From Gordonibacter urolithinfaciens (GTDB lineage: Bacteria; Actinomycetota; Coriobacteriia; Coriobacteriales; Eggerthellaceae): a stretch of 64,000 bases of DNA. This document shows, piece by piece, positions 1 through 64,000 of the stretch (its first letter is position 1; every line of letters begins with the position of its first letter). Below the pieces are notes generated by a model. That model worked only from the letters and a program-made list of their open reading frames with translations. It was not told where the DNA came from and made no database searches. The translations under genes were made by a program, and so were the position numbers. The stretch spans positions 1,116,001-1,180,000 of the forward strand of contig NZ_LT900217.1 of assembly GCF_900199375.1 (NCBI RefSeq), read 5' to 3'.

Positions 1-309
1 ATGAGCATGCAGGCTGCACTGCCTCAGATACGGCCCATCAGCGACTTGCGAACACGGTTGAACGATATCGAGAGTCTGGCGCGCGAGACGCGCGAGCCCA
101 TCATCATGACGAAAAACGGCGCGGCCTCGCTCGTCGTCATCGACAGCGAGGCCTACGACGAGCACTTGCGCCATGAGCGCGCCGTACGCAAGCTACGCGA
201 AGCGGAGATCGAGGAGAAATATCGGCCGGCCGCCATTCCCTTCGACGAAGTGAAGACGCGCGTTGACAAGCTCATCGAATCGGCGGAGCAACTTCATGCG
301 CGAGATTGA
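1..309 (+). CDS. Phd/YefM-family antitoxin
   Basis: This 102-residue protein fits the Phd/YefM antitoxins, which fold around an N-terminal DNA-binding half and neutralise a partner toxin with a disordered C-terminal half. Residues about 12-50 carry the family pattern: a PISDLRTRL stretch, then 'EPIIMTKNGAASLVVID', where the family usually has a PVxITKNGRPxAVLVS type strand. The C-terminal half is charged and helical. It overlaps the following ParE-like gene by 14 bases, the normal antitoxin-first order. The window opens exactly at an ATG, so a start further upstream cannot be excluded. Such pairs usually repress their own promoter, which would lie outside the window. Confidence 0.88.
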   Translation: MSMQAALPQIRPISDLRTRLNDIESLARETREPIIMTKNGAASLVVIDSEAYDEHLRHERAVRKLREAEIEEKYRPAAIPFDEVKTRVDKLIESAEQLHARD

Positions 310-616
310 GTTCAGGCCGCGCGCAAGCGCCGACCTCGACGGCATTCTCGCTTACATCGCGCTCACGTTGAAGTCGCCGCAAGCTGCGCGCGACACCGCC
401 AACGCGATCTTCGCCGCCATCGAGCGCGCGACCGAGATGCCGGAGCTCGGCCAGCCGTTCTTCGACGAGGACCTCGAGCATCCGGCCTACCGGCGCAAGC
501 TCGTGAAGCGCTACTGGGTGTACTACACGTGCACGGACGACACGCTCACTGTGCGCCGCATCTTCCACACGACGCAGGACACCGACTGCTACGGGTTCGA
601 GCTGCTCGACGACTAG
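296..616 (+). CDS. RelE/ParE-family toxin
   Basis: This is a 106-residue RelE/ParE-superfamily toxin. It opens with the typical 'REIEFRPRASADLDGILAYI', followed by helices rich in Ala and Arg. The C-terminal half has the expected basic strand ('RKLVKRYWVYY') and a terminal 'VRRIFHTTQD' strand close to the family's RIxHxRRD pattern. I start it at the ATG at 296, because the longer reading from 263 would lie inside the antitoxin frame without a ribosome site. It overlaps the antitoxin by 14 bases, implying translational coupling. ParE members poison gyrase and RelE members cleave ribosomal mRNA; the sequence alone does not decide between them. Confidence 0.88.
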   Translation: MREIEFRPRASADLDGILAYIALTLKSPQAARDTANAIFAAIERATEMPELGQPFFDEDLEHPAYRRKLVKRYWVYYTCTDDTLTVRRIFHTTQDTDCYGFELLDD

Positions 617-623
617 AGCGCAA

Positions 624-655
624 GCCGGGGCGCGGCGGCCGTTCCGCGCCCCGGC
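624..655. terminator. Bidirectional hairpin terminator
   Basis: A perfect 12-bp GC-rich inverted repeat (GCCGGGGCGCGG and its complement) with an 8-base loop lies between the convergent toxin gene and MerR gene. There is no clear T-run on either side, so termination efficiency is an inference from position and stability. Confidence 0.6.
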
Positions 656-661
656 CACACG

Positions 662-1471
662 CTACCTCTTCTCGATGGGAACCTGGATCTCGGTGAGCCA
701 CTGGGACTCGTCGGCGCAGTTCCATATGCCGTCGATGTAACTCTCGCGGGCGAGGCCGGACGCGCGGTAGCCGTTCTGCTCGATCCAGTCCATGGCGAAC
801 GCGTAGGCGCGCGGCAGGTCGGCGTAGGAACCGCGGTGCATCACGGACGCAACGGTGACCGCCGGCGCCTCCTCGAACACGATGCCGTCCGACTCCACGC
901 CGTACTCCTCCACGGCCTCGCTGTACTTGATGGTGATGTCGCGCTCCTTGTACTCGCCGTCGAGGTACGTGATGAAGCAGTACTCGGGCGTGGCGCACTT
1001 GAGGTTCGGGTTGGCCTCCTTCACGGCGCGGCCGAGGGCGGGAATCACCTCGAAGTACGCGGAGAAGTCGGGCACGGTCATGGTCTTGGAGAACACGATG
1101 CAGCTGGGCAGGTCCTTGATGGTGGCTTGATAGTTCATGGAAAACCCCTTTCCTTCGTCTGAGAGCATGAATGCGATACGCGCGAGGCGTTCCTGGCGCG
1201 CGGCGAGTTCCCGCTCGACGAGCTCACGGCGTCGTGCGAGGATGGGACGCGGGTCGGCGCCGCCCTCGATGGCGGCTACCTCGTCCACCGACAGGCCCGC
1301 CTGCCGCAGCGCCTGGATGCGGTGCAGGTCGACGAGCTGGGACGTGGTGTACAGGCGGTAGCCCGTCGCGCCGTCCACGGCAGCCGGGCGCAGAAGCCCG
1401 ATGCGGTCGTAGTGGTGCAGCGTCTTGATGGTGGTCTTGCCCATCTTCGAGAACTCTCCGATGTAGAACAT
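662..1471 (-). CDS. MerR-family regulator with GyrI-like effector domain
   Basis: This 269-residue regulator has an N-terminal MerR winged helix: it begins with 'MFYIGEFSKMGKTTIKTLHHYD', then the wing with GYRLYT, then a coiled dimer helix to about residue 110. The remainder resembles the GyrI-like/BmrR effector-binding fold that senses small hydrophobic ligands. I chose the ATG at 1471 because AGGAGGTGAG precedes it by a few bases; 18 further in-frame codons upstream have no such signal. A MerR-type promoter lies directly upstream, suggesting autoregulation. No efflux pump is adjacent, so its other targets are unknown. Confidence 0.9.
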   Translation of the reverse strand: MFYIGEFSKMGKTTIKTLHHYDRIGLLRPAAVDGATGYRLYTTSQLVDLHRIQALRQAGLSVDEVAAIEGGADPRPILARRRELVERELAARQERLARIAFMLSDEGKGFSMNYQATIKDLPSCIVFSKTMTVPDFSAYFEVIPALGRAVKEANPNLKCATPEYCFITYLDGEYKERDITIKYSEAVEEYGVESDGIVFEEAPAVTVASVMHRGSYADLPRAYAFAMDWIEQNGYRASGLARESYIDGIWNCADESQWLTEIQVPIEKR

Positions 1472-1494
1472 GGTTCTCACCTCCTTCTCATCGC

Positions 1495-1525
1495 ATTCAA
1501 CAGCCTCCTGCACGGGGAGGGTCAA
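1495..1525 (-). promoter_or_regulatory. MerR-type promoter with 19-bp spacer
   Basis: On the minus strand TTGACC and TTGAAT are separated by 19 bases. The spacer contains the dyad CTCC-CCGTGCA-GGAG. Overlong spacers with a central dyad are the hallmark of promoters that MerR proteins activate by DNA distortion. It sits about 25 bases ahead of the MerR start codon, so autoregulation is the natural reading. Confidence 0.6.
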
Positions 1526-1961
1526 GGGGTGTTTTCAAAAAATCTCGCACAGGATGCGAAGCAGCAGTCCCGATGCGACAACGCAAGGGTAGCAAACGCA
1601 CCTCCCTTCTTGCGCGGGCCTATCGAAAATCTGGAGGTTATGCGGCAAGCAGAGAAACGACGCCGGGGGGAGTGCAAGATAGCGCGGGCTGCCCAAAGCG
1701 CGTGCGCAGGGCGGGCTGCACCTAGGGCGCACATGCAGGGCGGCTCGGGCCGCTCCTCGGGGCGCGCCCGCGCCTGATCCACGAAATTGAGGAGATTCCG
1801 CGGCCGGCGAAACAGTTCGGCTTCCTCGCGCGTGTTCTTGGTAACGGCTCGGTAACCGAGGAGCCGTGATGGTGCGCATGCAGGTTCGCCCGTTCTTTCA
1901 GCTTGCTTTCAAGTTCGGGCGCTAACCTCGGCACCAAAGGAAACCGCTCGAAGGGGCACCT
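1526..1961. other. Intergenic region between divergent genes
   Basis: About 436 bases separate the MerR promoter from the secreted protease. I see no convincing gene, RNA or repeat in it. It must carry the promoter of the protease, but I cannot place one with confidence. Confidence 0.5.
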
Positions 1962-2837
1962 ATGCCGTACCGACCGACCCGTCGCCAGAATACCTTCCCC
2001 GGCACCACGCCGTACCGGCGCCGCCCCTGCGTCGAAGGCGCCCGCCGTTCCCGGCCGCTGTTCGCGCAGAGCCGCGTGGCGCGGGCGGGAAGCGTCCTGG
2101 CACGTTGCAAGGCGGCCCTCGCCTGCTTCGGCGCTGCGGCTCTCGTGCTGGCCCTTGCGCTCGCCCTGCCGCTCACGACCTCGCCTTCGGCGGCGGCCGA
2201 CGTGGACCTCGAGGCGCGGGCCGCCGCCGAAGCCGCCCAGCTGCAGGCCGCCGCCGAGCTCCCGCGCAGCGCGTCCCTTGACGTGCCGGCCCTGCAGCAG
2301 TACCCCGAGCTCCCCACCGGCTGCGAGTCGGTAGCGCTCACGAACGCGCTTCTGGCCTGCGGCTTCGTCCTTCAGAAGACCGAGATGGCCCAGGAGTGGC
2401 TGCCCACGAGCGCCGACGACTTCGTGCACGCCTTCATGGGCGATCCCTCCTCCCCCAACGGGCACTCCTGCATGGCCCCCGCCATCGCGGACGCGGCGTC
2501 GGCCTACCTGGCCGCCCACGGGTCCAGCCTCGAGGCAACCGACCTGACAGGTGCGGCCTTCCGCGACGTGCTCGCCCAGGCGGCCGCCGGCAACCCCGTC
2601 GTCGTATGGTGCACCATTGGCCTGGACGAGCCCGGCGCGTGCTACCGCACCGCGCAGGAAGAAGGCCGCACGTACCGCCTTGTCACGAACAGCCATTGCG
2701 TGGTGGTGCGCGGCTACGACCTGGACGCCGGCACCGTGCTGGTCAGCGACTCCCTGGCCGGCCAGGTTTCCTATCCCCTGGCCACGTTCGCCGCCCGCTA
2801 CTACGCCCTGGGCGCGCAGGCCGTGGTGCTGCGGTAA
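1962..2837 (+). CDS. Secreted C39-like cysteine peptidase
   Basis: This 291-residue protein has a long basic N-terminus (about 45 residues), then a hydrophobic stretch at about 48-70 ending in an Ala-rich site, so it is probably exported or membrane-tethered. The mature part resembles the peptidase C39-like_2 family. It has a substrate-box-like 'YPELPTGCESVAL' with the candidate nucleophile Cys near residue 115, and 'NSHCVVVRGYD' near residue 245 with the catalytic His, followed by an Asp in 'VLVSDSL'. Papain-like C39 domains cut Gly-Gly leaders or other peptides; the substrate here is unknown. The gene stands alone between a long upstream gap and a terminator shared with agmatine deiminase. 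Confidence 0.8.
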   Translation: MPYRPTRRQNTFPGTTPYRRRPCVEGARRSRPLFAQSRVARAGSVLARCKAALACFGAAALVLALALALPLTTSPSAAADVDLEARAAAEAAQLQAAAELPRSASLDVPALQQYPELPTGCESVALTNALLACGFVLQKTEMAQEWLPTSADDFVHAFMGDPSSPNGHSCMAPAIADAASAYLAAHGSSLEATDLTGAAFRDVLAQAAAGNPVVVWCTIGLDEPGACYRTAQEEGRTYRLVTNSHCVVVRGYDLDAGTVLVSDSLAGQVSYPLATFAARYYALGAQAVVLR

Positions 2838-2841
2838 AGGC

Positions 2842-2876
2842 GCCGACCCCGCCTGTACGAGTCAGACGGGGTCGGC
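2842..2876. terminator. Bidirectional terminator
   Basis: The perfect 10-bp repeat GCCGACCCCG / CGGGGTCGGC, with a 15-base loop, lies between the convergent C39-like peptidase and agmatine deiminase genes. Confidence 0.65.
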
Positions 2877-2898
2877 CGGGCGCTTCTAGCTGCGGAAC

Positions 2899-4014
2899 CT
2901 ACCTGCGGGCGGGCTCCTGCTGGGTGATGCAGTGGATGTTGCCGCCGCCGTAGGCTATCTCGCGGGTGGGCACCCCCACGATCTCGCGGTCGGGGAACAT
3001 GGCCTGCACCTGCTCGCGGGCCAACTCATCGTACTCGTCGCCGTACTGCGGGAAGATGATGGCGCCGTTCACGATGAGGAAGTTCATGTACGAGGCGATG
3101 GCGTAATCGTCGGTCGTGCGCGGCAGCGTGCCCTCCACCACGTCGATGGCGTCCACCTCCTCCTGCGACATATAGGTGGGAACCTTCGGCATGGTGAGCT
3201 TGTGCACCTTCAGCTGGCGGCCCTTCGCGTCGGTGGCCTGCGACAGCGTGTCGTAGGCGGCATGGGCGGCCTCGTAGAACGGGTTGTCCTCGTCGTCGGT
3301 CCAGATGCAGGCCACCTCGCCGGGGCGGACGAAGCACGCCACGTCGTCGATGTGGCCGTTCGTCTCGTCGGGGTCGATGCCGTCCTTGATCCAGATGATC
3401 TTCTCCACGTTCAGGTACTCGCGCAGATAGCCCTCGATGTCCTCCTTCGAGAGCTCCGGGTTGCGGCCCGGCGACAGCAGGCACATCTCCGTGGTCATGA
3501 CGGTGCCCTCGCCGTCCACGTGGATGGAGCCGCCCTCCAGCACGAACGTGTCGGGGCGGTAGCGCACGGCGCGCGCGAGGTCGGCCACCTTCACGCCCAC
3601 CAGCGCGTCCTGGTCCCAGGGGAAGTAAAGGCCGTCGTACAGGCCGCCCCAGGCATTGAAGTGCCAGTGCACCGCGCGCACGTCGCCGTCGTCGTTTTTC
3701 ACGAACGTGGGGCCGCAGTCGCGGATCCACGAGTCGTCCGAGGTCATCTCGATGACCATGACGTTGTCATCCTCGGACATCTCGAAGCGGGCGGCCTCGT
3801 AGTCCTCGGGCTTCGCACCGATGATCACGGGCTCGAAGCGGGCGATGGCGCGCGCCACCTCGGCGAACGCCTTCTGCGCGGGCTTTGCGCCGTCGCGCCA
3901 GTTGTCGGGACGGTGCGGCCAGAGCATCCAGATGCGCTCCTGCGGCTCGAACTCGCCGGGCATGCGGTAGCCGTCCTGCCTCGGGGTGGACTGCTCTTCG
4001 TAAATGGTTTCCAT
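2899..4014 (-). CDS. aguA: Agmatine deiminase
   Basis: This 371-residue enzyme hydrolyses agmatine to N-carbamoylputrescine and ammonia. It matches the peptidyl-arginine-deiminase-fold agmatine deiminases over their full length (about 365-375 residues). The start region 'MPGEFEPQERIWMLWPHRPDNWR' is diagnostic. The C-terminus carries GGGNIHC with the nucleophilic Cys at about 362, and the His/Asp triad partners lie in 'NGHIDDVACF'. A good ribosome site (AAAGGACC) precedes the start. It follows the antiporter and putrescine carbamoyltransferase genes on the same strand, making an agmatine deiminase (AgDI) operon. Confidence 0.96.
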   Translation of the reverse strand: METIYEEQSTPRQDGYRMPGEFEPQERIWMLWPHRPDNWRDGAKPAQKAFAEVARAIARFEPVIIGAKPEDYEAARFEMSEDDNVMVIEMTSDDSWIRDCGPTFVKNDDGDVRAVHWHFNAWGGLYDGLYFPWDQDALVGVKVADLARAVRYRPDTFVLEGGSIHVDGEGTVMTTEMCLLSPGRNPELSKEDIEGYLREYLNVEKIIWIKDGIDPDETNGHIDDVACFVRPGEVACIWTDDEDNPFYEAAHAAYDTLSQATDAKGRQLKVHKLTMPKVPTYMSQEEVDAIDVVEGTLPRTTDDYAIASYMNFLIVNGAIIFPQYGDEYDELAREQVQAMFPDREIVGVPTREIAYGGGNIHCITQQEPARR

Positions 4015-4175
4015 AGGTCAGGTCCTTTCGAACGTCGTTACAACATAGCAGGTGCGGGGCGGGGCGCCACACCCAGGCGAGAGCCGCGCCTTGGGAGCCG
4101 CGTCCCTCGCCGAGGCAGGGCGCCCGCGCGAGTGGCGTGCGCCTGCGCGGCGGAGCGCCCCGCAAGGCCGGCGCG

Positions 4176-5678
4176 CTACACCAGATCGCGCGGCTCGCGG
4201 CCGATGAGCATGTCCTCCTCCATGGCGACCTCCTCGGAGGGGGGCTCCTCCTCGAAGCCGTGCGCCACGTCGTAGGCGAACGGATCGCCGTGCGTGCCCA
4301 TGCCGCCGTAGTGGTCGTCGCGCCCGCGGGCCGACCACACGCGCACGATCTCGCCGAGGATGACGAACGCTATCACGCCGATGAGCATGGGTATCTTCGA
4401 CATCTCGGCCTCGGAGCCGTTCAGCGGCACGATGGTGGCGATGATGGACAGCACGAGCAGCACCACGGGCAGCCACGTTACCACCAGCAGCACGCCGCGC
4501 CCGCCCGGCACCTTGAACACGCGGTTCGCGGCCGGATCGACCGAGCGCAGCTTCAAAAACGCCGGGAACATGGGAATGTAGCTGATCAGCAGGAACACGA
4601 TGTTCATGGAGAAGAAGATCCAGAAGAAGCCGTCGAAGCCGGCCAGCTCCATCACGGGCGACAGCAGCACGAGCACGCTGGCCACGATGCCGTTGACGAT
4701 GGCCGCGCCGGTGGGCATCTGGTTCTTCTTGCTCTCGTGCGCGAACACATGCGGCATGTTCTGCTTGCGTGCGGCGTGCTCGGCCACGAAGTTCACGCCG
4801 AACGACCAGCTGACCATGTTGCCGAACAGCGTGATGAGGAACACGATGCCCACCACGACGAACAGCACGCTGCCCACGCCGGCCATGATGCCCACCGCGT
4901 CCATGATGCCGGAGTCGAGCGAGATGTCGAGCGCCGGGATGGCCGCCGCGATGCCGAACGAGCTGAACAGGTACAGCGCCGCGATGGCAATGCCGCCGGC
5001 GATGATGGCCTTCGGAATCTGCTTGCTGGGGTTCTCCATGGAGCCCACGTAGGTGGTTATGACCTCGAAGCCCATGAAGTTGAACAGGATGATGGACAGG
5101 TACGTGAGGCTGTTCGAGTCGAGCGACGGCAGGAACGTGGCCGGCGCCATGTCGTTCGCGAAGCCGTAGTTCACGGCGTACCAGATGCCCAAGCCGCCCA
5201 CCACCACGGCGATGCCCACCTTGAGCACGGCCGCCAGGTTGAGGATCCACGCCGAGTCCGACACCTTCGAGAAGCTGAGGAACACGACGATCCAGATGAA
5301 CGCCAGCTCTATGACGAGCGACGGCACCAGCCCTATCTCCATGCCCGTGATCATGGCGATGGTCTCGGGGAAGAGGAACGCGAGCGAGGCCATCCACAGC
5401 GGGAAGTTGATCCAGTAGTACCAGCTCACGCGGCTGCCCCATTTGTCGCCGAACGCACGGCGCACCCAGTCGTACAGACCGCCCTCGTCGTCGTAGGTGG
5501 TGCCGAGCTCGCTCACCACCAGGCCGTACGGCAGCAGGAATGCGACAATGAGGAATATCCACCAGAAGAACTGCGAGTTGCCGATAGCGGCGGCCGGCGC
5601 CGCCGCCTCCGCCACGAACACGACCGTGATGACCGACAGGATCGCGTCGATAAGGCGGAATTTCTTGTTCTTTGCCAT
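4176..5678 (-). CDS. aguD: APC-family amine antiporter, probably agmatine/putrescine
   Basis: This 500-residue APC-superfamily permease has about 12 hydrophobic segments and the TM1 pattern 'VTVVFVAEAAAPAAAIGNS'. It sits between putrescine carbamoyltransferase and agmatine deiminase, where other AgDI operons carry the agmatine:putrescine exchanger. Function therefore comes mostly from context. I start it at the ATG at 5678 (MAKNKKFRL), preceded by AGAAAGAAGG; an in-frame ATG seven codons earlier is less well placed. A hydrophilic acidic tail of about 50 residues extends into the cytoplasm. Repeat element A separates it from the carbamoyltransferase gene. Confidence 0.88.
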   Translation of the reverse strand: MAKNKKFRLIDAILSVITVVFVAEAAAPAAAIGNSQFFWWIFLIVAFLLPYGLVVSELGTTYDDEGGLYDWVRRAFGDKWGSRVSWYYWINFPLWMASLAFLFPETIAMITGMEIGLVPSLVIELAFIWIVVFLSFSKVSDSAWILNLAAVLKVGIAVVVGGLGIWYAVNYGFANDMAPATFLPSLDSNSLTYLSIILFNFMGFEVITTYVGSMENPSKQIPKAIIAGGIAIAALYLFSSFGIAAAIPALDISLDSGIMDAVGIMAGVGSVLFVVVGIVFLITLFGNMVSWSFGVNFVAEHAARKQNMPHVFAHESKKNQMPTGAAIVNGIVASVLVLLSPVMELAGFDGFFWIFFSMNIVFLLISYIPMFPAFLKLRSVDPAANRVFKVPGGRGVLLVVTWLPVVLLVLSIIATIVPLNGSEAEMSKIPMLIGVIAFVILGEIVRVWSARGRDDHYGGMGTHGDPFAYDVAHGFEEEPPSEEVAMEEDMLIGREPRDLV

Positions 5679-5699
5679 AGGTTTCCTTCTTTCACGCAC

Positions 5700-5864
5700 A
5701 GGTTTGCGTAGTCAGTCAGCGAGGGCAGCCGCGATGCTTCAGATTCGTGGAATGGCGCGGGCGGCGCGTGCTTCGGTACGCGAGCCCGCGTCATCGCGCG
5801 AGGATCGGGCGCCGCGGCTGCCCGCAGCATCGACTCGTTCCGAGGGCCGTCAGGCCGTCGGAAC
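5700..5864 (-). repeat. Two-hairpin intercistronic element, copy A
   Basis: Read in the direction of transcription, this long-form element starts with a terminal hairpin GTTCCGACGGC...GGAAC that overlaps the last codons and stop of the carbamoyltransferase gene. It continues with AACGAGTCGATGCTGCG, a second long hairpin (arms GGCAGCCGCG / CGCGGCTGCC with an inner GCGTGC-TTCG-GTACGC loop) and the box CTCGCTGAC, and ends near ACCT ahead of the antiporter gene. Its layout matches the copies at 20.6, 21.4, 32.0, 35.7 and 36.6 kb, but the arm sequences differ. Confidence 0.75.
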
Positions 5865-6881
5865 CCCTTGCTTCCCAAGGCCCTCCAGCAGGTAGTTCAG
5901 CTGCTCGCGAGCGTCATCGGCCTCGGGTTCGTCGACCTTCGCCTGCGGGCAGAACCACGCCAGCAGGCCGCGGATGGAGTGCTTGCGGTTCTCGGCCTCG
6001 TCCCAGCAGATGGACTGCGCACCGTCGATGACCTCGTCGGTGACCTCCTCGCCGCGCGAGGCGGGCAGGCAGTGCATGAACTTGGCGTCCGGGGCGGCCA
6101 TCGCCATGAGCTCTTCGGTCACCTGGTACGTCGGGTAGAAGATGGCCATGCGCTCGTCCTTCGACAGCTCCTTGTCGTACAGGCCGTACCACACGTCGGT
6201 GTACACGAAGTCGGCGTCCTTCATGGCCTCCTCGCGGTTGTCGGTGACGGTGACGCTGCCGCCGGACTCCTCGCAGTTCTTGCGGCCGATCTCAAGCAGG
6301 TCCTCGCGGATCTGGTGCCCCTCGGGGCCGTACTGCACGAAGTCCATGCCCATCTTCGAGCAGATGAACATCTCGGACACGCACACCTGGGTGGCGTCGC
6401 CCACGAACACCATCTTGCAGTTCTCGATGCGCTTGCCCTCGGGCAAGTGCTCGATCATGGTGAGGAGGTCGCCCATCTCCTGTGTGGGGTGGTTGTAGTC
6501 GGACATGCCGTTGATCACAGGCACCTGCGAGTACTTCGCCAGCTCGACGAGGTCCTCGTGACGGTCGACACGCGCCATGATGACGTCGAGGAGGCGCCCC
6601 ATCACGCGCGCGGAGTCCTCGATGGTCTCGTGGCCGCCCAGCTGGATGGTACCGGGCGCGTAGAACTGCGCATCGCCGCCGAGGTCGGCCATGGCGCCCT
6701 CGAACGACAGGCGCGTGCGGGTTGACACCTGCTGGAAGATCATGCCGAGCGCCTTGTGCCTCAACAGTTCGGGAAAGTAGCCGGCCTTCACGCAGCGCTT
6801 GAGCACGCGGGAAAGCTCTATCATGTCGAGCAGCTGGTCCTTGGTGAAATCGTTGGTGTCGAGAAAATCTTTGGCAGTCAT
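5850..6881 (-). CDS. ptcA: Putrescine carbamoyltransferase
   Basis: This 343-residue transcarbamylase converts N-carbamoylputrescine and phosphate into putrescine and carbamoyl phosphate. It has the carbamoyl-phosphate loop STRTR (53-57), HPTQ (131-134) and HCLPA (270-274). The segment '[20 protein letters not shown]' is typical of putrescine rather than ornithine transcarbamylases, and the C-terminal extension fits too. It opens the AgDI operon (ptcA, antiporter, aguA). Its last codons and stop lie inside repeat element A. No carbamate kinase gene is present nearby to harvest the carbamoyl phosphate. Confidence 0.94.
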
Positions 6882-7205
6882 AGCGACGGGCCTCCTTCAA
6901 GCCGAATGGTCTAGAGAGAACGGGAACGATTCTGCCGGACGGCGCACCGCCTCCCGGGGAGCCAGCCCCGTTTGCAACACCGCCGTTGCCGCGCAATCAA
7001 CCAACCGTTGCGCAGGCGGGAACGCGCGCAAAGCGCGACGTCGGATGGGCGGTCGGTCCGACAAAAGAAGCGGTGCTGCCGGATTGCAGCACGGCCGCGC
7101 CATGGGTGTCGGTATGGAGGCGCTGTGCAGCGCGGCTCGACAGGGACGGGAAGTCATGCGAGAATCGAGGGCGAACCGAAACCGAATCGCGACAAAGGAT
7201 CGATC
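6882..7205. other. Divergent intergenic region
   Basis: The 324 bases between ptcA and the acetyltransferase gene must hold both promoters. The stretch 7015-7070 is rich in short CG-rich inverted repeats, but I cannot assign a specific operator or leader structure. Confidence 0.4.
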
Positions 7206-7865
7206 ATGAACCTGCCCGGACTCGACACCCTGCGCCCCGAGCAAACCGACGAGCTTGACGCCCTCGCCCAGATGGTGGGCACGTGCTTCCTCGAGGAGAT
7301 GTGGTACGTCACCTGGCTCGACGTGCCCGGCATGAGCGATGAGCGCAAGCTGGCCGTCACGCAAGCCGCCATCCGGTCGGACTATGCCGTCACCGCGCCG
7401 TACCAGTGCGTCTATGCGCTGCCCGACCATGCAGGGGCCGCGAACGTCTACCTGCGCAGCGAGCTTCCCGAAGGCGGCTGGGAGCGGCTGGAGGGGAAGT
7501 CGGCGCTGCTCATGGCCGCCACGCTCACGCCTGAGGAAGGTGCGGTCCTCGGGCCGCGCGCCGAAGCGATGGACCTCGCCTCCTCCACCAGCTGGCCGCT
7601 CGAGCGCGCACGGGCCGACGAGGATTTCATCTACTTCATCTCGGCCGGCGTCGATCCTGCCCGCCGCGGCACGGGCGCGTTCCGCCGCCTGTTCACGCCG
7701 TTTCTGGACGAGGCCGATCGGCGCGGCTTGCGCTGCTACCTCGATTGCTACACCGACCGCCTCGAGCAGATCTACGGCCACTTCGGCTTCGAGACGGTCG
7801 AGCGCCGAGGCGCGCCGGGATTCGACCTGGTGGAGCGCTGCATGGTGCGCGCGCCGCGCCCATAG
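7206..7865 (+). CDS. GNAT-like N-acetyltransferase
   Basis: This 219-residue protein has a C-terminal GNAT fold. The strand 'FIYFISAGVDPARRGTGAFRRL' is followed by a helix with the acetyl-CoA pyrophosphate loop pattern (RxGxG/A variant RRGTGA, near residues 154-159). It then has 'CYLDCYTDRLEQIYGHFGFE', the usual final GNAT segment. The substrate is unknown. The start is the ATG at 7206, just behind AAAGGATCG. Only 15 bases separate it from the following MerR gene, so the two probably form an operon in which the regulator may control the enzyme. Confidence 0.8.
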   Translation: MNLPGLDTLRPEQTDELDALAQMVGTCFLEEMWYVTWLDVPGMSDERKLAVTQAAIRSDYAVTAPYQCVYALPDHAGAANVYLRSELPEGGWERLEGKSALLMAATLTPEEGAVLGPRAEAMDLASSTSWPLERARADEDFIYFISAGVDPARRGTGAFRRLFTPFLDEADRRGLRCYLDCYTDRLEQIYGHFGFETVERRGAPGFDLVERCMVRAPRP

Positions 7866-7880
7866 CCGGGGGGGCGTCCT

Positions 7881-8720
7881 GTGAAGTCGAGCGAGATTGC
7901 GAAGCTGGCCGGTTGCACGGTGCGCACGCTGCGCCACTACCACGCCATCGGCCTTCTGCCCGAGCCGCCGCGCGGTCAGAACGGCTACCGCGACTACGGC
8001 GCGGAGGACCTCGCGCGCGTGCTGCGCGTGAAACGGCTCGCGTCGCTCGGGTTCTCGCTCGACCGCATCGGCGAGGTGCTCGAGCAGATGGACGCGAGCC
8101 CCGCCCACGCGGCCGGCGCGGGTGCCGACGACGCCCTCGACGAGCTCGACCGCGAGCTGGCCGCCCAGATCGAGCGCCTAGAGGAGCAGCGCCGCACGAT
8201 CGCGCTGCTGAAGGCCGAGCGGCTCGACCCCGACCTACCGGTGCGGTTCGCGCAAGCGGTGCGGACGCTCATCGACTACAAAGAGGGAGCCATCACCAGC
8301 GGCGAGCGCGAAGCCCTGCTCATCACGGGGCATCTCTACACCGAGTCCGACACCGCCGAGCTCGAGCGCGTGATGGAGAAAATCCACCAACTCGGCTTGT
8401 TCGGGGAGATGAAGGCGATGAGCGATCGGTTCGACAAGCTGCCCGCCGATACGCCACGCGAGGAGCTCGACCAGCTCGTCGAGGAAGCGCTGGATATGAT
8501 CGGCCCGTTCATCGACTGCCTCGATTCCGCCAACTGGGAAGACGTGACCAATCCGGAAGACATCGAGCTGGAACGCTTCGTCGACGAGCTTATGCGCAAG
8601 GGTCTGAACCCCGCTCAACTCTATGCGGAAGATCGCCTGGAAGAGGAGATGAAATCCCGCATCCTCGCCCGCAAAGAAGGCCAACGGTCCCACGTGCTGA
8701 AAAGCGACCCTTTACTGTAA
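7881..8720 (+). CDS. MerR-family regulator with long effector domain
   Basis: This 279-residue regulator begins with GTG after a G-rich ribosome site. Residues 1-70 form the MerR helix-turn-helix ('EIAKLAGCTVRTLRHYHAIG' and 'NGYRDYGAEDLARVLRVKRL'). A coiled dimer helix spans about 80-120. The remaining helical, acidic C-terminal domain resembles the TipA/Mta-like or uncharacterised effector domains seen in actinobacterial MerR proteins. It is co-directional with the acetyltransferase gene 15 bases upstream. The stop codon lies inside a perfect terminator hairpin. Confidence 0.88.
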   Translation: MKSSEIAKLAGCTVRTLRHYHAIGLLPEPPRGQNGYRDYGAEDLARVLRVKRLASLGFSLDRIGEVLEQMDASPAHAAGAGADDALDELDRELAAQIERLEEQRRTIALLKAERLDPDLPVRFAQAVRTLIDYKEGAITSGEREALLITGHLYTESDTAELERVMEKIHQLGLFGEMKAMSDRFDKLPADTPREELDQLVEEALDMIGPFIDCLDSANWEDVTNPEDIELERFVDELMRKGLNPAQLYAEDRLEEEMKSRILARKEGQRSHVLKSDPLL

Positions 8721-8731
8721 AGGGTCGCTTT
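8701..8731 (+). terminator. Terminator overlapping the MerR stop codon
   Basis: A perfect 14-bp stem (AAAGCGACCCTTTA / TAAAGGGTCGCTTT) with a 3-base loop contains the TAA stop at 8718-8720. The arm ends in TTT, so it should terminate on the plus strand. Confidence 0.75.
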
Positions 8732-8810
8732 AACGGCAAAGGGCGCCTACCCACAATTGGACTCCGGCCGGACGCGGTTCTTCGCGTTTTCGGGGTCTCG
8801 GATGCACAGA

Positions 8811-8944
8811 AATCACCGCGGTGAAGCTCGCAAGGAGCGTTTGCCCATCCTTGCCTTTCCCGACCAGGGGAAACGCTCTTGCGAAAGCCGCGAGTGCACG
8901 CGCGGGAGCACTGAAACCCGCCAAAACGCTTCACAGCGGTGATT
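8811..8944. repeat. Nested inverted-repeat element
   Basis: Outer arms AATCACCGCGGTGAAG (8811-8826) and CTTCACAGCGGTGATT (8929-8944) match at 15 of 16 positions. Inside lies a second imperfect pair, at 8829-8846 and 8867-8883 (core AAACGCTC-TTGCG against its complement). It sits in the 490-base gap ahead of the MFS gene. It could be a structured leader RNA, a degenerate mobile repeat or a protein-binding array. Confidence 0.55.
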
Positions 8945-9209
8945 ACTGTGACTCGGAGAGGGGCTTTCGACGAAGGGCCGTCCTCGGCGATCGTCATCGG
9001 GGGAGCGGGCGTCATCCCACGGGCGAAGATGGCGAAGCCGCACGGGATCTTTCGATTCGCTAACGACAGCCTCAAGGTGTTCCCCGTAGGCGAGTCTTCG
9101 TTCGCTCGCAAGCGCGGACCTCCCTCATAATTCCACCACAGCTCGCTTGACCCCGACGCAACGTCGTAGTTTTTACTTCCTTTCTGACGGAAACGGAAAG
9201 GAACCTCCC

Positions 9210-10496
9210 ATGCACACGAACCCGCACCCGACCCGCATCGCGCCGCGCTTTTTGGCATCGAACGCGCTCTCGCTCCTCGGCAACTCCATCGCCGCGGTGG
9301 CGCTGCCGCTCATCCTGCTGGCCACCACCGGCGACGCGCTGGCCGCCGGCGCGCTCGCGCTCATCTGCGCCGTGCCGCAGATGGTCATCGGTATCGTGGG
9401 CGGCGCGGCCCTCGATCGCTTCAACCGTCGCGACATCTCCATCCTGTCCGACCTCGTCTCTGCGGCGAGCGTCGCGCTCATCCCCGTGGTCGATATGCTG
9501 TGGGGCCTCAACTTCGGCTGGTTCGTGGCGCTCGGCCTGCTGGGAGCCATCGGCGACATCCCCGGCATGACGGCGCGCGACGCCCTGCTGCCCGCCGTGG
9601 TGGCCCGCGACAAGGCCGACCTGCAGCGTTTCATGGGCCTCACCCAGTCGCTCGACTCGCTCACCACCATCGTGGGGCCGGCCGTCGCGGCGTTCCTCAT
9701 CGGCACGGTGGGCGGCGTGACGTCGCTGTGGTTCACGGCCGCACTGTCGTTCGCAGCCGCCGTCGTCACCTGCACGGTGCCGCGCTCGGTGGGCGCGGAG
9801 GGCCTGCGTCGGGACGGAGGTGCGTCGGAGGGCCGCAGCGCCGTGGCGTCCGCGCTCGACGCCCTGCGCACCGGCGCGCGCGTGCTCTTCCGCACCGACG
9901 GCGTGCTCACGGCCTCCACGCTGCTCTCCTTCGGCATCATCATGGTGATGGGATCGTTCCAGGGGCTCGTGCTGCCGGTGCACTTCACCGAGCTCGGCCG
10001 GCCGGAGCTTCTGGGCTACGTGCTGTCGGCCATGTCGCTGGGCCTCTTGGCCAGCTCGCTCGGCTACGCCGCCCTCGCGCCGCGCCTCGCGCGCCGCACG
10101 TGGTACCTGCTCTCGCTCGCGGGCATGGCGGCCGGCGTGGCGGTGCTCGGCACGCTGCCCGACTTCCCCGTCATGCTGCTCGGCGCGGTGCTCCTGGGCG
10201 TGAGCGCCGGGCCCGCCTCGGCGCTCCTCGGGTTCTTCATGCTCGACCGCATCCCCGAGCAGGACCGCGGCAGCGCGCTCGGCACGCAGAACTCGCTCGT
10301 GATGGTAGCGGCGCCCATGGCCGTGTTCGCCACCTCGGCAGCTGTGACGGCCTTCGGCGAGGCGCCGGCCGCTTACGGCCTGGTGGCGTGCTGGTTCGTC
10401 ATCACCGTGCTCGCCGTGGGCGCGAAGGGCATGCGGCGCCTCGACGAGGCGTCCCCTTCCGCAGCCGAGGCAGAGGCGCCCAGCGCGCAAGCCTGA
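9210..10496 (+). CDS. MFS transporter
   Basis: This 428-residue transporter has about 12 hydrophobic segments and belongs to the enterobactin-exporter-like MFS group. An early segment, 'LASNALSLLGNSIAAVALPL', is followed by the loop GGAALDRFNRRD, which matches the conserved TM2-TM3 motif of that group. I start at the ATG at 9210 behind GGAAAGGAA; upstream in-frame codons have no ribosome site. The likely role is drug or metabolite efflux, but the substrate cannot be read from the sequence. Its long leader (8732-9209) holds a nested inverted repeat and an otherwise empty stretch. Confidence 0.88.
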   Translation: MHTNPHPTRIAPRFLASNALSLLGNSIAAVALPLILLATTGDALAAGALALICAVPQMVIGIVGGAALDRFNRRDISILSDLVSAASVALIPVVDMLWGLNFGWFVALGLLGAIGDIPGMTARDALLPAVVARDKADLQRFMGLTQSLDSLTTIVGPAVAAFLIGTVGGVTSLWFTAALSFAAAVVTCTVPRSVGAEGLRRDGGASEGRSAVASALDALRTGARVLFRTDGVLTASTLLSFGIIMVMGSFQGLVLPVHFTELGRPELLGYVLSAMSLGLLASSLGYAALAPRLARRTWYLLSLAGMAAGVAVLGTLPDFPVMLLGAVLLGVSAGPASALLGFFMLDRIPEQDRGSALGTQNSLVMVAAPMAVFATSAAVTAFGEAPAAYGLVACWFVITVLAVGAKGMRRLDEASPSAAEAEAPSAQA

Positions 10497-10548
10497 CCCG
10501 CGCACCGAGCATTTCGCGGCGGTGGCGCGCGCGTCGCGCCTTCGCAAC

Positions 10549-10587
10549 GCCCAGCCGACGTCCGGAACGGACCGGCTGGGCGCTTTT
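10549..10587 (+). terminator. Rho-independent terminator
   Basis: The stem GCCCAGCCG / CGGCTGGGC with an inner GTCCG/CGGAC pair is followed by GCTTTT, downstream of the MFS gene. Confidence 0.85.
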
Positions 10588-10667
10588 ATGATGCGAGGGC
10601 AAACGTCCGGACGCCGGGCAGGCCGCGGCATGCGGCTCCCGCCGCCCTGATCGAAAGGAGCACCACT

Positions 10668-11999
10668 ATGTCCCAAACCGCTTTGGTAACCGGCGCGACG
10701 AGCGGCATCGGCGAATCCCTGTGCCTGCTGTTCGCCAGCGACGGATACGATCTCGTAACCGTAGCCCGCGACGAGGAGGCTCTCGAGAAGCAGGCCGAGG
10801 AGCTGCGCATCCTCGGCGTCGACGTGCTGCCCGTAGCCTGCGACCTGTCCGACCCGGATTCCGCGCGCACCATCTTCAAGCGCGTATGCAAGGCGGGCAA
10901 GGATATCGACATCCTTGTGAACGACGCGGGGTACAGCCCCGCCGGCCAGTTCTCGGACCTGCCAGTCGCGGACATCCGCGCCATGATCCAGGTGAGCGTC
11001 ACGAGCCTGGCCGAGCTCACGCGCGTGTTCCTGCAGCCCATGCTCGAACGCGGCCACGGCCGCATCCTCAACATGAGCTCCATGATGGCGAAGACCCCCT
11101 GCCCCTACAACGCGCTCTACGGCGCCGCCAAGGTGTTCGTGCTGTCGTTCTCCACCGCGCTCGCCCGCGAGCTGCGTGGCACGGGCGTGAGCGTGACCAC
11201 CGCCTGCCCCGGCGCCACGCGCACGAACTTCGCGAAGAACGCCGGGATCCAGAACGCGCCCGCTTGGAAGTACTTCTCCATGGACGCCGACGAGACGGCC
11301 ATCCGCGTGTACCGTGCGCTCATGCGCGGCGAGCTGTGCGCCGTGACCGGCTGGTACAACAAGGTGGGGGCCGTCTCCGTGCGCTTCATGCCCATGGGCG
11401 TGCAGCTCTCCGCCGGCGAATGGCTCATGGGCAAGCGGAAGCACCCGCTTGACCACGAGGGAACCGAGGCTTCCGGCACACGCAACGGCAAGGGCAAGGA
11501 GCAGGGCGAAGGCAAGGACGGCCGCGATGGAAGCGACGGCAAGAAGAAGGCGGAGCAGCGGGAAGGCGGCGCATCCGGAAAGGGCGGCAAGCGCTACGAG
11601 CGCAAGCACCCGCTCGGACGCGACGGCAAGCGCGGCTTCTACCGCGGCGGCGATTCCGGAACCGACCACGAGCCCGAGCCATGGCCCGAGACGGCGCGCC
11701 CGCAGGATCCCTGCGGAGGAGGCCGCGGCTGGCGCGCGGCCACGCTCGGGTGCGCGATGTTCCGCCAGCACGGCTCGTCCGCAGCCCACGGAGCATCGGA
11801 TGGGCGGCGCGAGCAAAACGGGCAGGGAGCGCAAGCGCGCCAAGGCCGCCAAGAGGCTCAGCAGGCGCAGGACCCGCAGCGCGGGCAGGCGCGCGGCAAG
11901 GGCTTCCATCCCGCCTCCGGACACCACCACGGCCCCACCCGCGACGGGCTGCCCGCGAGCCTCGGCCGCTTCGCCTGGCACGGCCCCTTCGCCAAGTAG
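10668..11999 (+). CDS. Short-chain dehydrogenase with charged C-terminal extension
   Basis: Residues 1-260 form a classical SDR: NAD(P)-binding TGATSGIG (8-15), NDAG (85-88, where NNAG is usual), Ser138, Tyr151 and Lys155. The remaining 180 residues are not part of the fold. They are rich in Gly, Lys, Arg, Gln and Asp, and the motif 'RKHPL' occurs twice (near 263 and 312). A good AAAGGAG precedes the ATG at 10668. The tail is open in more than one frame, so a frameshift that replaced a shorter natural end cannot be excluded. The substrate of the oxidoreductase is unknown. Confidence 0.85.
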   Translation: MSQTALVTGATSGIGESLCLLFASDGYDLVTVARDEEALEKQAEELRILGVDVLPVACDLSDPDSARTIFKRVCKAGKDIDILVNDAGYSPAGQFSDLPVADIRAMIQVSVTSLAELTRVFLQPMLERGHGRILNMSSMMAKTPCPYNALYGAAKVFVLSFSTALARELRGTGVSVTTACPGATRTNFAKNAGIQNAPAWKYFSMDADETAIRVYRALMRGELCAVTGWYNKVGAVSVRFMPMGVQLSAGEWLMGKRKHPLDHEGTEASGTRNGKGKEQGEGKDGRDGSDGKKKAEQREGGASGKGGKRYERKHPLGRDGKRGFYRGGDSGTDHEPEPWPETARPQDPCGGGRGWRAATLGCAMFRQHGSSAAHGASDGRREQNGQGAQARQGRQEAQQAQDPQRGQARGKGFHPASGHHHGPTRDGLPASLGRFAWHGPFAK

Positions 12000-12027
12000 A
12001 CGCATCTGACCTGCACGTTCAAGAACA

Positions 12028-12064
12028 TCTGCCCTCCTCATACCGATGGTATGAGGAGGGCAGA
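12028..12064 (+). terminator. Strong hairpin terminator
   Basis: A perfect 17-bp stem (TCTGCCCTCCTCATACC and its complement) with loop GAT lies 28 bases after the SDR stop. It separates that gene from the molybdoenzyme cluster. Confidence 0.8.
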
Positions 12065-12232
12065 CATACATAAATCACCTCTCGAAACCCCTCTTTACGC
12101 CCCGCACCCGATTTTCCGCCACGCGCCGCTGTGGGATGGTGTGCCCGAAGGCTTCGGCCTGGCGCATCCCGCCTCGGGCGGACGCCGAGCCCGAAGCCGC
12201 AGGCATGGGGAGACGGAAGGAGAGGGAGTGTG

Positions 12233-14485
12233 ATGGCAGAGAAAAAAGACTACACCACCGTCGAGCACAAGAAGCCTTATCGCTACGAAGAAGACGGGCT
12301 CCACGTGACCAGGGGGTGCGGCTGGTCGGCACCGGGATGCCACCTGGGGTGCGGGGTCCTGCTGTACACCGATGACGACGGCAAGCTCGTCAAAGTGGAG
12401 GGAGATCCGGAGAACCCCTTCAACCAGGGACGCCTGTGCGTCCGCTGTCTCGACCTGCCCGAGGTCGTCTATTCCCCGGACCGCATCCTGCATCCCCTGA
12501 AGCGCGACCCCGAGAATCGCGGCAAGAACCAGTGGGAGCAAATAGGCTGGGACGAGGCGCTCGACGAGATCGCCGGGAAGATCCTTGCCGCCAAGGAGGA
12601 ATACGGCCCGGAATCCGTGGCGTTCTACTCCGGCACCGGCCGTGACATCGGGCAGTACATCACGCGTTTGTGCTGGGGGTTCAACAGCCCCAACTTCGTG
12701 TTCATGATGTCGGGGCAGTCGTGCTATTCGCCCCGCGTCGCCGGCTGCTTCTCCACCTCGGGGTCGTTTTGGGTCGGCGACTACGCGCAGCAGTTCCCCG
12801 ACCGCTACGACAACCCGCAGTGGGAGCGTCCCGACCTCATCGTCATATGGGGCAACAATCCCGTCGTCTCGAATTCCGACGGCCTGTACGGGCACTGGGT
12901 CGTGGACTGCATGAAGCGGGGCACGAAGGCCATCGTCGTCGATCCTCGCCTCACCTGGCTCGCCGCGCGGGCCGAGCTCTTCCTGCAGATCCGTCCCGGC
13001 ACCGACGGCGCGCTGGCCCTCGGCATGGTGAACTACCTTGTGGAGAACAACCTGTACGACCGCGAGTTCGTGGACCTGTGGTGCTACGGCTTCGAGGAGC
13101 TGGCGGAACGCGCGCGGGACTACCCGCTTGACGAGGTCGCCGAGATCACGGAGATCCCGGCAGAGGAGATAGCCGCCGCAGCCCGTCGCATCGGAGCGGC
13201 CGAGCGGGCCATCCTCCAGTGGGGCGTGGCCATCGACCAGATCAAGGAAACCATCCCCACGGCGCAGGCCGTGCTCTCCCTGTTCGAGATTACCGGCAAC
13301 ATCGGCAAGCCCGGCACGATGCAGCAGCCTGCGAGCATCCTCAACTACGCCGCCGGCTGGGGCTCCGAGTTCCTCACGCCGGAGCAGGAGGCGAAGCGCA
13401 TCGGACAGGAGGCCCACCCGCTCATCAAGATGGGCTTCCAGGAATGCGTGACCGACGACTACATCAGGTGCCTGGAAACGGGCGAACCCTATCCCATCAA
13501 GGTCGCCTGGATGCAGACCACCAACCCGCTGGCCTGCACCGGCGTCGATGCGAAGCGCACCCTCGCCGCGCATATGAACATCGACACCATCGTGTGCGTC
13601 GACCTGTTCATGACGCCGACGGCCATGGCGCTGGCCGACTACTTTCTGCCCGCCTGCACGTACGCGGAGCGCAACGGCCTGCGCATCGGCGATGGGGCGC
13701 AGCGCGCCGAGACCATCAACAAGGCCATAGAGCCCCTGGGCGAGTCGAGGTCCGACATGCAGATCACCCTGGACATCGGCAAGCGCATCTCGCCTGAAGC
13801 CTGGCCATGGGAAACCGTGGAGGATATGTACTCCGATATCCTGGAGGAGACGGGGCATTCCTTCGAGGAGATGCAGGAGCTGGCACCCGGCTACCCGCCG
13901 TTCGACTACCGCATGCACGAGAAGGGCCTGCTGCGCACCGACGGCAACCCCGGTTTCCAGACCGCAACCGGGCGCATCGAGCTGTGGAGCACCCTGTACA
14001 ACTCCCTGGGCCTCGACCCGCTCCCCTCGTACGAGGAGCCCGTTCCCAGCCCCCGGTCGACACCGGAGCTCGCCGAGGAATACCCGCTCGTGCTCACCAC
14101 GGGCGCCCGCGTTTGGAGCATGTTCCACTCGGAGCACCGCCAGATACCGCGCCTGCGCGCCCTTCATCCCGAGCCGCTCGTGTACGTCAACCCGAACACG
14201 GCTGCGCGGCACGGCGTGAAAGACGGGGACTGGGTGTGGCTGGAGAACCAGCACGGACGCTGCAAGCGCCAGGTCTGCGAGACCCCCATCGTGAACGAGC
14301 GCACCGTGAGCACCGACCACGCCTGGTGGCGCCCGGAGGCGCCCTGCGAGCTGGACGAGGGGCTCTACGACCTGTGGGACCTCACCGTGGAGAACCTCCT
14401 GCCCTACGACTGCGGCACCTCCGGCTTCGGCGCGAACTACAAGAACACCATCTGCAAGATGTATCCGGCAGGGGAAGGAGAATAG
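12233..14485 (+). CDS. Molybdopterin oxidoreductase, DMSO reductase superfamily
   Basis: This 750-residue catalytic subunit carries an N-terminal iron-sulphur ligand set, Cys29, Cys36, Cys40 and Cys69/72 ('CGWSAPGCHLGCGV' and 'CVRC'). It then has the usual Mo-bis-MGD domains ('IVIWGNNPVVSNSDG', 'WMQTTNPLAC', 'FLPACTYAERNG') and the C-terminal cap with 'LTTGARVWSMFHSEHRQ'. No Tat signal is visible, so it should act in the cytoplasm. I start at the ATG at 12233, as the longer frame lacks a ribosome site. A ferredoxin subunit, an MFS transporter and a membrane LuxR regulator follow. That set resembles Eggerthella/Gordonibacter catechol-dehydroxylase loci, but the substrate is inference only. Confidence 0.88.
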   Translation: MAEKKDYTTVEHKKPYRYEEDGLHVTRGCGWSAPGCHLGCGVLLYTDDDGKLVKVEGDPENPFNQGRLCVRCLDLPEVVYSPDRILHPLKRDPENRGKNQWEQIGWDEALDEIAGKILAAKEEYGPESVAFYSGTGRDIGQYITRLCWGFNSPNFVFMMSGQSCYSPRVAGCFSTSGSFWVGDYAQQFPDRYDNPQWERPDLIVIWGNNPVVSNSDGLYGHWVVDCMKRGTKAIVVDPRLTWLAARAELFLQIRPGTDGALALGMVNYLVENNLYDREFVDLWCYGFEELAERARDYPLDEVAEITEIPAEEIAAAARRIGAAERAILQWGVAIDQIKETIPTAQAVLSLFEITGNIGKPGTMQQPASILNYAAGWGSEFLTPEQEAKRIGQEAHPLIKMGFQECVTDDYIRCLETGEPYPIKVAWMQTTNPLACTGVDAKRTLAAHMNIDTIVCVDLFMTPTAMALADYFLPACTYAERNGLRIGDGAQRAETINKAIEPLGESRSDMQITLDIGKRISPEAWPWETVEDMYSDILEETGHSFEEMQELAPGYPPFDYRMHEKGLLRTDGNPGFQTATGRIELWSTLYNSLGLDPLPSYEEPVPSPRSTPELAEEYPLVLTTGARVWSMFHSEHRQIPRLRALHPEPLVYVNPNTAARHGVKDGDWVWLENQHGRCKRQVCETPIVNERTVSTDHAWWRPEAPCELDEGLYDLWDLTVENLLPYDCGTSGFGANYKNTICKMYPAGEGE

Positions 14486-14488
14486 GCA

Positions 14489-14833
14489 ATGGGAGCAAAA
14501 GGATTGCTCGTCGATTACGAGTGGTGCTCGGGCTGCCACACCTGCGAGGTGGCCTGCCAGCTTGAGCATGGCTACCCGAGCGACCAGTGGGGCATCAAGG
14601 TGCACGAGGTGGGCCCGTGGGAATACGCCCCGAAGACGTGGCAGTACAGCTATCTGCCCGCGCCCACCGACCAGTGCGACCTGTGCGCCGGCCGCGTTGC
14701 GAAGGGGCATGAGCCCACCTGCGTGAAGCATTGCCAGGCGCAGGTTCTGAAGTACGGGGACCTCGAGGACTTGGCAAAGGAGCTTGCCCGCAAGCCGAAG
14801 CAGACCCTGTTCTCCTGCGAGGCGGAGAACTAA
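14489..14833 (+). CDS. 4Fe-4S ferredoxin-type electron-transfer subunit
   Basis: This 114-residue protein has two visible cysteine clusters. The first is Cys13, 16, 19 and 23 ('CSGCHTCEVAC'); the second is 'CDLCAGRVAKGHEPTCVKHC'. That is a shortened DmsB/NrfC-like subunit that passes electrons to the molybdoenzyme. It starts three bases after the stop of that gene, which argues for co-translation and complex formation. No signal peptide or membrane segment is present, so both partners should be cytoplasmic and receive electrons from a soluble donor or an unlinked membrane protein. Confidence 0.9.
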   Translation: MGAKGLLVDYEWCSGCHTCEVACQLEHGYPSDQWGIKVHEVGPWEYAPKTWQYSYLPAPTDQCDLCAGRVAKGHEPTCVKHCQAQVLKYGDLEDLAKELARKPKQTLFSCEAEN

Positions 14834-14846
14834 ACCAACGATGCTC

Positions 14847-14892
14847 GTGCCGGCGCCCGACACGAGGGGAAACGACCGCGAGGCGCCGGCAC
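14847..14892 (+). other. Intercistronic stem-loop
   Basis: A perfect 11-bp pair (GTGCCGGCGCC / GGCGCCGGCAC) with a 24-base loop lies between the ferredoxin and MFS genes. There is no T-run. It may lower read-through or protect the upstream message, giving less transporter than enzyme. Confidence 0.5.
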
Positions 14893-14911
14893 CATCAAGA
14901 AAGGGGACACA

Positions 14912-16141
14912 ATGAGTAAGAAAAACCGGGCATGGATTCCCGTATGGGCCATCATCATAGCCAGCGTGCTCATCGCGTTCGAGTACGGCAAGGTGCCGCC
15001 CGCCGCACCCAACATGATGGAGGTGCTCGGCATCTCCTACACCACCCAGGGCCTCATGATGACGATGTTCTCCATCGCGGCCGTGGTCATGGCGCTGTTC
15101 GGCGGCGCGCTCATGGACCGCTTCGGCGCGCGCAAGGTGGTGAGCATCGCCCTGCTCGTCTCCATCGTGGGCAACGTCGCAGGCCTGTTCTGGACCAGCG
15201 ACTTGGGAATTCTCGTAACCCGTGCGCTCGAGGGCTGCGGGTACGGAGCGGCCATGACCGCCGGACCGGGCATCATCGCCATGTGGTACGAGCCGAAGAA
15301 GCGCGGCCTCGCCAACGGCGTGTGGGGCGCGAACGTCGGCTTCGCCATGATGATCGTAACGCTTTCCGCCACCCCCATCATGGAGAACGGCAACTGGACC
15401 GGCATGTGGGTGTTCGGCCTCATCGGCGCCGTGCTGGCATTCCTGCTGGTGGTCGTATGCGTGAAGGCCCCCGCCGAATCCGAGCGCAAGGATCTGGAGG
15501 AGTCTGCCGGCGTCAAGGAAGATCCCGAGAAGCACGGGGTCCTGTGGGGCTACCTTGCACCGCTGTCCCTCCTAAGCGCCGTCATGTTCTTCCTCGTCGG
15601 CGGTTCGACCGACGCGTTCAACTCCTTCACCATCCCGTTCCTGAGCGTCGAGAACGGCTGGACCGAGGGCGCGGCGAACCTGTGCGCGACCATCGCGGCC
15701 GCCGGCATGCTGGTCGGCGGCACGGCCATGGGCCTGGTCCTCGCACGGACGAAGGACAAGGGCCTGCTGCTGTTCGTTGACATGCTAGTGTGCGCAATCG
15801 GCCTCTTCCTGTGGTTCAACCTGGACATCGGCGTGGTGGGAACGTACGTCATCGCCTTCGTCCTCGGGTGCTTCCTCGGGGCGGCCCCGACCGTCTTCTT
15901 CGCAATGGCCCCCGAAGTCGCGCGCTCGCCGAAGACGGTGGGCGCCGCAACCGCCGTCGTGGTGCTTGGACAGAACGGCGGCACGCTGGCGGTACCCGCG
16001 ATCGTCGGCATGATCCTCGACAGCGCCGGCTACGGAGCGGCGGCTATGACCATGGGCGCGCTGTCCCTTGCGGCATGCGCGATCTGCCTTCTCGTGTTCC
16101 GCCGCATCTACAATAAGAGCATCCGCAGCACGCGCGAATAG
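14912..16141 (+). CDS. MFS transporter of the molybdoenzyme locus
   Basis: This 409-residue protein has about 12 hydrophobic segments. The MFS signature between TM2 and TM3 is clear (GGALMDRFGARKVV), and a related GLVLARTKDKG sits between the two halves. A central hydrophilic loop at about 185-210 is rich in Lys and Glu. The ribosome site GAAAGGGG precedes the ATG. Position in the operon suggests that it imports the substrate or exports the product of the molybdoenzyme; the sequence does not say which. Confidence 0.88.
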   Translation: MSKKNRAWIPVWAIIIASVLIAFEYGKVPPAAPNMMEVLGISYTTQGLMMTMFSIAAVVMALFGGALMDRFGARKVVSIALLVSIVGNVAGLFWTSDLGILVTRALEGCGYGAAMTAGPGIIAMWYEPKKRGLANGVWGANVGFAMMIVTLSATPIMENGNWTGMWVFGLIGAVLAFLLVVVCVKAPAESERKDLEESAGVKEDPEKHGVLWGYLAPLSLLSAVMFFLVGGSTDAFNSFTIPFLSVENGWTEGAANLCATIAAAGMLVGGTAMGLVLARTKDKGLLLFVDMLVCAIGLFLWFNLDIGVVGTYVIAFVLGCFLGAAPTVFFAMAPEVARSPKTVGAATAVVVLGQNGGTLAVPAIVGMILDSAGYGAAAMTMGALSLAACAICLLVFRRIYNKSIRSTRE

Positions 16142-16168
16142 CGACAGGCCGCATACGCACGTTAAAAC

Positions 16169-16198
16169 GGTGGGCGTCGGTTTCGGCCGGCGCCCACC
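16169..16198 (+). terminator. Hairpin after the transporter gene
   Basis: The stem GGTGGGCGTCGG / CCGGCGCCCACC (one G-T pair) with a short loop lies 27 bases past the MFS stop. No T-run follows, so it may only attenuate. Confidence 0.5.
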
Positions 16199-16224
16199 TC
16201 GAGGATTCGAGATGGGGTACCGTT

Positions 16225-16425
16225 GTGAGGGAACATTGCTTTCCGTGCCGTAACTGCGGGAAATGCCATCCCCCTTACCGCCAGGGGTTGTGCCCTGTTT
16301 GCCTGGGCATGAGCAGGAGCGGTGCGAAGACCTGCGAAATCTGCGGCTTCGTATTCCCCGAACCGCCGGGAGTGAAAGGAGGCTTGGGCAGCCTTCGCCG
16401 CACTGCGCAGCATGACGAGGTTTAG
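16225..16425 (+). CDS. Small cysteine-rich zinc-ribbon ORF
   Basis: This 66-residue ORF starts with GTG. It has four Cys pairs in the first 45 residues ('CRNCGKC', 'CPVC' and 'CEICGF'), a double zinc-ribbon-like arrangement. Its 3' end overlaps the longest reading of the LuxR gene by 14 bases, and the LuxR TTG start lies 23 bases past its stop. I do not recognise a family. The even spacing of cysteines argues that it is expressed rather than chance, but there is no strong ribosome site. Confidence 0.5.
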   Translation: MREHCFPCRNCGKCHPPYRQGLCPVCLGMSRSGAKTCEICGFVFPEPPGVKGGLGSLRRTAQHDEV

Positions 16426-16447
16426 CCGAGACCACAGGAGAAGACCG

Positions 16448-17947
16448 TTGACTGCTCAAGAGAGGCAACTGCTCCCCGCTACCAAGAGCGCCGCGCCGGC
16501 CGAGGGCGACGCCCGCGACCTGCTCATCGGCAACAGCTCGAGACGCGTGATCTTGGGCATCGTCGCGCTGGCCGCCTACTGGGCCTGGATCTTCTCGATA
16601 TTCCACGCGAACGTGCTGAACCCGTTCGCCACGGCGGATTTCAGCGCCTACCTTCTGCTCTGCGTGATCGTTGCGGGTGCCTCTGCGCTCAGCATGGTCG
16701 TCTTCGCTTTGGCCGGCTGGTACCTGCAGCACGTGGTCGACCGCCTTTGGTTCGGAATCGGCGTCGCCCTGCTGTCGATTTTGGCGGAGGTTCCGGCATT
16801 TCTGGGGCAGATGGGAAGCGAGCTCGGTTTCCTGCAGGCAGGCGTGCTCTTCGCCCTCGGGGGGCTTGCGTCCTCGTTCGTCTATCTGAAGACCGGTCCC
16901 TTCTTCGTATGGCTGCGGCGCGCCAAGCTCATGCGCAGCATTGCGCTCGCATTCCTGCTGGCCTCGCTTTTGTATGTTCTGCCGCTGTTCATGGACCCCG
17001 TCGTGGGCATCGTCATGATAGCCTCCTTCCCTGCCGTCTCCGTCGCGTGCTCGCACTTGGCGGGCAAGGGCATCGGCCCTAAACGGCTCGAAGATGCCGC
17101 GTCCTACCGAGCCTACCTCGAGGCGGTACTCGATCGGTTCCGGGAGTTCGTCCCCACGTTGCCGCGCACCCTCCTGTACACGCTCGTATTCGGCGTGACC
17201 TCCTATACCGTGCTCAGCCTTGCCGTGGGGAACGGGCTGGTGGTGGTGATTGCCGCCTCGATCGCCGTATCGTCTTTGGCGTTCGCGGTGTACGTGCTGT
17301 CGAAGAAGGTGGAGGCCGACTCCGACCTGTACCGCATGCTCCTGCTTCCGCTCATCGCCCTGGCGGTGCTGCCGTTTCCCTACGTGCCGGAGATGCTGAA
17401 GGTCTTCTTCCTGGCGCTGATCATCTTCGGGTTCACCTGCTACGATGCCATTACCTGGGGCGATTTGGCCGACGAGATAAGCGACCGCCAGCTGCCCGTG
17501 TACGCGTCGTACGCGCCTCCCACCATCGGCAATTTCGCGGGTATCTTCATCGGGTGGTCGGTCGGGGCGCTGCTGTACGCCGGGCTGGGAAAGGCGGGGT
17601 TCGACACCGGGTACGCCATCTTCTCTATCATCATCGTGATCGCCCTGGTCATGCTGCTGGTGTGGGACCTCGTGAAAAGCCGCAAGGAGGAGTCCGGCGA
17701 GCCGCAGGCGGACGCGTTTTTGGACAAGTGGAAGGCAGCGTGCGCCGAGATTGCGGAGGCGTACGAGCTGACCAACCAGGAGACGCGGATCCACACGATG
17801 CTGGCGCGCGGGCGAAACCAGCACTATATTGCGGAAGAGCTGGTCATATCGCCGCACACCATAAAGACCCACACCTACCATATCTACAAGAAGCTGGACG
17901 TGCATTCGCAGCAGGAATTGATCGACATGGTGGAGGCCAAGCTGTAA
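16448..17947 (+). CDS. Membrane-embedded LuxR-type regulator
   Basis: This 499-residue protein has about 400 residues of hydrophobic segments (10-12 predicted membrane helices) followed by a C-terminal LuxR helix-turn-helix: 'ETRIHTMLARGRNQHYIAEE' and 'SPHTIKTHTYHIYKKLDVHS'. I prefer the TTG at 16448, seven bases after CAGGAG; an in-frame ATG at 16412 has no such site. Regulators with this architecture are known in Eggerthella and relatives as local, substrate-responsive activators of molybdoenzyme operons. Control of the genes just upstream is therefore the likely role. Confidence 0.9.
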   Translation: MTAQERQLLPATKSAAPAEGDARDLLIGNSSRRVILGIVALAAYWAWIFSIFHANVLNPFATADFSAYLLLCVIVAGASALSMVVFALAGWYLQHVVDRLWFGIGVALLSILAEVPAFLGQMGSELGFLQAGVLFALGGLASSFVYLKTGPFFVWLRRAKLMRSIALAFLLASLLYVLPLFMDPVVGIVMIASFPAVSVACSHLAGKGIGPKRLEDAASYRAYLEAVLDRFREFVPTLPRTLLYTLVFGVTSYTVLSLAVGNGLVVVIAASIAVSSLAFAVYVLSKKVEADSDLYRMLLLPLIALAVLPFPYVPEMLKVFFLALIIFGFTCYDAITWGDLADEISDRQLPVYASYAPPTIGNFAGIFIGWSVGALLYAGLGKAGFDTGYAIFSIIIVIALVMLLVWDLVKSRKEESGEPQADAFLDKWKAACAEIAEAYELTNQETRIHTMLARGRNQHYIAEELVISPHTIKTHTYHIYKKLDVHSQQELIDMVEAKL

Positions 17948-17956
17948 GGGGCACGG

Positions 17957-18030
17957 GGTGAGGCAGGGGGACGGGGATGACGTCTCATTCGCGAGCGAAT
18001 GAGACGTCATCCCCGTCCCCCTGCCTCACC
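17957..18030. repeat. Perfect 36-bp palindrome between convergent genes
   Basis: Two 36-base arms (17957-17992 and 17995-18030) are exact complements around a 2-base centre. The arms include GACGTCTCATTCGC and a G-rich outer part. The right arm contains the stop codon of the convergent phosphatase gene. It is far longer than a normal terminator and may be a mobile palindromic repeat used as one. Confidence 0.85.
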
Positions 18031-18916
18031 GCTGCCAGTCCGTGGAGCCTATCTCGGCCAGGGAGAACGCATGGCCGTCGTAGCCGATGCGCGTGACGCT
18101 GGCGTTGGGGATCTTCGCCGGGTCGTTCACGCGGGCAGGATCCAGCAGGTACACCAGCGTGCGCACCACGAACGAGTGCGTGACCACGAGCGCGTTGCCG
18201 CCGCCGGCCAAGCGCACGGCCTCGCCGGCCTCGGCGAAGAAGCCGGACAGGCGGCGCTCGATGGCGTCGAAGCGCTCGGCGCGCCCCGACGTGTCGGCGC
18301 GCGCGAGTACGTCGGCCACCTCGGGCAGGCGGCGGTTATGCTCCTCGAAGCTCAATTCCGCGCCGAACCCGCCGGCAAGCGCCGCCCACAGCTGCTCGCC
18401 CGGCTCTCCCTCCAGGTCGCCGTAGCACCACTCGCGCAGGCGCGGATCGTGTGCCAGGGGAAACGGCGTCTCGACGCAGAGCAGGGGATGCAGCGCGCCG
18501 TACTCGATGGCCGACGAGGGGCCGTTCGGGACGCAGGTGGGCGGGAAGGTCTCGGGCGGTGCGTACGACTCGCCGCGCTGCGCGGCCCGCGCGCCCAGCA
18601 GCGCATCGAGCGTCTGCACGGCCCGCCCGCTGTCGCTGGAGAACGCGGCGGTGAAGTCGACGCCGGCCAGACCGCGGCCGAGTGCCTCGGCGGCGCGCAC
18701 GCCCTCGTCCGTGAGCGGCGTGTCGCACCAACCCTGCACCTTGCCCATGACATTGAACAACGTCTGGCCGTGGCGCACCACGTAGAACGTCACGGGCGCC
18801 CCGTCCGCGCCGAAGCGGGCCGCAGGAAGCAGGCCGGCCGCACGGGGCGCAGATCTCCCGGCGGCGCCTTCCGCATGCCGCTCGTCGGCACGCGCGGCAC
18901 CGTCCTGTCCCGTCAT
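18026..18916 (-). CDS. Histidine phosphatase family protein
   Basis: This 296-residue protein belongs to the phosphoglycerate-mutase-like branch. The catalytic 'VVRHGQT' lies near residue 50, 'SDSGRAVQT' and 'LREWCYGDLEGE' follow, and the second catalytic His is in 'VVTHSFVVRTL'. About 40 residues of low-complexity Ala/Arg sequence precede the domain. I start at the ATG at 18916, whose ATGA overlaps the stop of the upstream YbaK-type gene; an ATG eight codons earlier lies inside that gene. The substrate, a small phosphate ester or phosphoprotein, is unknown. Confidence 0.86.
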   Translation of the reverse strand: MTGQDGAARADERHAEGAAGRSAPRAAGLLPAARFGADGAPVTFYVVRHGQTLFNVMGKVQGWCDTPLTDEGVRAAEALGRGLAGVDFTAAFSSDSGRAVQTLDALLGARAAQRGESYAPPETFPPTCVPNGPSSAIEYGALHPLLCVETPFPLAHDPRLREWCYGDLEGEPGEQLWAALAGGFGAELSFEEHNRRLPEVADVLARADTSGRAERFDAIERRLSGFFAEAGEAVRLAGGGNALVVTHSFVVRTLVYLLDPARVNDPAKIPNASVTRIGYDGHAFSLAEIGSTDWQR

Positions 18917-19380
18917 GGCAGCTTGCACACGTCGACCCACGTGCAGGGCTCGGCGCAGCGCTCGAGCTCGTCGGGCGAGAGGCGCACGGCGCTCGCCGCG
19001 CTGCCGGCCGCCGGGTACACCGTGTCGAAGCGGCGCAGCGACTCATCCAAGAACACGTCCACGCCCTCGTTCACCGCGAACGGGCACACCCCGCCCACGC
19101 CGTGGCCGATGAGCGGCTCGGCCTCGTCGGCGGCGAGCATCTTCGCCTTGCACCCGAACTGCGCCTTGTACTTGGGGTTGTCGATGCGCGCGTCGCCCGC
19201 GGCCACCACGAGCGCGACGCGGTCGCCCACATGGAACGACAGCGTCTTCGCGATGCGCGCCGGCTCGCACCCCACGGCCTGCGCGGCCAGCTCGACGGTG
19301 GCGCTCGACGTCTCGAACTCGAGCACGCGTGCCTCCATGCCCCGCTCGCGCAAATACGCCTTCACCCTGTCGATAGCCAT
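18913..19380 (-). CDS. YbaK/EbsC-type aminoacyl-tRNA deacylase
   Basis: This 155-residue editing-domain protein has the YbaK fold pattern. Examples are 'RIAKTLSFHVGDRVALVVAAGD', with the conserved Lys, and 'MLAADEAEPLIGHGVGGVCPF' followed by 'VDVFLDESL'. The family clears mischarged tRNA, for instance Cys-tRNA(Pro); specificity within the family is not visible here. The ATG at 19380 follows GGGGAGAGACG, while the longer reading upstream has no ribosome site. Its stop overlaps the next gene's start by four bases. Confidence 0.85.
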   Translation of the reverse strand: MAIDRVKAYLRERGMEARVLEFETSSATVELAAQAVGCEPARIAKTLSFHVGDRVALVVAAGDARIDNPKYKAQFGCKAKMLAADEAEPLIGHGVGGVCPFAVNEGVDVFLDESLRRFDTVYPAAGSAASAVRLSPDELERCAEPCTWVDVCKLP

Positions 19381-19755
19381 CGTCTCTCCCCGCTTTCCGG
19401 ATAGGTTACGCCACCAGTATAGCGCGGCATCCCGCAATGCGGCGAAGGGCGCGCCCGTGAATCGGCAGCGCGCCGCTCCGCCGGTGCCCAATCGCCTCTA
19501 CTCTGCCCTCGTTTCGCGCTGTGGACAAAAAGCCCGAGTTTTCTTTATCCTGATGCGTAGATGATCGATCCGCCAAGTTTATCATCAGGTGTTATGCAGA
19601 CGCTGAACGCGCGCTTCCCCGATTCCCGTCCGAAATCTTGAGAATACTCCCCGTTTCTGCCCATGACCCTTTCAATCATAGGCAATAAGCGGGGAGCCTC
19701 ATCTCCCGACGCTCGAACCTCGAAGCCGCCGTCGCGCCACGGGGCGAGAGAGCCC
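19381..19755. other. Intergenic region
   Basis: These 375 bases lie between the deacylase start and the ABC ATPase stop. They are more AT-rich near 19550-19690. I see no gene, strong hairpin or repeat copy there. Confidence 0.4.
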
Positions 19756-20532
19756 CTACTCCCCTTCGTACTTCGCCAGGAACGCACGGGTGCGCTGGTG
19801 CCGAGGGCTGTTGATGACCTGCTCGGCGGGACCCTCCTCCACTATCACGCCGCCGTCCATGAACACGATGTGGTCGGCTACGTCGCGCGCGAAGCTCATC
19901 TCGTGCGTCACGATCACCATGGTCATGCGCTCGGCGGCCAAATCGCGGATGACCTTCAGCACGTCCTTGGTGAGCTCCGGGTCGAGCGCGCTCGTGGGCT
20001 CGTCGAAGAACAGGACGTCGGGGTCGAGCGCGAGCGCGCGGGCGATGGCCACGCGCTGCTGCATGCCGCCCGACAGCTCGCAGGGCACCTTGTTCTCCGT
20101 GCCCGCCAGCCCCATCTTCGCCAGCAGGGCGCGCGCATGCTCCATGACCTCGTCTTTCGGGCGCCGCTGCACGTGCAGCGGCGCGTCGGTCACGTTCTTC
20201 AGCACCGTGTAGTGCGGGAACAGGTTGAAGTTCTGGAACACCAGGCCGAAGCGCGTCTTGGCCTCCTTGAGCGCGGCCTTGCCCGCGTAGACGGCGCGGC
20301 CGTCCGCGTCCTCCTCGGCCACCACCAGGTCGCCGTAGGCCAGGCGCCCGCCGTCCAGCGTCTCCAGCAGCGTGCAGCAGCGCAGAAGCGTGGACTTGCC
20401 GCCGCCCGACGGCCCGATCACGGCCACGACCTCGCCCCGGCGCACCGAGAGCGAGATATCCTTCAGCACCGGCGTGCCGCCGAAGCTCTTCCTCGCGTGC
20501 TCCAAGAGCACGAGCGGCTGTTCGCTTGTCAC
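19756..20532 (-). CDS. Polar amino-acid ABC transporter ATPase
   Basis: This 258-residue ATPase belongs to the GlnQ/HisP group. It has Walker A GPSGGGKST, the Q-loop 'FQNFNLFPHYTVLKNV', the signature LSGGMQQR, and Walker B plus D-loop 'VLFFDEPTSALDP' followed by 'VIVTHEM'. An insertion at about 75-90 ('EEDADGRAVYAGKAALKE') is typical of the subgroup that binds the transported amino acid's permease. It is the last gene of a three-gene importer: binding protein, permease, ATPase. Confidence 0.95.
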   Translation of the reverse strand: MTSEQPLVLLEHARKSFGGTPVLKDISLSVRRGEVVAVIGPSGGGKSTLLRCCTLLETLDGGRLAYGDLVVAEEDADGRAVYAGKAALKEAKTRFGLVFQNFNLFPHYTVLKNVTDAPLHVQRRPKDEVMEHARALLAKMGLAGTENKVPCELSGGMQQRVAIARALALDPDVLFFDEPTSALDPELTKDVLKVIRDLAAERMTMVIVTHEMSFARDVADHIVFMDGGVIVEEGPAEQVINSPRHQRTRAFLAKYEGE

Positions 20533-20549
20533 AACTTCCAGCTCCTTCC

Positions 20550-20617
20550 AGGTCCGCCAAAGTCAGCGAGGGCTTCCGCAGCGTCGGCCGTTCCGCTGTT
20601 CGTCAGAGCGGCGGGAC
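20550..20617 (-). repeat. Two-hairpin intercistronic element, copy B (short form)
   Basis: In the direction of transcription a GTCCCGCCGCTC...AGCGGAAC hairpin begins two bases after the permease stop. AACGGCCGACGCTGCG, a short hairpin and CTCGCTGAC follow, and the element ends at GACCT ahead of the ATPase gene. The long inner domain of copies C, D and F is absent. Confidence 0.7.
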
Positions 20618-20619
20618 CA

Positions 20620-21273
20620 TCAGTCATGGTAGTAGTTCAGCTTCTTCTCGATGCGCGTGAGCACGATCTCCACAACGAAGTTGAACACCCAGTAGATCAC
20701 GCCGGCAATCACGTAGGGAAGCATGCTCACCTGCGAGGCGGCGATGGCCTTCGCCTGGCTGAACATCTCCATGATGCCGAGCACGAACGCGAGCGACGTA
20801 TCCTTCACCAGCGTGATGATCTCGTTGCTCATGGCAGGCAGGATACGCTTGACCACCTGGGGAAGCACGATCTTCATGAACGTCTGGAACTTCGAGTAGC
20901 CCAGCACCTCGGCCGCCTCGTACTGCCCGCGCGGGATGGACTGGATGCCGCCGCGGTAGATCTCGCCGAAATAGGCCGCATAGTTCACGATGAAGCCCAC
21001 GCTGCAAGCGATGTACTTCCAGTCGTTGCCCATCTGCATGCCGAAAAGGTAGTACGGCCCGAACATGAGCGCCATGAGCTGCAGCATGAGCGGCGTGCCG
21101 CGCATGACCGAGATGTAGAAGCGGGTGACGAGCGCAAGCGGCTTGAACCTGCTCATACGGCAGAACGCCACCACGATGCCGAGGGGCAGCGCTCCCACGA
21201 GCGTGGTCAGGAATATCTGGATCGTGAACACCAGCCCCGATCCCAGCAGTTCCAACATGGTTGCGAATTCCAT
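20620..21273 (-). CDS. Polar amino-acid ABC transporter permease
   Basis: This 217-residue integral membrane protein of the HisM/GlnP family has about five hydrophobic segments. It carries the coupling-helix region 'GGIQSIPRGQYEAAEVLGYS', the conserved EAA loop that docks on the ATPase. 'MRGTPLMLQLM' is another family hallmark. It lies between element C and element B, downstream of the binding protein and upstream of the ATPase. The start is the ATG at 21273 with AGAAAGG upstream. Confidence 0.94.
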   Translation of the reverse strand: MEFATMLELLGSGLVFTIQIFLTTLVGALPLGIVVAFCRMSRFKPLALVTRFYISVMRGTPLMLQLMALMFGPYYLFGMQMGNDWKYIACSVGFIVNYAAYFGEIYRGGIQSIPRGQYEAAEVLGYSKFQTFMKIVLPQVVKRILPAMSNEIITLVKDTSLAFVLGIMEMFSQAKAIAASQVSMLPYVIAGVIYWVFNFVVEIVLTRIEKKLNYYHD

Positions 21274-21296
21274 GTCCGGCCTTTCTCAATCATCAC

Positions 21297-21458
21297 AGGT
21301 CCATCAAAGTCAGCGAGAAGCGCTGACGTGCCCCGGATTGCCCCGTTTCGCGGCCGAGCGTGCTTGTGCACGTGAGGGCAAGCGAAAAAGGGGCAAGGCG
21401 GGGTGCGTCAGCGCTTCGCAGCGTCGAGCAGTTTCGGCGGCCGGCGGGCCGCCGAAAC
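21297..21458 (-). repeat. Two-hairpin intercistronic element, copy C
   Basis: This long-form copy begins one base after the stop of the binding-protein gene. Its terminal hairpin is GTTTCGGCGGC...GCCGAAAC, followed by AACTGCTCGACGCTGCG. The long hairpin has perfect outer arms AAGCGCTGAC / GTCAGCGCTT and an inner CGTGC-TTGT-GCACG stem-loop inside the conserved CGCTTGCCCTCACGTGC region. It closes with CTCGCTGAC and GACCT. Confidence 0.8.
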
Positions 21459-21459
21459 G

Positions 21460-22302
21460 CTACAGAACCCAGTTGTCGTAGGTGATGCCCTGGTCGGCGT
21501 ACTTCTCGCACAGCTGCTTGACGGTGCCATCCTCGTCGAGAGCCTTGAGAGCATCGGTAACCTGCTTGGCCAGGTCGGAGTCGCCCTTCTTGAAGCCCAC
21601 GGCGTAGTGCTCGGTGGACAGCGGCTCGTCCATCTGCACGTAGGCGCCGGACTTGGCAGCCATCTGGAACGCCGCGATGGACAGGTCGCACGCCACGGCG
21701 TCCACCATGCCGGATTCGAGCTGCATGAACGCGTTGTTGTAGTCGCCGATGGTCTGCAGCTCCTTGAACGTAGCGGCGAGCGCGGCCTGGCCGCCCTCTT
21801 CCTCGTTCTCCAGCACGTCGAGCGCCGCGGAGTCAACCTGCGTCATGACCACCTTGCCGTTCAGGTCTTCGAGCGTCTTGATGCCGCTGTCGGCCTTCGC
21901 AACCACCACCTGCTCGTTCAGCATGTACGGCTCGGAGAACGTGTAGCCGTCCTCGCGACCCTCCATGGTGAAGCCGTTCCAGATGCAGTTGATGGAGCCG
22001 CTGCCCAGCAGCGCGTCCTTCGCATCCCAATCGATAGGCTCCAGCTTCAGCTCCCAGCCCATCTTCTCGCACACGGCCTTCGCCAGGTCCAGATCGAAAC
22101 CGGTGAACTGGCCGTCATCGCCCACGTAGCCGTAGGGCGGGTAGCTCTGGTCGAAGCCCACCGTGAGCGTGAACGGGGCGTCGCCCGCGTTGCCCTCGTC
22201 GCTCTTCTGCGCGTCGCCGCCGCCCGAACAGCCGGCCAGCATGACGGCAGCCAGTGCAAGCGTCGCCGCGGCAACGACGATGCCCTTGAGTTTCTTCTTC
22301 AT
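21460..22302 (-). CDS. Amino-acid ABC transporter substrate-binding lipoprotein
   Basis: This 280-residue member of the SBP_bac_3 family has a lipoprotein signal peptide with lipobox LAGC (Cys near 24) and a Gly/Ser-rich linker. The binding domain starts with 'LTVGFDQSYPPYGYVGDDGQ' and includes 'GFDLDLAKAVCEKMGW' and 'DAKDALLGSGSINCIWNGFT', all typical of polar amino-acid binders. I start at the ATG at 22302 behind GGGAGGAACGACCT. Translation of the trailing permease and ATPase genes is separated from it by elements C and B. Confidence 0.94.
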   Translation of the reverse strand: MKKKLKGIVVAAATLALAAVMLAGCSGGGDAQKSDEGNAGDAPFTLTVGFDQSYPPYGYVGDDGQFTGFDLDLAKAVCEKMGWELKLEPIDWDAKDALLGSGSINCIWNGFTMEGREDGYTFSEPYMLNEQVVVAKADSGIKTLEDLNGKVVMTQVDSAALDVLENEEEGGQAALAATFKELQTIGDYNNAFMQLESGMVDAVACDLSIAAFQMAAKSGAYVQMDEPLSTEHYAVGFKKGDSDLAKQVTDALKALDEDGTVKQLCEKYADQGITYDNWVL

Positions 22303-22491
22303 AGGTCGTTCCTCCCATGTCCCTGCGGCCCGACGCACGCCTCCCCTGGCTGCGCGCCCCTCGACCGCTTTTCTACTTTACTGCGCTAAAGCGTTGCAGG
22401 CAGTATAGCACAGCTCCCGGGAAGGGGAAGAGCCCGAGAATGGGAATGCGCGGGAATGCGTCGCGCCAACCCGGCGGGCGGCGCGCGAACG

Positions 22492-23847
22492 CTACTTCCG
22501 CACGCCGGAAATGGTCTGGTCGACGATATTGTCCATGACGTCGGCGGTGAGCATTCCTGCCGCGTAGCCGAACACGTAGCCGTCCTTGTCGATCATGAAC
22601 GTGGTGGGGAACGAGCTCACGCCGAACGACGAGAACAGCTGCCCCGTGGTGTCCATGAGCACGGGATACGTGATGCCGTACTCGTCGATGAACGCCTCGA
22701 CCTCGTCCACGCCCACGTCGCTGTTCTGCGGATGCTCGGACGTCTTGGGGTTCGCCACGCCCAGCACCACCACCTCACTCGCGTTCTCGCCGCGGTCGCG
22801 GTACAGCGCCTCGATGTCGGGTATCTCGCGCTGGCACGGCCCGCACCAGGTGGCGAAGAAATTCAGGAACACTGTCTTGCCGCGGTAGTCGGACAGCCGG
22901 TGCTCCGTCCCGTCCTGGTCGACCAGCACGAGGTCGGCGTTCGGGGCCATCCTCATGCCGTCCTTGGAGGCCGCGCCCGCGTCGGCCGAACCGCCCCCGG
23001 ACGGCCTGTCCGACCCGGAAGCGCCATCGGAGGGGCCGCCCCCATCGGGGCCGCCGCCGTTCTCGGCGTCGGCCGCGCCCTGGTCGGCCGGCTGCTCCTG
23101 GGCCGCCGGCGCGGCGCCGAAGCTCGACAGGTAGCTGGTCACGCCGTTCATCCACCCGGTCACGGTCATCACGCCCATGACGATGAGCAGCGCGCCGCCC
23201 ACTTTCACCGTGTACTTCACCACGTTGCCGTGCGTGCGGAAGAACCGCAGCACCTCGCCCGTGAACAGGCCCACCGCCAAGAACGGCAGCACGAACCCGA
23301 CCGTGTACACGCCCACGAGCGCGAAGCCCGTCGCAGCCGACGCGCTGGACGACGCCATGAGCAGCACGCTGGCCAGCACCGGGCCCACGCACGGCGTCCA
23401 CGCGAAGCTGAACGTGAAGCCCAGCACGAGCGCCACCAGCGGGTTCATGGCGAAGCGCCCCAAGTTGAACGGCAGGCGGTGCTCCGTCTCGATGACGCGC
23501 GTCTTGCCGAAGGCGCCCAGCATGTACAAGCCGAACGCCGCCATGACGATGCCCGCAACCACCGAGAACACGCGCTGGTTGCCCGTGAAGAACTGGCCGA
23601 GCGCCGTGAACCCGAAGCCCAGCAGGAAGAAGGCGAAGCTGACGCCGACGACGAAGAACAGCGTGTTCACCAGCACCTTCTTGCGCGGGTACTCGATGGT
23701 GCCGTCGTCGCCCTCCTTTGCCGCGCCGCCGGCGAGGTAGCCCACGTACAGCGGGATGAGCGGTAGCACGCAGGGCGAGAAGAAGCTCAACAGGCCCTGG
23801 ATGAACACGGTGAGCGCCGGAACGCTCGTTTCAAGCGAGAAACCCAT
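22492..23847 (-). CDS. CcdA-TlpA fusion, transmembrane thiol-disulphide reductase
   Basis: This 451-residue protein joins two modules. Residues about 1-245 form a CcdA/DsbD-type six-helix membrane domain with the reactive Cys in 'FSPCVLPLIPLY' and 'WTPCVGPVLAS'. Residues about 250-300 are a Gly/Ser/Pro/Ala-rich linker. Residues about 300-451 form a TlpA/ResA-like thioredoxin domain with WCGPC. CcdA passes electrons across the membrane and the fused thioredoxin would spend them outside, plausibly reducing apocytochrome c haem-binding cysteines for the Ccm system at 35-41 kb. The fusion removes the need for a separate CcmG. Confidence 0.93.
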   Translation of the reverse strand: MGFSLETSVPALTVFIQGLLSFFSPCVLPLIPLYVGYLAGGAAKEGDDGTIEYPRKKVLVNTLFFVVGVSFAFFLLGFGFTALGQFFTGNQRVFSVVAGIVMAAFGLYMLGAFGKTRVIETEHRLPFNLGRFAMNPLVALVLGFTFSFAWTPCVGPVLASVLLMASSSASAATGFALVGVYTVGFVLPFLAVGLFTGEVLRFFRTHGNVVKYTVKVGGALLIVMGVMTVTGWMNGVTSYLSSFGAAPAAQEQPADQGAADAENGGGPDGGGPSDGASGSDRPSGGGSADAGAASKDGMRMAPNADLVLVDQDGTEHRLSDYRGKTVFLNFFATWCGPCQREIPDIEALYRDRGENASEVVVLGVANPKTSEHPQNSDVGVDEVEAFIDEYGITYPVLMDTTGQLFSSFGVSSFPTTFMIDKDGYVFGYAAGMLTADVMDNIVDQTISGVRK

Positions 23848-23889
23848 GATTGCTCCTCATCGGTCGTCGTCGGCACGAAGCCGAACGCG

Positions 23890-23907
23890 AAAAAAAAAGG
23901 GGGGGGG
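23890..23907. repeat. A9-G9 homopolymer pair
   Basis: Nine A's run into nine G's between the Rrf2 stop and the CcdA-TlpA start, 42 bases ahead of the latter. Tracts of this length can slip during replication. Confidence 0.8.
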
Positions 23908-23912
23908 CGACC

Positions 23913-24347
23913 CTACGCGGACTTTGCCGCAGACGCCCCGCCGAAGATGCGGCCGTCGATAGACGCCACCGTCACTCGTTTCAGGCGCTCACGGCAGCAC
24001 TCGTCCAAGTCGGCGAAGACGTCATCCATGATGCCGCCCATGCCGGAAGCCACGAGGCACTCCTTGTCGGCATCGCCGCTATGCCAGCGCGCCTCGACGA
24101 AGCGCACGCCCAGGGCCTCGGCGATGGACGCCAGATCGGTTCCGGCCGGGTCGGCCGCGAACCGGTAGCCTCCCTCGTTGCCCTCTCGCGTCTCCACGAG
24201 CCCTGCCCGCTTGAGCGGCGCCATGACCTTGCGAACCCGGGCGGCGTTCGTGCACACGTTCTCCGCCAAGGCCTCGCTCGACACGACGCTCTTCTTGTGG
24301 TTCAGGAACACCAGCGCATGTACCGCCACGATGAAATCGCTGTTCAT
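23913..24347 (-). CDS. Rrf2-family transcriptional regulator
   Basis: This 144-residue regulator has the Rrf2 winged helix (residues 1-70: 'SSEALAENVCTNAARVRKVM' and 'LVETREGNEGGYRF') and a C-terminal helix. Two Cys stretches ('KECLVASGMGG' and 'LDECC') stand where iron-sulphur Rrf2 proteins hold ligands, though the spacing is not that of IscR. It lies just upstream of, and in the same direction as, the CcdA-TlpA gene, so control of that gene by redox state is plausible. Dyads upstream suggest autoregulation. Confidence 0.88.
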   Translation of the reverse strand: MNSDFIVAVHALVFLNHKKSVVSSEALAENVCTNAARVRKVMAPLKRAGLVETREGNEGGYRFAADPAGTDLASIAEALGVRFVEARWHSGDADKECLVASGMGGIMDDVFADLDECCRERLKRVTVASIDGRIFGGASAAKSA

Positions 24348-24417
24348 GTAGACCCGCCCGCCTTCATTCGCACTCGGCGCCTGCGCCGAAGGTTTGCTTA
24401 ACTGTTCACCTAACTTA

Positions 24418-24449
24418 TACAGTATGTTCTGTACAAAGAGAAGGTACAG
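24418..24449. promoter_or_regulatory. Overlapping dyads upstream of the Rrf2 gene
   Basis: TACAG-TATGTT-CTGTA (24418-24433) overlaps CTGTAC-N9-GTACAG (24429-24449). Both are near-palindromes with the same half-site, about 70-100 bases before the Rrf2 start codon. They are the best candidates in this gap for the regulator's own operator. Confidence 0.5.
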
Positions 24450-24491
24450 TTCATGAAAGGCACGAATTCTCCGTCGGCGACCCTGCGCGGC

Positions 24492-25640
24492 TTACCGCTT
24501 CAAGCTCGACAGGATGCCCGGGCGCGCAGGCGGATTCGGCAGGTGGATCAGCCGCGGCTCGAAGTCGAACAGCTCGTCGGTCGACACGATGGGGCTCACG
24601 GTCAGGCAACCCTTCAGGCAGGCGTCGGCGCACAGGTTGCACTGCACGCAGTCGGCTGCCGAGAACTCCAGGAAGCTGCCCTCCCCTTCCTCGGGCACGA
24701 GGTCGCTCTTCTTGAGCGCGCCGGTGGGGCAGAACACCGCGCACATGCCGCACGACGAGCACGCCTCGCCGTCCACGTGCACGCTGCCGAACAGGCTCGT
24801 GTCTATCTCGGGCACCACCGACGGGCCCAGGCTGTCCATGGCATCCAGCACGTGCATGCGCCGTACAGGATTGAACTGGGGCAACGTGCCCGCATCGGAC
24901 ATGCGCAGCCTATCGCGCAGTGACGGCGCGTTCGCCATGCCGGTCTTCTTGAAGGCAACCTCCACCGTCTTTCCGGCCGCGTCCAGCGCCGTGCCCTTGG
25001 CCTGCGAGAAGAAGCCGCGGCGCGAGGCGCCCAGCAGGCTGCGCGCGTCCTCCAGCAGCACGTCGTCCGGAAACGCCGAGGCGCGCTCCACGCAGATGCC
25101 CGACCCCTGGGCGGCAAGCAGCTGGTTCGCCGAGGCCACCGTGGCGTCGATGCCCGGCACGCAGGCACGGAACTTGCAGGTCGCGCAGGTGCCGTCCACC
25201 AGCAGGATGTCCTCCACGCCGCGGGCCGCCAGCTCCAACAGCACGCTCTCCTCCATGCGCGCAAGGCACGGCACCTCGGCGAACTTCGTCGGGTCGCCCT
25301 TGCGCTTCGAGGCGATGCGGGCGCACGCGAACACGGCGCGCCCGCCCGAGGCCACCACGGCGTCGGCCACCGCTGCGGCCAGGTCCTCGTCGAGGGGTGC
25401 GAGCGGGATGAGCGCCTCGGTGGGGCACACGGTCGTGCAGGCTCCGCACGCCACGCACCGTTCGTTGTCGAGGGCGAGCACGTTGTCCTTCGCACCCACG
25501 GCATCCGTCGGGCACGCGTCGGTGCACTTCCGGCACGAGGAATGGCGGTTGCGCACCACCGTGCAGCGGTCGGGCGCCAAGAACACGGCCTTGCTCTCCA
25601 GGGCCTCGGCAACTTCCACGATGTCGATGAGGTTGGGCAT
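24492..25640 (-). CDS. Multi-cluster 4Fe-4S protein
   Basis: This 382-residue protein has two ferredoxin modules. The N-terminal one (about 15-70) has 'CRKCTDACP' and 'CVACGACTTVCP'; the C-terminal one (about 285-345) has 'CSSCGMCAVFCP' and 'CVQCNLCADACLKGC'. Between them lies a domain with further paired Cys ('CATCKFRAC'), similar to the middle part of heterodisulphide-reductase or HycB-like electron carriers. I start at the ATG at 25640, two bases after the MobB-MobA stop. A link to molybdoenzyme electron transfer is inferred from that neighbour. Confidence 0.85.
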   Translation of the reverse strand: MPNLIDIVEVAEALESKAVFLAPDRCTVVRNRHSSCRKCTDACPTDAVGAKDNVLALDNERCVACGACTTVCPTEALIPLAPLDEDLAAAVADAVVASGGRAVFACARIASKRKGDPTKFAEVPCLARMEESVLLELAARGVEDILLVDGTCATCKFRACVPGIDATVASANQLLAAQGSGICVERASAFPDDVLLEDARSLLGASRRGFFSQAKGTALDAAGKTVEVAFKKTGMANAPSLRDRLRMSDAGTLPQFNPVRRMHVLDAMDSLGPSVVPEIDTSLFGSVHVDGEACSSCGMCAVFCPTGALKKSDLVPEEGEGSFLEFSAADCVQCNLCADACLKGCLTVSPIVSTDELFDFEPRLIHLPNPPARPGILSSLKR

Positions 25641-25642
25641 GC

Positions 25643-27001
25643 CTATCCTTCCAAGAACGACTCCTCGAGCGCGTGCAGCTCGTCGGGCGTGTTCGCGTTG
25701 ATGAAGCAGCCGCCCATGGGCTCCGCCTCCAACACCTTGCTCTGCGGGAACTCGAGCACCTTCACGTCGTCGAAGAACGCCTGGGCGCGCTTCTCGCCCC
25801 GGTCGAGCGCGCGGCGCACGGCGGGCAGGCAGGCCATGCGGCGGTACAGGGCGTGGAACGGCTCGTAGCCGTGCTTGTTCACGGGCACCACCACGTCGGC
25901 GCCCGACTCGTTCATGGCCAGAGCCTCGGCCACCACGAGCGACCCCGAGGCGAACACCATGTCGCACGCCACCACGGCCACGTAGGGGTTGCGGGCGGCC
26001 TGCATGGCCGTGTAGAGGCCGGGCAGCGCGCCGCGGTAGTCGAACGCGTCGCACACGAGCTGGATGCGGTACTGCGGGAACTCTGCGTGCAGGAACGCCA
26101 GGTTGTCCGGCTCGTTCGTGGTGATGACCAGGTCGTCGGACACCGGCGCCAAACGCTCCACGAGGCGGCAGATGAGCGGGCGCCCCGCGAAGGGCACGGT
26201 GGCCTTGCTGCGCCCCATGCGCCGGCTCTCGCCGCCCGCCTGGATGACCACGGTCACACGCGGGCGCACGTAGTGCTCCTCCACGAAGTCGGCGAGGCTG
26301 GCCACGTCGCACAGGTCGAACGACGGCACGTTGTACAGCTTGGAGGCATGCACGGCCTCCCCGATGTCGGTGACCACGGCCACCGTGTCCGACGTGGGCA
26401 GCTTGTTGGAGATGTCCACGTGGTCGGGGTGCTGCGTCTTGAAGTGGGCGCTCACCGCCGAAGCGTCGGCCGGCACGTCGTCGCCCTCCATGACGCGGCG
26501 CAGCGCCTCGCGCGCGTCCTCATCGTCCGCGGGCGGCACGGTGCCGCGCGAGAACTGGGTGAAGTCGGTGCCCAGCGGCCAGCCGCGACGGGCTCCTTCC
26601 GCGAACACGTCGGCCACCCGAGCGTCCGCCTCGTTGCCCGAGCGCATGATCTCCACGGTGGGCAGCCCGCTCTTGCGGTAGCCTTCCACGATGACGATGT
26701 CGTGCCCGTGCATGCTGCGCACGATATCGGAGCACTCCATCTCGCCCTCCACCGTCTTGATGCGCGCCATCTGCCCCGGCGCGGCGATCACCGTCTCGCT
26801 CGCCCCGGCGGCGCGGTGGCGGTACGAGTCCTTGCCGGGATAGTCGATGTCGAAGCCCACGTGGCTGTGGTGCTTCACGCTGCCCACGTCGTAGCCGCGT
26901 GCGACCAGCTCGGCTATGAGCTGCTCGATAAGCGTCGTCTTGCCCGAGTTGTGGCGGCCCACGATAGCGAGGGCCGGGCTGGGGATGTTCACCATGTTCA
27001 T
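25643..27001 (-). CDS. MobB-MobA fusion, molybdenum cofactor biosynthesis
   Basis: This 452-residue protein fuses two cofactor enzymes. Residues 1-170 are MobB-like, a P-loop GTPase adaptor with GRHNSGKTT and 'VIVEGYRKSGLPTVE'. Residues about 215-452 are MobA-like, with the nucleotide loop 'AGGESRRMGRSK', and attach GMP to molybdopterin to make MGD. This fits a genome rich in DMSO-reductase-family enzymes, such as the one at 12.2 kb. The ATG at 27001 follows AAAGGACGG. Fusions in this order are uncommon compared with separate mobA and mobB genes. Confidence 0.93.
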   Translation of the reverse strand: MNMVNIPSPALAIVGRHNSGKTTLIEQLIAELVARGYDVGSVKHHSHVGFDIDYPGKDSYRHRAAGASETVIAAPGQMARIKTVEGEMECSDIVRSMHGHDIVIVEGYRKSGLPTVEIMRSGNEADARVADVFAEGARRGWPLGTDFTQFSRGTVPPADDEDAREALRRVMEGDDVPADASAVSAHFKTQHPDHVDISNKLPTSDTVAVVTDIGEAVHASKLYNVPSFDLCDVASLADFVEEHYVRPRVTVVIQAGGESRRMGRSKATVPFAGRPLICRLVERLAPVSDDLVITTNEPDNLAFLHAEFPQYRIQLVCDAFDYRGALPGLYTAMQAARNPYVAVVACDMVFASGSLVVAEALAMNESGADVVVPVNKHGYEPFHALYRRMACLPAVRRALDRGEKRAQAFFDDVKVLEFPQSKVLEAEPMGGCFINANTPDELHALEESFLEG

Positions 27002-27243
27002 GCACCCGTCCTTTCGGCGCATAAGTATAGCATGGCGCAGCGCCCGTCCCGGCATTCCCCTATCTCCTTTCGGAGCCCTTTCCCGTGGCGTGCAGTATCG
27101 CCGCCGCAGCGCGACCGCTGCGGCGACCGCAGCCGGTCATCCGCTGGCATACTGCGCGGTCAACGCACGCATGCTTGCCATGCTGCTGCGCGAGGCCTCC
27201 CTCTGCTTTCAGCGGTAGAGCGTTCTTTCGCCGAAAAAAAGTG

Positions 27244-27273
27244 TTGTTATTTTGTGAAGGAGGGTGGTATACT
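27244..27273 (+). promoter_or_regulatory. Strong promoter reading away from mobBA
   Basis: TTGTTA and TATACT are 18 bases apart, with an extended -10 TGG just ahead of the TATACT. It points into a region without plus-strand genes. Confidence 0.6.
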
Positions 27274-27279
27274 GAGTCC

Positions 27280-27400
27280 CGCATTTACAGAGGCTTTGTT
27301 GCTTCGGTAAAGATAGGGGTTCTGTTTTTTGGAGGGGGCAGAACCCTTCGTCTTTTCTTGGGTGCGAAGAGGCCGCCGCGCGAGAGCGCGGCGGCCTCTT
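27280..27400 (+). ncRNA. Candidate small RNA
   Basis: The predicted transcript from the promoter at 27244 holds a GGGTTCTG...CAGAACCC hairpin and ends at a perfect 15-bp stem (27367-27400, AAGAGGCCGCCGCGC with loop GAGA). No ATG or GTG ORF with a ribosome site lies in it. It is only a candidate, because the last hairpin lacks a T-run. Confidence 0.35.
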
Positions 27401-27519
27401 GCCTGTTCGGACTCGGCGCGTCCATCCCGTTCGATTCGACGACGCGCGCCCTGGCCTTCCTCATGCCCCGAGCAGAAAACCCGCGCTCGGTCGCTCGGAA
27501 ACTCGGTCGCGCGTCCGAG

Positions 27520-28116
27520 CTACAGCGGCCGGCGCGCCTCGATGGCGCGGCCGAGCGTCACCTCGTCGGCGAACTCCAGGTCGCCGCCCACCGGCAGGCC
27601 GCTGGCGGGACGCGTCACGCTCACCCCGAGCGGCTTGATGAGGCGCGCCAGGTAGGCCGCCGTCGTCTCGCCCTCCACGTTCGGGTTCGTGGCCAGCACC
27701 ACTTCCTGCACCTCGCCCGACGCCAGGCGCTTCATGAGCTCGGCGATGCGCAGGTTGTCCGGGCCGATGCCCTCCATGGGCGACAGGGCGCCGCCCAGCA
27801 CGTGGTACACGCCCGAGAACACGGCCGTGCGCTCGATGGGCGGGATGTCGCGGGGCTCGCTGACCACGCAGATGATGCTCGCGTCGCGCCGGGACGACCG
27901 GCAGATCTCGCACAGGTCGTCCTCGGCGTAGTTGAAGCACTGCCGGCAGAAGTGGACCTGGTCCTTCACTTCCGCGATGGCCTCGGACAGGCGCAGCGCC
28001 GTGGCCTTGTCGGTATTGAGTATCCAGTAGGCGATGCGCTGCGCCGACTTCGGGCCGATGCCGGGCAGGCGCTCAAGCTCGTCGAGGAGCTTCTGGATGG
28101 ACGGCGCTGCGTACAT
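27520..28116 (-). CDS. recR: Recombination protein RecR
   Basis: This 198-residue RecR has the helix-hairpin-helix '[18 protein letters not shown]', a four-Cys zinc finger ('[16 protein letters not shown]') and a Toprim domain ('[15 protein letters not shown]' and '[15 protein letters not shown]'). It loads RecA on gapped DNA together with RecFO. It is the last gene of the conserved dnaX-ybaB-recR cluster, 15 bases after ybaB. Confidence 0.97.
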
Positions 28117-28131
28117 GGCTGCCGACCGCGC

Positions 28132-28479
28132 CTACATCAGGCCGGGGATGTTCATGCCGCCGGTCACGGAGTTCAGGCGCTGGGCGCTCACCTCGGACAT
28201 GCCGCGCAGGGCCTCGTTCACCGCCGCCAGCACCATGTCCTGGAGCATGTCCACGTCCTCGGGGTCCACGGCCTCGGGGTCGATGACGATGCTCTTGATG
28301 GCCATGTCGCCGGTGGCCACCACTTTCACCATGCCGCCGCCGGCCGTGGCCTCGTACTCCATGTCCTTGATCTCGTCCTGGGCCTTCGCCAGCTCGGCCT
28401 GCATCTTCTGGGCCTGCTTCATCATGGCGCCCATGTTGCCCATGCCGCCGCCTCCGGGGAACCCGCCTCGTTTCGCCAT
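28132..28479 (-). CDS. YbaB/EbfC nucleoid-associated protein
   Basis: This 115-residue DNA-binding protein forms tweezer-like dimers. After a Gly/Met-rich start it shows the family core, 'MKQAQKMQAELAKAQDEIKD', then 'ATAGGGMVKVVATGDMAIKS' and 'DVDMLQDMVLAAVNEAL'. It sits between dnaX and recR, an order conserved in many bacteria. Confidence 0.95.
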   Translation of the reverse strand: MAKRGGFPGGGGMGNMGAMMKQAQKMQAELAKAQDEIKDMEYEATAGGGMVKVVATGDMAIKSIVIDPEAVDPEDVDMLQDMVLAAVNEALRGMSEVSAQRLNSVTGGMNIPGLM

Positions 28480-28558
28480 CGTGCTCTCCTATCTGCTCTT
28501 TGCTCGTCGGTATCGGTCGTCGTTTATCGAATGCCGCCTGTTGCTTCGTTGCCTCGCG

Positions 28559-31012
28559 CTATTCTCTCACTTCTTCGACGATCACGCCATCGCCGAAACC
28601 CGCCGCCAAAATGGCCTCCAGCTCTCCGGGCGACTGCGCGGGAGCCGTCATGTCCACGGAAGGCGAGGTGCGCGTATCGGGCTCCGGCGGCAGGTCCGGG
28701 CGCGGCGCGGGCGTCGCGGCAGACGCCGGGACGACGTCGGGCGTCGTGGACGTCGCGACCGGCCGGGGCTCCGAGACGGCTGGCCGGGCACCCGGGGTGG
28801 CCGCGGGAGCCGCCGTGCCGCCGGGCGACGGGACGCCCGGCGAGGCGACGGTGCCGTAATCGTCGTAGGGAACCATTTCGTCCTCGTACGGGGGGAAGTC
28901 GTAGGCATCGACAGGGGCCGGATCGGGCTCCGGAACCGCGTAAGCCGACGATGCGGCATGCCGGGCGCCCGAGGAGGCCGCTGCGGCCGACGTCTTGGAA
29001 GCGGCCTGTTCCGGCACGGAAGAGGCCGCGGCCCGTGCGAGCGCGGCGGCTGCCGGATTCGAAGCGACCGCCTGCGCGGGGGCCGACGCGGCCGGCTGGG
29101 ACGCAGAAGCTGCAGGCGCCGAGGACGCTGCGGGCGCAGCCGACGGCATTGCGACGGCGACCGAGGCTGCAGCCCCCGCGCCGTCGGATCCTTGGGTGTA
29201 CGTGAACGGCAGCGCCGCGCCACACGCCTGCGTGAGCGCCGTCAGGACGGCGTCCTGCACGTCGGGTTTCTGCACGGCTTTGAAGGCGAACGAGTTCTCA
29301 GCGGGAAACTCGATGACGAACAGGCCCTTGTCGGCCCGGTAGAGGGCCTTCGTGTTCAGGAACAGCACGCCGTACGCCGCCTTGTTCTTCTTGAGCGTGG
29401 ACAGCGTCGCCTGCCAGATGCGCTGGAGCGCCGCCGGGTTCTGGAGGCTTGCGGCGAGCTCGGCAGAGGGCGCGGCGCCGCTCGCTGCCGGCACGGCAGC
29501 GGAATCGGCCTGCGCGGGCGGGGCGCTCTGGGCCGCATCGGCAGCGACGGCAACGCCTGCGGGCGCGGATGCTCCGGACGGCACCGGGGCGGACCCCTGC
29601 GCGCTTGCGGGGAAGGAAGGCTCCGGCATGTGCGAGGCGGGAGACGCCTGCGCGGCCGGGGACTCCCCGCCCGCGCGCGCGCGATCAGGTTGCCCTGCTC
29701 GGGCGCTTTCGTGCGCGCCGAGGGAGGCCGCGCCCGGTGCCCCGGAGGCAGCGGTACCCGCACCCGCAGAAAAGCCCGCGCGCGCATCGGCAGATGACGC
29801 CCCCTGCGTGCCCGCCGGCATCGCCGGCTGGGCCTGGCTCGCTGCGGCGGACACCACGTGCGCAACGGCCGAATGGCCGCTCTCCAGCGCCTCGATGCGC
29901 TCGGCAAGGGCCTCGAGCGTCAGGTCGGAATCCGGGCGCACCATGCGCGTGAGCGCGATCTCGAACGACAGGCGCGGATTCGTGGACGTTTTGAGCTCGG
30001 CCGAGAGGTCGCCCAGCACGCCGAGCAGCCGAGAGAGCCTATCGGGGCCGAACCACTGCATCTCGTGGGCCAGCTCGCGGCGCGTGGCGTCGCTCACCTC
30101 CAGCGCCACGTCGGCGCCTGCCAGCGTCAGCACGTACATGTTGCGCACGTGCTCGGCCAGGTCGCGCACGAACTGCGCGAGGTCGGCGCCCGTCTCCACG
30201 TAGTCGGCCGTCCAGCGGAAGCAGGCGGCCACATCGCGCGTGCCGATGGCTCGCACGATCTCGGCCACGTCGCTCGTGTCCACGCCGCCCAGCATGCGCT
30301 CGGCCACCTCCAGCGTGACCTTGCCCTCGCCGAACGCGATGAGCTGCTCGAGCGAGGTGAGCGCGTTGCGCATGCCGCCTTCGGCGCGATGCGCGATAAG
30401 GTCGAGCGCCTCCCCCTCGAACTCCACGTCCTCCGCCACGCAGATGGCGCCGAGGCGCGACACGATGGACTCCGACGAGATGCGGCGGAAGTCGAAGCGC
30501 TGGCAGCGCGAGTGGATGGTCTCGGGTACCTTCTGCGGGTCGGTGGTGGCCAGGATGAACACCACATGGCTCGGCGGCTCCTCGAGCGTCTTCAGCAGCG
30601 CGTTGAACGCCGCCGTCGACAGCATGTGGACCTCGTCGATGATATAGATCTTGTAGCGTCCGCGCGTGGGGGCGAACTGCACGCGCCCGATGATCTCCTC
30701 GCGCACGTTCTCCACGCCGGTGCGGCTCGCGGCGTCCAGCTCGTAGACGTCCGGATGCTCGCCGTTCGCGATCATCACGCAGTCGTCGCACGTGCCGTCG
30801 GGCTCGGGCGTGGGGCCCCTCTCGCACAAGAGCGCCTTCGCCAGCAGGCGCGCGGTGGTGGTCTTGCCGGTGCCGCGCGGGCCCGTGAACAGGTAGGCGT
30901 GGCTCACCTTGTCCTGCTCGATGGCGTTCTTGATGGTGCGCTCGATGTGCTCTTGGCCGACGACGTCCTCGAAGATCTGCGGCCGGTATTTGCGGTAAAG
31001 TGCCTCTGCCAT
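28559..31012 (-). CDS. dnaX: DNA polymerase III gamma/tau subunit
   Basis: This 817-residue clamp-loader ATPase has Walker A GPRGTGKTT, a zinc-binding Cys set (CERG...CDDC) and 'IYIIDEVHMLS', followed by the SRC motif 'HSRCQRFDF'. Residues about 1-370 are the conserved AAA+ and collar part. The rest is Ala/Pro/Ser-rich linker with a conserved island at about 520-610 ('LQRIWQATLSTLKKNKAAYG'), then more low complexity. It is long for the family because of these linkers. I see no clear slippery site for a gamma form. Confidence 0.96.
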   Translation of the reverse strand: MAEALYRKYRPQIFEDVVGQEHIERTIKNAIEQDKVSHAYLFTGPRGTGKTTTARLLAKALLCERGPTPEPDGTCDDCVMIANGEHPDVYELDAASRTGVENVREEIIGRVQFAPTRGRYKIYIIDEVHMLSTAAFNALLKTLEEPPSHVVFILATTDPQKVPETIHSRCQRFDFRRISSESIVSRLGAICVAEDVEFEGEALDLIAHRAEGGMRNALTSLEQLIAFGEGKVTLEVAERMLGGVDTSDVAEIVRAIGTRDVAACFRWTADYVETGADLAQFVRDLAEHVRNMYVLTLAGADVALEVSDATRRELAHEMQWFGPDRLSRLLGVLGDLSAELKTSTNPRLSFEIALTRMVRPDSDLTLEALAERIEALESGHSAVAHVVSAAASQAQPAMPAGTQGASSADARAGFSAGAGTAASGAPGAASLGAHESARAGQPDRARAGGESPAAQASPASHMPEPSFPASAQGSAPVPSGASAPAGVAVAADAAQSAPPAQADSAAVPAASGAAPSAELAASLQNPAALQRIWQATLSTLKKNKAAYGVLFLNTKALYRADKGLFVIEFPAENSFAFKAVQKPDVQDAVLTALTQACGAALPFTYTQGSDGAGAAASVAVAMPSAAPAASSAPAASASQPAASAPAQAVASNPAAAALARAAASSVPEQAASKTSAAAASSGARHAASSAYAVPEPDPAPVDAYDFPPYEDEMVPYDDYGTVASPGVPSPGGTAAPAATPGARPAVSEPRPVATSTTPDVVPASAATPAPRPDLPPEPDTRTSPSVDMTAPAQSPGELEAILAAGFGDGVIVEEVRE

Positions 31013-31032
31013 CGCGTATGCTCGCTTCCCTG

Positions 31033-31872
31033 CTACTCCGTCTTCGAATCCGCCCTGGCATGCGCGCCGCGCGGCGCCTCCGCGCCTGCCGCTGCAGGGG
31101 CCGCATGCTTGCCGGCAACCGCCTCCTCGGCCACGGCCGCATGCGCGGCGCGCAGCTCCCGCTCCTCGGCCACGTCGGCGTCGATCTCGGCCTGGACCTG
31201 CGTGCGTCCGTCGTCCGCCTTCTTCTTGCGCGAGCCCAGGGCGGCCTTAACCGCGCCGATGATGGCCGGTGCCACCGACACGGCCACGATGCCCAGCACG
31301 ATGACCTCGAAGTGCTCCTGCACGATCGGGATGCCGCCGAAGAAGTACCCCACCAGCACGAACAAGCTCACCCACGACACGCCGCCGATGACGTTGAACA
31401 GCGTGAACTTCGCGAAATTCATGTGGCCGGTACCGGCAATGAACGGGGCGAACGTGCGGAAGAACGGCATGAAGCGCGTGATGACGATGGTCAGGCCGCC
31501 GTACTTCGCGAAGAAGTGGTCGAGCTTGGCCATGCGCTCGGGCGTGAGCGCCTTCACCTTGCCGGAGTCGATGATGCGAGTGCCGAAGAACCGCGCGATC
31601 CAGTAGTTCGACGTGTTGCCCAGGATGGCCGCCACGTAGAACACGATGAGCGTGGCCCATACGTTCAAGCCCCCGCCGTCGGCCGAGAACACGCCGGCCG
31701 CGAACAGCAGCGAGTCGCCCGGCAGGAACGGGAAGAACACGAGCCCTGTCTCCACGAACACGATGAGGAACAGCGGCGAGTACACCCACACCGGGCCCAG
31801 CGCGATAATCCAGCCTGCAATGGCCCCGCGCGGATCGCTGAGCAGGTCGACGAAGAAATTGATGATGTCCAT
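31033..31872 (-). CDS. DedA-family membrane protein
   Basis: This 279-residue protein shows the DedA/SNARE-associated pattern: 'FVETGLVFFPFLPGDSLLFA', then 'GNTSNYWIARFFGTRI', 'FFAKYGGLTIVITRFMPFFR' and 'FIAGTGHMNFAKF'. These proteins act as lipid scramblases or in membrane homeostasis, using an Arg and acidic residues in re-entrant helices. The last 65 residues are a charged Ala/Glu/Lys-rich cytoplasmic tail. Repeat element D and the SRP RNA lie directly upstream. Confidence 0.92.
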   Translation of the reverse strand: MDIINFFVDLLSDPRGAIAGWIIALGPVWVYSPLFLIVFVETGLVFFPFLPGDSLLFAAGVFSADGGGLNVWATLIVFYVAAILGNTSNYWIARFFGTRIIDSGKVKALTPERMAKLDHFFAKYGGLTIVITRFMPFFRTFAPFIAGTGHMNFAKFTLFNVIGGVSWVSLFVLVGYFFGGIPIVQEHFEVIVLGIVAVSVAPAIIGAVKAALGSRKKKADDGRTQVQAEIDADVAEERELRAAHAAVAEEAVAGKHAAPAAAGAEAPRGAHARADSKTE

Positions 31873-31891
31873 GTACGCCCTTCAGTGCCAC

Positions 31892-32066
31892 AGGTTGCCA
31901 AACCACCAGCCCGGACATGCCAGCGAGAAGGGCTGTGGTACCGGAATTGCCCCGCCATGCGGCCGAGCGTGCTTTGGCACGTGAGGGCAAGCGTGAAAGG
32001 GGCAATTCCGGTACCACAGCCCTTCGCAGCGTCGAGCCGTTCCGTCGGTCGTCAGACTGACGGAAC
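31892..32066 (-). repeat. Two-hairpin intercistronic element, copy D
   Basis: This copy starts where the SRP RNA ends. Its terminal hairpin is GTTCCGTCAG...GACGGAAC, followed by AACGGCTCGACGCTGCG. The long hairpin has the best arms of the set, 26 bp perfect (31922-31947 and 31999-32024), around the shared CGTGC-TTTG-GCACG core. CTCGCTGGC and ACCT then precede dedA. Here the terminal hairpin probably doubles as the SRP RNA terminator. Confidence 0.8.
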
Positions 32067-32176
32067 CGAGTAACCCGGATAGGCAGGGCGCTCGTCAGCG
32101 GTCCCTTATGGCTGCTTCCTCCCGGACCTGACCAGGTTCGGAACATGGCGCCGCCCGGCCCATCCGAGGTACTCGG
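32066..32176 (-). ncRNA. ffs: Signal recognition particle RNA (4.5S type)
   Basis: The minus strand carries the invariant SRP domain IV core, 'CAGGTCCGGGAGGAAGCAGC' (near 32112-32132), with the flanking GTTCCGAACCTGGT. The ends pair: CCGAGTACCTCGGATGGGC at the 5' side against GCCTATCC...ACTCGG at the 3' side, giving a hairpin of about 111 bases. A TATACT at 32192-32197 is well placed as its -10 box. Confidence 0.92.
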
Positions 32177-32347
32177 TTCATACGGTGCTTAAGTATAGTC
32201 GAAAGCGGGGGCGAGCGCCCTCTCCCGGCCTCGCGCGCAACCAAAAGCACATAGCCTTCATGTGCCAGACAATAATGCTATCATGCTATACTTTCCTTGG
32301 CGGCAGTGTTCGCCTGCTGGGTGGTGCCGGAAAGGACGGTGCCGCTA

Positions 32348-32509
32348 TGGGCATGCTCGATATCCACGCAACACTCGTTGTCGATCAGGTTGACCTCTGG
32401 TTCTGGCTGATCGTGTTGAAGACACTCTTTGCAGTAAGGCGATTTGAAAATGGTGACGATGGAAATAGTAAAGCCGGCCCCCACACCAAGGACGACCGGC
32501 TTAACTAGA
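32348..32509 (+). CDS. Possible small ORF with hydrophobic segment
   Basis: A 53-codon reading frame starts at an ATG 13 bases behind AAAGGA, itself downstream of a TATACT box at about 32285. The middle ('LWFWLIVLKTLFAV') could cross a membrane and the tail is charged. The 3' end forms the hairpin AAGCCGG...CCGGCTT. Size and layout recall type I toxins, but there is no family match I can name and the opposite strand is also open. Confidence 0.3.
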
Positions 32510-32583
32510 TAACACGCACCACCCGCGCTGGCGGGCGCTGCCGTTGGCAGGATTGTACCGCGTTCCCGCCGAGCGTGCAAGCG

Positions 32584-34362
<1,779 letters not shown>

Positions 34363-34396
34363 AGTGGTGGTTCCTTGCTCCTTGGCGCCGCTATCG

Positions 34397-34421
34397 AAAA
34401 CCCGCCGCGCGGGGCGGCGGG
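34397..34421 (-). terminator. Terminator downstream of galU
   Basis: On the minus strand CCCGCCGC and GCGGCGGG form an 8-bp stem with a 5-base loop, followed by TTTT. Confidence 0.7.
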
Positions 34422-34520
34422 CAACACTCAAACTGGTTTATTGTACAGCAGTTGTCACAACACGATAACGATCTGCGTTCATTCCATGTAAAATGCTCTG
34501 CTCGACCGCCCGATCGCCCG

Positions 34521-35333
34521 CTATCCGTTCTTGCGGGCGAACAGCACGTTGTTGGTTTCGAGCCAGCTCTCCACGGTGCCGGTGTCGAAGCCGTCGGCGG
34601 GATCGATGACCAGCGCGTACATCTCCTCCTCGCGCAGCACGGCGTCGAGCGCGTCGGTCAGCTGGATCTCGCCGCCCACGCCGGGCTCCACGTCGGCCAG
34701 AAGTTCCATCACGCGCGCGCTCAAAAGGTAGCGGCCGAACACGGCCAGGTTCGACGGCGCGTCCTCGAGCGCCGGCTTCTCCACCAGCGCGTCGACCTTC
34801 CACACGTCGTCGGACACGGCCGCACCCGCGATGACGCCGAAGCGGCTCACCTGGTCGTCGGGCACCGGCATGACCGCGATAACGCTCGCGCCGCCGTGCG
34901 CGTCGGACACCTCCTGCATGCGCGGCAGCATCTGGTTGTCGGGCACCAGCACGTCGCCCAAAAGCACGTAGAACGGCTCGTCGCCCGTCTTCTCGGCCGC
35001 GCAGCGCACGGCATGGCCCAGGCCCAGGGCCTCGTCCTGGTACACGTAGCTCACGTTGTAGGCGCCCACCCGCTCCACGAGGTCGGCGTAGGCGTCCTTG
35101 CCGCGGGCGCGCAGCGTGGCCACGAGCTCCGGGTTCGGCGAGAAGTGCTCCTCGATGGCCTTCTTCTCGCGGCTGTTGATGATGACCACCTCGTCGGCGG
35201 CCGACGCCAGGCCCTCCTCCACCACGTACTGGATGGCCGGACGGTCCACGACGAGCAGCATCTCCTTGGGCTGGGCCTTCGTGGCGGGCAGGAAGCGCGT
35301 GCCGAGGCCGGCCGCGGGAATGAGAGCCTTCAT
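34521..35333 (-). CDS. galU: UTP--glucose-1-phosphate uridylyltransferase
   Basis: This 270-residue nucleotidyltransferase makes UDP-glucose for envelope glycans. It begins 'MKALIPAAGLGTRFLPATKA' with the uridylyl-transfer loop and keeps 'QPKEMLLVVDRPAIQYVVEE'. It also has 'VYQDEALGLGHAVRCA' and 'FGRYLLSARVMELL', all typical of bacterial GalU. It stands alone with a terminator behind it, downstream of the ccm cluster. Confidence 0.96.
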   Translation of the reverse strand: MKALIPAAGLGTRFLPATKAQPKEMLLVVDRPAIQYVVEEGLASAADEVVIINSREKKAIEEHFSPNPELVATLRARGKDAYADLVERVGAYNVSYVYQDEALGLGHAVRCAAEKTGDEPFYVLLGDVLVPDNQMLPRMQEVSDAHGGASVIAVMPVPDDQVSRFGVIAGAAVSDDVWKVDALVEKPALEDAPSNLAVFGRYLLSARVMELLADVEPGVGGEIQLTDALDAVLREEEMYALVIDPADGFDTGTVESWLETNNVLFARKNG

Positions 35334-35443
35334 GGATGGAAACCTTTCTTCTCCGACAACAGAAGAGGCGCCGCGATCCTGCGGCGCCTCGTGAAAATCG
35401 CTTGGGCTATTGTAGCACGAGCGGACAGGCCGTCATCAGACGG

Positions 35444-35629
35444 CTACCTGCCCTGCTGCTCGGCCAGGGCCTCCTCCAGCACGGCCATCTGCTTCTCGGC
35501 CTTCTTGAAGCCGAACATGATGATGAGCACGTACACCAGGATGGCCACCCACATGAGCGCGTACGCGCCGATGATGAACGGCATGGACGGGGCAACGGTG
35601 CTGTAAATCTCAACGAGAACCGGATTCAT
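35444..35629 (-). CDS. CcmD-like small membrane protein
   Basis: This 61-residue protein has one membrane segment (about 18-40, 'FIIGAYALMWVAILVYVLII') and a charged, probably cytoplasmic C-terminus rich in Glu and Ala. It is the last gene of the ccm run, right after ccmC, where CcmD is normally encoded. CcmD helps release haem-loaded CcmE from CcmC. Sequence similarity within this family is weak, so position is the main evidence. Confidence 0.7.
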   Translation of the reverse strand: MNPVLVEIYSTVAPSMPFIIGAYALMWVAILVYVLIIMFGFKKAEKQMAVLEEALAEQQGR

Positions 35630-35653
35630 AGGTCAATCTCCTTCTCAACTCAT

Positions 35654-35728
35654 AGGTCGTTTCAACGTCGGCGAGGCGGGGTGCTGCGGAGCGCCGCAGC
35701 GTCGAGCCGTTCTGCCGTTCGGCAGAAC
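35654..35728 (-). repeat. Two-hairpin intercistronic element, copy E (short form)
   Basis: The terminal hairpin GTTCTGCC-GAA-CGGCAGAAC leads into AACGGCTCGACGCTGCG. A short hairpin (GGCGCTCCGC...GCACCCCGCC) and CTCGCCGAC follow, then GACCTATGAG ahead of the CcmD-like gene. The long inner domain is missing, as in copy B. Confidence 0.65.
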
Positions 35729-35739
35729 GGGGGAACCAA

Positions 35740-36507
35740 TCAGTCCTCCAACTGCTCCTTCAGGGCCTCCACGCGCTCGGCCAAGCGCACCTGGCGGAAG
35801 CGGAGGCGGTACAGCGCGAAGCCCACCATGGCAATGCCGGCCAGGCAGAACATGAGCGTGATGCCCATGTCGCCCGACATGCCGCCCTCGCGCACGACCA
35901 CCGGGTGGATGCTCGAGGGGATGAGGCGCGTCACCATGAAGCAGATCGGCACGTCGATAAGCGCGATGATGGCGAGCACGGCGCCGTAGGTGGCGCGGCG
36001 CTCGGGCTCGTCGATGGCGTTGCGCAGGATGAAGTACGCGATGATGATGAGCATGAGGATGAGGTACGTGGTCAGGCGCGGATCCCACGTCCACCACACG
36101 CCCCACTCGAACCTCGTCCACAAGTCTCCCGTGATCATCGTGCACGCCACGAACAAAAGCGCGACCTCCATCGCTATCTTCGAGCAGGTGTCGAAGCGGC
36201 GGTTCTTCGTCATGAGGAAGCGCACCGCGTAGTAGCCTGCGAACGCCAGCGCCACGAACGACGTGATGGCCACCGGCATGTGGAAGTAGAAGATCTTCTG
36301 CGACAGCAGCAGCACGTTGGTGACCATCTGCCCGCCGATCATCTCGACGCCGTTCACCGCGGCGCCGTTCACGGGCGAGGCCCAGAAAAACGCCAGCAGC
36401 AAGCCCACCGTCGACAGCACGATGCCCGCCACGAGCACCGCCGGCGCAATCCGGTCGGGCCACTGCCCCGCCTCCGGAAGCTTGGGCGCCTTTTTCTTTT
36501 CGGACAT
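35740..36507 (-). CDS. ccmC: Haem exporter protein CcmC
   Basis: This 255-residue membrane protein has six hydrophobic segments and the tryptophan-rich haem-handling motif 'WGVWWTWDPRLT' between His residues ('FYFHMPVAI' and 'SSIHPVVV'). It presents haem to CcmE on the outer face. The ATG at 36507 lies behind AGAAGGGG; the longer reading would need an upstream GTG. It sits between repeat elements F and E. Confidence 0.95.
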   Translation of the reverse strand: MSEKKKAPKLPEAGQWPDRIAPAVLVAGIVLSTVGLLLAFFWASPVNGAAVNGVEMIGGQMVTNVLLLSQKIFYFHMPVAITSFVALAFAGYYAVRFLMTKNRRFDTCSKIAMEVALLFVACTMITGDLWTRFEWGVWWTWDPRLTTYLILMLIIIAYFILRNAIDEPERRATYGAVLAIIALIDVPICFMVTRLIPSSIHPVVVREGGMSGDMGITLMFCLAGIAMVGFALYRLRFRQVRLAERVEALKEQLED

Positions 36508-36541
36508 GAACACCCCTTCTCTCTACTCGTCCAACTATTAT

Positions 36542-36703
36542 AGGTCCTGCCCTGTCAGCGAGAGGCGTTGAGGTGCCCCGAATTGCCGTGCTTCGCGGCC
36601 GAGCGTGCTTTCGCACGTGGGGGCAAGCGAAGAAGCGGCAAGGCGGGGTGCCTCGGCGCCTCGCAGCGTCGGGCAGTTCCGACGGCCGTTAGGCCGCCGG
36701 AAC
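36542..36703 (-). repeat. Two-hairpin intercistronic element, copy F
   Basis: This long-form copy starts one base after the ccmB stop with the hairpin GTTCCGGCGGCC...GGCCGTCGGAAC. AACTGCCCGACGCTGCG follows, then a long hairpin (outer arms AGGCGCCGAGG / CCTCAACGCCT, inner CGTGC-GAAA-GCACG). It ends with CTCGCTGAC and GACCTATAATAG ahead of ccmC. Confidence 0.78.
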
Positions 36704-36704
36704 G

Positions 36705-37457
36705 CTAAGCGCTGATTACAAAATCGTACAGAACCCACGATGCGAGGATCATGATCACGTCGTAGCCGCCCGCGAGCACCAGCGACGTCAGCATCACGTC
36801 CGCGTACCCCTCCGCGCCCACGATGGCCGCGGTCGTCGCCGACACGCAGGCGTAGAGCAGCGGGAAGATCAGCGGGATGAACAGCACGGCCAGCATGACG
36901 TCCTTGCCGCGCGTGTTGATGGTGATGGTGGACAGGAGCGTGCCGATGCCCGCCACGCCCACGGTGCCCACGAGCAGCGGCACCACCAGCAGCCAGAAGC
37001 TCTCCGAGGGCGTGGTGGTGGTCAGGAAGAAGAAGTAGAACAGCGGCACGGCTATCACTTCCACCACCAGCAGGAACAGCAGGTTCGACGTCGCCTTCGC
37101 CAGGAACACCACCGAGCGGTCCATGGGCACGAGCAGGATGCCCTCCAGGCAGCCCTGCTCCTTCTCGTGCGCGAACGAGCGATTGAGGCCCAGCAGCGAC
37201 GTGAACACGATGAGCGCCCACAGGAGGCCGCCGCTCATCTGCAGCACGTCGGTGGTCTGCGAGGTCTGCGCGAGCGCCGCGCCGTACACGATGATCACGA
37301 GCAGCGCGTAGATGCCCATGGACGTGAGCATCTCCTTCGTGCGGAACTCCTGCTCCAAATCCTTGCGCAGAAGCGTCTTGTACTGCTGGAACGTGGAGGG
37401 CTTCTTCAGCGCCACGCCGCCCGCCGTGCGCACGGGCGCCCCCTTCTCGGCCGCCAT
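36705..37457 (-). CDS. ccmB: Haem exporter protein CcmB
   Basis: This 250-residue membrane protein has six hydrophobic segments. The first 55 residues are cytoplasmic and Lys-rich. 'GLNRSFAHEKEQGCLEGILL' and 'DRSVVFLAKATSNLLFLLVVE' match CcmB. It partners CcmA to power release of haem-loaded CcmE. The ATG at 37457 lies two bases after the ccmA stop; a start seven codons earlier would overlap that gene. Confidence 0.93.
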   Translation of the reverse strand: MAAEKGAPVRTAGGVALKKPSTFQQYKTLLRKDLEQEFRTKEMLTSMGIYALLVIIVYGAALAQTSQTTDVLQMSGGLLWALIVFTSLLGLNRSFAHEKEQGCLEGILLVPMDRSVVFLAKATSNLLFLLVVEVIAVPLFYFFFLTTTTPSESFWLLVVPLLVGTVGVAGIGTLLSTITINTRGKDVMLAVLFIPLIFPLLYACVSATTAAIVGAEGYADVMLTSLVLAGGYDVIMILASWVLYDFVISA

Positions 37458-37458
37458 C

Positions 37459-38184
37459 TCAAGCCACCCCCATGCCAACGGTCGAGCGGTACAGCGCCGA
37501 GAACTCGTCGAAGTCGAACGAGCCCTTCTCGTCGAAGGCCACCACGCGGCCGCGCGCCAGCACGAGCGCGTGCGTGCACATGGCGAAGCCCTTCTGCAGA
37601 TCGTGGCTCACCATGACGAACGTGCGCCCCTCGCGCTGCTGCTCGATGAGCTCGTCGAATATCTCCACCGCATGCGGGTCGAGGCCCGAGTACGGCTCGT
37701 CCAGGAACACCACGCCGGGGTCGTGGATGAGCGCGCGGGCGATGGAGAGGCGCTGCGTCATGCCGCGCGAGAACGTGCGCACCACGTCGAGGCGGCGGTG
37801 CTTCAGCTCCACCGCCTCCAAGAGCTCCATGACGCGCGCCTCGGGGTTCGCCACCCCGTAGAGGCGCGCGTAGATCATGAGGTTCTGCTCCGCCGTGAGA
37901 TCCGGGTAGAGCATCGAGTTGTGCGAGATGAGCCCGATGTGGTCGCGCGCCTTGTCGGGTTCGTCCTTCAAATCCACGCCCATCAGCGTGGCCATGCCGG
38001 ACGTGACGCGGGACAGCGTCGACAGCACGCGCAGAAGCGTCGTCTTCCCCGCCCCGTTCGGGCCGAAGATGGACAGGAACGCCCCTTGCGGCACCTCGAT
38101 GGTCACGTTGTCGACCGCCTTGCGGTTGCCGAACACCTTCGAGAGCTTCTTCGTCCTGATCGCAGGCTCAACCGCAGCTTCCAT
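37459..38184 (-). CDS. ccmA: Haem exporter ATPase CcmA
   Basis: This 241-residue ABC ATPase has Walker A GPNGAGKTT, signature FSRGMTQRLS (an LSxGQ variant usual in CcmA-like proteins) and Walker B 'VVFLDEPYSGLDPHAV'. 'FVMVSHDLQKGFAMC' follows. It lies six bases after ccmF and overlaps the ccmB translation region, so it is probably co-translated. Confidence 0.93.
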   Translation of the reverse strand: MEAAVEPAIRTKKLSKVFGNRKAVDNVTIEVPQGAFLSIFGPNGAGKTTLLRVLSTLSRVTSGMATLMGVDLKDEPDKARDHIGLISHNSMLYPDLTAEQNLMIYARLYGVANPEARVMELLEAVELKHRRLDVVRTFSRGMTQRLSIARALIHDPGVVFLDEPYSGLDPHAVEIFDELIEQQREGRTFVMVSHDLQKGFAMCTHALVLARGRVVAFDEKGSFDFDEFSALYRSTVGMGVA

Positions 38185-38190
38185 GGCGCG

Positions 38191-40551
38191 TTACGCCTCT
38201 TCCCTCTTCTTCTCGTCGGCCTTCGATGCGGCCGCAACCGACGCGGAACCCAGAGCGACGTCAACGGCCCCCTTGACCACCGCCTCGACCACACCGTCGG
38301 CCGTAACCACGTCGGCAACGGTTTCGAAAGCCACGCTCGAACCCTCGACCTTCGCGGCCGAAGCCTCGTGCGGCAGATCGTCGCCGGAAGGCTCCTCGTC
38401 AAACTTGCGCTTCGCGCCACGGCGCCCAGCGGTGGCTATCAGAACGCCCACCATCAGCAGGCCGAAGCCCACCCACACGGGCGTGATGAGCGGGTTCACG
38501 CGCACGTCCATGGAGAAGTCGCCGTTGGTGTTCACGCCCTTGTACACCACGAACAGGTCCTCCGTGGGAAACGAGATCACGCCCGCCACGAGCTTCTGCT
38601 GCTGCGTGGACTGCACCAGCTGCACGGCCGGCGACACGGAGCCCACGAACTCGCCATCCTTGAACACGTCGTAGTTCACGGTGTACAGGATGTCGTCGCC
38701 GTTCGCCATCTCCTCGATGGTGTTCGACGTGTATTTCAGCGTGAAGTCCTGGATGGTGAAGTCCTCGGTGGTCGAATCCGTGGCCTCGTCGTAGCCCACG
38801 TAGCCCACGCGCTCGGTCACGTACATGGAAGAGCCGATCAAGCCCACCAGGATCACGGCCATGGCCAGGTGCGACACGAAGCCTCCGAACGAGGCGGCGC
38901 GGTTCGCCAGCATGCCGAACGCGGCGCCGAACACGTTGCCGCCGTGCTTCTCGCGGTAGGCGCGGATGCCGCGGCCCAGCATGAACAGCGAGTTGAACAG
39001 CAGCAGGCTGGCAACGAGCAGGCCCACGACCGCAAGGCCGTTATAGTACCAGGCAGGGCTCAACGTCGACAGCATATCGGAGGCAGAGACGCTGCCCTGC
39101 GCCGCCAGCTCCTGGTAGTACGCGACGTTCGCCTGGTAGCTGGGAAGCAGGTACGTGGCGAAGTAGAACATGAGCACCGCGAACAGCACGAGCGCGCAGG
39201 CGCCGGGGATGCGGGCGCGCTTCCAGAACTGCCTGCCCTCGGTCTTGCCCCACGACAGCAGCGGGCACACCGTGAGTACGATGAGGTACAGGACGCCCAA
39301 GGGCCGCGCGATGGCGTCGTAGGTTCCCGTGGAGAACTTCAGGTTGAACGGCAGCGCCGGCGCGATGGTCATGAACGTGAGCATGAGGGTGAACACGATC
39401 ATGATGAGGTTGTTGAAGTAGTAGGCCGCGTCCTTCGACATCATGCTGGAGATATCGTCGCCGCCCGCCTTGGCAGGCCCGAACGACTTCCAGCGCACGA
39501 TGAGGCCCACGATGCCGGCCAGCACCGACGCGGCAATCAGGCCGCCGAACAGCACGAGCGACACGTTGTCGCCCTCGAACGCGTGCACGGACTGCACGAG
39601 GCCCGAACGCGAGATGAACGTGCCCACGATAACGAACGCGAAGGTGAGGCACGCGCACATGACCGACCAGCGCTTGAACGCGCCGCGCTGGCGGTACACG
39701 GTGAAGCTGTGGATGAGCGCCACGCCCACGAGCCACGACAGCAGGCTCGCGTTCTCGACGGGGTCCCAGCCCCAGTAGCCGCCCCAGCCGAGCACCACGT
39801 AGGCCCATACGGCGCCCAGGCCGATGCCGATGCCCAGGAACAGCCAGGAGAACAGCGCGTAACGTTGCGAGCGCACGACCCATGCCTTCGAGGAATCGTT
39901 CACGATGACGGCCGCGATGGCATAGGCGAACGGGATGGTGAGGCCGGCGTAGCCCACGAACAGCGTGGGCGGGTGGATGGCCATGGCCCAGTGCTCCAAG
40001 AGCGTGTTCATGCCCCAGAGCGCCGCCTCGCCGCGCAGGTTGCCCGATGCGTCGAGGTACTGGGCGGCCAGGGCCGTGAACGGCATGTTGCTCTCGGAGA
40101 ACAGCGTGACGCCCACGAACGCCGCCAGCACGATCTGCGCCACGAGCAGCGCCATGGAATCCAGCTTCTCCTGCCGCTTCAGGTTGCGCACGGCCACCAC
40201 GGAGTTGAACAGCGAGATGAGCCAGGCCCAGAACAGAAGCGAGCCCTCGCGGCCGGCCCACAGGCCCGCCAGCTGGTAGAGCCATGCATCGGCGCCTGCC
40301 GCATTGCTGTGGTAGCGCACCACGTACTCGATGGACGTGTCGCCCGTCATGAAGCAGTACACGAGGATGCCGCAGCACGCCGTGAGCCCCACCGCGGACA
40401 CGAGGGCCGCCACATGGCCGCCCCAGGTGAGCGTCTCCGCCACGCCGCTCGCACGCTTGTGCCCTGCAATCGCGCCCGCCACGAGGCAGACGATCGACAC
40501 GACGACAGCCGCAAACGAGATGAGCAGTCCAATCAGACCGAATGTTGACAT
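38191..40551 (-). CDS. ccmF: Cytochrome c haem lyase subunit CcmF
   Basis: This 786-residue polytopic protein has about 14-15 membrane helices. The WWD haem motif is 'GWGGYWGWDP' near 245, with further family marks 'GREGSLLFWAWLISLF', 'AIHPPTLFVGYAG' and 'LAMAVILVGLIGSS'. CcmF takes haem from CcmE and attaches it to apocytochromes, here most likely NrfA and NrfH. The last 60 residues are a hydrophilic Ala/Val/Asp-rich tail. No CcmH or CcmI gene is visible in the window. Confidence 0.95.
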   Translation of the reverse strand: MSTFGLIGLLISFAAVVVSIVCLVAGAIAGHKRASGVAETLTWGGHVAALVSAVGLTACCGILVYCFMTGDTSIEYVVRYHSNAAGADAWLYQLAGLWAGREGSLLFWAWLISLFNSVVAVRNLKRQEKLDSMALLVAQIVLAAFVGVTLFSESNMPFTALAAQYLDASGNLRGEAALWGMNTLLEHWAMAIHPPTLFVGYAGLTIPFAYAIAAVIVNDSSKAWVVRSQRYALFSWLFLGIGIGLGAVWAYVVLGWGGYWGWDPVENASLLSWLVGVALIHSFTVYRQRGAFKRWSVMCACLTFAFVIVGTFISRSGLVQSVHAFEGDNVSLVLFGGLIAASVLAGIVGLIVRWKSFGPAKAGGDDISSMMSKDAAYYFNNLIMIVFTLMLTFMTIAPALPFNLKFSTGTYDAIARPLGVLYLIVLTVCPLLSWGKTEGRQFWKRARIPGACALVLFAVLMFYFATYLLPSYQANVAYYQELAAQGSVSASDMLSTLSPAWYYNGLAVVGLLVASLLLFNSLFMLGRGIRAYREKHGGNVFGAAFGMLANRAASFGGFVSHLAMAVILVGLIGSSMYVTERVGYVGYDEATDSTTEDFTIQDFTLKYTSNTIEEMANGDDILYTVNYDVFKDGEFVGSVSPAVQLVQSTQQQKLVAGVISFPTEDLFVVYKGVNTNGDFSMDVRVNPLITPVWVGFGLLMVGVLIATAGRRGAKRKFDEEPSGDDLPHEASAAKVEGSSVAFETVADVVTADGVVEAVVKGAVDVALGSASVAAASKADEKKREEA

Positions 40552-40618
40552 GTAGGTTTCCCTTCGTTGCGGCCGCGCGCGCGGCCGCCAAGCTTACGAG
40601 ATGGCCGGGCCGCTCATG

Positions 40619-41284
40619 CTATCCAGCGAGCGAGACCTCGGTGGCATGGAACTTCCCGTCTTCGTTGAGCGAGCCGGTGAGCACGAGCGTGGAGCCGTCC
40701 CTCACCTCGTCGGACAGCGCGTCGCCGAACAGCACGGACAGCTCGGGCGCGCCCTCCGCGTCCACGAGGACGAAGCGGTCGCCCTGTCCCGCCGCGGCAA
40801 GCGTACCGTCCTTCACCGTGCCGGTAACCTTCACGGGCTTGTCCAGAACGCTGTCCCCGTAATCCGCAAGCTGCGCCACGCCGAGCGCGTTGCTGGAATT
40901 CTCGTACTTTGACGGGCACTTCGTCACGAGCTCGGTCGCATGCAGCACGCCGTCGGCGCCCACCTTGCCCGTGCAGATGGCCGTGACGTCGTTGCCGAAG
41001 GTGGCCGCCACGCCTCCCTCGTACTTGACGCGCAGGTACTGCGTCTGATCGCCCGCAGGGTCGTACATATCGAACGTGAGCACGTTGTCCTCCGTGGAGA
41101 AGGAGTTCTCCACCACGTTGCCCGACACCTGGACCTTCTGGTCGGCATACTGCCCGTTCGCCATGTCGGCAATCGTCACCGACTTCGCCGACGAACTGCC
41201 CCCGACGACGGCCAGGACAACGACCAGCACGATGACGATGATGCCGGTGACCACCACGAGCCGCCGCTTCGTTTTCGTGTTCAC
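40619..41284 (-). CDS. ccmE: Haem chaperone CcmE, CxxxY type
   Basis: This 221-residue protein has one N-terminal membrane anchor (about 8-30) and an OB-fold domain. The haem-attachment site reads K-C-P-S-K-Y ('ELVTKCPSKYEN', near residue 130), where classic CcmE has His instead of Cys. This is the CxxxY variant known from sulphate reducers and some archaea. A C-terminal region of about 90 residues repeats an OB-like pattern ('VKVTGTVKDG' and 'TLVLTGSLNEDGKFHATEV'). The GTG at 41284 follows GAGGAGG. Confidence 0.88.
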   Translation of the reverse strand: MNTKTKRRLVVVTGIIVIVLVVVLAVVGGSSSAKSVTIADMANGQYADQKVQVSGNVVENSFSTEDNVLTFDMYDPAGDQTQYLRVKYEGGVAATFGNDVTAICTGKVGADGVLHATELVTKCPSKYENSSNALGVAQLADYGDSVLDKPVKVTGTVKDGTLAAAGQGDRFVLVDAEGAPELSVLFGDALSDEVRDGSTLVLTGSLNEDGKFHATEVSLAG

Positions 41285-41462
41285 GCTCGCCTCCTCCTCA
41301 AGAGTCTTACGATCAATTGTCACGTACCCCAAAGTTCCGAGGAACGGAAGCACGGTGAATTCAAAGATTCACCATGTTGCCGCGGGTTTTCCCCGTTCGG
41401 CACGGTGCAAACCCCCGCCGACCATGCGGCCCGGTTTGCCGTTTCCGTTCGTCGAGCCTTTG

Positions 41463-41508
41463 AAGAGGGAGCCCGTCCAAGCAAGACGCTTGAGGCGGGC
41501 TCCCTCTT
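41463..41508 (-). terminator. Terminator after nrfH
   Basis: Arms AAGAGGGAGCCCG and CGGGCTCCCTCTT (13 bp), with further pairing inside, separate the nrfHA unit from the ccm genes. The arm ends in CTCTTC with no long T-run, so some read-through is possible. Confidence 0.7.
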
Positions 41509-41554
41509 CGTTATGCGGTTTGCGTCCGAGGACGCTATTCGGCGCTGGCGAACC

Positions 41555-42319
41555 TTACGCGGTAAGCTTGCTGGCCTGCTGGTATGTCAGCCAGCCTTCC
41601 GGCACGTAGGACTCGCTGTGGCACTGCGTGCAGGCGTTCACCGATGCGCGGTGCGCCTTGTGGCAGCTGCTGCACTCCTGTTCGCCGTGCTGCGGCTGGT
41701 GCGGGTTGTACTGCCCCAGCTCGGACGTAGCCTGCTTCAGGTCTTCGCGCGTGAGATTGTGGCAGGACTCGTTCAGGCAGAACTCGTCGCCGCTCTCCAA
41801 GCCGCGCGCCTCTACCAGCTGGTCGACGTCGCGCTCCTCGAGCGGGTAGTAGTAGTTGCCCGTGATCCATGCCATGCCCTCGGACACCTGCTCGCCGATC
41901 GTCGGAACGTGGCAGCTCATGCACGTGGCCTCGGCGCCGCCCTGATCCTTCGAGACGCGGTGCACCGCGGCCATCATGCCGCTGGCGTCCTCAACGTCGT
42001 TGCCCCACTTGTCCACAGCCGCCTGGCCCGGCTCCGCCTCGTACGTCGGCAGATACGGATCCATCGGCGTGTGGCAAATGGCATTGCAGAAGCTCGGCTG
42101 CTCATGCCAAACCCAGAAGCCGGCACCGGCTGCAATCAGAACAACCGCCACGACGCCGACAACGATCGGCCACTTCTTCCCCTTCTTCTTGGGAGCGGCC
42201 TCGCCGGCTTCGGCGCCTTCCGCCTTCACGGCTTCATCCGTGGTTTCCACATCGGTCGTGGAGTCCTTGGTCGCGGCTGTCTCGGTGGCGGCTTCCACTT
42301 TGGTTTCCTCTTCGCTCAT
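41555..42319 (-). CDS. nrfH: NrfH-like pentahaem cytochrome, NapC/NirT family
   Basis: This 254-residue quinol-dehydrogenase subunit feeds electrons to NrfA. After an acidic cytoplasmic N-terminus (about 45 residues) comes one membrane helix (about 50-70), then five haem motifs. Two are unusual: 'CNAICH' (CX3CH) and 'CLNESCH' (CX4CH). The other three are CMSCH, CSSCH and CTQCH. Family members usually have four CXXCH sites. I start at the ATG at 42319, spaced well behind AAAGGGGG. It follows nrfA in the same operon. Confidence 0.88.
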   Translation of the reverse strand: MSEEETKVEAATETAATKDSTTDVETTDEAVKAEGAEAGEAAPKKKGKKWPIVVGVVAVVLIAAGAGFWVWHEQPSFCNAICHTPMDPYLPTYEAEPGQAAVDKWGNDVEDASGMMAAVHRVSKDQGGAEATCMSCHVPTIGEQVSEGMAWITGNYYYPLEERDVDQLVEARGLESGDEFCLNESCHNLTREDLKQATSELGQYNPHQPQHGEQECSSCHKAHRASVNACTQCHSESYVPEGWLTYQQASKLTA

Positions 42320-42325
42320 CTCCAT

Positions 42326-42594
42326 AACCCCCTTTCTTGCATCCTCGATTGCCCGTGCGTTCCGGCTGGCTCGCGGGTTTCCCGCCCGACCTTCGACACA
42401 GGCACGTTACCTCATGCATACTAGCCCTCGACCGGCGATGCGCCTATCACCCATTTGGGGGGAATTAGCCCGTTTTGCCCCCAATTTCGTGTGAGGCACG
42501 CCCGTTGCGGCCGAGTTTTGGTGCAATACGCCGGGAAGGGAAAGCGGAGGGCCTTCCCTTCTCCAGCGCGGCGGAGAGACCGGTCGCGTTTCGT
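42326..42594 (-). other. Spacer between nrfA and nrfH
   Basis: The 269 bases (minus sense) include a GAAGGGAA...TTCCCTTC hairpin soon after the nrfA stop, then C-rich sequence and the nrfH ribosome site. I see no ORF. The hairpin may set the nrfA:nrfH expression ratio. Confidence 0.4.
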
Positions 42595-43851
42595 TTAGAT
42601 CTGTGCCAGAGCTTGATCCACCGCCGCCTCGGACTTGTTGAGCGTGTCCTGGGCGAGCGCGGAGTTGTGAGCGCCATCGCTGTTCTCTACCATGACCCAA
42701 TCCCAGTAGAACTGGGCCGTGCGGTTGAGGTCGCGGAGCTTGTTCAGCTGATCCTCGCCCATCGAGCCGTTCGCAACGATCTCGGAGAGCTTGTTGTTCA
42801 GCGTGACCAGCTTGTTGCCGATGCTGTTGACGCGGTCGATGGCAACCTTCTGCTTCGCGGCGACCTCGGCCTTGATGTCGGCATGGCACTGCGAGCAGTC
42901 GTTGGCGATGAGCTCCTCGTTGTCGAGCGGGCTCGACCAGTTGTGGTTGTCGAACTCCTTGCCGTCAGCGTTCTTCGTCGTGCCCATGTGGCAGTCGGAG
43001 CAGCTGTAGCCCTGCTTGGCCATGGGGGCCATGTCGCCACCGTACATCGTCTCGAACTCGGGGTGCTGCACCTTGATCTGCTTCGTGCCGTTCGTCGGGT
43101 TCGTGTGGTCGACGTAGTTGATGGAGTTCTCGTACGCCAGCACCTTCTCCGGCGTGGCCTCGGCCAGGCCCTTCCACGGGTTCTCGGCCGACTTGTTCTC
43201 GTTCGGGAACAGGTACTCGTTGTGGCACTGGCCGCAGGACATGGCGCCCTCGGGCACCTTGCTCGCGTCGTCGCCCACCGCGTTCACGAAGAACTGGCGG
43301 ATGGCCTTGGAGCCCTCGGCCGGGCTGTTCTCATGGCAGTCGTAGCAGCTGATAGGCTCGGTGACCTGGGCCTCCATCTCGTGGATGTCCGAGGTGTTCA
43401 GCGTGGGGTCGGCGTTCTGCTTCAGGATGAACTCAGACGACTTGCACGTCAGGCAGTTCGCCGTCTTGGGGTTGCGCCCCGTCTCGCTGATGTCGGTCAG
43501 CGAGTAGACGTGCCCGTTCGGCTCGGCGTAGAACTTCGAGAAAGCCGAGCCCGCCCAAATGGTTTGGATCTGCGGGTAGATCTGCGTGTAATCGCCCGGA
43601 TCCTTGTTCTCTTCGTTCTGCTTGTACGTGGCGTACTCGTCGGGGTACACTTCTTGCCACGCATCGGCAGTGATGATGCCGTTCTCGTTCGCCGCGGGGA
43701 TTTTGAAGTCCACCACGGATTCGGCTCCCTTGTTCGCTTCTTCGCTGCTGGGCTGCTGGGGCGCACACGCTGCCAACCCCATGACCAGAACGCAGATGCA
43801 GGTGAGGGAAAGCCCTAATCTCGTCTTCTTGCTCGCAAAGATGGCTTTCAT
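42595..43851 (-). CDS. nrfA: Ammonia-forming cytochrome c nitrite reductase
   Basis: This 418-residue enzyme reduces nitrite to ammonium. It has a lipoprotein signal peptide (lipobox LAAC), so it is anchored outside the membrane. The five haem sites are the active-site CXXCK ('NCLTCKSSE') and four CXXCH (CYDCH, CGQCH, CSDCH and CSQCH). Distal-pocket His and Tyr residues can be seen in 'NSINYVDH' and 'VQHPEFE'. The ATG at 43851 is eight bases behind GGGAGGAG. nrfH follows, and the ccm genes needed to mature both lie just downstream. Confidence 0.96.
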   Translation of the reverse strand: MKAIFASKKTRLGLSLTCICVLVMGLAACAPQQPSSEEANKGAESVVDFKIPAANENGIITADAWQEVYPDEYATYKQNEENKDPGDYTQIYPQIQTIWAGSAFSKFYAEPNGHVYSLTDISETGRNPKTANCLTCKSSEFILKQNADPTLNTSDIHEMEAQVTEPISCYDCHENSPAEGSKAIRQFFVNAVGDDASKVPEGAMSCGQCHNEYLFPNENKSAENPWKGLAEATPEKVLAYENSINYVDHTNPTNGTKQIKVQHPEFETMYGGDMAPMAKQGYSCSDCHMGTTKNADGKEFDNHNWSSPLDNEELIANDCSQCHADIKAEVAAKQKVAIDRVNSIGNKLVTLNNKLSEIVANGSMGEDQLNKLRDLNRTAQFYWDWVMVENSDGAHNSALAQDTLNKSEAAVDQALAQI

Positions 43852-44134
43852 CAAGCATCTCCTCCCTTCGACCTTCAATAGATCTCTCCTTCACGAAATA
43901 TACACTTTTCGAACGGGGAATACTGAGCCGCCGCACCCACGTCGGGAATTCCCACGGGCGGGATAGGGAAAAACCCGCCTCGGCCCTTTGCAGGTCAACG
44001 GTCGGCCAATCCCGAACGATAAGAGCGTCTCTTCATACGCCAAAGGTGAAAAGGAATGCAGGTCTGAAAAGACCCCACGGAGCCCCTTCGAGAACCTTTT
44101 CCGCTTATTCGGGAAAGTTCCGGATTCTTCCTAA
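43852..44134. other. Region upstream of nrfA
   Basis: A TATATT box at 43900-43905 (minus strand) could serve nrfA. The rest, to the brnT remnant, holds no gene I can support. Confidence 0.35.
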
Positions 44135-44417
44135 ATCGGATTCGAGTGGAATTCCGACAAAGTTGCCTCCAACGAGCGAAAGCACGGAGTGACCGTCGCC
44201 TAAGCCAGCAGGTGTTCGGTGACTTCCATGCCAGGGTCATAGACGACCCCGATTATTCGGACGATGAGGAGCGCTTCGTCATCTTGGGGCGAGCACGAGG
44301 GCGAGCATTCTCATCGTGTGCCATTGCTACAGAAGCGGCGGTGACCCGATCCGCATCATATCCGCCAGAAAGGCGACAAAGACTGAATCGAAAACGTATT
44401 GGAGGTGCTGCCATTGA
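44135..44417 (+). pseudogene. brnT: brnT toxin remnant, frameshifted
   Basis: Read across frames, the plus strand spells a BrnT RNase toxin: 'FEWNSDKVASNERKHGVT', then a stop. 'FGDFHARVIDDPDYSDDEER' follows in a second frame and 'DPIRIISARKATKTESKTYW' in a third. RIISARKAT is the family's best-known motif. At least two frameshifts and one stop separate the parts, and the expected start codon reads ATC. No BrnA antitoxin follows. It is a decayed toxin-antitoxin locus. Confidence 0.8.
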
Positions 44418-44480
44418 CCCGTCAGAAATAGTATTGCCATTATATATAGTAGCTAAAATGGCGATGCGTCTTTCGTTTTT

Positions 44481-45155
44481 CTAGTCAAGCAGCTTTCGTC
44501 TCAGTTTCTTCAGGTAATTCCCTTTGAACGTACCTACCATGCCGAAAACCTTATCGTCGGTTAGAGTTGTCTCCCTTGCCTCGTATTTCAGGGCTGTTAA
44601 CTCAATCGTGCAGAGAAAGTCAGCCACTTGGGAGAGACGGTAGTCGGTCGCATTGCTCCTTCGAAACAGAACGGACTCTTTCGAAAGTGCGTAGCTAACG
44701 GCTTCTCGCAGCGTATTGGAGACGACCCTTTGCCCATCGTCGTAATAAATCTTTACGATATCGAACTTCTGAAACGATTCCAGATGATCGAATAGGAACG
44801 TCACCACATCCCGCCGCATCCTAGCAGCAAGGGTTTTGGAATCCGTGAACTCCCTTTTCACGTAGGCGAAAGTTCTATATGTCACAGGTAGTTTTCTCGT
44901 GAACACGAAGAAAGCGGCCAGAAGCTGCTTGCGCTCATCCATCCCCATACTCGCATACTCGTCGTTTCCGTTCATGAGAGGCGAAGCATGGAAGGGGATG
45001 TCAGGCAGTCGCCTATCCTTAAGAGCCTGCTGATAGGAGAAGACGTGCTCCGAAATATCGTCGGATTGATCGTGAAACACCAAAGTGATCAGATAGTATT
45101 TTGAGTCTTTTCCAACTGTCCCGGACTCATTGACGAAAAGCTACAACTCACGCAA
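44481..45155 (-). pseudogene. DUF3800 domain protein, probably inactivated
   Basis: An open frame of 200 codons (44481-45083) contains the body of a DUF3800 protein. In-frame sequence upstream continues the family N-terminus ('LFVNESGTVGKDSKYYLIT') but is cut by TAG at 45141-45143, four codons after a TTG that follows a G-rich site. The family's metal-binding DES motif reads NES here. Both the premature stop and the lost Asp point to a pseudogene. Translation from a GTG at 45083 would give a shortened product without the active-site strand. The family is RNase-H-like and common on mobile DNA. Confidence 0.65.
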
Positions 45156-45176
45156 TTGATCCCCTAAAACAAGTTT

Positions 45177-45196
45177 GCCGAGGGATAACCCTCGGC
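45177..45196. terminator. Short hairpin
   Basis: GCCGAGGG-ATAA-CCCTCGGC, an 8-bp perfect stem upstream of the DUF3800 remnant. Confidence 0.5.
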
Positions 45197-45270
45197 GCTT
45201 GGAAGCCCCACTTGAAAAATGCGACCATGTACTTTATAGCACGTTTCGCTCTTCGACGCAAGAAAGGTAC

Positions 45271-45297
45271 AAAAATCGAGCCGGAAGCAAGCTTCCG
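45271..45297 (-). terminator. Stranded tRNA-Ala terminator
   Basis: On the minus strand, CGGAAGC-TT-GCTTCCG followed by GCTCGATTTTT lies 18 bases downstream of the truncated tRNA copy at 45315. It is most simply the original terminator of tRNA-Ala, now separated from the intact tRNA at 50.0 kb by the inserted DNA. Confidence 0.7.
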
Positions 45298-45307
45298 ACC
45301 CGATCTA

Positions 45308-45374
45308 GTTTCCGTGGTGGAGATGATGGGATTCGAACCCACGACCCCCACGTTGCGAACGCGATGCTCTCCCA
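45308..45374 (-). repeat. Attachment-site repeat, left copy (tRNA-Ala 3' part)
   Basis: These 67 bases match 49990-50056, the 3' 60 bases of tRNA-Ala(CGC) plus flank, with one mismatch (anticodon-stem G/A change at the position pairing with 45362). The rightward flank, AAAGGCACGTATCCCATCAC and a TTTAGTAACTAAA palindrome, recurs at the middle copy. This is the distal att site of an integrated element. Confidence 0.88.
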
Positions 45375-45436
45375 AAAGGCACGTATCCCATCACAATTAC
45401 TTTAGTAACTAAATGGTGGTGTGTCCTTTGCTTTCG

Positions 45437-45809
45437 AATCCGCGCGCTTTCGCGGACAAGAAGAAACTCCTCCGCACTTGATAGTGGCATGACTATTGGG
45501 CATACTCCTTTTATCGGCATTCGAATGAGGCGATCATGGAAAGCGATAGCGCCGAAATCAGCGGTGGAGCGAAGATGGCGAGCGGCACTGTTTTTGCTTC
45601 TTCTGGTTCTATTGATGTTAGAGCCTTATCCACGTCGCGAGAAACCAGCAGGTCATGCTCGATGGCAATCTGACTTCTCTCTACGACGTAGAAACCAAGT
45701 TTTCAACCAGACGGTAAAGCGCAATGAAAGCTGTTTCCCCGACAGGTTCAGTTTTTAGCTTTCCTCTGAACAGTACGAGCGTTTGAGTTCGATGGCTTTC
45801 TTTGTCCGA
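45437..45809. other. Island DNA without a recognisable gene
   Basis: This stretch inside the first element has short open frames on both strands but no family signal I can name. The plus strand offers a small ORF from 45537 with no ribosome site. It may be a decayed gene. Confidence 0.35.
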
Positions 45810-46820
45810 CTAACCATTTCTAATTGCATCCAGTCGCTTTCTGTCAAGTAGCAACATCTGAATCAGTCTCCTAACAGCATCATCCAGTAAACAGCAAGCA
45901 AATTGGATGATCCAGTTTTTTCGACTATATTCCGTATAGTCAAACCAAAATCTTCCATCCATAAGCGTCGAAGCAAATTCTTCAATTATTTTTTCAAAAG
46001 CGAGAAAATCTCCATGAGCTATCTTGTTTCTCATCTTGCGAAGCAGGATTGCGCACTCTTCCCTTTCCTTTTTGGAATAGCTATCGCTAATAAATCTAGG
46101 TAACTTTGAGTCAAGTTCACTTTCCTTATTTTTCTCTAGAAATAATTGGCATAGAGAAAATGCTTTCAGTAAATGATACTCATTGTATTCATTATCTTGA
46201 TGGATTGATTTCATAAGATAGTCAAGCAATAGATAGTCATTTGTATTGTGCAAGAAATCATCGAATAACTCACCCCATTTTTTCAAGCTTGCAATACACA
46301 GAGTTGTTTCGTAGCTACTCCAAAACATGCGGTGGGGGTACACTTCATCATGGTTTGATGAGTAAATCCATTGTGGTGTTGGCGCTGGAATAAACTCGTT
46401 TCTCTCTCTAGCCACGAAGTTGATAAAGTCAACAACTTTCTCGGCATAATCCCCTTCGCAAAACCTGCCATCAAAACAGTTCGTTGTCCAGTCAAACATC
46501 GGCATATCCGTGTCACTATAATCGAAGTATATGCAAATCATGCGATCTACGATACTTTGAATACATGTATTCTCGTCAATTTCCCCTGCCAAATCTTGTT
46601 GAGGAAAATACTGTTCATATATACGGCGCAGTCTGTTTTGCTGCTCTACGCCGAGTTTTCGCGCGACTATTTCTGAATGCCGCAGACTTGCTTGCAATTC
46701 CGAACAAAGACCTTCATTCCAATTATTATGTTCATCGTTAGGAAGATTCGAAATATATAGTTTTAGTTTTTCCGAGATGCAGACAGGAGAAATATCTCCT
46801 TGTATATTCAGTACAATCAT
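45810..46820 (-). CDS. Hypothetical protein with HEPN-type RNase motif
   Basis: This protein of about 336 residues is AT-rich in codon use, unlike its chromosomal neighbours. I do not recognise the whole protein. In its C-terminal third, 'LLRKMRNKIAHGDF' gives R-x4-H (Arg266, His271 in the longer numbering), the catalytic motif of HEPN ribonucleases. These act in toxin-antitoxin and phage-abortive systems. The rest is helical with many Trp, Tyr and Asp residues. The ATG at 46820 lies behind GGTGG. It is the only intact gene of the first integrated segment. Confidence 0.7.
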   Translation of the reverse strand: MIVLNIQGDISPVCISEKLKLYISNLPNDEHNNWNEGLCSELQASLRHSEIVARKLGVEQQNRLRRIYEQYFPQQDLAGEIDENTCIQSIVDRMICIYFDYSDTDMPMFDWTTNCFDGRFCEGDYAEKVVDFINFVARERNEFIPAPTPQWIYSSNHDEVYPHRMFWSSYETTLCIASLKKWGELFDDFLHNTNDYLLLDYLMKSIHQDNEYNEYHLLKAFSLCQLFLEKNKESELDSKLPRFISDSYSKKEREECAILLRKMRNKIAHGDFLAFEKIIEEFASTLMDGRFWFDYTEYSRKNWIIQFACCLLDDAVRRLIQMLLLDRKRLDAIRNG

Positions 46821-47027
46821 TGTCACGCCACCAGTTTTTTATCTATTAGAGGAAGCTTAATTCTAGCAGCCACAGCATGATTATAGGTCTATACTGGGTC
46901 GAGAATTACCTATACTTCCCAAGCGATTATCTTACTTATAGAATTCTTAAAATTCGACTCATTTGATTATTCAATTCAGAAATGGTCGATGACCTGTGAT
47001 GATAATCGAAATTGGACACATTTTTCG

Positions 47028-47137
47028 GTAGACATGAGGGGATTCAAGCCCTCGACTCCCACGTTGCGGACGTGATGCCGTCCCAAAGGTACGTACACCA
47101 TCACAATTATTTTAGTAACTAAAGTACCGATGTGTCC
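47028..47137 (-). repeat. Attachment-site repeat, middle degenerate copy
   Basis: The segment shares 'CCCACGTTGCG' and the TCCCAAAGG junction with the left copy. It also shares the inner flank CCATCACAATTATTTTAGTAA and ATGTGTCCTT(C/T)GC, with scattered differences in the tRNA-derived part (GGGATTCAAGCCCTCGACTC). It divides the island into two segments, as expected for two successive integrations. Confidence 0.75.
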
Positions 47138-47315
47138 TTCGCTTGTTATGCGAGACAAAACTTTCTTCGGCCGCCTTCAGGCAAGCATCTTTGAACTCAA
47201 AAACAGTGCGAATGAATCATGAATGAATCATAATGGTCAGATCAACATGATCCTTGCGAATCACAGTTCTATTGTTTCCAAAAAGATGTGCAAGACCGTC
47301 TACAAGGAGGCTTCC

Positions 47316-49937
47316 ATGCCATTTATATCCATCCAACAAGAGGATCTTGCATACACAACCCCGCAAGAGATGTATCAAGACAATAAAATGAAGAGGATAA
47401 AAGGCCTTCTCGACTATCAATCGCACATGATCGAACAGTACATGGATGCAGAAGCATCTCGTTCAATTGCATTTGAATTGCCTACCGGAAGCGGAAAAAC
47501 GCTAATCGGTATGCTCATTGGAGAATTTCGCAGGAGAAAAAACCATGAGCGAGTTCTTTATCTTACCCCAACGAATCAATTGGTAAAACAAGTAGTCGAT
47601 CAGGCAAATAATCAATATGGGTTGAACGCTACTGCATTTTGCGGGTCTCAACGGAATTACGACAGTCAAGATAAGAGCAAATTCCTTGCGTCGGAATCAG
47701 TGGGTGTTACCACATATAGCTCCTTTTTCGCTTCATACAGCTTTTTCGATGATGTAGACATTTTGATAATGGACGACGTTCATTCCAGCGAAGAGCCTAT
47801 TCTTTCAAATTGGTCGATAGATATCCGCAAAGGAGAAATCGCATTTGATGTGATGCGAAGCATCTTGCAAGAATGCCTAGATGAAACGAGCCTCCATTAT
47901 CTAACATCGAATTCTGGAGGGCATGCTGAAATAAGATGGTGCGACCTGCTTCCCGTGGCACTTGCATATGATATTTTGCCAACGATCCAAAAGGAGTTAG
48001 ATGCTTGCTTAAGCAAGGACGAGACTAACTCGGGTAACTTCTACTCCTTTCAAAGGCTTAAAGCCAACCTCCACGCTTGTAACATATATCTGAGCAACCA
48101 AAGGATCCAAATAAGGCCGTGGACAGCGCCAACCGAAACATTCGAACCTTTCAGAAAAACCAAACAGCGTATCATGATGTCGGCCACCCTTGGCGCAAAT
48201 GGAGAACTTGAAAGAATTACTGGCATCAAGAACATCAAACGACTTCCCGTCGTCGGCGACTGGGACAAAAAGGGATTGGGAAGAAGATTTGTATTACTCC
48301 CTGATCTCGCGCTAAGCAGTAAAGATCACGACAATATCCTGCTTAACCTGCATTCCGTATCAAAACGCAGCGTCGTATTAACTCCAACTGACAAAGAGGC
48401 TGGACGGGTAGCTGATCTCTTCCGCTCGAATATGCCTAATACTTCTATCTTTACCGCAAGCGATATAATTGATTCAAAAAACTCTTTTACCTCAAGCAGC
48501 GACGCCGTAATCGCTCTCGCTAATCGCTTCGACGGTATAGACTTCCCTGACGATGAATGCAGGATGTTGTTTATCGTCGATTTGCCAAAAGTCGTCAATT
48601 TGCAAGAAAACTTCTTAGTTTCATGCATGAATGCCTCAATTCTCTACGAAGAACGAATTCGCACCCGCATTATCCAAGCTTTAGGAAGATGTACGAGAAA
48701 TGGAAGCGATTTCTCAGCTGTATGCATCATGGGAACGTCGATTCTTAAGGACTTGACAAGCGAGACACGAATAGCGTCACTCAACCCAGAACTTCGTGCG
48801 GAACTCGAATATGGCGTTAGGAATTCTAAAGAATATTCGTCCATTGCCGAGATGTCATCTGACTTAGCTGCGTTCCTCAATAGAGACAAATCGTGGGAAA
48901 TAGCAGAAGACGGAATTGTGACTTTAAGAGACTCATTCAAAGAAAAAGAAGATGCGGCCGCCAACCAAATAAAAGATATTATGCTTGGCGCAGCGAAAAA
49001 CGAAGTGGATTACTTATACGCATTATGGAAAGGCGATTTTGAATCAGCTTTCAGTCTTGCCTCGAATATTGCGGATGCACTTAACGCCCCTTCTCTTGCT
49101 GGATATCGATGCTACTGGAACGTCTGTGCGGGCAACATGGCTTCCATACTGGCGAAGCAGGGGATCGACGGATACCAAAGTTCAGGTATCGATCGATACA
49201 AAAAGGCAGCTCAAAACAATAGCAATCTTCGTTGGCTTCCGCTTTTACCACACCGAGTATTTGGCGATCAAAGTGCTGATATATCGGAAGATTTTTTCTG
49301 TGACACTATCGAAGCCATAGAAGAAATCATGACAAACTGTTCTTCAACCACTAAATACGCACAACTAATAGAGGGAATAAAACTGGAGCTAGCCTCTATT
49401 GATGGAAAAGTTTTTGAAGCCGGGCACGAGAAGCTTGGCACCGTTCTAGGCTTCACATCAAAAAACTCCAGCGAAAATGGCGCTCCAGACCCGTATTGGA
49501 TCGTCAATCCCAAGCTATGCCTTGTTGCCGAAGATAAAATCTACTCAGAGGACACCGATGGAAATGTTGAAAAATCAATTCCTCTTGATGATGTTCGACA
49601 AGCCATTCCTCATGCCGACTGGATTCGCAAGAATGAAAAGGAATTGCTTCCGGAGGCAGAAATAGTAACTGTTTTTGTTTCTAACTCGCAGCTTCTAGAA
49701 GCAAGTGCGAGCCACGCAACAGGTGGCCTTTTCTACCTTAATAGAGAAAGTTTTAAAAAATGGGCCGCTAAGGCACTCGATTGCCTCGTCGACGCTTATC
49801 CCAATTTTATCGAAAAGGGTGATGCGATATGGAGGCAAAACTTGCATCAAGCTATGAATACTGAAGGGGTTCTTCCAATAGATTATATCAACATGATTCG
49901 CTCTAGCCCTTTGTCTGCCTTAGTCAAAACAAATTAG
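47316..49937 (+). CDS. Superfamily 2 DEAD/DEAH-like helicase of an integrated island
   Basis: This 873-residue protein has SF2 helicase motifs in order: Walker A 'LPTGSGKT' (about 56-62), motif II DDVH (about 153-156, a DEAH variant), motif III SAT ('IMMSATLG') and motif VI 'QALGRCTRN'. The last resembles Rad3/XPD-like enzymes. The C-terminal 350 residues have no domain I recognise. The ATG at 47316 is five bases behind AAGGAGG, so the 31 codons upstream are probably leader. It fills the second integrated segment, next to the att repeat. A phage-defence role is plausible by location only. Confidence 0.85.
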   Translation: MPFISIQQEDLAYTTPQEMYQDNKMKRIKGLLDYQSHMIEQYMDAEASRSIAFELPTGSGKTLIGMLIGEFRRRKNHERVLYLTPTNQLVKQVVDQANNQYGLNATAFCGSQRNYDSQDKSKFLASESVGVTTYSSFFASYSFFDDVDILIMDDVHSSEEPILSNWSIDIRKGEIAFDVMRSILQECLDETSLHYLTSNSGGHAEIRWCDLLPVALAYDILPTIQKELDACLSKDETNSGNFYSFQRLKANLHACNIYLSNQRIQIRPWTAPTETFEPFRKTKQRIMMSATLGANGELERITGIKNIKRLPVVGDWDKKGLGRRFVLLPDLALSSKDHDNILLNLHSVSKRSVVLTPTDKEAGRVADLFRSNMPNTSIFTASDIIDSKNSFTSSSDAVIALANRFDGIDFPDDECRMLFIVDLPKVVNLQENFLVSCMNASILYEERIRTRIIQALGRCTRNGSDFSAVCIMGTSILKDLTSETRIASLNPELRAELEYGVRNSKEYSSIAEMSSDLAAFLNRDKSWEIAEDGIVTLRDSFKEKEDAAANQIKDIMLGAAKNEVDYLYALWKGDFESAFSLASNIADALNAPSLAGYRCYWNVCAGNMASILAKQGIDGYQSSGIDRYKKAAQNNSNLRWLPLLPHRVFGDQSADISEDFFCDTIEAIEEIMTNCSSTTKYAQLIEGIKLELASIDGKVFEAGHEKLGTVLGFTSKNSSENGAPDPYWIVNPKLCLVAEDKIYSEDTDGNVEKSIPLDDVRQAIPHADWIRKNEKELLPEAEIVTVFVSNSQLLEASASHATGGLFYLNRESFKKWAAKALDCLVDAYPNFIEKGDAIWRQNLHQAMNTEGVLPIDYINMIRSSPLSALVKTN

Positions 49938-49955
49938 AGGCCAACATTAGGCAAA

Positions 49956-49987
49956 AATGAGCCCTCATCTCATGATGAGGGCTCATT
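49956..49987. terminator. Bidirectional terminator between helicase and tRNA
   Basis: The arms AATGAGCCCTCATC / GATGAGGGCTCATT (14 bp) have a 4-base loop. On the minus strand the stem is followed by TTTTTGCC, giving the relocated tRNA a terminator. Confidence 0.85.
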
Positions 49988-49996
49988 GGGTTTCCG

Positions 49997-50072
49997 TGGT
50001 GGAGATGATGGGATTCGAACCCACGACCCCCACGTTGCGAACGTGATGCTCTCCCAGCTGAGCTACATCCCC
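49997..50072 (-). tRNA. tRNA-Ala (anticodon CGC)
   Basis: These 76 bases include an encoded CCA. The acceptor stem GGGGATG/CATCTCC contains the G3-U70 pair that defines alanine tRNAs. The anticodon loop is TTCGCAA, and the T arm GTGGGTTCGAATCCCAT is normal. Its 3' half is the attachment site for the island to its left. Confidence 0.96.
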
Positions 50073-50177
50073 ACGGGTTATGTGCGCTCTCGCGCGAGGA
50101 CTTATTTTGCCGGTATTGGGGGCGTTTGTCAAATGGGGATTTGAAATGTTCATAGAACGTGCGGGTGTTGGCAGGCG

Positions 50178-50423
50178 CTAGATGCCCTCGCCCTCTTCGG
50201 AGGGATCGGGATCGTCATCGTCGTCGAGGTATTTTAGGATGTCGCCTGGTTCGCATTCGAGGACTTTGCATATGGCGTTGAGCGTGGAAAAGCGGATGGC
50301 CTTGATCTTGCCGGTCTTTATGCGCGACATGTTCACGTTGGTGATGCCGACTTTATCCGCAAGGTCGTTGAGCGACATCTTGCGATCAGCCATGATGCGA
50401 TCCAGATGAAGGATGATGGACAT
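50178..50423 (-). CDS. XRE-family helix-turn-helix regulator
   Basis: This 81-residue protein is a YozG-like XRE regulator ('LNDLADKVGITNVNMSRIKTGKI' and 'LNAICKVLECEPGDILKY') with an acidic tail. It follows the DUF2975 membrane gene by nine bases, a pairing seen in many Gram-positive genomes. Confidence 0.9.
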   Translation of the reverse strand: MSIILHLDRIMADRKMSLNDLADKVGITNVNMSRIKTGKIKAIRFSTLNAICKVLECEPGDILKYLDDDDDPDPSEEGEGI

Positions 50424-50432
50424 CGCTGATGC

Positions 50433-50969
50433 CTAGAGGGTTTCGTCCGAAAACTCTTGTAGAAGGACGCCGTATTGGAATACAAATGAAAACGCAAATA
50501 TAACCGCAGAAGCAACTAGCGGTGCGAAATCAACAGTAATAATTGCACTTCCACTAGTAGAGAGATATCCGGAATTAAGGTTGCCAAGCTGAAACATAAC
50601 TGAACTCGCAGAAAAAACCAGCTCCAGAATTGCATAGATTAGAAGAGCCAGGGCCATTTGTCTTAACCTTCTAACCTGCTTTATTGTAAATGGCGACTCG
50701 CCTTTAGCTGCTTCAGAGAAGATTCCAATCAGTATGATGAACAGTACCGCTATAACTACCCCGCGCATAATGTGCAAAATTATTGGAATGATACCAGATA
50801 CCGATAAATCTCCAGAACTAAAAAAGGTTATTAGCATTGAGCCTATTACAAACAGCCAAAAAACACATATGATGGCAAAAACCATTTTAACAGCCAAACT
50901 AATACCTGCACATACTTTGTTAATGCGCAATAGAGATACTCGTGTCTCATCCACTTCGCTGTTAAACAT
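50433..50969 (-). CDS. DUF2975-family membrane protein
   Basis: This 178-residue protein has four hydrophobic segments. The DUF2975 marker 'GESPFTIKQVRRLRQMALAL' lies in the cytoplasmic loop between TM2 and TM3. Together with the XRE gene behind it, it forms a two-gene unit whose function is not known. Base composition is lower in GC than the core genome, in line with recent arrival near the tRNA island. Confidence 0.85.
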   Translation of the reverse strand: MFNSEVDETRVSLLRINKVCAGISLAVKMVFAIICVFWLFVIGSMLITFFSSGDLSVSGIIPIILHIMRGVVIAVLFIILIGIFSEAAKGESPFTIKQVRRLRQMALALLIYAILELVFSASSVMFQLGNLNSGYLSTSGSAIITVDFAPLVASAVIFAFSFVFQYGVLLQEFSDETL

Positions 50970-51044
50970 TTCCGTTCCAATCCCTTATCGAACTCGTTTT
51001 GAAAATAATACTACCAACCAGATACGACTCATCTGAAAATGCAA

Positions 51045-51070
51045 AGAGCCCCTTCAAAAGAAAGAGCTCT
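51045..51070 (-). terminator. Imperfect hairpin after the small peptide ORF
   Basis: AGAGC and GCTCT arms with partial inner pairing lie about 30 bases past the stop of the 28-codon ORF (minus strand). Confidence 0.4.
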
Positions 51071-51098
51071 CTCATGGATTTCGATTCGACGAAACAAT

Positions 51099-51185
51099 TT
51101 AAATGCCAGGAGCTATGCAAATACCCCCGACAATGCCAATGGGATAGCAAACCGAGCGCGGCTCAACCTCACTGTAAAACAGCAT
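51099..51185 (-). CDS. Candidate RiPP precursor peptide, 28 residues
   Basis: This short ORF starts one base after the radical SAM stop (TGA-T-ATG) and is led by AAAGGAGGTG, one of the best ribosome sites in the window. Residues 1-10 are acidic/basic and leader-like (two Glu and Tyr). The rest is Gly/Ile/Val/Pro-rich with Cys13 and Cys23 ten residues apart, and the last residue is Ile28. Tight coupling to a SPASM enzyme is typical of modified-peptide precursors. No transporter or peptidase is adjacent. Assignment is by context. Confidence 0.6.
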   Translation of the reverse strand: MLFYSEVEPRSVCYPIGIVGGICIAPGI

Positions 51186-51186
51186 A

Positions 51187-52440
51187 TCACACACCTCCTT
51201 TCTTGTTTTCTATTGCGGCGTTCATGGCCGCTCCTAAACGGTCGTAGAACTCTAGGGTCATCGCGCAGTAGGAGTCGGGCGACTCCAGACTGCCCGATGC
51301 GAACAGCGAGCGGGCTCGACAGCCTCCCCCGCAGATTCGCTCGTAACGGCATGTGGCACAGCCCTCGAAGTTGGCGGCATCCAGGGCGCGGCACCGTGCG
51401 GAAACCTCGCTCTCCAGCGCCTCGGCAAGCGTGCCGTCAAAGACGTTGCCCATCGCCAGCTCGGGGCGGTGAAGCATATGGCACGGGTAGACGGTGCCGT
51501 CGGCGGCGATGCTCACGCCACGGTAGCCGGCGCCGCAGCTCCTCTTCACCGTGAGGTTCAGGCCGACGGGGGCGTCCATGAGGGCGAGCGGCTTTCCGCC
51601 GTCCAGCGTGAGGATGCTCGCGCCCAGCTTACGCAGGGCCTCCTCGTCGGGCAACAGGGCGGCCAGCTCGTCGTCGGGCGCGCACGTGAGCAGGCTGAAG
51701 TTCAAAGTAGCGCCCAGGTCTTTCGACAGGCGAACGTATTCGGCCAAATCGTCGATGTTCCTGGCATGCACCGTGGGAATGATGTGGGCCTGGATGCCGG
51801 CGGCTTGAACGGCCTTGACCGCGGCCACCAGCTCGTCGAAGCGCTGCTCTTCCCGAATGTAGGCGGGGGCGGACGCCGAGCAGCCGTCGAACGAGATGGA
51901 GACGCAGTCGACGTTCGGCGCGAGCGCAGCCAGGGCCCCTTCGGCAAGGCAGGTGCCGTTCGAAAGCACGGTGACGGCCTTGATGCCGCAGGTGCGCTTC
52001 GCATAGGCCACAATGTCGGGCAGGTCGTCGCGCAGGAACGGCTCGCCACCCGAGATGATGAGCGTGGCCAGGCCGGCGGCCGTCAGCTCGTCGAGCGCGC
52101 GCTCGATGGCGTCGAGCGGGGCATCGGGCAGGCAGTTGCGCTGGTCGTCATACGAGTAGCAGCCCACACAGTTCAAGTTGCAGCGCTGCGTGACGTGCAG
52201 GTAGGCGGACACCACGGCATCGGCCGGTTTCTCGTCGCTGAAGAACCCGCCGCGCACCAGATGCTCGAGCAGAGCCGCATCGACGGCGGCTACCTCGGTT
52301 TCCGCGACCTCTTCCCGAAGCAGGCGCTCGCACACGTCAGCCCCTTCGGCGGTCAGGCCGATGGCGTATCCCGTATTCATGTTGCCGACCATGGGAATGC
52401 CAGCGAAATCAAACGCGACCACCTGGTCTCTGAACCTCAT
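51187..52440 (-). CDS. Radical SAM/SPASM peptide maturase
   Basis: This 417-residue enzyme has an N-terminal 75-residue PqqD-like recognition domain ('AFDFAGIPMVGNMNTGYAIG'), then the radical SAM motif 'CNLNCVGCYSYD' (CX3CX2C, near 95). A partial barrel ('IISGGEPFLRDD') follows. The C-terminal SPASM domain holds CGAG, YPC, 'CATCRYERICGGGC' and a final Cys, for auxiliary clusters. Such enzymes install thioether or carbon-carbon links in peptides. The ATG at 52440 follows GAGGAGG; the longer frame has none. The 28-codon ORF behind it is the natural substrate candidate. Confidence 0.9.
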   Translation of the reverse strand: MRFRDQVVAFDFAGIPMVGNMNTGYAIGLTAEGADVCERLLREEVAETEVAAVDAALLEHLVRGGFFSDEKPADAVVSAYLHVTQRCNLNCVGCYSYDDQRNCLPDAPLDAIERALDELTAAGLATLIISGGEPFLRDDLPDIVAYAKRTCGIKAVTVLSNGTCLAEGALAALAPNVDCVSISFDGCSASAPAYIREEQRFDELVAAVKAVQAAGIQAHIIPTVHARNIDDLAEYVRLSKDLGATLNFSLLTCAPDDELAALLPDEEALRKLGASILTLDGGKPLALMDAPVGLNLTVKRSCGAGYRGVSIAADGTVYPCHMLHRPELAMGNVFDGTLAEALESEVSARCRALDAANFEGCATCRYERICGGGCRARSLFASGSLESPDSYCAMTLEFYDRLGAAMNAAIENKKGGV

Positions 52441-52876
52441 GGAGCCTCCTCGCGCCTTCCCCCAGCCGCTTGCCGTCTCCAGGAGCAAGCGGCAGATACG
52501 CACCCGTTGTCAACCGTTATTCTATAGGTTCGATTATGCCTTGTCGATCAGTTCAGGCGAAAAGCGCAGTTGCTCAAAAGGGGAATCGAGCCGAACAAGC
52601 CGATGCCGTTCGCTACAACTCGGCTTCCGTTCGCTATTTATCGTTTAATGATTAATGTAGTATGATACATTACCCCAGCAACGCTATCGAGGCGACTCGT
52701 TGTCGCACCGCGACAGCGCGTTCGGCCTCCCGCATCGGAAAGGGGCGATCAAAATGAGATCATGCAAAGAACCCCCCCCCCCCCCCCCCCCCCCCCCCCG
52801 CACCCGGCCGGGTCCTCGGCTCGCTAACCTGCGAGCCCTTGTGTCCAACCACGTTATGGAAAGAGAAGCCACCATC
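52441..52876. other. Intergenic region with long C tract
   Basis: The region separates the divergent radical SAM gene and the small ORF at 52877. It has a possible plus-strand promoter (TTTATC-18-TATGAT, 52636-52665) within an AT-rich patch, then the 28-base C homopolymer. No other gene is apparent. Confidence 0.45.
52772..52799 (+). repeat. 28-base cytosine homopolymer
   Basis: An unbroken run of 28 C residues follows ATGAGATCATGCAAAGAA. It lies in frame in the long upstream extension of the following ORF, where it would encode nine prolines. Such a tract should vary in length between cells, or may mark an assembly uncertainty. Confidence 0.9.
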
Positions 52877-53077
52877 ATGCCCGTTCAGACGAATCCCGAG
52901 ATCGGCGCCGCCGACTTGACCGCCTTCGGCGAAGCCGCAAAAGCGCTGTTCTCCACGGCGGACACTCCCGAAGAAGTAGCCGCTATGCGCGACGAGGTGC
53001 TGCGCCGGATAGCCGAATGCGCCGCTGCCACCCGCCAGAGCATCGCAGAATCCGAGCGCACATCGCACGAAGGTTAA
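52877..53077 (+). CDS. Small helical protein of unknown function
   Basis: This 66-residue protein is Ala/Glu/Arg-rich with two predicted helices and a variable end. I do not recognise a family. I start at the ATG at 52877 behind GGAAAGAGAAG. The same frame runs open upstream through the C tract to 52700, so a longer, slippage-dependent form is possible. A strong terminator follows. Confidence 0.55.
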   Translation: MPVQTNPEIGAADLTAFGEAAKALFSTADTPEEVAAMRDEVLRRIAECAAATRQSIAESERTSHEG

Positions 53078-53093
53078 GCTCGACACCGCATGC

Positions 53094-53130
53094 GGAAGGG
53101 CCCGCTAAGGCAGCGGCCCTTCCCCTTTTT
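53094..53130 (+). terminator. Rho-independent terminator
   Basis: The stem GGAAGGGCC / GGCCCTTCC is followed by CCTTTTT. Confidence 0.88.
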
Positions 53131-53220
53131 CCAGCCGAGGCTTCGTGCTTGCCTGCTGCAGCGTTGCACACCGATCCGGATCAGCCTTCCAGCAGGGGGC
53201 CTTTGGCCTATACTGGGAGC

Positions 53221-54243
53221 ATGAGCTTCGAGGAAACATCCGACCCCATCCCCTTGGAGGAATTCGTCCAAACGACGGGTCCCGACGAGCGAGGAATGAC
53301 AACGGAGCTGTTCTACGCGTTCAACACCGTCGTCACCCTGCAGGCATTCGGCACTCCCGAGCAGTGTCGCACGGCATACGCTGCCGCACGCGCCGCATGT
53401 CGCTCGTTCGAGCGGCGCCTCTCGCGCACGCTGCCGCACTCCGATATCGCCCGGCTGAACGCCGCGAAGGGGCGTCCCGTGCCCATCGCGACCGACACGG
53501 CCGCACTGCTGCGCGCGGCCCAAGGCTATTGCGCGGACAGCGAGGGACGGTTCGACATCACCATGGGTGCCGTCGTGCGGCTCTGGAACTTCCACGAAGG
53601 AACGGTTCCCGAACGCAAGCGTATCGACGAGGCGCTTGCGCACGTCGACTGGCGCACGCTGCGGGTGTGGGACGAGCCGACCGCGACGGCCGCGGAGGGC
53701 GGGAAAACACATAGAGTCACCGGATCAGGCGGACAGGCGTTCGCGCAGCTGGAAGACCCTTTGGCTGCGGTGGATGTGGGAGGCATCGCGAAAGGATGGA
53801 TCGCCGACGCCGTGGCCGACCTGCTGGCCGATCACGGGCTGGAGGCGTTCATCGTGAACCTCGGCGGCAACGTGGTGGCGCATGGCGAGAAGCCGGGCGG
53901 GATGCCCTGGCGCATAGGGCTGCAGGACCCGCGCGACAAGGAGGGCGTGGTGGGCACCGTGGCGGTGCGCGACGCCTCGGCCGTCACGAGCGGGGTGTAC
54001 GAACGCTGCTTCGAGCGCGACGGCGCCTTCTACCACCATATACTCTGCCCCGAAACCGGCTTGCCGGTAGAAACGGATGCCGCGGGAGCCACCGTGATCG
54101 CGCGCCGCTCGCTGGACGCCGAGGGGTACTCCACCACGCTGCTGGCGCTGGGCATCGAACGCGGGCGGGCATTCGCGCAGTCGCATCCGGCCATCATGGA
54201 GGCGCACTTCGTAGACGCGGAGGGCAAGGTGCATTCAGCGTAG
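53221..54243 (+). CDS. apbE: FAD:protein FMN transferase
   Basis: This 340-residue ApbE-family enzyme attaches FMN to Thr in target proteins. Family marks are 'YAFNTVVTLQAFGT', 'FDITMGAVVRLWNF', 'AAVDVGGIAKGWIADAV' and 'AVTSGVYERCFERDG' with the Mg-binding Asp/Thr region. There is no lipobox or signal peptide, so it probably acts in the cytoplasm. I start at the ATG at 53221 behind TGGGAG, where a TATACT lies only 12 bases upstream, hinting at a very short leader. An internal ATG at 53293 is an alternative. Targets in this family include membrane flavoprotein subunits. Confidence 0.92.
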   Translation: MSFEETSDPIPLEEFVQTTGPDERGMTTELFYAFNTVVTLQAFGTPEQCRTAYAAARAACRSFERRLSRTLPHSDIARLNAAKGRPVPIATDTAALLRAAQGYCADSEGRFDITMGAVVRLWNFHEGTVPERKRIDEALAHVDWRTLRVWDEPTATAAEGGKTHRVTGSGGQAFAQLEDPLAAVDVGGIAKGWIADAVADLLADHGLEAFIVNLGGNVVAHGEKPGGMPWRIGLQDPRDKEGVVGTVAVRDASAVTSGVYERCFERDGAFYHHILCPETGLPVETDAAGATVIARRSLDAEGYSTTLLALGIERGRAFAQSHPAIMEAHFVDAEGKVHSA

Positions 54244-54303
54244 GGAAGGTCCCCCACCGGCCTCGCCCCCTCTTCCCGTCAGCGAGTTGCGGGCACCGCA
54301 TGC

Positions 54304-54336
54304 AAGACGGGCACCGCGCAATGCGGCGCCCGTCTT
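54304..54336. terminator. Bidirectional terminator between apbE and veg
   Basis: AAGACGGGC and GCCCGTCTT (9 bp) enclose an inner CCGC/GCGG pair, between two convergent genes. Confidence 0.75.
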
Positions 54337-54385
54337 GAGAGCAGCTTGCGACGCCTTCCGAAAGGCGTCTTTCGTGAGAGGAGCG

Positions 54386-54727
54386 CTAGGAGAGCACCGT
54401 CTCCTCTTCACGCTCGTCGACTGCCGTCGAGGCGTCGGCCAGCGGGTTCTCCGGGACGAAGGGCTCGAACAGCGGCTCGCCGTTCTGGGAGAGCTCCACC
54501 ATGCCGGTGAGGACGTCCACGTACTGGTAGGACTGCCGTGCCGTGCGCCCGCGCTTGCGGTCGACCTCCAAGATGAACAGCTGGGGATGCACCTGCATGA
54601 GCACGCCTTCGCTCTCGACGATCTTCGAGCGACCCATATTGGCGCGCACTTTCAGGCGTTGACCGACGAAGTCATGTAACGTATCATGAATGGAGTCGAC
54701 GATTTTGGCCTGTTTAGCTAAATCCAT
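54386..54727 (-). CDS. veg: Veg-family protein
   Basis: This 113-residue protein has the Veg core: 'DFVGQRLKVRANMGRSKIVE', 'GVLMQVHPQLFILEVD' and 'QSYQYVDVLTGMVELS'. Its tail is acidic. Veg promotes biofilm formation in Bacillus. Its place after rsmA matches the Firmicutes metG-tatD-rsmA-veg order. The ATG at 54727 follows GAAAGAG; a GTG two codons earlier is possible. Confidence 0.9.
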   Translation of the reverse strand: MDLAKQAKIVDSIHDTLHDFVGQRLKVRANMGRSKIVESEGVLMQVHPQLFILEVDRKRGRTARQSYQYVDVLTGMVELSQNGEPLFEPFVPENPLADASTAVDEREEETVLS

Positions 54728-54957
54728 GCTCACTCTTTCTCGCGTGTGCCGTTATGCAGAAATCACAAAGCGAGATTATACCACCTTGGTCAATACTCTA
54801 CAGAATCTGCACGGATATGTTACTTTTCGCAAACCATAAGTTGACGGCCGGCCGTTCAGGAACTATTTTCGGCTGAATCGGCTATGACCTTTTCGGCTCC
54901 ATTCGGCATTCAGGCGCCTTCGGCACACGGGGAGCCTTTCTACGTCTCCCGCGCCCC

Positions 54958-55884
54958 TTATGCGCCCAATGCCTCCAGCGCCGTTCCCAAGCGAATGAAA
55001 TCCTCCAAAGCCAATGCCTCTCCGCGAATTTTCGGATCGACGGCAGCTTGCTCGAGGAGCTGCGGGAGGGCGGCGGCGATGCGTGCCCCTTGCACCCCCC
55101 GGGAGGCGAAGTAGGTTTTGCAGGAGTTCGAGAGCGTCTTGCGGCGATTCGCGAAGGCCGCATCGGCCATGGTTGCTGCCGCCTTGAGCGTGGATGCGGC
55201 GAGCGGGGCCCCGTCCTCACCGTGGAGCGGACGGCGATCCAGGCGCAGCACGGCGCTCTCCACGCGCGGCGGCGGGAAGAAGTTGCCGGGGCCCACGCCG
55301 AAACGGCCGGCCGGCTCGGCGTACAGGCGCAGCTTCACGGTATAGGCGCCGTAGTTCTTGGTGCCGGGAACCGCGGCCATGCGGTCGGCCACCTCTTTCT
55401 GCACCATGACGGTGGCGCTTCCCAGCGAGGGGAACCGCTCGAAGTAGTCGAGCACGACGGTGGCGGCCACCGCGTAGGGCAGGTTGGCCACGAGCTTGCC
55501 GGGGGCGGTCTCGGGAGGGTCGAGCCGACCGAGCGCGTCGCGCAGGTCGTCAACGGTCAAGTCGAGGGCGTCTTTCTGCACGAGGGCGAAGCGGTCGGCC
55601 CAGGGCGCGAGCGTCTCGGCGAGCACAGCGGGCAGGTCGGGATCGCGCTCCACGGACACCACGCGGCCCGCATGCTGCAGGAGAGCCATGGTGAGCGTAC
55701 CGATGCCGGGGCCCACCTCCAGCACCGTGTCGACGGGCGCAACCTCGGCCAGCGCGACGATCTTCTGCAGGATGGCGTCGTTCACGAGGAAGTTCTGCCC
55801 GAGCGAGTACTTCGCGGTCAGGCCGTGGGCCTCCAGCACGGCGCGCGTGGCGGAAGCGCTTGCGAGCGGCGATAGCTTACCCAC
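54958..55884 (-). CDS. rsmA: 16S rRNA dimethyladenosine transferase
   Basis: This 308-residue KsgA methylates the two adenosines near the 3' end of 16S rRNA. The N-terminal 'YSLGQNFLVNDAILQKIV', the SAM site 'LEVGPGIGTLT' and the catalytic 'NLPYA' are all present, with the C-terminal helical domain ('FANRRKTLSNS'). I take the GTG at 55884, which overlaps the stop of the flavoprotein gene by eight bases. A longer frame upstream is only the shadow of that gene. Confidence 0.95.
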   Translation of the reverse strand: MGKLSPLASASATRAVLEAHGLTAKYSLGQNFLVNDAILQKIVALAEVAPVDTVLEVGPGIGTLTMALLQHAGRVVSVERDPDLPAVLAETLAPWADRFALVQKDALDLTVDDLRDALGRLDPPETAPGKLVANLPYAVAATVVLDYFERFPSLGSATVMVQKEVADRMAAVPGTKNYGAYTVKLRLYAEPAGRFGVGPGNFFPPPRVESAVLRLDRRPLHGEDGAPLAASTLKAAATMADAAFANRRKTLSNSCKTYFASRGVQGARIAAALPQLLEQAAVDPKIRGEALALEDFIRLGTALEALGA

Positions 55885-56806
55885 GGCGCTTGCCGCCCTG
55901 CTTCGGGCGGTCGGCCTGCTTGCCGGGGCCCTGCTTGCCGGCGGCTGGCTTGCGGGAGCCTTGCTTGCCCGATCCCTGCTTGGGGCGCTTCGTGCCCTGC
56001 GAAGCGGTGCCGGAGGCGTGCTGCTTGCCGCGGGAGGCGTTCTTCGCAGGCGGGTTGCCGGCCGCTGGGGAGGATTTGCCTTCCGGCGAGAGGCGCAGCG
56101 CGGGACGGGACGGGGCGTCGGATACGGAGGCGGGGGCGTAATCCTTGCCGTCATCGGCCGATTCGGCATCGCCGAGCGGCGTGGACGCCGCGGGGGCGGA
56201 TGCGGAACGCCCTGGCAGGGGCGCCAGCGGATGCTCGACGGCCTCGGCCGTGATCTCGCCTTCCTCGTCGATCCTGCCCACCCAGTCCAATACGCGCTCG
56301 AGGGCGAAGCCGGCGCACGACAGCGACGAGCGCACCACGCCGACCAGCGGCTCGAAACCGTGCGGGTCGCCGCCCTCGCCCACCACGTGCAGCGTGGCCG
56401 GACGCTTCTCCCGATGGCGCTCGTCGGTCCAGAAGTAGGGCTGCAGGCGGTCGAGCAGGGCTTTCAGCTGGGCGGGGGCGCCGGCGAAGTACACGGGCGA
56501 CACCACGACCAGCTCGTCGGCGGCGTCGATCAGCTCGTACACCTCCGCCATGTCGTCGTCGATGACGCAGCGGCGGGGCGCCTCGTCCGTCTGCCCGTCC
56601 TCCGCCGCCTCGCCGCCTGCGGCGCGCGCGGCGAGCGCCTTGCACGCATCGCACCCCTGACAGGGCTCAATGGCAAGCGTCGACACCGGTGCGAGCGCCA
56701 GCTCGTCGTCGGGGCACTCGTCGATGCACGACTCGAACAGCAGGTCGGCAAGGTGCGCGCTCCGGCCGTCGATGCGGGGCGAACCTACGATGATCAGGCG
56801 GTTCAT
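55877..56806 (-). CDS. Flavodoxin-fold NAD(P)H oxidoreductase with basic tail
   Basis: This 309-residue protein has an FMN-reductase domain in its first 195 residues: 'LIIVGSPRIDGRSAHLADL', an FMN loop 'VVSPVYFAGAPAQLKALLDR' and two Cys groups ('CIDEC' and 'CQGCDAC') as in iron-sulphur flavoproteins. The last 100 residues are Lys/Gly/Gln/Pro-rich and disordered, with a 30-residue repetitive end. The ATG at 56806 follows AAGGAG. It lies between tatD and rsmA and overlaps the latter. The basic tail next to an rRNA methylase gene is suggestive of RNA contact, but this is speculation. Confidence 0.82.
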   Translation of the reverse strand: MNRLIIVGSPRIDGRSAHLADLLFESCIDECPDDELALAPVSTLAIEPCQGCDACKALAARAAGGEAAEDGQTDEAPRRCVIDDDMAEVYELIDAADELVVVSPVYFAGAPAQLKALLDRLQPYFWTDERHREKRPATLHVVGEGGDPHGFEPLVGVVRSSLSCAGFALERVLDWVGRIDEEGEITAEAVEHPLAPLPGRSASAPAASTPLGDAESADDGKDYAPASVSDAPSRPALRLSPEGKSSPAAGNPPAKNASRGKQHASGTASQGTKRPKQGSGKQGSRKPAAGKQGPGKQADRPKQGGKRRG

Positions 56807-56817
56807 AGGGCAGCTCC

Positions 56818-57855
56818 TTATTGTCCGTCGGCGGCGGCCGGGGCCGCTCCGCCCAGCGTTGCGAAGGCGTTGGCGTAGAACTGGCGGGCGGCCTGCTGCT
56901 GCCAAGCCGTCGGCTCGCGGTCGAGCAGGCTCCGGGCGTTCTCCAAAAGCCGGCGCAGCAGCGCCGCGCGTTCCTCGCCGGGCGCGCAGCCGCGCACTTC
57001 GGCCAGACGCTCGGCCGTGAAGATGACGTGCTCGGGCCCGCAGACGGTTCCGCGCAGGGGCTCGGGCGTCATGTAGGGCGCGTCCGTTTCGGTGAGCAGG
57101 CGGTCTGCCGGCACACGGGCGGCAGCCTCGCGGGTGTCGTCGCCCTTCTTGAACGTGAGCGGTCCGCCGAATGCCACGTAGCAACCTGCCTCGACCCATG
57201 GCTCGAGCACGTCCCAATCCAAGTTGAAGCAGTGCAGCAGCGTTCCCGCCTCGGGGAAGCCCTCGTCGCGCATGATGGCCAGCGCCTCGTCGTGAGCCTC
57301 GCGCACATGCAGGATGACGGGCAGGCCGCACTCCTTCGCCACGCGCAGCTGGCGGCGGAACGCCGAGCGCTGGTCGTCGCGCGGCGAGAAATCGTAGTGG
57401 GAGTCCAGGCCGATCTCCCCCACCGCAGCCGTGCGCGGGTCGGCCAGCCGTTCGCGCAGGACGGCCTCCAGCGCGTCGTCGTAGTGCTTCGCGTTATGGG
57501 GATGGCAGCCGGTTGCGATGCGCACCCGCGGCACGCGCGGGCAAGGGTCGCCTCAACAGCGGTGGACGAGCTTGGCCACGTCGACCGCCGCCTCGTGCCT
57601 CCAGGCATCGAGGCGGTCGTACGTGACGGGGCCGTCCTCGTACACATCGGTTATGGTGCAGAGGAAACCGACGCCGTGCGCGGCACAGCGCGCCAAGGCA
57701 AGCGCCGGGTCGTCCAACAGCTGCAGGTGCGCATGCGTGTCGGCCACAAGGCCCTCCAGCTGGGGCGCGTCGACGGTGTCCCACTTGCCGTGCTTGCGCT
57801 TGCGGTGGAACAGCGTATCGAAGAACACGGGGTCAGTTTGCGTTTCGTCGGCCAC
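56818..57855 (-). CDS. tatD: TatD-family metal-dependent hydrolase with in-frame UGA
   Basis: A single frame of 345 codons is interrupted by TGA at codon 101 (57553-57555). The part before carries the first metal motif 'VADTHAHL'. The part after carries 'GCHPHN', 'GEIGLD', 'VILHVREAH', 'LLHCFN' and 'TETDAPY', so all TatD metal ligands are present. Both halves stay in the same frame, and the six codons between the stop and the next possible start read on sensibly. It is either a nonsense mutation or a recoded UGA. The GTG at 57855 lies six bases after metG. TatD enzymes act on DNA ends or D-aminoacyl-tRNA. Confidence 0.8.
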
Positions 57856-57861
57856 GGAAGG

Positions 57862-59457
57862 CTACTCCATGTCCAGGTCGACGGCGTCCATGTCCAGGCG
57901 CGGGAACAGGGGGTCGCCAATCTCCACCGCGTTGCCGGCGGGCAGCTGGCCCCAAGCGGTCGCCGCCTCGATGTCGGTCACGGCGGTGACGTCGCCCAGG
58001 CTCAGGCGGCGGAAGACCTCGGCCGACGTGTTCGGCATAAACGGCGCCAGGTACAGCGCGATGATGCGGATGGCCTCCAGCGCGTTGTAGATGACGGCCG
58101 CCAGCTGGTCGGCGGTCTCCTCGCTCTTCGCCAGGTTCCACGGGGCGGACTCCTCCACGTACAGGTTCACGCGGCCCGCGAGCTTCTGCACCGCGGCGGC
58201 CGCAGCCGTGAAGTCCACGTCGCCGAGGGCGCGGTCGTACTCGGCGTAGAGCTCGTCCGATATCTCGCGCAGCGGGTTGGCCTCCACGAGCGCCGCGGCG
58301 GACGCCGGCACCTCCGGCACCTGCCCGTCGAAGTACTTCTTCGTCATGTTGAACACGCGGCTGCAGAGGTTGCCCCAGGTGTTCGCCAGATCGGCGTTGT
58401 ACACCTGCACCATGCGCTCGAGCGAGATGGAGCCGTCGGCGCCGAACTGCACGTCGCTCATGAAGTAGTAGCGGTACGCGTCCACGCCGAACACGCGGCA
58501 CAGGTCGGCCGGCATGAGCCCGTTGCCCTTCGACTTGGACATCTTCTCGCCCTTCGTGAGCAAGAAGCCGTGGCCGAACACCGTGTGGGTGATGGGCATC
58601 CCGGCCGCCATGAGCATGGCCGGCCAGATGACGCAGTGGAAGCGCGTGATGTCCTTGCCCACGAAGTGGTACTGCATGGGCCAGCGGCGGTCGAACTCGC
58701 CGGCGCGCTCGCCCTCGTCGCCGTAGCCGATGCCGGTGAGGTAGGCCAGCAGCGCGTCGGCCCACACGTAGGCCACGTGCCCCTCGTCGAACGGCAGCGG
58801 CACGCCCCAGTCGAACGTGGAGCGGCTGATGGAGAGGTCCTTCAGGCCGCTCTTCACGAACGAGACGATCTCGTTCTTGCGCGTCTCGGGACGGATGAAG
58901 TCGGGGTTCTCCTCGTAGAACGCGAGCAGCTTGTCGCCGAACTCGGACAGCTTGAAGAACCAGTTCTCCTCGCCGCCCGCCTTCTGCACGGGGCGCTTGC
59001 AGTCGGGGCACACGAGCTGCCCCTCCTCGTTCTTCTCGAGGTCGCTCTCGGCGTAGTACGTCTCCTCGTGCACGCAGTACCAGCCCTCGTAGCTGCCCTT
59101 GTAGCACCAGCCCTTGTCGTAGAGGTCCTGCCAGAACTTCTGCACGCTCTTCGCGTGACGGGGCTCGGTGGTGCGCACGAAGTCGGTGTACGTGATGCCC
59201 AGCAGGTCCCACGCCTCGCGGAACGCAGGCTCCATGGAGTCGCACCAGGCCTGCGGGGTCATGCCCTTGGCGGCGGCCGTGTCGGCCACCTTCTGGCCGT
59301 GCTCGTCCATGCCCGTGACGAACGCGACGTCGTAACCGTTCATGCGCTGGTAGCGCGCCACGGTGTCGGCGGCGATGGTGGTGTACGCCGTGCCGAGGTG
59401 CGGGGCCGCGTTGACGTAGTAGATGGGGGTGGTGAACGAGTAGGTTCCCTTTGACAT
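57862..59457 (-). CDS. metG: Methionine--tRNA ligase
   Basis: This 531-residue class I synthetase has the signature HLGT ('NAAPHLGTAYTTIAAD', where HIGH is usual), 'FVTGMDEHGQKV' and a zinc pair 'CPDCKRP'. It also has 'VGKDITRFHCVIWPAML' and the KMSKS loop 'GEKMSKSKGN'. The C-terminal tRNA-binding extension found in some bacteria is absent. It heads the metG-tatD-flavoprotein-rsmA-veg run. Confidence 0.96.
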   Translation of the reverse strand: MSKGTYSFTTPIYYVNAAPHLGTAYTTIAADTVARYQRMNGYDVAFVTGMDEHGQKVADTAAAKGMTPQAWCDSMEPAFREAWDLLGITYTDFVRTTEPRHAKSVQKFWQDLYDKGWCYKGSYEGWYCVHEETYYAESDLEKNEEGQLVCPDCKRPVQKAGGEENWFFKLSEFGDKLLAFYEENPDFIRPETRKNEIVSFVKSGLKDLSISRSTFDWGVPLPFDEGHVAYVWADALLAYLTGIGYGDEGERAGEFDRRWPMQYHFVGKDITRFHCVIWPAMLMAAGMPITHTVFGHGFLLTKGEKMSKSKGNGLMPADLCRVFGVDAYRYYFMSDVQFGADGSISLERMVQVYNADLANTWGNLCSRVFNMTKKYFDGQVPEVPASAAALVEANPLREISDELYAEYDRALGDVDFTAAAAAVQKLAGRVNLYVEESAPWNLAKSEETADQLAAVIYNALEAIRIIALYLAPFMPNTSAEVFRRLSLGDVTAVTDIEAATAWGQLPAGNAVEIGDPLFPRLDMDAVDLDME

Positions 59458-59607
59458 GGTGCTTTCCTCTTCCTTCGGTCTGCGTGCGACTCATGATGCC
59501 GCATCGTCCAGTTATTCTAGCACGAGGGCCCCGCGCGAAGAACCGCATCTCGCCCCGTGCACACGAAACGGGAACGCCTGCGGGCGAATCCAGGAGGCGG
59601 AAGCGCC

Positions 59608-60648
59608 CTATGCGCGGGCGCCTTCGGCGGGCAACGGTTCGGGCAGGCGCAGGTATTGGGCGAGGTCGTAGCCGATCACCTCCCCCGAGGGAGTTTCGAG
59701 CCAGGCGCGTTCCTCGTGCGAGTACGCGGACAGCTCCGCGGTGGTGGCGAAGCCGTTCGCGAAGGCGGCCACAGCGTCGAGGCGGGCGACTTCCTGGGGG
59801 GAGAAGGCGGAGAGGTCGGCGCCTCGGCGCGCGACGATAACGCGCCCGTCGCCCTGCTCGCGGTACGCAAGCGCCGCCCCGTCCACGAGCGCGGCCATGA
59901 CGAGGTCGTACTGATCGGGGACCGGGCCATAGTCGGCACGGGCGTAGCGCAGCCCCGTGAAGCCGGCGCCCTCGTCGCGGTAGGCCGAGAAGTCCAGATA
60001 GAACAACACCTTGTTGAGCTTCGTCACGAACAGGTTCCCCACGTGCGCCGCGAGGTAGACCACCGCCTCTCGCAGACGGTCGGCGTCGAAGGCGCGCAAG
60101 CCCGTTTCCGGCGAGGCCGTGCGCGGCAGGCAATCCAGCAGGTCGAGGCGCACCACGGCATAGTCTATCCTGCTGGCCGCCTGCTGCTCGACGGCCCGCA
60201 GCGCGCGCTCCCGGTCCCGCTCGCCGAGGCGCGGGGCGCCGCCGCGCAGGCGCTCGCGCAGTATCTGGGGGTCGCGCGCCTGGCGGAGCAGCTCGGCATG
60301 CGACTCCGAGGGAAGGGCGCCGCCCTCGTAGCGCTGCACGCTGGCCACCCCGATGCCGAGGATAGCTGCGAAAACGCGCTGCGAGAACCCGTAGCGCCGC
60401 CGCAAGGCCACGATCTCGTCGGGCCGGGGAACGTCCCGGGCCTCGCGGTAGGCCGCATACATCTTCTCGAAATTGCGATCCATGGTTGCCGCATAACCGA
60501 TGCGGTTGCCGCACAAGGGGCAAATAGGATACCAGAACTCGTCGGTTACGGAGACGCCCCTGACATCGATCGTCTCGCAAACCGCAACCACCGGGGCATC
60601 GACCTCGTTGTAGCAGGCATCGCAGACGGTTCTCACGGTTTCAGACAA
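59608..60648 (-). CDS. Panacea-domain antitoxin with zinc finger and HTH
   Basis: This 346-residue protein has three modules. Residues 1-50 carry Cys pairs of an MqsA-like zinc finger ('CDACYNE' and 'CPLCGNRI'). Residues about 85-140 form an XRE-type HTH ('LRRRYGFSQRVFAAILGIGV'). The C-terminal half is a DUF4065/SocA-like Panacea domain ('VTKLNKVLFYLDFSAYRDEG', 'GLRYARADYGPVPDQYD'). Panacea is a general antitoxin domain. I start at TTG (60648) behind GGGAGG, overlapping the toxin stop by eight bases. The longer frame is the toxin's own 3' end read through. Confidence 0.82.
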   Translation of the reverse strand: MSETVRTVCDACYNEVDAPVVAVCETIDVRGVSVTDEFWYPICPLCGNRIGYAATMDRNFEKMYAAYREARDVPRPDEIVALRRRYGFSQRVFAAILGIGVASVQRYEGGALPSESHAELLRQARDPQILRERLRGGAPRLGERDRERALRAVEQQAASRIDYAVVRLDLLDCLPRTASPETGLRAFDADRLREAVVYLAAHVGNLFVTKLNKVLFYLDFSAYRDEGAGFTGLRYARADYGPVPDQYDLVMAALVDGAALAYREQGDGRVIVARRGADLSAFSPQEVARLDAVAAFANGFATTAELSAYSHEERAWLETPSGEVIGYDLAQYLRLPEPLPAEGARA

Positions 60649-61004
60649 GTTCGGAACCCTCCCTTCGGTACGGATACGACAATCGGCGCTCGGCTTCATG
60701 AAACGAGACGCACACCGCTTGCACGCATCCCGACGAGAAGAAAGCAGCCAGCTTAACGTACACCTCACACGTCATGAGGACGTCCCTTATCGTCAGGAAG
60801 AGGACCGGTTGAGTAATTGGAAACGCGCAAGTCGCAAACGGTCTCATGAACCTGCCGACCGCTGAATCCGACAAGCTGCATGAACCGCCTCGTTTTTCCT
60901 TGCGGGTTCCCCAATCCGGCGATGACGAATCGTTCATAAGGTACAGCCCGCACCAAGGCCAGCACGGCTTCGACCTTCCATCTTTCGGCTACCTTGCCCG
61001 ACAT
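60641..61004 (-). pseudogene. MqsR-like toxin, frameshifted
   Basis: The first frame (61004-60765) encodes 79 residues ending 'YSTGPLPDDKGRPHDV' and a stop. A second frame continues the family C-terminus: 'CEVYVKLAAFF', then 'VCVSFHEAERRLSYPYR'. Joining them needs a two-base correction in a GTGTG run at about 60770. The combined protein of about 120 residues matches MqsR-family toxins, whose ends read V-Y-x-K and S-F-x-E. It precedes its Panacea antitoxin on the same strand. As it stands the toxin is probably dead. Confidence 0.7.
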
Positions 61005-61018
61005 CGATCCTCGCTTAA

Positions 61019-61090
61019 AATCACCTCAATTGATGTTATTACTCTACATGATAAGCGAGTTGATGTCCAGGATAATCACCTCAATTGATG
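61019..61090. promoter_or_regulatory. Paired direct repeats, candidate operator of the toxin-antitoxin unit
   Basis: AATCACCTCAATTGATG occurs at 61019-61035 and again, identically, at 61074-61090, both with a TCAATTGA palindrome. They lie 15 and 70 bases upstream of the toxin start. Binding by the zinc-finger/HTH antitoxin is the natural reading. Confidence 0.7.
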
Positions 61091-61093
61091 CGG

Positions 61094-61345
61094 TTAATCG
61101 AAATAGAACAGGTCCTCGAACTTCTTGTCGAGCGCGATGCACAGGACGAGCGCCAGCTTGGCGGTAGGGTTGAACAGGCCCGTTTCGATGGAAGAGATGG
61201 TTTGGCGCGACACGCCGACGAGACGTGCGAGGTCGGTCTGGGACAGCCCCGCTTCGGCGCGCGCCGCTTTCAGGCGATTGCGCAGCTCCAGTTCGCCGTC
61301 GTTGTCATGCACCTTTTCTATTCCGAAGGAAGGCAGCTTTATCAT
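61094..61345 (-). CDS. XRE-family regulator
   Basis: This 83-residue protein has an XRE helix-turn-helix ('AAGLSQTDLARLVGVSRQTI' is the core) and the ending 'LDKKFEDLFYF' common to small regulators of this type. It follows the DUF6442-like membrane gene by 12 bases; together they resemble many Gram-positive regulator/membrane pairs. Its start could also be internal. Confidence 0.85.
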   Translation of the reverse strand: MIKLPSFGIEKVHDNDGELELRNRLKAARAEAGLSQTDLARLVGVSRQTISSIETGLFNPTAKLALVLCIALDKKFEDLFYFD

Positions 61346-61357
61346 AGCAACCTGCGC

Positions 61358-61672
61358 CTACATCGTCAGCATGATGTGCTTTGCTGCGAACGAGACGACG
61401 CCGAACGCTGCCAGCAAACCGCACACGAGGCTGAGTTTCATGCGCATCTGGTAGAACTGGAAGAAGCCCATGGCCGCAACGCCTGACAGCATGATGGCGG
61501 CAGGCGCGCTCGTATCCTGCCCGTGAGCGAAATCCCACAGGAACAGCGCTGCCCACACCACAAGCATGGCGCCGACCATGACCGAGCTTTGACGCTGGTT
61601 CAGGATGCGGAACCGCTCGTCAGCCCCGCGGTTGTCCTCGCGGTTCTTCTCCAAGATCTCCTCTTTGTCCAT
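61358..61672 (-). CDS. Small membrane protein, DUF6442-like
   Basis: This 104-residue protein begins 'MDKEEILEKNREDNRGADER', typical of the DUF6442 group, and has three hydrophobic segments. The ATG at 61672 follows GGGAGG; 18 upstream codons have no signal. It is paired with the XRE regulator behind it. Function is unknown. Confidence 0.78.
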   Translation of the reverse strand: MDKEEILEKNREDNRGADERFRILNQRQSSVMVGAMLVVWAALFLWDFAHGQDTSAPAAIMLSGVAAMGFFQFYQMRMKLSLVCGLLAAFGVVSFAAKHIMLTM

Positions 61673-61874
61673 GCCGCACCTCCCGAGCCATCTCGTTCGA
61701 CCCTCCGAATGTTTCACTTGAAACATTCGTTTGTGCTAGTGACAAGTTTTATTATCACTGTGCCAAGTATACTTGTCACATTCAAGAAACGCAAGGAATG
61801 CGGGGCGTCGACGGCGTGGCATGGAAGCGAACCCGAAGAGGCGCACGCGGCGGGAACCTGCTATCATCGGGGGC

Positions 61875-62762
61875 ATGGAACGCAACGAGAACAACTTCGA
61901 GGGCCGAAAGGCCGTCGCCGAATCCAGCGCCTCGGACGCGGCGGGAAATGCAGCTGCGGCTTCGACGACCGGCGCCGCCGCGCCGCGCCGACGTTGGCCG
62001 CGGCGGGTGGCCATCGTGCTCGTGGCGCTCGTCGTAGCGGCGGTGCTGGCGGTGGCGGCGTTCCTCGTGTATGCGAGCGACTACTACCGCGACGCAGACG
62101 CCGGGCACGAGAACCTTGCGTCCACAGCGCAGCTTCCCGTCGAGCAGGGAGCACACTACGTGGCCTTCGGCGACCCTGCGGCCGAGACGGGGCTGGTGTT
62201 TTACCCGGGCGCGAAGGTGGAGTACACGGCATACGCCCCGCTCATGCGCGATTTGGCCGAACGCGGCTACCTGGCTGTGGTCGTTGAGATGCCCTTCAAC
62301 TTCGCATTCTTCGGCATCGATGCGGCCGACGAGGTGCGTGCAGCTTTTCCCCAGGTGAGCGAGTGGTGGGTCGGCGGGCATTCGCTCGGCGGCTCCATGG
62401 CGGCTCATTACGCGGCCGACCACGCCGAAGACGGCGCACTCGCGGGCCTCGTGCTGCTGGGCGCGTACACCGCGAGCGACCTTTCCGCCAGCGACCTGGG
62501 CGCCCTCGTCGTGTACGGCTCGGAGGACCAGGTGCTCAACCGCGGGAAACTCGCCGACAGCGCCGCGCTCATGCCAGAGGGCGCGCGGACGATCGAGATC
62601 GTCGGCGGCAACCACGCGGGCTTCGGCGCCTACGGCCCCCAGGAAGGCGACGGCACGGCCACGGTCTCGGCCGAAGAGCAGCAGGGGCAGACCGCCGACG
62701 CCATCGACGCGTACGTCAAGGCGCGCCGCCAAGCGACCGCCGAGCTGCCCAAGGCCGCCTGA
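61875..62762 (+). CDS. Membrane-anchored alpha/beta hydrolase
   Basis: This 295-residue protein has a cytoplasmic N-terminus of about 40 residues, one membrane helix (about 42-65), then an external alpha/beta-hydrolase-fold domain. The nucleophile elbow is GHSLGGS ('WWVGGHSLGGSMAAHYAAD', near 160). Later come 'ALVVYGSEDQVL' (acid) and 'IVGGNHAGFGAYG' (His). The closest recognisable group is the actinobacterial alpha/beta hydrolase family with that NHAGFG end. I start at the ATG at 61875 behind CGGGGGC. The substrate is unknown. Confidence 0.85.
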   Translation: MERNENNFEGRKAVAESSASDAAGNAAAASTTGAAAPRRRWPRRVAIVLVALVVAAVLAVAAFLVYASDYYRDADAGHENLASTAQLPVEQGAHYVAFGDPAAETGLVFYPGAKVEYTAYAPLMRDLAERGYLAVVVEMPFNFAFFGIDAADEVRAAFPQVSEWWVGGHSLGGSMAAHYAADHAEDGALAGLVLLGAYTASDLSASDLGALVVYGSEDQVLNRGKLADSAALMPEGARTIEIVGGNHAGFGAYGPQEGDGTATVSAEEQQGQTADAIDAYVKARRQATAELPKAA

Positions 62763-63048
62763 GCACCTGGTTTGCCGACCAAGCGTGCGCCCTGCCTCTC
62801 CTTCGTCGCGCATTCGACTTCGTCCCCGCCCGACGCTCGCCCAGCTCTTCCCGACGCCGTCCGATGTCACCCTACGCTCTTCCCGCCAGAGGGACGTCTG
62901 CAAGGCACCGTCAGGCACTTGTCCGTCCTCCACACCTTCGGCACGCAAGCTTCAGCTTTGTTTCGCTTTGTCAACGAATAGGTGTCGCCCGGGTGCCCGT
63001 TCCTATACTGATTCGAACGTACCCGAGCCGACCGTCCGAAGGAATCCC

Positions 63049-64000
63049 ATGGCGAGGCCGCGCCGCCCCATCGCATCCGTCATCAACGCATCGCTCACCG
63101 CGCTGGCACTGGTCGGCCTGTTCGTCGTCCAAGCCTACTTCGTGGGCGGGGCCGTGGGCCTGATGCCCGCCGCGCATGCGGAAATGCCGGCCTTCGCGGC
63201 GGCGGACGTGCCTGACGGCCCGATCATGGTGGACTACTGCAGCGAGACCGTGGCCGCGCACGATCCGGGCAACCCGTCGGGCCGCACGTCCACGAGCGTC
63301 GAGCTGGACGACGCCTGGTTCGCCGGCGATTCCCGCCGCTACCACCACGGCATTGCCACGAACTGCGCGGTGCTCAGCGCCGTATGCAACTCCGAATCGC
63401 ACTTCTATTCCGGCAGCGGCGACCGCATCCCCTATGCCGAGCGGGCCCTGAGCGCGCTCGGGTTCTCCCAGGTGCGCACCGATTCCTACGAGTTGCGCAG
63501 CGCCGTGCTCGACCAGTTGGCCGCGCTTGTCAACGGCTCGCACGACGTGGCCGCCTACACGTTCGCCAACCGCAGGATCGAGACCGCCCGCCACGGCGAC
63601 GCCGCTGCGGGCGGCTCCTCCTCAAGCAGCCCGGCGACGGGCAGCTCGCCTGAAACCCTCGTGTTCGTGGGCATACGCGGAAGCTACGGCGCGGAATGGG
63701 TCAGCAACTTCAACCTGCCGGATGCGGCATCGCCCGACGCCGACCATCGCGGTTTCAAGACGGCCGAGCAGGAGGTCGCGCAGGCGCTCGAGCGCTACCT
63801 GGATGAAATCGGCGCAGACCCGGCGCGTACGCGCATCCTCGTGACCGGCCACAGCCGCGGCGGTGCCATCGCCAACCTGCTGGCTGCCGACCTCATCGAC
63901 CGGGCGGACGGACCTGACGCCTTGGCGTCGGCCGACGCCGTCTACGCCTACACGTTCGCCGCGCCGTGCCCCACGAAGTCCGCAAACCGGGGCGACGACG
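63049..64000 (+). CDS. Secreted class 3-type lipase, partial
   Basis: The frame opens with an ATG behind GAAGGAATC and runs past the window's end (317 codons seen). It has a signal peptide (hydrophobic about 12-35, Ala-rich cleavage region) and a domain with the lipase elbow 'VTGHSRGGAIANLLAADL' (near 270). 'YAYTFAAPCP' follows, as in fungal-type lipase_3 proteins. A Ser-rich linker sits near 190. The catalytic Asp and His lie beyond the window. The substrate is unknown. Confidence 0.85.
   Translation, partial: MARPRRPIASVINASLTALALVGLFVVQAYFVGGAVGLMPAAHAEMPAFAAADVPDGPIMVDYCSETVAAHDPGNPSGRTSTSVELDDAWFAGDSRRYHHGIATNCAVLSAVCNSESHFYSGSGDRIPYAERALSALGFSQVRTDSYELRSAVLDQLAALVNGSHDVAAYTFANRRIETARHGDAAAGGSSSSSPATGSSPETLVFVGIRGSYGAEWVSNFNLPDAASPDADHRGFKTAEQEVAQALERYLDEIGADPARTRILVTGHSRGGAIANLLAADLIDRADGPDALASADAVYAYTFAAPCPTKSANRGDD

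What the first reader, a model, noticed from the sequence alone, without database searches (positions are those of the whole stretch)
51099..52440. Radical SAM enzyme with a 28-residue peptide gene missed by length cut-offs
TGA-T-ATG coupling, AAAGGAGGTG, two cysteines ten apart in a Gly/Ile-rich core and a PqqD-like domain on the enzyme together make a minimal peptide-modification locus. I do not recognise the precursor as a known class.
Basis: partly seen in the sequence, partly recalled or inferred. Interest (0 to 1): 0.82.

Follow-up and report, generated by a model that had tools for sequence, protein, structure and literature searches.

The report
Variable modified-peptide and membrane-partner system
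Gut bacteria related to Gordonibacter carry a tiny peptide gene, an enzyme that very probably crosslinks the peptide, and a membrane protein plus a gene switch that seem matched to it, and the peptide and membrane protein differ sharply between close relatives, as expected of a self-recognition signal or toxin system that I could not find described.

Summary
A 417-residue radical SAM/SPASM enzyme (52440-51187, -) is followed, after TGA-T, by a 28-codon gene whose ribosome site lies in the enzyme's last codons. The peptide is real: 64 of 72 related enzyme loci in 67 of 396 Coriobacteriia genomes carry an MLF...C...G peptide near the enzyme, against 2 of 720 shuffles. The 65 peptides follow one of two patterns, C-x-x-[ILV]-G-x(3-5)-C-x-x-x-G or C-x-x-[IVF]-x5-G.

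A four-helix DUF2975-like membrane protein (66 of 72) and a small HTH_26 regulator (67 of 72) belong to it. In 7 of the 10 closest locus pairs the enzyme (93-97%) and regulator (84-98%) are alike while the membrane protein between them is 44-77% identical and the spacer is largely replaced. Peptide plus membrane-protein cassettes without an enzyme gene were found only in genomes with the enzyme elsewhere.

Best reading: a thioether-type RiPP recognised by an allele-matched membrane partner that acts on the regulator. Signal versus bacteriocin with immunity is open; no chemistry was tested; no named family tested fits.

The parts
52637..52652 (-). Operator-like element ATCATTAAACGATAAA, about 200 nt upstream of the enzyme start codon
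   Evidence: ATCATWAAACRWTAAA with at most 2 mismatches upstream of 17 of 18 close Eggerthellaceae enzyme genes (13 exact; L066 lacks it), 0 of the other 54 loci, 1 of 360 base shuffles (the pattern was drawn from some of these same loci). Only site with at most 1 mismatch in the window's genome.
52519..52547 (-). Promoter-like TCGACA-N17-TAGAAT
   Evidence: Consensus scan only; the same stretch can be read in the upstream sequences of L067-L070.
51187..52440 (-). Radical SAM/SPASM peptide maturase, 417 aa, with N-terminal RRE-like (PqqD-like) fold, CX3CX2C at 87/91/94 and seven SPASM cysteines (302, 320, 361, 364, 370, 374, 392)
   Evidence: Pfam PF04055, PF13186; these ten cysteines invariant in 36 homologues; AF2 model and CteB, SuiB, SkfB, TigE structural matches.
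51192..51201 (-). Ribosome-binding site AAAGGAGGTG inside the last enzyme codons
   Evidence: Read directly.
51099..51185 (-). Precursor peptide gene, 28 codons: MLFYSEVEPRSVCYPIGIVGGICIAPGI
   Evidence: Conserved near the enzyme in 64 of 72 loci against 2 of 720 shuffles; core pattern in 65 of 65 peptides found by that search.
50433..50969 (-). DUF2975-like four-helix membrane protein, 178 aa; proposed allele-matched partner of the peptide (receptor or immunity)
   Evidence: PF11188 below its cut-off (20.1 vs 27 bits); relatives in 66 of 72 loci; four helices in the AF2 model; hypervariable.
50178..50423 (-). HTH_26 (Cro/CI type) regulator, 81 aa
   Evidence: PF13443, 81.1 bits against a cut-off of 22; relatives in 67 of 72 loci.

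Best explanation
It is a self-recognition peptide system. The enzyme binds the peptide's N-terminal MLF segment with its RRE domain (inferred) and joins Cys13, and probably Cys23, by thioethers to nearby residues, most likely the residue three positions on (Ile here for Cys13), giving small unnested rings (inferred from conservation and from relatives). The product leaves the cell by a general route (assumed). It is recognised, allele by allele, by the outward parts of the co-encoded DUF2975-like membrane protein, whose conserved inner loop and C-terminus act on the HTH_26 regulator, which controls the operon through an operator upstream of the enzyme (inferred). One enzyme can serve several peptide-membrane protein cassettes in a genome (inferred from gene content). 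Shown: gene linkage, the peptide patterns, the hypervariable block between more conserved flanks, the operator-like element, the enzyme-free cassettes. Not shown: any chemistry, export, binding, or whether the outcome is signalling or killing with immunity.
For: Linkage: peptide 64 of 72, membrane protein 66 of 72, regulator 67 of 72, both 65 of 72; L098, L101, L118 and L128 are short of flank. Hypervariable block: of 10 locus pairs (sharing loci, so not independent) with enzyme identity 93% or more, 7 have membrane proteins only 44-77% identical while the regulator is 84-98%; 3 pairs keep the block (membrane protein 85, 94, 98%). In those 7 pairs enzyme dS is 0.19-0.44, while membrane-protein dS is off scale in 4 and 1.45-2.67 in 3; the non-coding spacer is 54-59% identical in 6 and 71% in one. 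Control pair L080/L081: membrane-protein dS 0.15, spacer 96%. In 17 close loci, picked by me, peptide distance tracks membrane-protein distance after allowing for enzyme and regulator (partial Mantel r 0.64, p 0.0005, 2000 permutations) but not regulator (-0.12) or enzyme (0.08). In 17 aligned membrane proteins the inner loop, TM4 and C-terminus are conserved (0.75, 0.82, 0.90) and the outer loops are not (0.30, 0.41); the topology is my assignment. Enzyme-free cassettes: of fetched orphan membrane-protein loci with E <= 1e-20, 9 of 13 in enzyme-bearing genomes have their own peptide (7 of the 9 with the regulator directly after), 0 of 15 in genomes without the enzyme (Fisher p 1e-4; one pattern hit, L181, was set aside because it lies inside a longer frame; counting it gives p 0.001). 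G196, whose enzyme locus L082 lost peptide and membrane protein, holds an orphan peptide and membrane protein (L160). The operator-like element recurs about 45 nt before a shared ~220-aa membrane protein next to three orphan cassettes. Chemistry: closest solved structure CteB, Z 29.1; StsB is the NCBIfam model matched by most members at the best E-value (36 of 36).
Against: The peptide-membrane protein correlation is absent in the one-Cys set (23 loci, r -0.07); in the two-Cys set (38 loci) it is 0.21, below peptide-regulator (0.31) and peptide-enzyme (0.26); over all 61 loci it is no stronger (0.17) than other gene pairs (0.18-0.23). The window and L023 share 89% of the peptide but only 59% of the membrane protein. 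The flanks are not perfectly constant: regulator dS is 0.25-1.01 in the 7 pairs, and the 200 nt upstream of the enzyme are 51-85% identical. L016/L123 (same gene, Eggerthellaceae) has two peptides but neither membrane protein nor regulator, and an ATPase of the ABC type downstream instead. DUF2975/HTH pairs without any peptide are common: 34 of 51 membrane-protein records in the 43 stretches (some records are pieces of one gene, one is a main cassette), including 20 of 22 in enzyme-free genomes, so the pair has other uses. The membrane-protein model has no PDB match. The operator-like element is confined to close Eggerthellaceae and its binding by this regulator is a guess.
Confidence: 0.6

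Rival explanations
1. A bacteriocin with its immunity gene: the modified peptide kills close relatives, the DUF2975-like protein protects the producer, and the regulator adjusts immunity, as I recall for SdpC/SdpI/SdpR.
For: Toxin and immunity genes also diversify together. In Bacillota relatives the peptide and enzyme lie with ABC-transporter-like genes (by motif) and, in L058, a CAAX-protease-like protein, like known antimicrobial sactipeptide clusters (recalled). L016/L123 in Coriobacteriia has an ABC-type ATPase in place of the pair. In the window's genome the only operator site within 1 mismatch is the locus's own, so no wider regulon is visible.
Against: Membrane protein and regulator nearly always come together (65 of 72), and such pairs also occur without peptide, which suits sensing. 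The outer parts vary and the inner parts are kept, more like a receptor with a constant output.
Confidence: 0.3
2. A cofactor or housekeeping peptide in the manner of PQQ or mycofactocin, or an Ile-directed modification such as the TigE cyclopropyl reaction, with the neighbours only regulating it.
For: PqqE, mycofactocin and TigE enzymes are among the sequence or structural relatives. Conserved residues include Ile/Val-Gly pairs and the precursors are as short as 21 residues.
Against: A cofactor precursor should not exist as divergent alleles beside a conserved enzyme, nor as several different copies in one genome. A core Cys is kept in 65 of 65 peptides, though the search itself asked for one.
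Confidence: 0.07
3. The membrane protein evolves fast under weak constraint, and peptide and membrane protein are not functionally matched.
For: The membrane protein is the most divergent of the four genes in 9 of the 10 closest pairs, all but L112/L115. The peptide-membrane protein correlation holds only in the close set.
Against: Non-coding spacer and synonymous sites are replaced too, while the same-allele pair L080/L081 shows normal rates; that points to allele replacement, not weak constraint. The C-terminus is 0.90 conserved.
Confidence: 0.12

Closest known systems
Streptosactin (GggA/GggB; NCBIfam StsB family)
   Same: StsB is the NCBIfam model with the best E-value for the window's enzyme and matches 36 of 36 members. 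Streptosactin has two unnested thioethers, Cys25-Ser28 and Cys31-Gly34, i.e. Cys to i+3 (PMC8172795, passages read; one passage prints Cys15 for Cys25), like the C-x-x-[ILV] spacing here.
   Different: Enzyme scores 121.7 bits against a cut-off of 625. The i+3 residue is Ile/Val/Leu after the first Cys here. MLF leader, DUF2975-like protein and HTH_26 regulator stand where the review shows a protease and other regulators. That GggB and StsB are the same family is recalled.
CteB / SCIFF-type thioether maturase (PDB 5WHY, 5WGG)
   Same: Top structural match over nearly the whole chain including the recognition domain (Z 29.1, rmsd 7.0, 378 residues) and top PDB sequence match.
   Different: 19% identity; SCIFF precursors have six cysteines in 45 residues (PMC7738495, passages read), here one or two core cysteines. 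That CteB is a SCIFF maturase is recalled.
agr and ComQXPA peptide quorum-sensing loci
   Same: Peptide plus sensor part form a polymorphic block beside conserved output genes. In B. subtilis comQ, comX and the 5' end of comP vary and define pherotypes (PMC6334282, passages read); agrB to agrC is called the hypervariable agr region (PMC6834553, passages read).
   Different: No histidine kinase or response regulator; a 178-aa four-helix protein and an 81-aa HTH protein instead. The maturase here is conserved, whereas comQ varies. The peptide is a predicted radical SAM product.
SdpC/SdpI/SdpR (recalled, not read)
   Same: Peptide, small membrane protein and small repressor-type regulator in one unit, with the membrane protein thought to bind both.
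   Different: Different protein families by name; no radical SAM step. Not compared with any tool.
TigE/TigB (PDB 8VPO; PMC9062424, section 4 and passages read)
   Same: Radical SAM/SPASM fold with N-terminal domain, aligned over 1..410 (Z 23.4).
   Different: 14% identity; I recall TigB repeats as lacking a Cys pattern.

Membership tests
Radical SAM/SPASM peptide maturase with RRE | CX3CX2C radical SAM motif | tested here: met
   C87, C91, C94 invariant in 36 of 36; PF04055 above cut-off.
Radical SAM/SPASM peptide maturase with RRE | Seven-cysteine SPASM pattern CX9-15GX4C...CX2CX5CX3C...C | tested here: met
   C302-X12-G315-X4-C320, C361, C364, C370, C374, C392, invariant in 36 of 36; PF13186 above cut-off. 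The pattern formula is recalled.
Radical SAM/SPASM peptide maturase with RRE | N-terminal PqqD-like fold | tested here: met
   Three strands then three helices, residues 7-63, high pLDDT; CteB alignment from residue 5. Sequence libraries do not call it, and the domain was not searched alone.
Radical SAM/SPASM peptide maturase with RRE | Linked precursor peptide | tested here: met
   64 of 72 loci against 2 of 720 shuffles.
StsB / streptosactin family | NCBIfam NF045574 curated cut-off (625 bits) | tested here: not met
   121.7 bits.
Sactipeptide / ranthipeptide | Cys-S to carbon thioether in the product | not testable with these tools
   Only conserved Cys and relatedness of the enzyme.
SCIFF ranthipeptides | Six cysteines in 45 residues | tested here: not met
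   The 65 peptides fit a one-Cys (23) or two-Cys (42) core; two of the one-Cys set carry extra Cys (MLFESMNCACC...), none six.
agr / ComQXPA-type quorum sensing | Polymorphic signal-sensor block with conserved flanks | tested here: met
   Between species; within-species alleles not tested, one genome per species.
agr / ComQXPA-type quorum sensing | Histidine kinase sensor and response regulator | tested here: not met
   DUF2975-like and HTH_26 instead.
DUF2975 (PF11188) | Pfam gathering score 27 bits | tested here: not met
   20.1 bits; called 'DUF2975-like' here.
HTH_26 (PF13443) | Pfam gathering score 22 bits | tested here: met
   81.1 bits.

The most novel reading that the evidence does not exclude
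A radical-SAM-matured pheromone system of gut Coriobacteriia: a peptide of as few as 21 codons is crosslinked by one shared maturase and read by a DUF2975-like membrane receptor that releases or restrains a small HTH regulator, with receptor-ligand allele types exchanged between strains as units, and with extra enzyme-free cassettes that give one cell several channels. It would supply a ligand and a function for DUF2975 proteins, which also occur in other phyla (five of 14 control genomes; their pairing with HTH_26 there is recalled).
Probability: 0.38. Interest if true: 0.92.

Novelty: new variant of a known kind. Interest (0 to 1): 0.8.

Why it matters
Peptide communication or allele-specific killing is, to my knowledge, almost unknown in Eggerthella, Gordonibacter and their relatives, which shape drug and polyphenol metabolism in the gut (recalled). 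The locus gives a compact, testable set: one enzyme, a 28-residue substrate with a predicted mass change, a candidate receptor with allele types, and a candidate operator. It also offers a first hypothesis for what DUF2975/HTH_26 pairs sense, and a precursor class that gene callers with length limits could miss.

Tried and rejected
Known family for the precursor: none in NCBIfam or Pfam at E <= 1. Known family for the enzyme: 82 NCBIfam models match at E <= 1, and none of the 25 shown reaches its cut-off. Rfam in 49900-53200: only the tRNA reaches its score. Intrinsic terminator: the one consensus hit lies upstream of the operon. Palindromic operator shared by all loci: not found; only the Eggerthellaceae element stood out. 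A fused enzyme-peptide fold was considered and not run because the linker would bias the pose. The fold of the DUF2975-like protein gave no PDB match at E <= 0.001. Literature: searches for radical SAM + RiPP + Gordonibacter, radical SAM + precursor peptide + Collinsella + RiPP, and DUF2975 + radical SAM found 0 papers; DUF2975 alone found 2 papers, on other subjects by their listing; 'yozG' collided with a Turkish place name; the listings showed nothing on this family (30 of 1,485 and 12 of 107 papers shown). The library is open-access only. PMC9062424 reports 22 unpublished radical SAM pathways, in part in figures and supplements I could not see, so this family may be among them. PMC4289311 (passages) names Eggerthella only for Nif11/nitrile-hydratase-type precursors.

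Bacillota relatives are rare (2 of 392 genomes in one order, 3 of 398 in one phylum at E <= 1e-80, seeds included). L059, L142 and L143 showed no convincing peptide. Enzyme homologues L062, L063 and L065 (26-30% identity) were left out of the family because they have other neighbours. The output was cut, so not every neighbourhood was read by eye; counts come.

Full report
What is there. On the minus strand of the window four genes stand in a row: a radical SAM/SPASM enzyme (52440-51187, 417 aa), a 28-codon peptide gene (51185-51099), a membrane protein (50969-50433, 178 aa) and a small HTH protein (50423-50178, 81 aa). The enzyme's stop and the peptide's start are TGA-T-ATG, and the peptide's ribosome site AAAGGAGGTG lies in the enzyme's last codons. 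The peptide is MLFYSEVEPRSVCYPIGIVGGICIAPGI. The genome (G000, 3.29 Mb, one contig) has one copy of the enzyme; its other four matches are 26-30% identical. Named relatives at 79-96% identity are Gordonibacter records, so the window is Gordonibacter or very close.

Is the peptide real? I searched 396 Coriobacteriia genomes with a profile of 36 enzymes: 67 genomes in 25 of 153 genera have 72 matches at E <= 1e-80, the window's own included. Around all 72 (loci) I asked for an ATG-started MLF peptide of 18-60 residues with a ribosome site and C.{2,8}G, on the enzyme's strand, up to 300 nt after or 1300 nt before it. It is there in 64 of 72; such a peptide is on the opposite strand in 0 of 72; in shuffled loci it is there in 2 of 720. 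The pattern was set after a first look at other loci and loosened once (50 of 72 with C.{2,3}G). Of the 8 misses three have a longer or variant peptide (L131, L129, L130), one a frameshifted remnant (L134), one is at a contig edge (L101) and one probably cut (L120); two truly lack it (L082, L094), and both have also lost the membrane protein while keeping the HTH gene.

What the peptides share. The 64 loci give 65 distinct peptides of 21-58 residues. MLF and a Cys followed by Gly were asked for; the finer pattern was not. 42 fit C-x-x-[ILV]-G-x(3-5)-C-x-x-x-G and 23 fit a one-cysteine form C-x-x-[IVF]-x5-G, where the residue before that Gly is Ile or Val in 23 of 23. None falls outside the two. 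After the second Cys of the 42 the third residue is mixed (Ile 17, Val 8, Pro 7, others 10), so the second ring is less certain. The first core Cys comes after 12 residues in 37 of the 42. Beyond Coriobacteriia, a Lachnospiraceae record has four tandem copies, two Thermoanaerobacter records and one Clostridium record one each, and one Bacillota genome two ML[IL] variants.

The enzyme. The AF2 model (pLDDT 92.5) starts with three strands and three helices, the layout I recall for a PqqD-like recognition domain, followed by the radical SAM barrel and a SPASM domain with the full seven cysteines, invariant in 36 homologues. The best structural match is CteB, from entries on thioether formation (Z 29.1, rmsd 7.0, 378 residues aligned over 5..408); anSME, ChlB, SuiB, PqqE, TigE and SkfB follow. 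StsB matches 36 of 36 members at E <= 1e-20, as does WgkB; the window's enzyme scores 121.7 bits against StsB's cut-off of 625. From the review PMC8172795 (passages), streptosactin has two unnested links from Cys to the residue three on. The C-x-x-[ILV] spacing here suggests the same ring size with Ile or Val as acceptor; this is inference.

The rest of the unit. A DUF2975-like protein is found near the enzyme on its strand in 66 of 72 loci and the HTH protein in 67, both in 65. Of the others L098, L101, L118 and L128 are short of flank, L082 and L094 have only the HTH gene, and L123 has neither; at L123 (also L016) an ABC-type ATPase gene lies downstream instead. Two sequence subgroups of the membrane protein are related by profile comparison (hhalign probability 99.2, E 6e-20). 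The membrane protein is below Pfam's cut-off for DUF2975 (20.1 of 27 bits), the regulator well above for HTH_26. The model of the membrane protein is four helices (pLDDT 81.5) with no PDB match at E <= 0.001.

The variable block. This is the most telling result. Of 61 loci with all four genes, 10 pairs have enzymes 93% or more identical. In 7 of them the membrane protein is 44-77% identical and the peptide 59-93%, while the regulator is 84-98%; in 3 the block is alike. Examples: L025/L026 enzyme 96, regulator 97, peptide 63, membrane protein 44; L075/L076 97, 98, 67, 58; window/L023 96, 94, 89, 59. In the 7 pairs, enzyme dS is 0.19-0.44 and regulator dS 0.25-1.01, while membrane-protein dS is off scale in 4 and 1.45-2.67 in 3. 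The non-coding spacer between peptide and membrane protein is 54-59% identical in 6 and 71% in L074/L075. The 200 nt before the enzyme vary too (51-85%), least in window/L023 and L025/L026 (85, 83). The same-allele pair L080/L081 has membrane-protein dS 0.15 and 96% in the spacer. Divergence of synonymous and non-coding sites between two better-kept genes means replacement by old alleles, not only fast protein change. In 17 close loci the peptide follows the membrane protein (partial Mantel 0.64, p 0.0005) and neither of the other genes. This fails in the one-Cys set (-0.07, 23 loci); in the two-Cys set (38 loci) it is 0.21 against 0.31 for peptide and regulator; over all 61 loci it is 0.17, no stronger than other gene pairs. 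Within the membrane protein the inner loop, TM4 and C-terminus are conserved and the outer loops vary (0.75, 0.82, 0.90 against 0.30, 0.41; topology assigned by me). In B. subtilis comQ, comX and the 5' end of the receptor gene comP vary in a similar way (PMC6334282, passages).

Cassettes without enzyme. A search of 296 Coriobacteriia genomes found the membrane protein (E <= 1e-6) in 87 and the enzyme in 52. I fetched 44 stretches, 43 around membrane-protein matches that I picked from the list, mostly away from the enzyme and not at random, and one (L163) for its motif. Among orphans with E <= 1e-20, 9 of 13 in enzyme-bearing genomes have their own MLF peptide just before the membrane protein (7 of the 9 with the HTH gene directly after); in genomes without the enzyme 0 of 15, after setting aside one pattern hit (L181) that lies inside a longer open frame. 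Fisher p 1e-4, or 0.001 with L181 counted. One genome (G179) has four different peptides. G196, whose enzyme locus lost its peptide, has an orphan peptide and membrane protein (L160). So the enzyme most likely works in trans and peptide plus membrane protein, mostly with the regulator, are the mobile unit.

An operator-like element. ATCATWAAACRWTAAA lies 120-241 nt upstream of the enzyme match in 17 of 18 close Eggerthellaceae loci with at most 2 mismatches (13 exact; L066 lacks it), in none of the other 54 loci, and in 1 of 360 base shuffles; the pattern was drawn from some of these loci. In the window's genome it occurs once within 1 mismatch. In 11 loci it is part of TTTATCATAAA, and in L067 and L069 of TTAATCATTAA, a symmetrical change as expected of a dimer site. 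Beside three orphan cassettes it stands about 45 nt before an assumed TTG start of a shared ~220-aa membrane protein with no Pfam match above cut-off. That the HTH protein binds it is a guess.

Reading. The peptide being the enzyme's substrate I hold near certain; thioether formation likely (about 0.75); allele-matched recognition by the membrane protein probable (about 0.65); signalling against bacteriocin-with-immunity is undecided. Bacillota relatives with ABC-transporter-like genes and a CAAX-type protein, and L016/L123, favour killing or transport there; the constant sensor-like half and the paired regulator favour signalling here.

Novelty. Radical SAM RiPPs and polymorphic peptide-receptor loci are known kinds; their combination, the precursor class and the DUF2975/HTH partner did not turn up in the searches I made, in an open-access library only.

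Noticed in passing
window 52772-52799: A run of 28 C, 332 nt upstream of the enzyme start, between divergent genes; the G. pamelaeae record (L023) has a run of N 345-522 nt upstream of its enzyme. Possible phase-variable tract or assembly trouble.
   Followed up: partly
window 47027-50072: 59-nt direct repeats (83% alike), the second overlapping a tRNA gene (50000-50072, -), flank one 904-aa DEAD/helicase protein that matches PADLOC PDC-S28 (E 2e-96): looks like a small integrated single-gene candidate defence island. L028 has a close homologue of the protein beside its cassette.
   Followed up: partly
window 45810-46826: 338-aa protein next to that element with no Pfam or PADLOC match; also present near the L028 cassette.
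   Followed up: no
L155 5713-8165: A protein that looks like a site-specific recombinase (by motif, recalled) and other genes lie between the main cassette and a second peptide-membrane protein-HTH cassette in the same genome.
   Followed up: no
L035 7287-7754: Four tandem, different MLF precursor genes after one enzyme in a Lachnospiraceae record, followed by ABC-transporter-like genes.
   Followed up: partly
L016 288-2715 (same gene as L123): An Eggerthellaceae enzyme with two MLF peptides and an ABC-type ATPase downstream, without membrane protein or HTH gene.
   Followed up: partly
L062, L063, L065: Distant enzyme homologues (26-30% identity) beside a different conserved small protein (cluster 27), perhaps another modified-peptide system.
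   Followed up: no
L156 5229-5891, L154 4392-5051, L157 5702-6367: A shared ~220-aa membrane protein with no Pfam match above cut-off, with the operator-like element about 45 nt upstream, next to orphan cassettes.
   Followed up: partly
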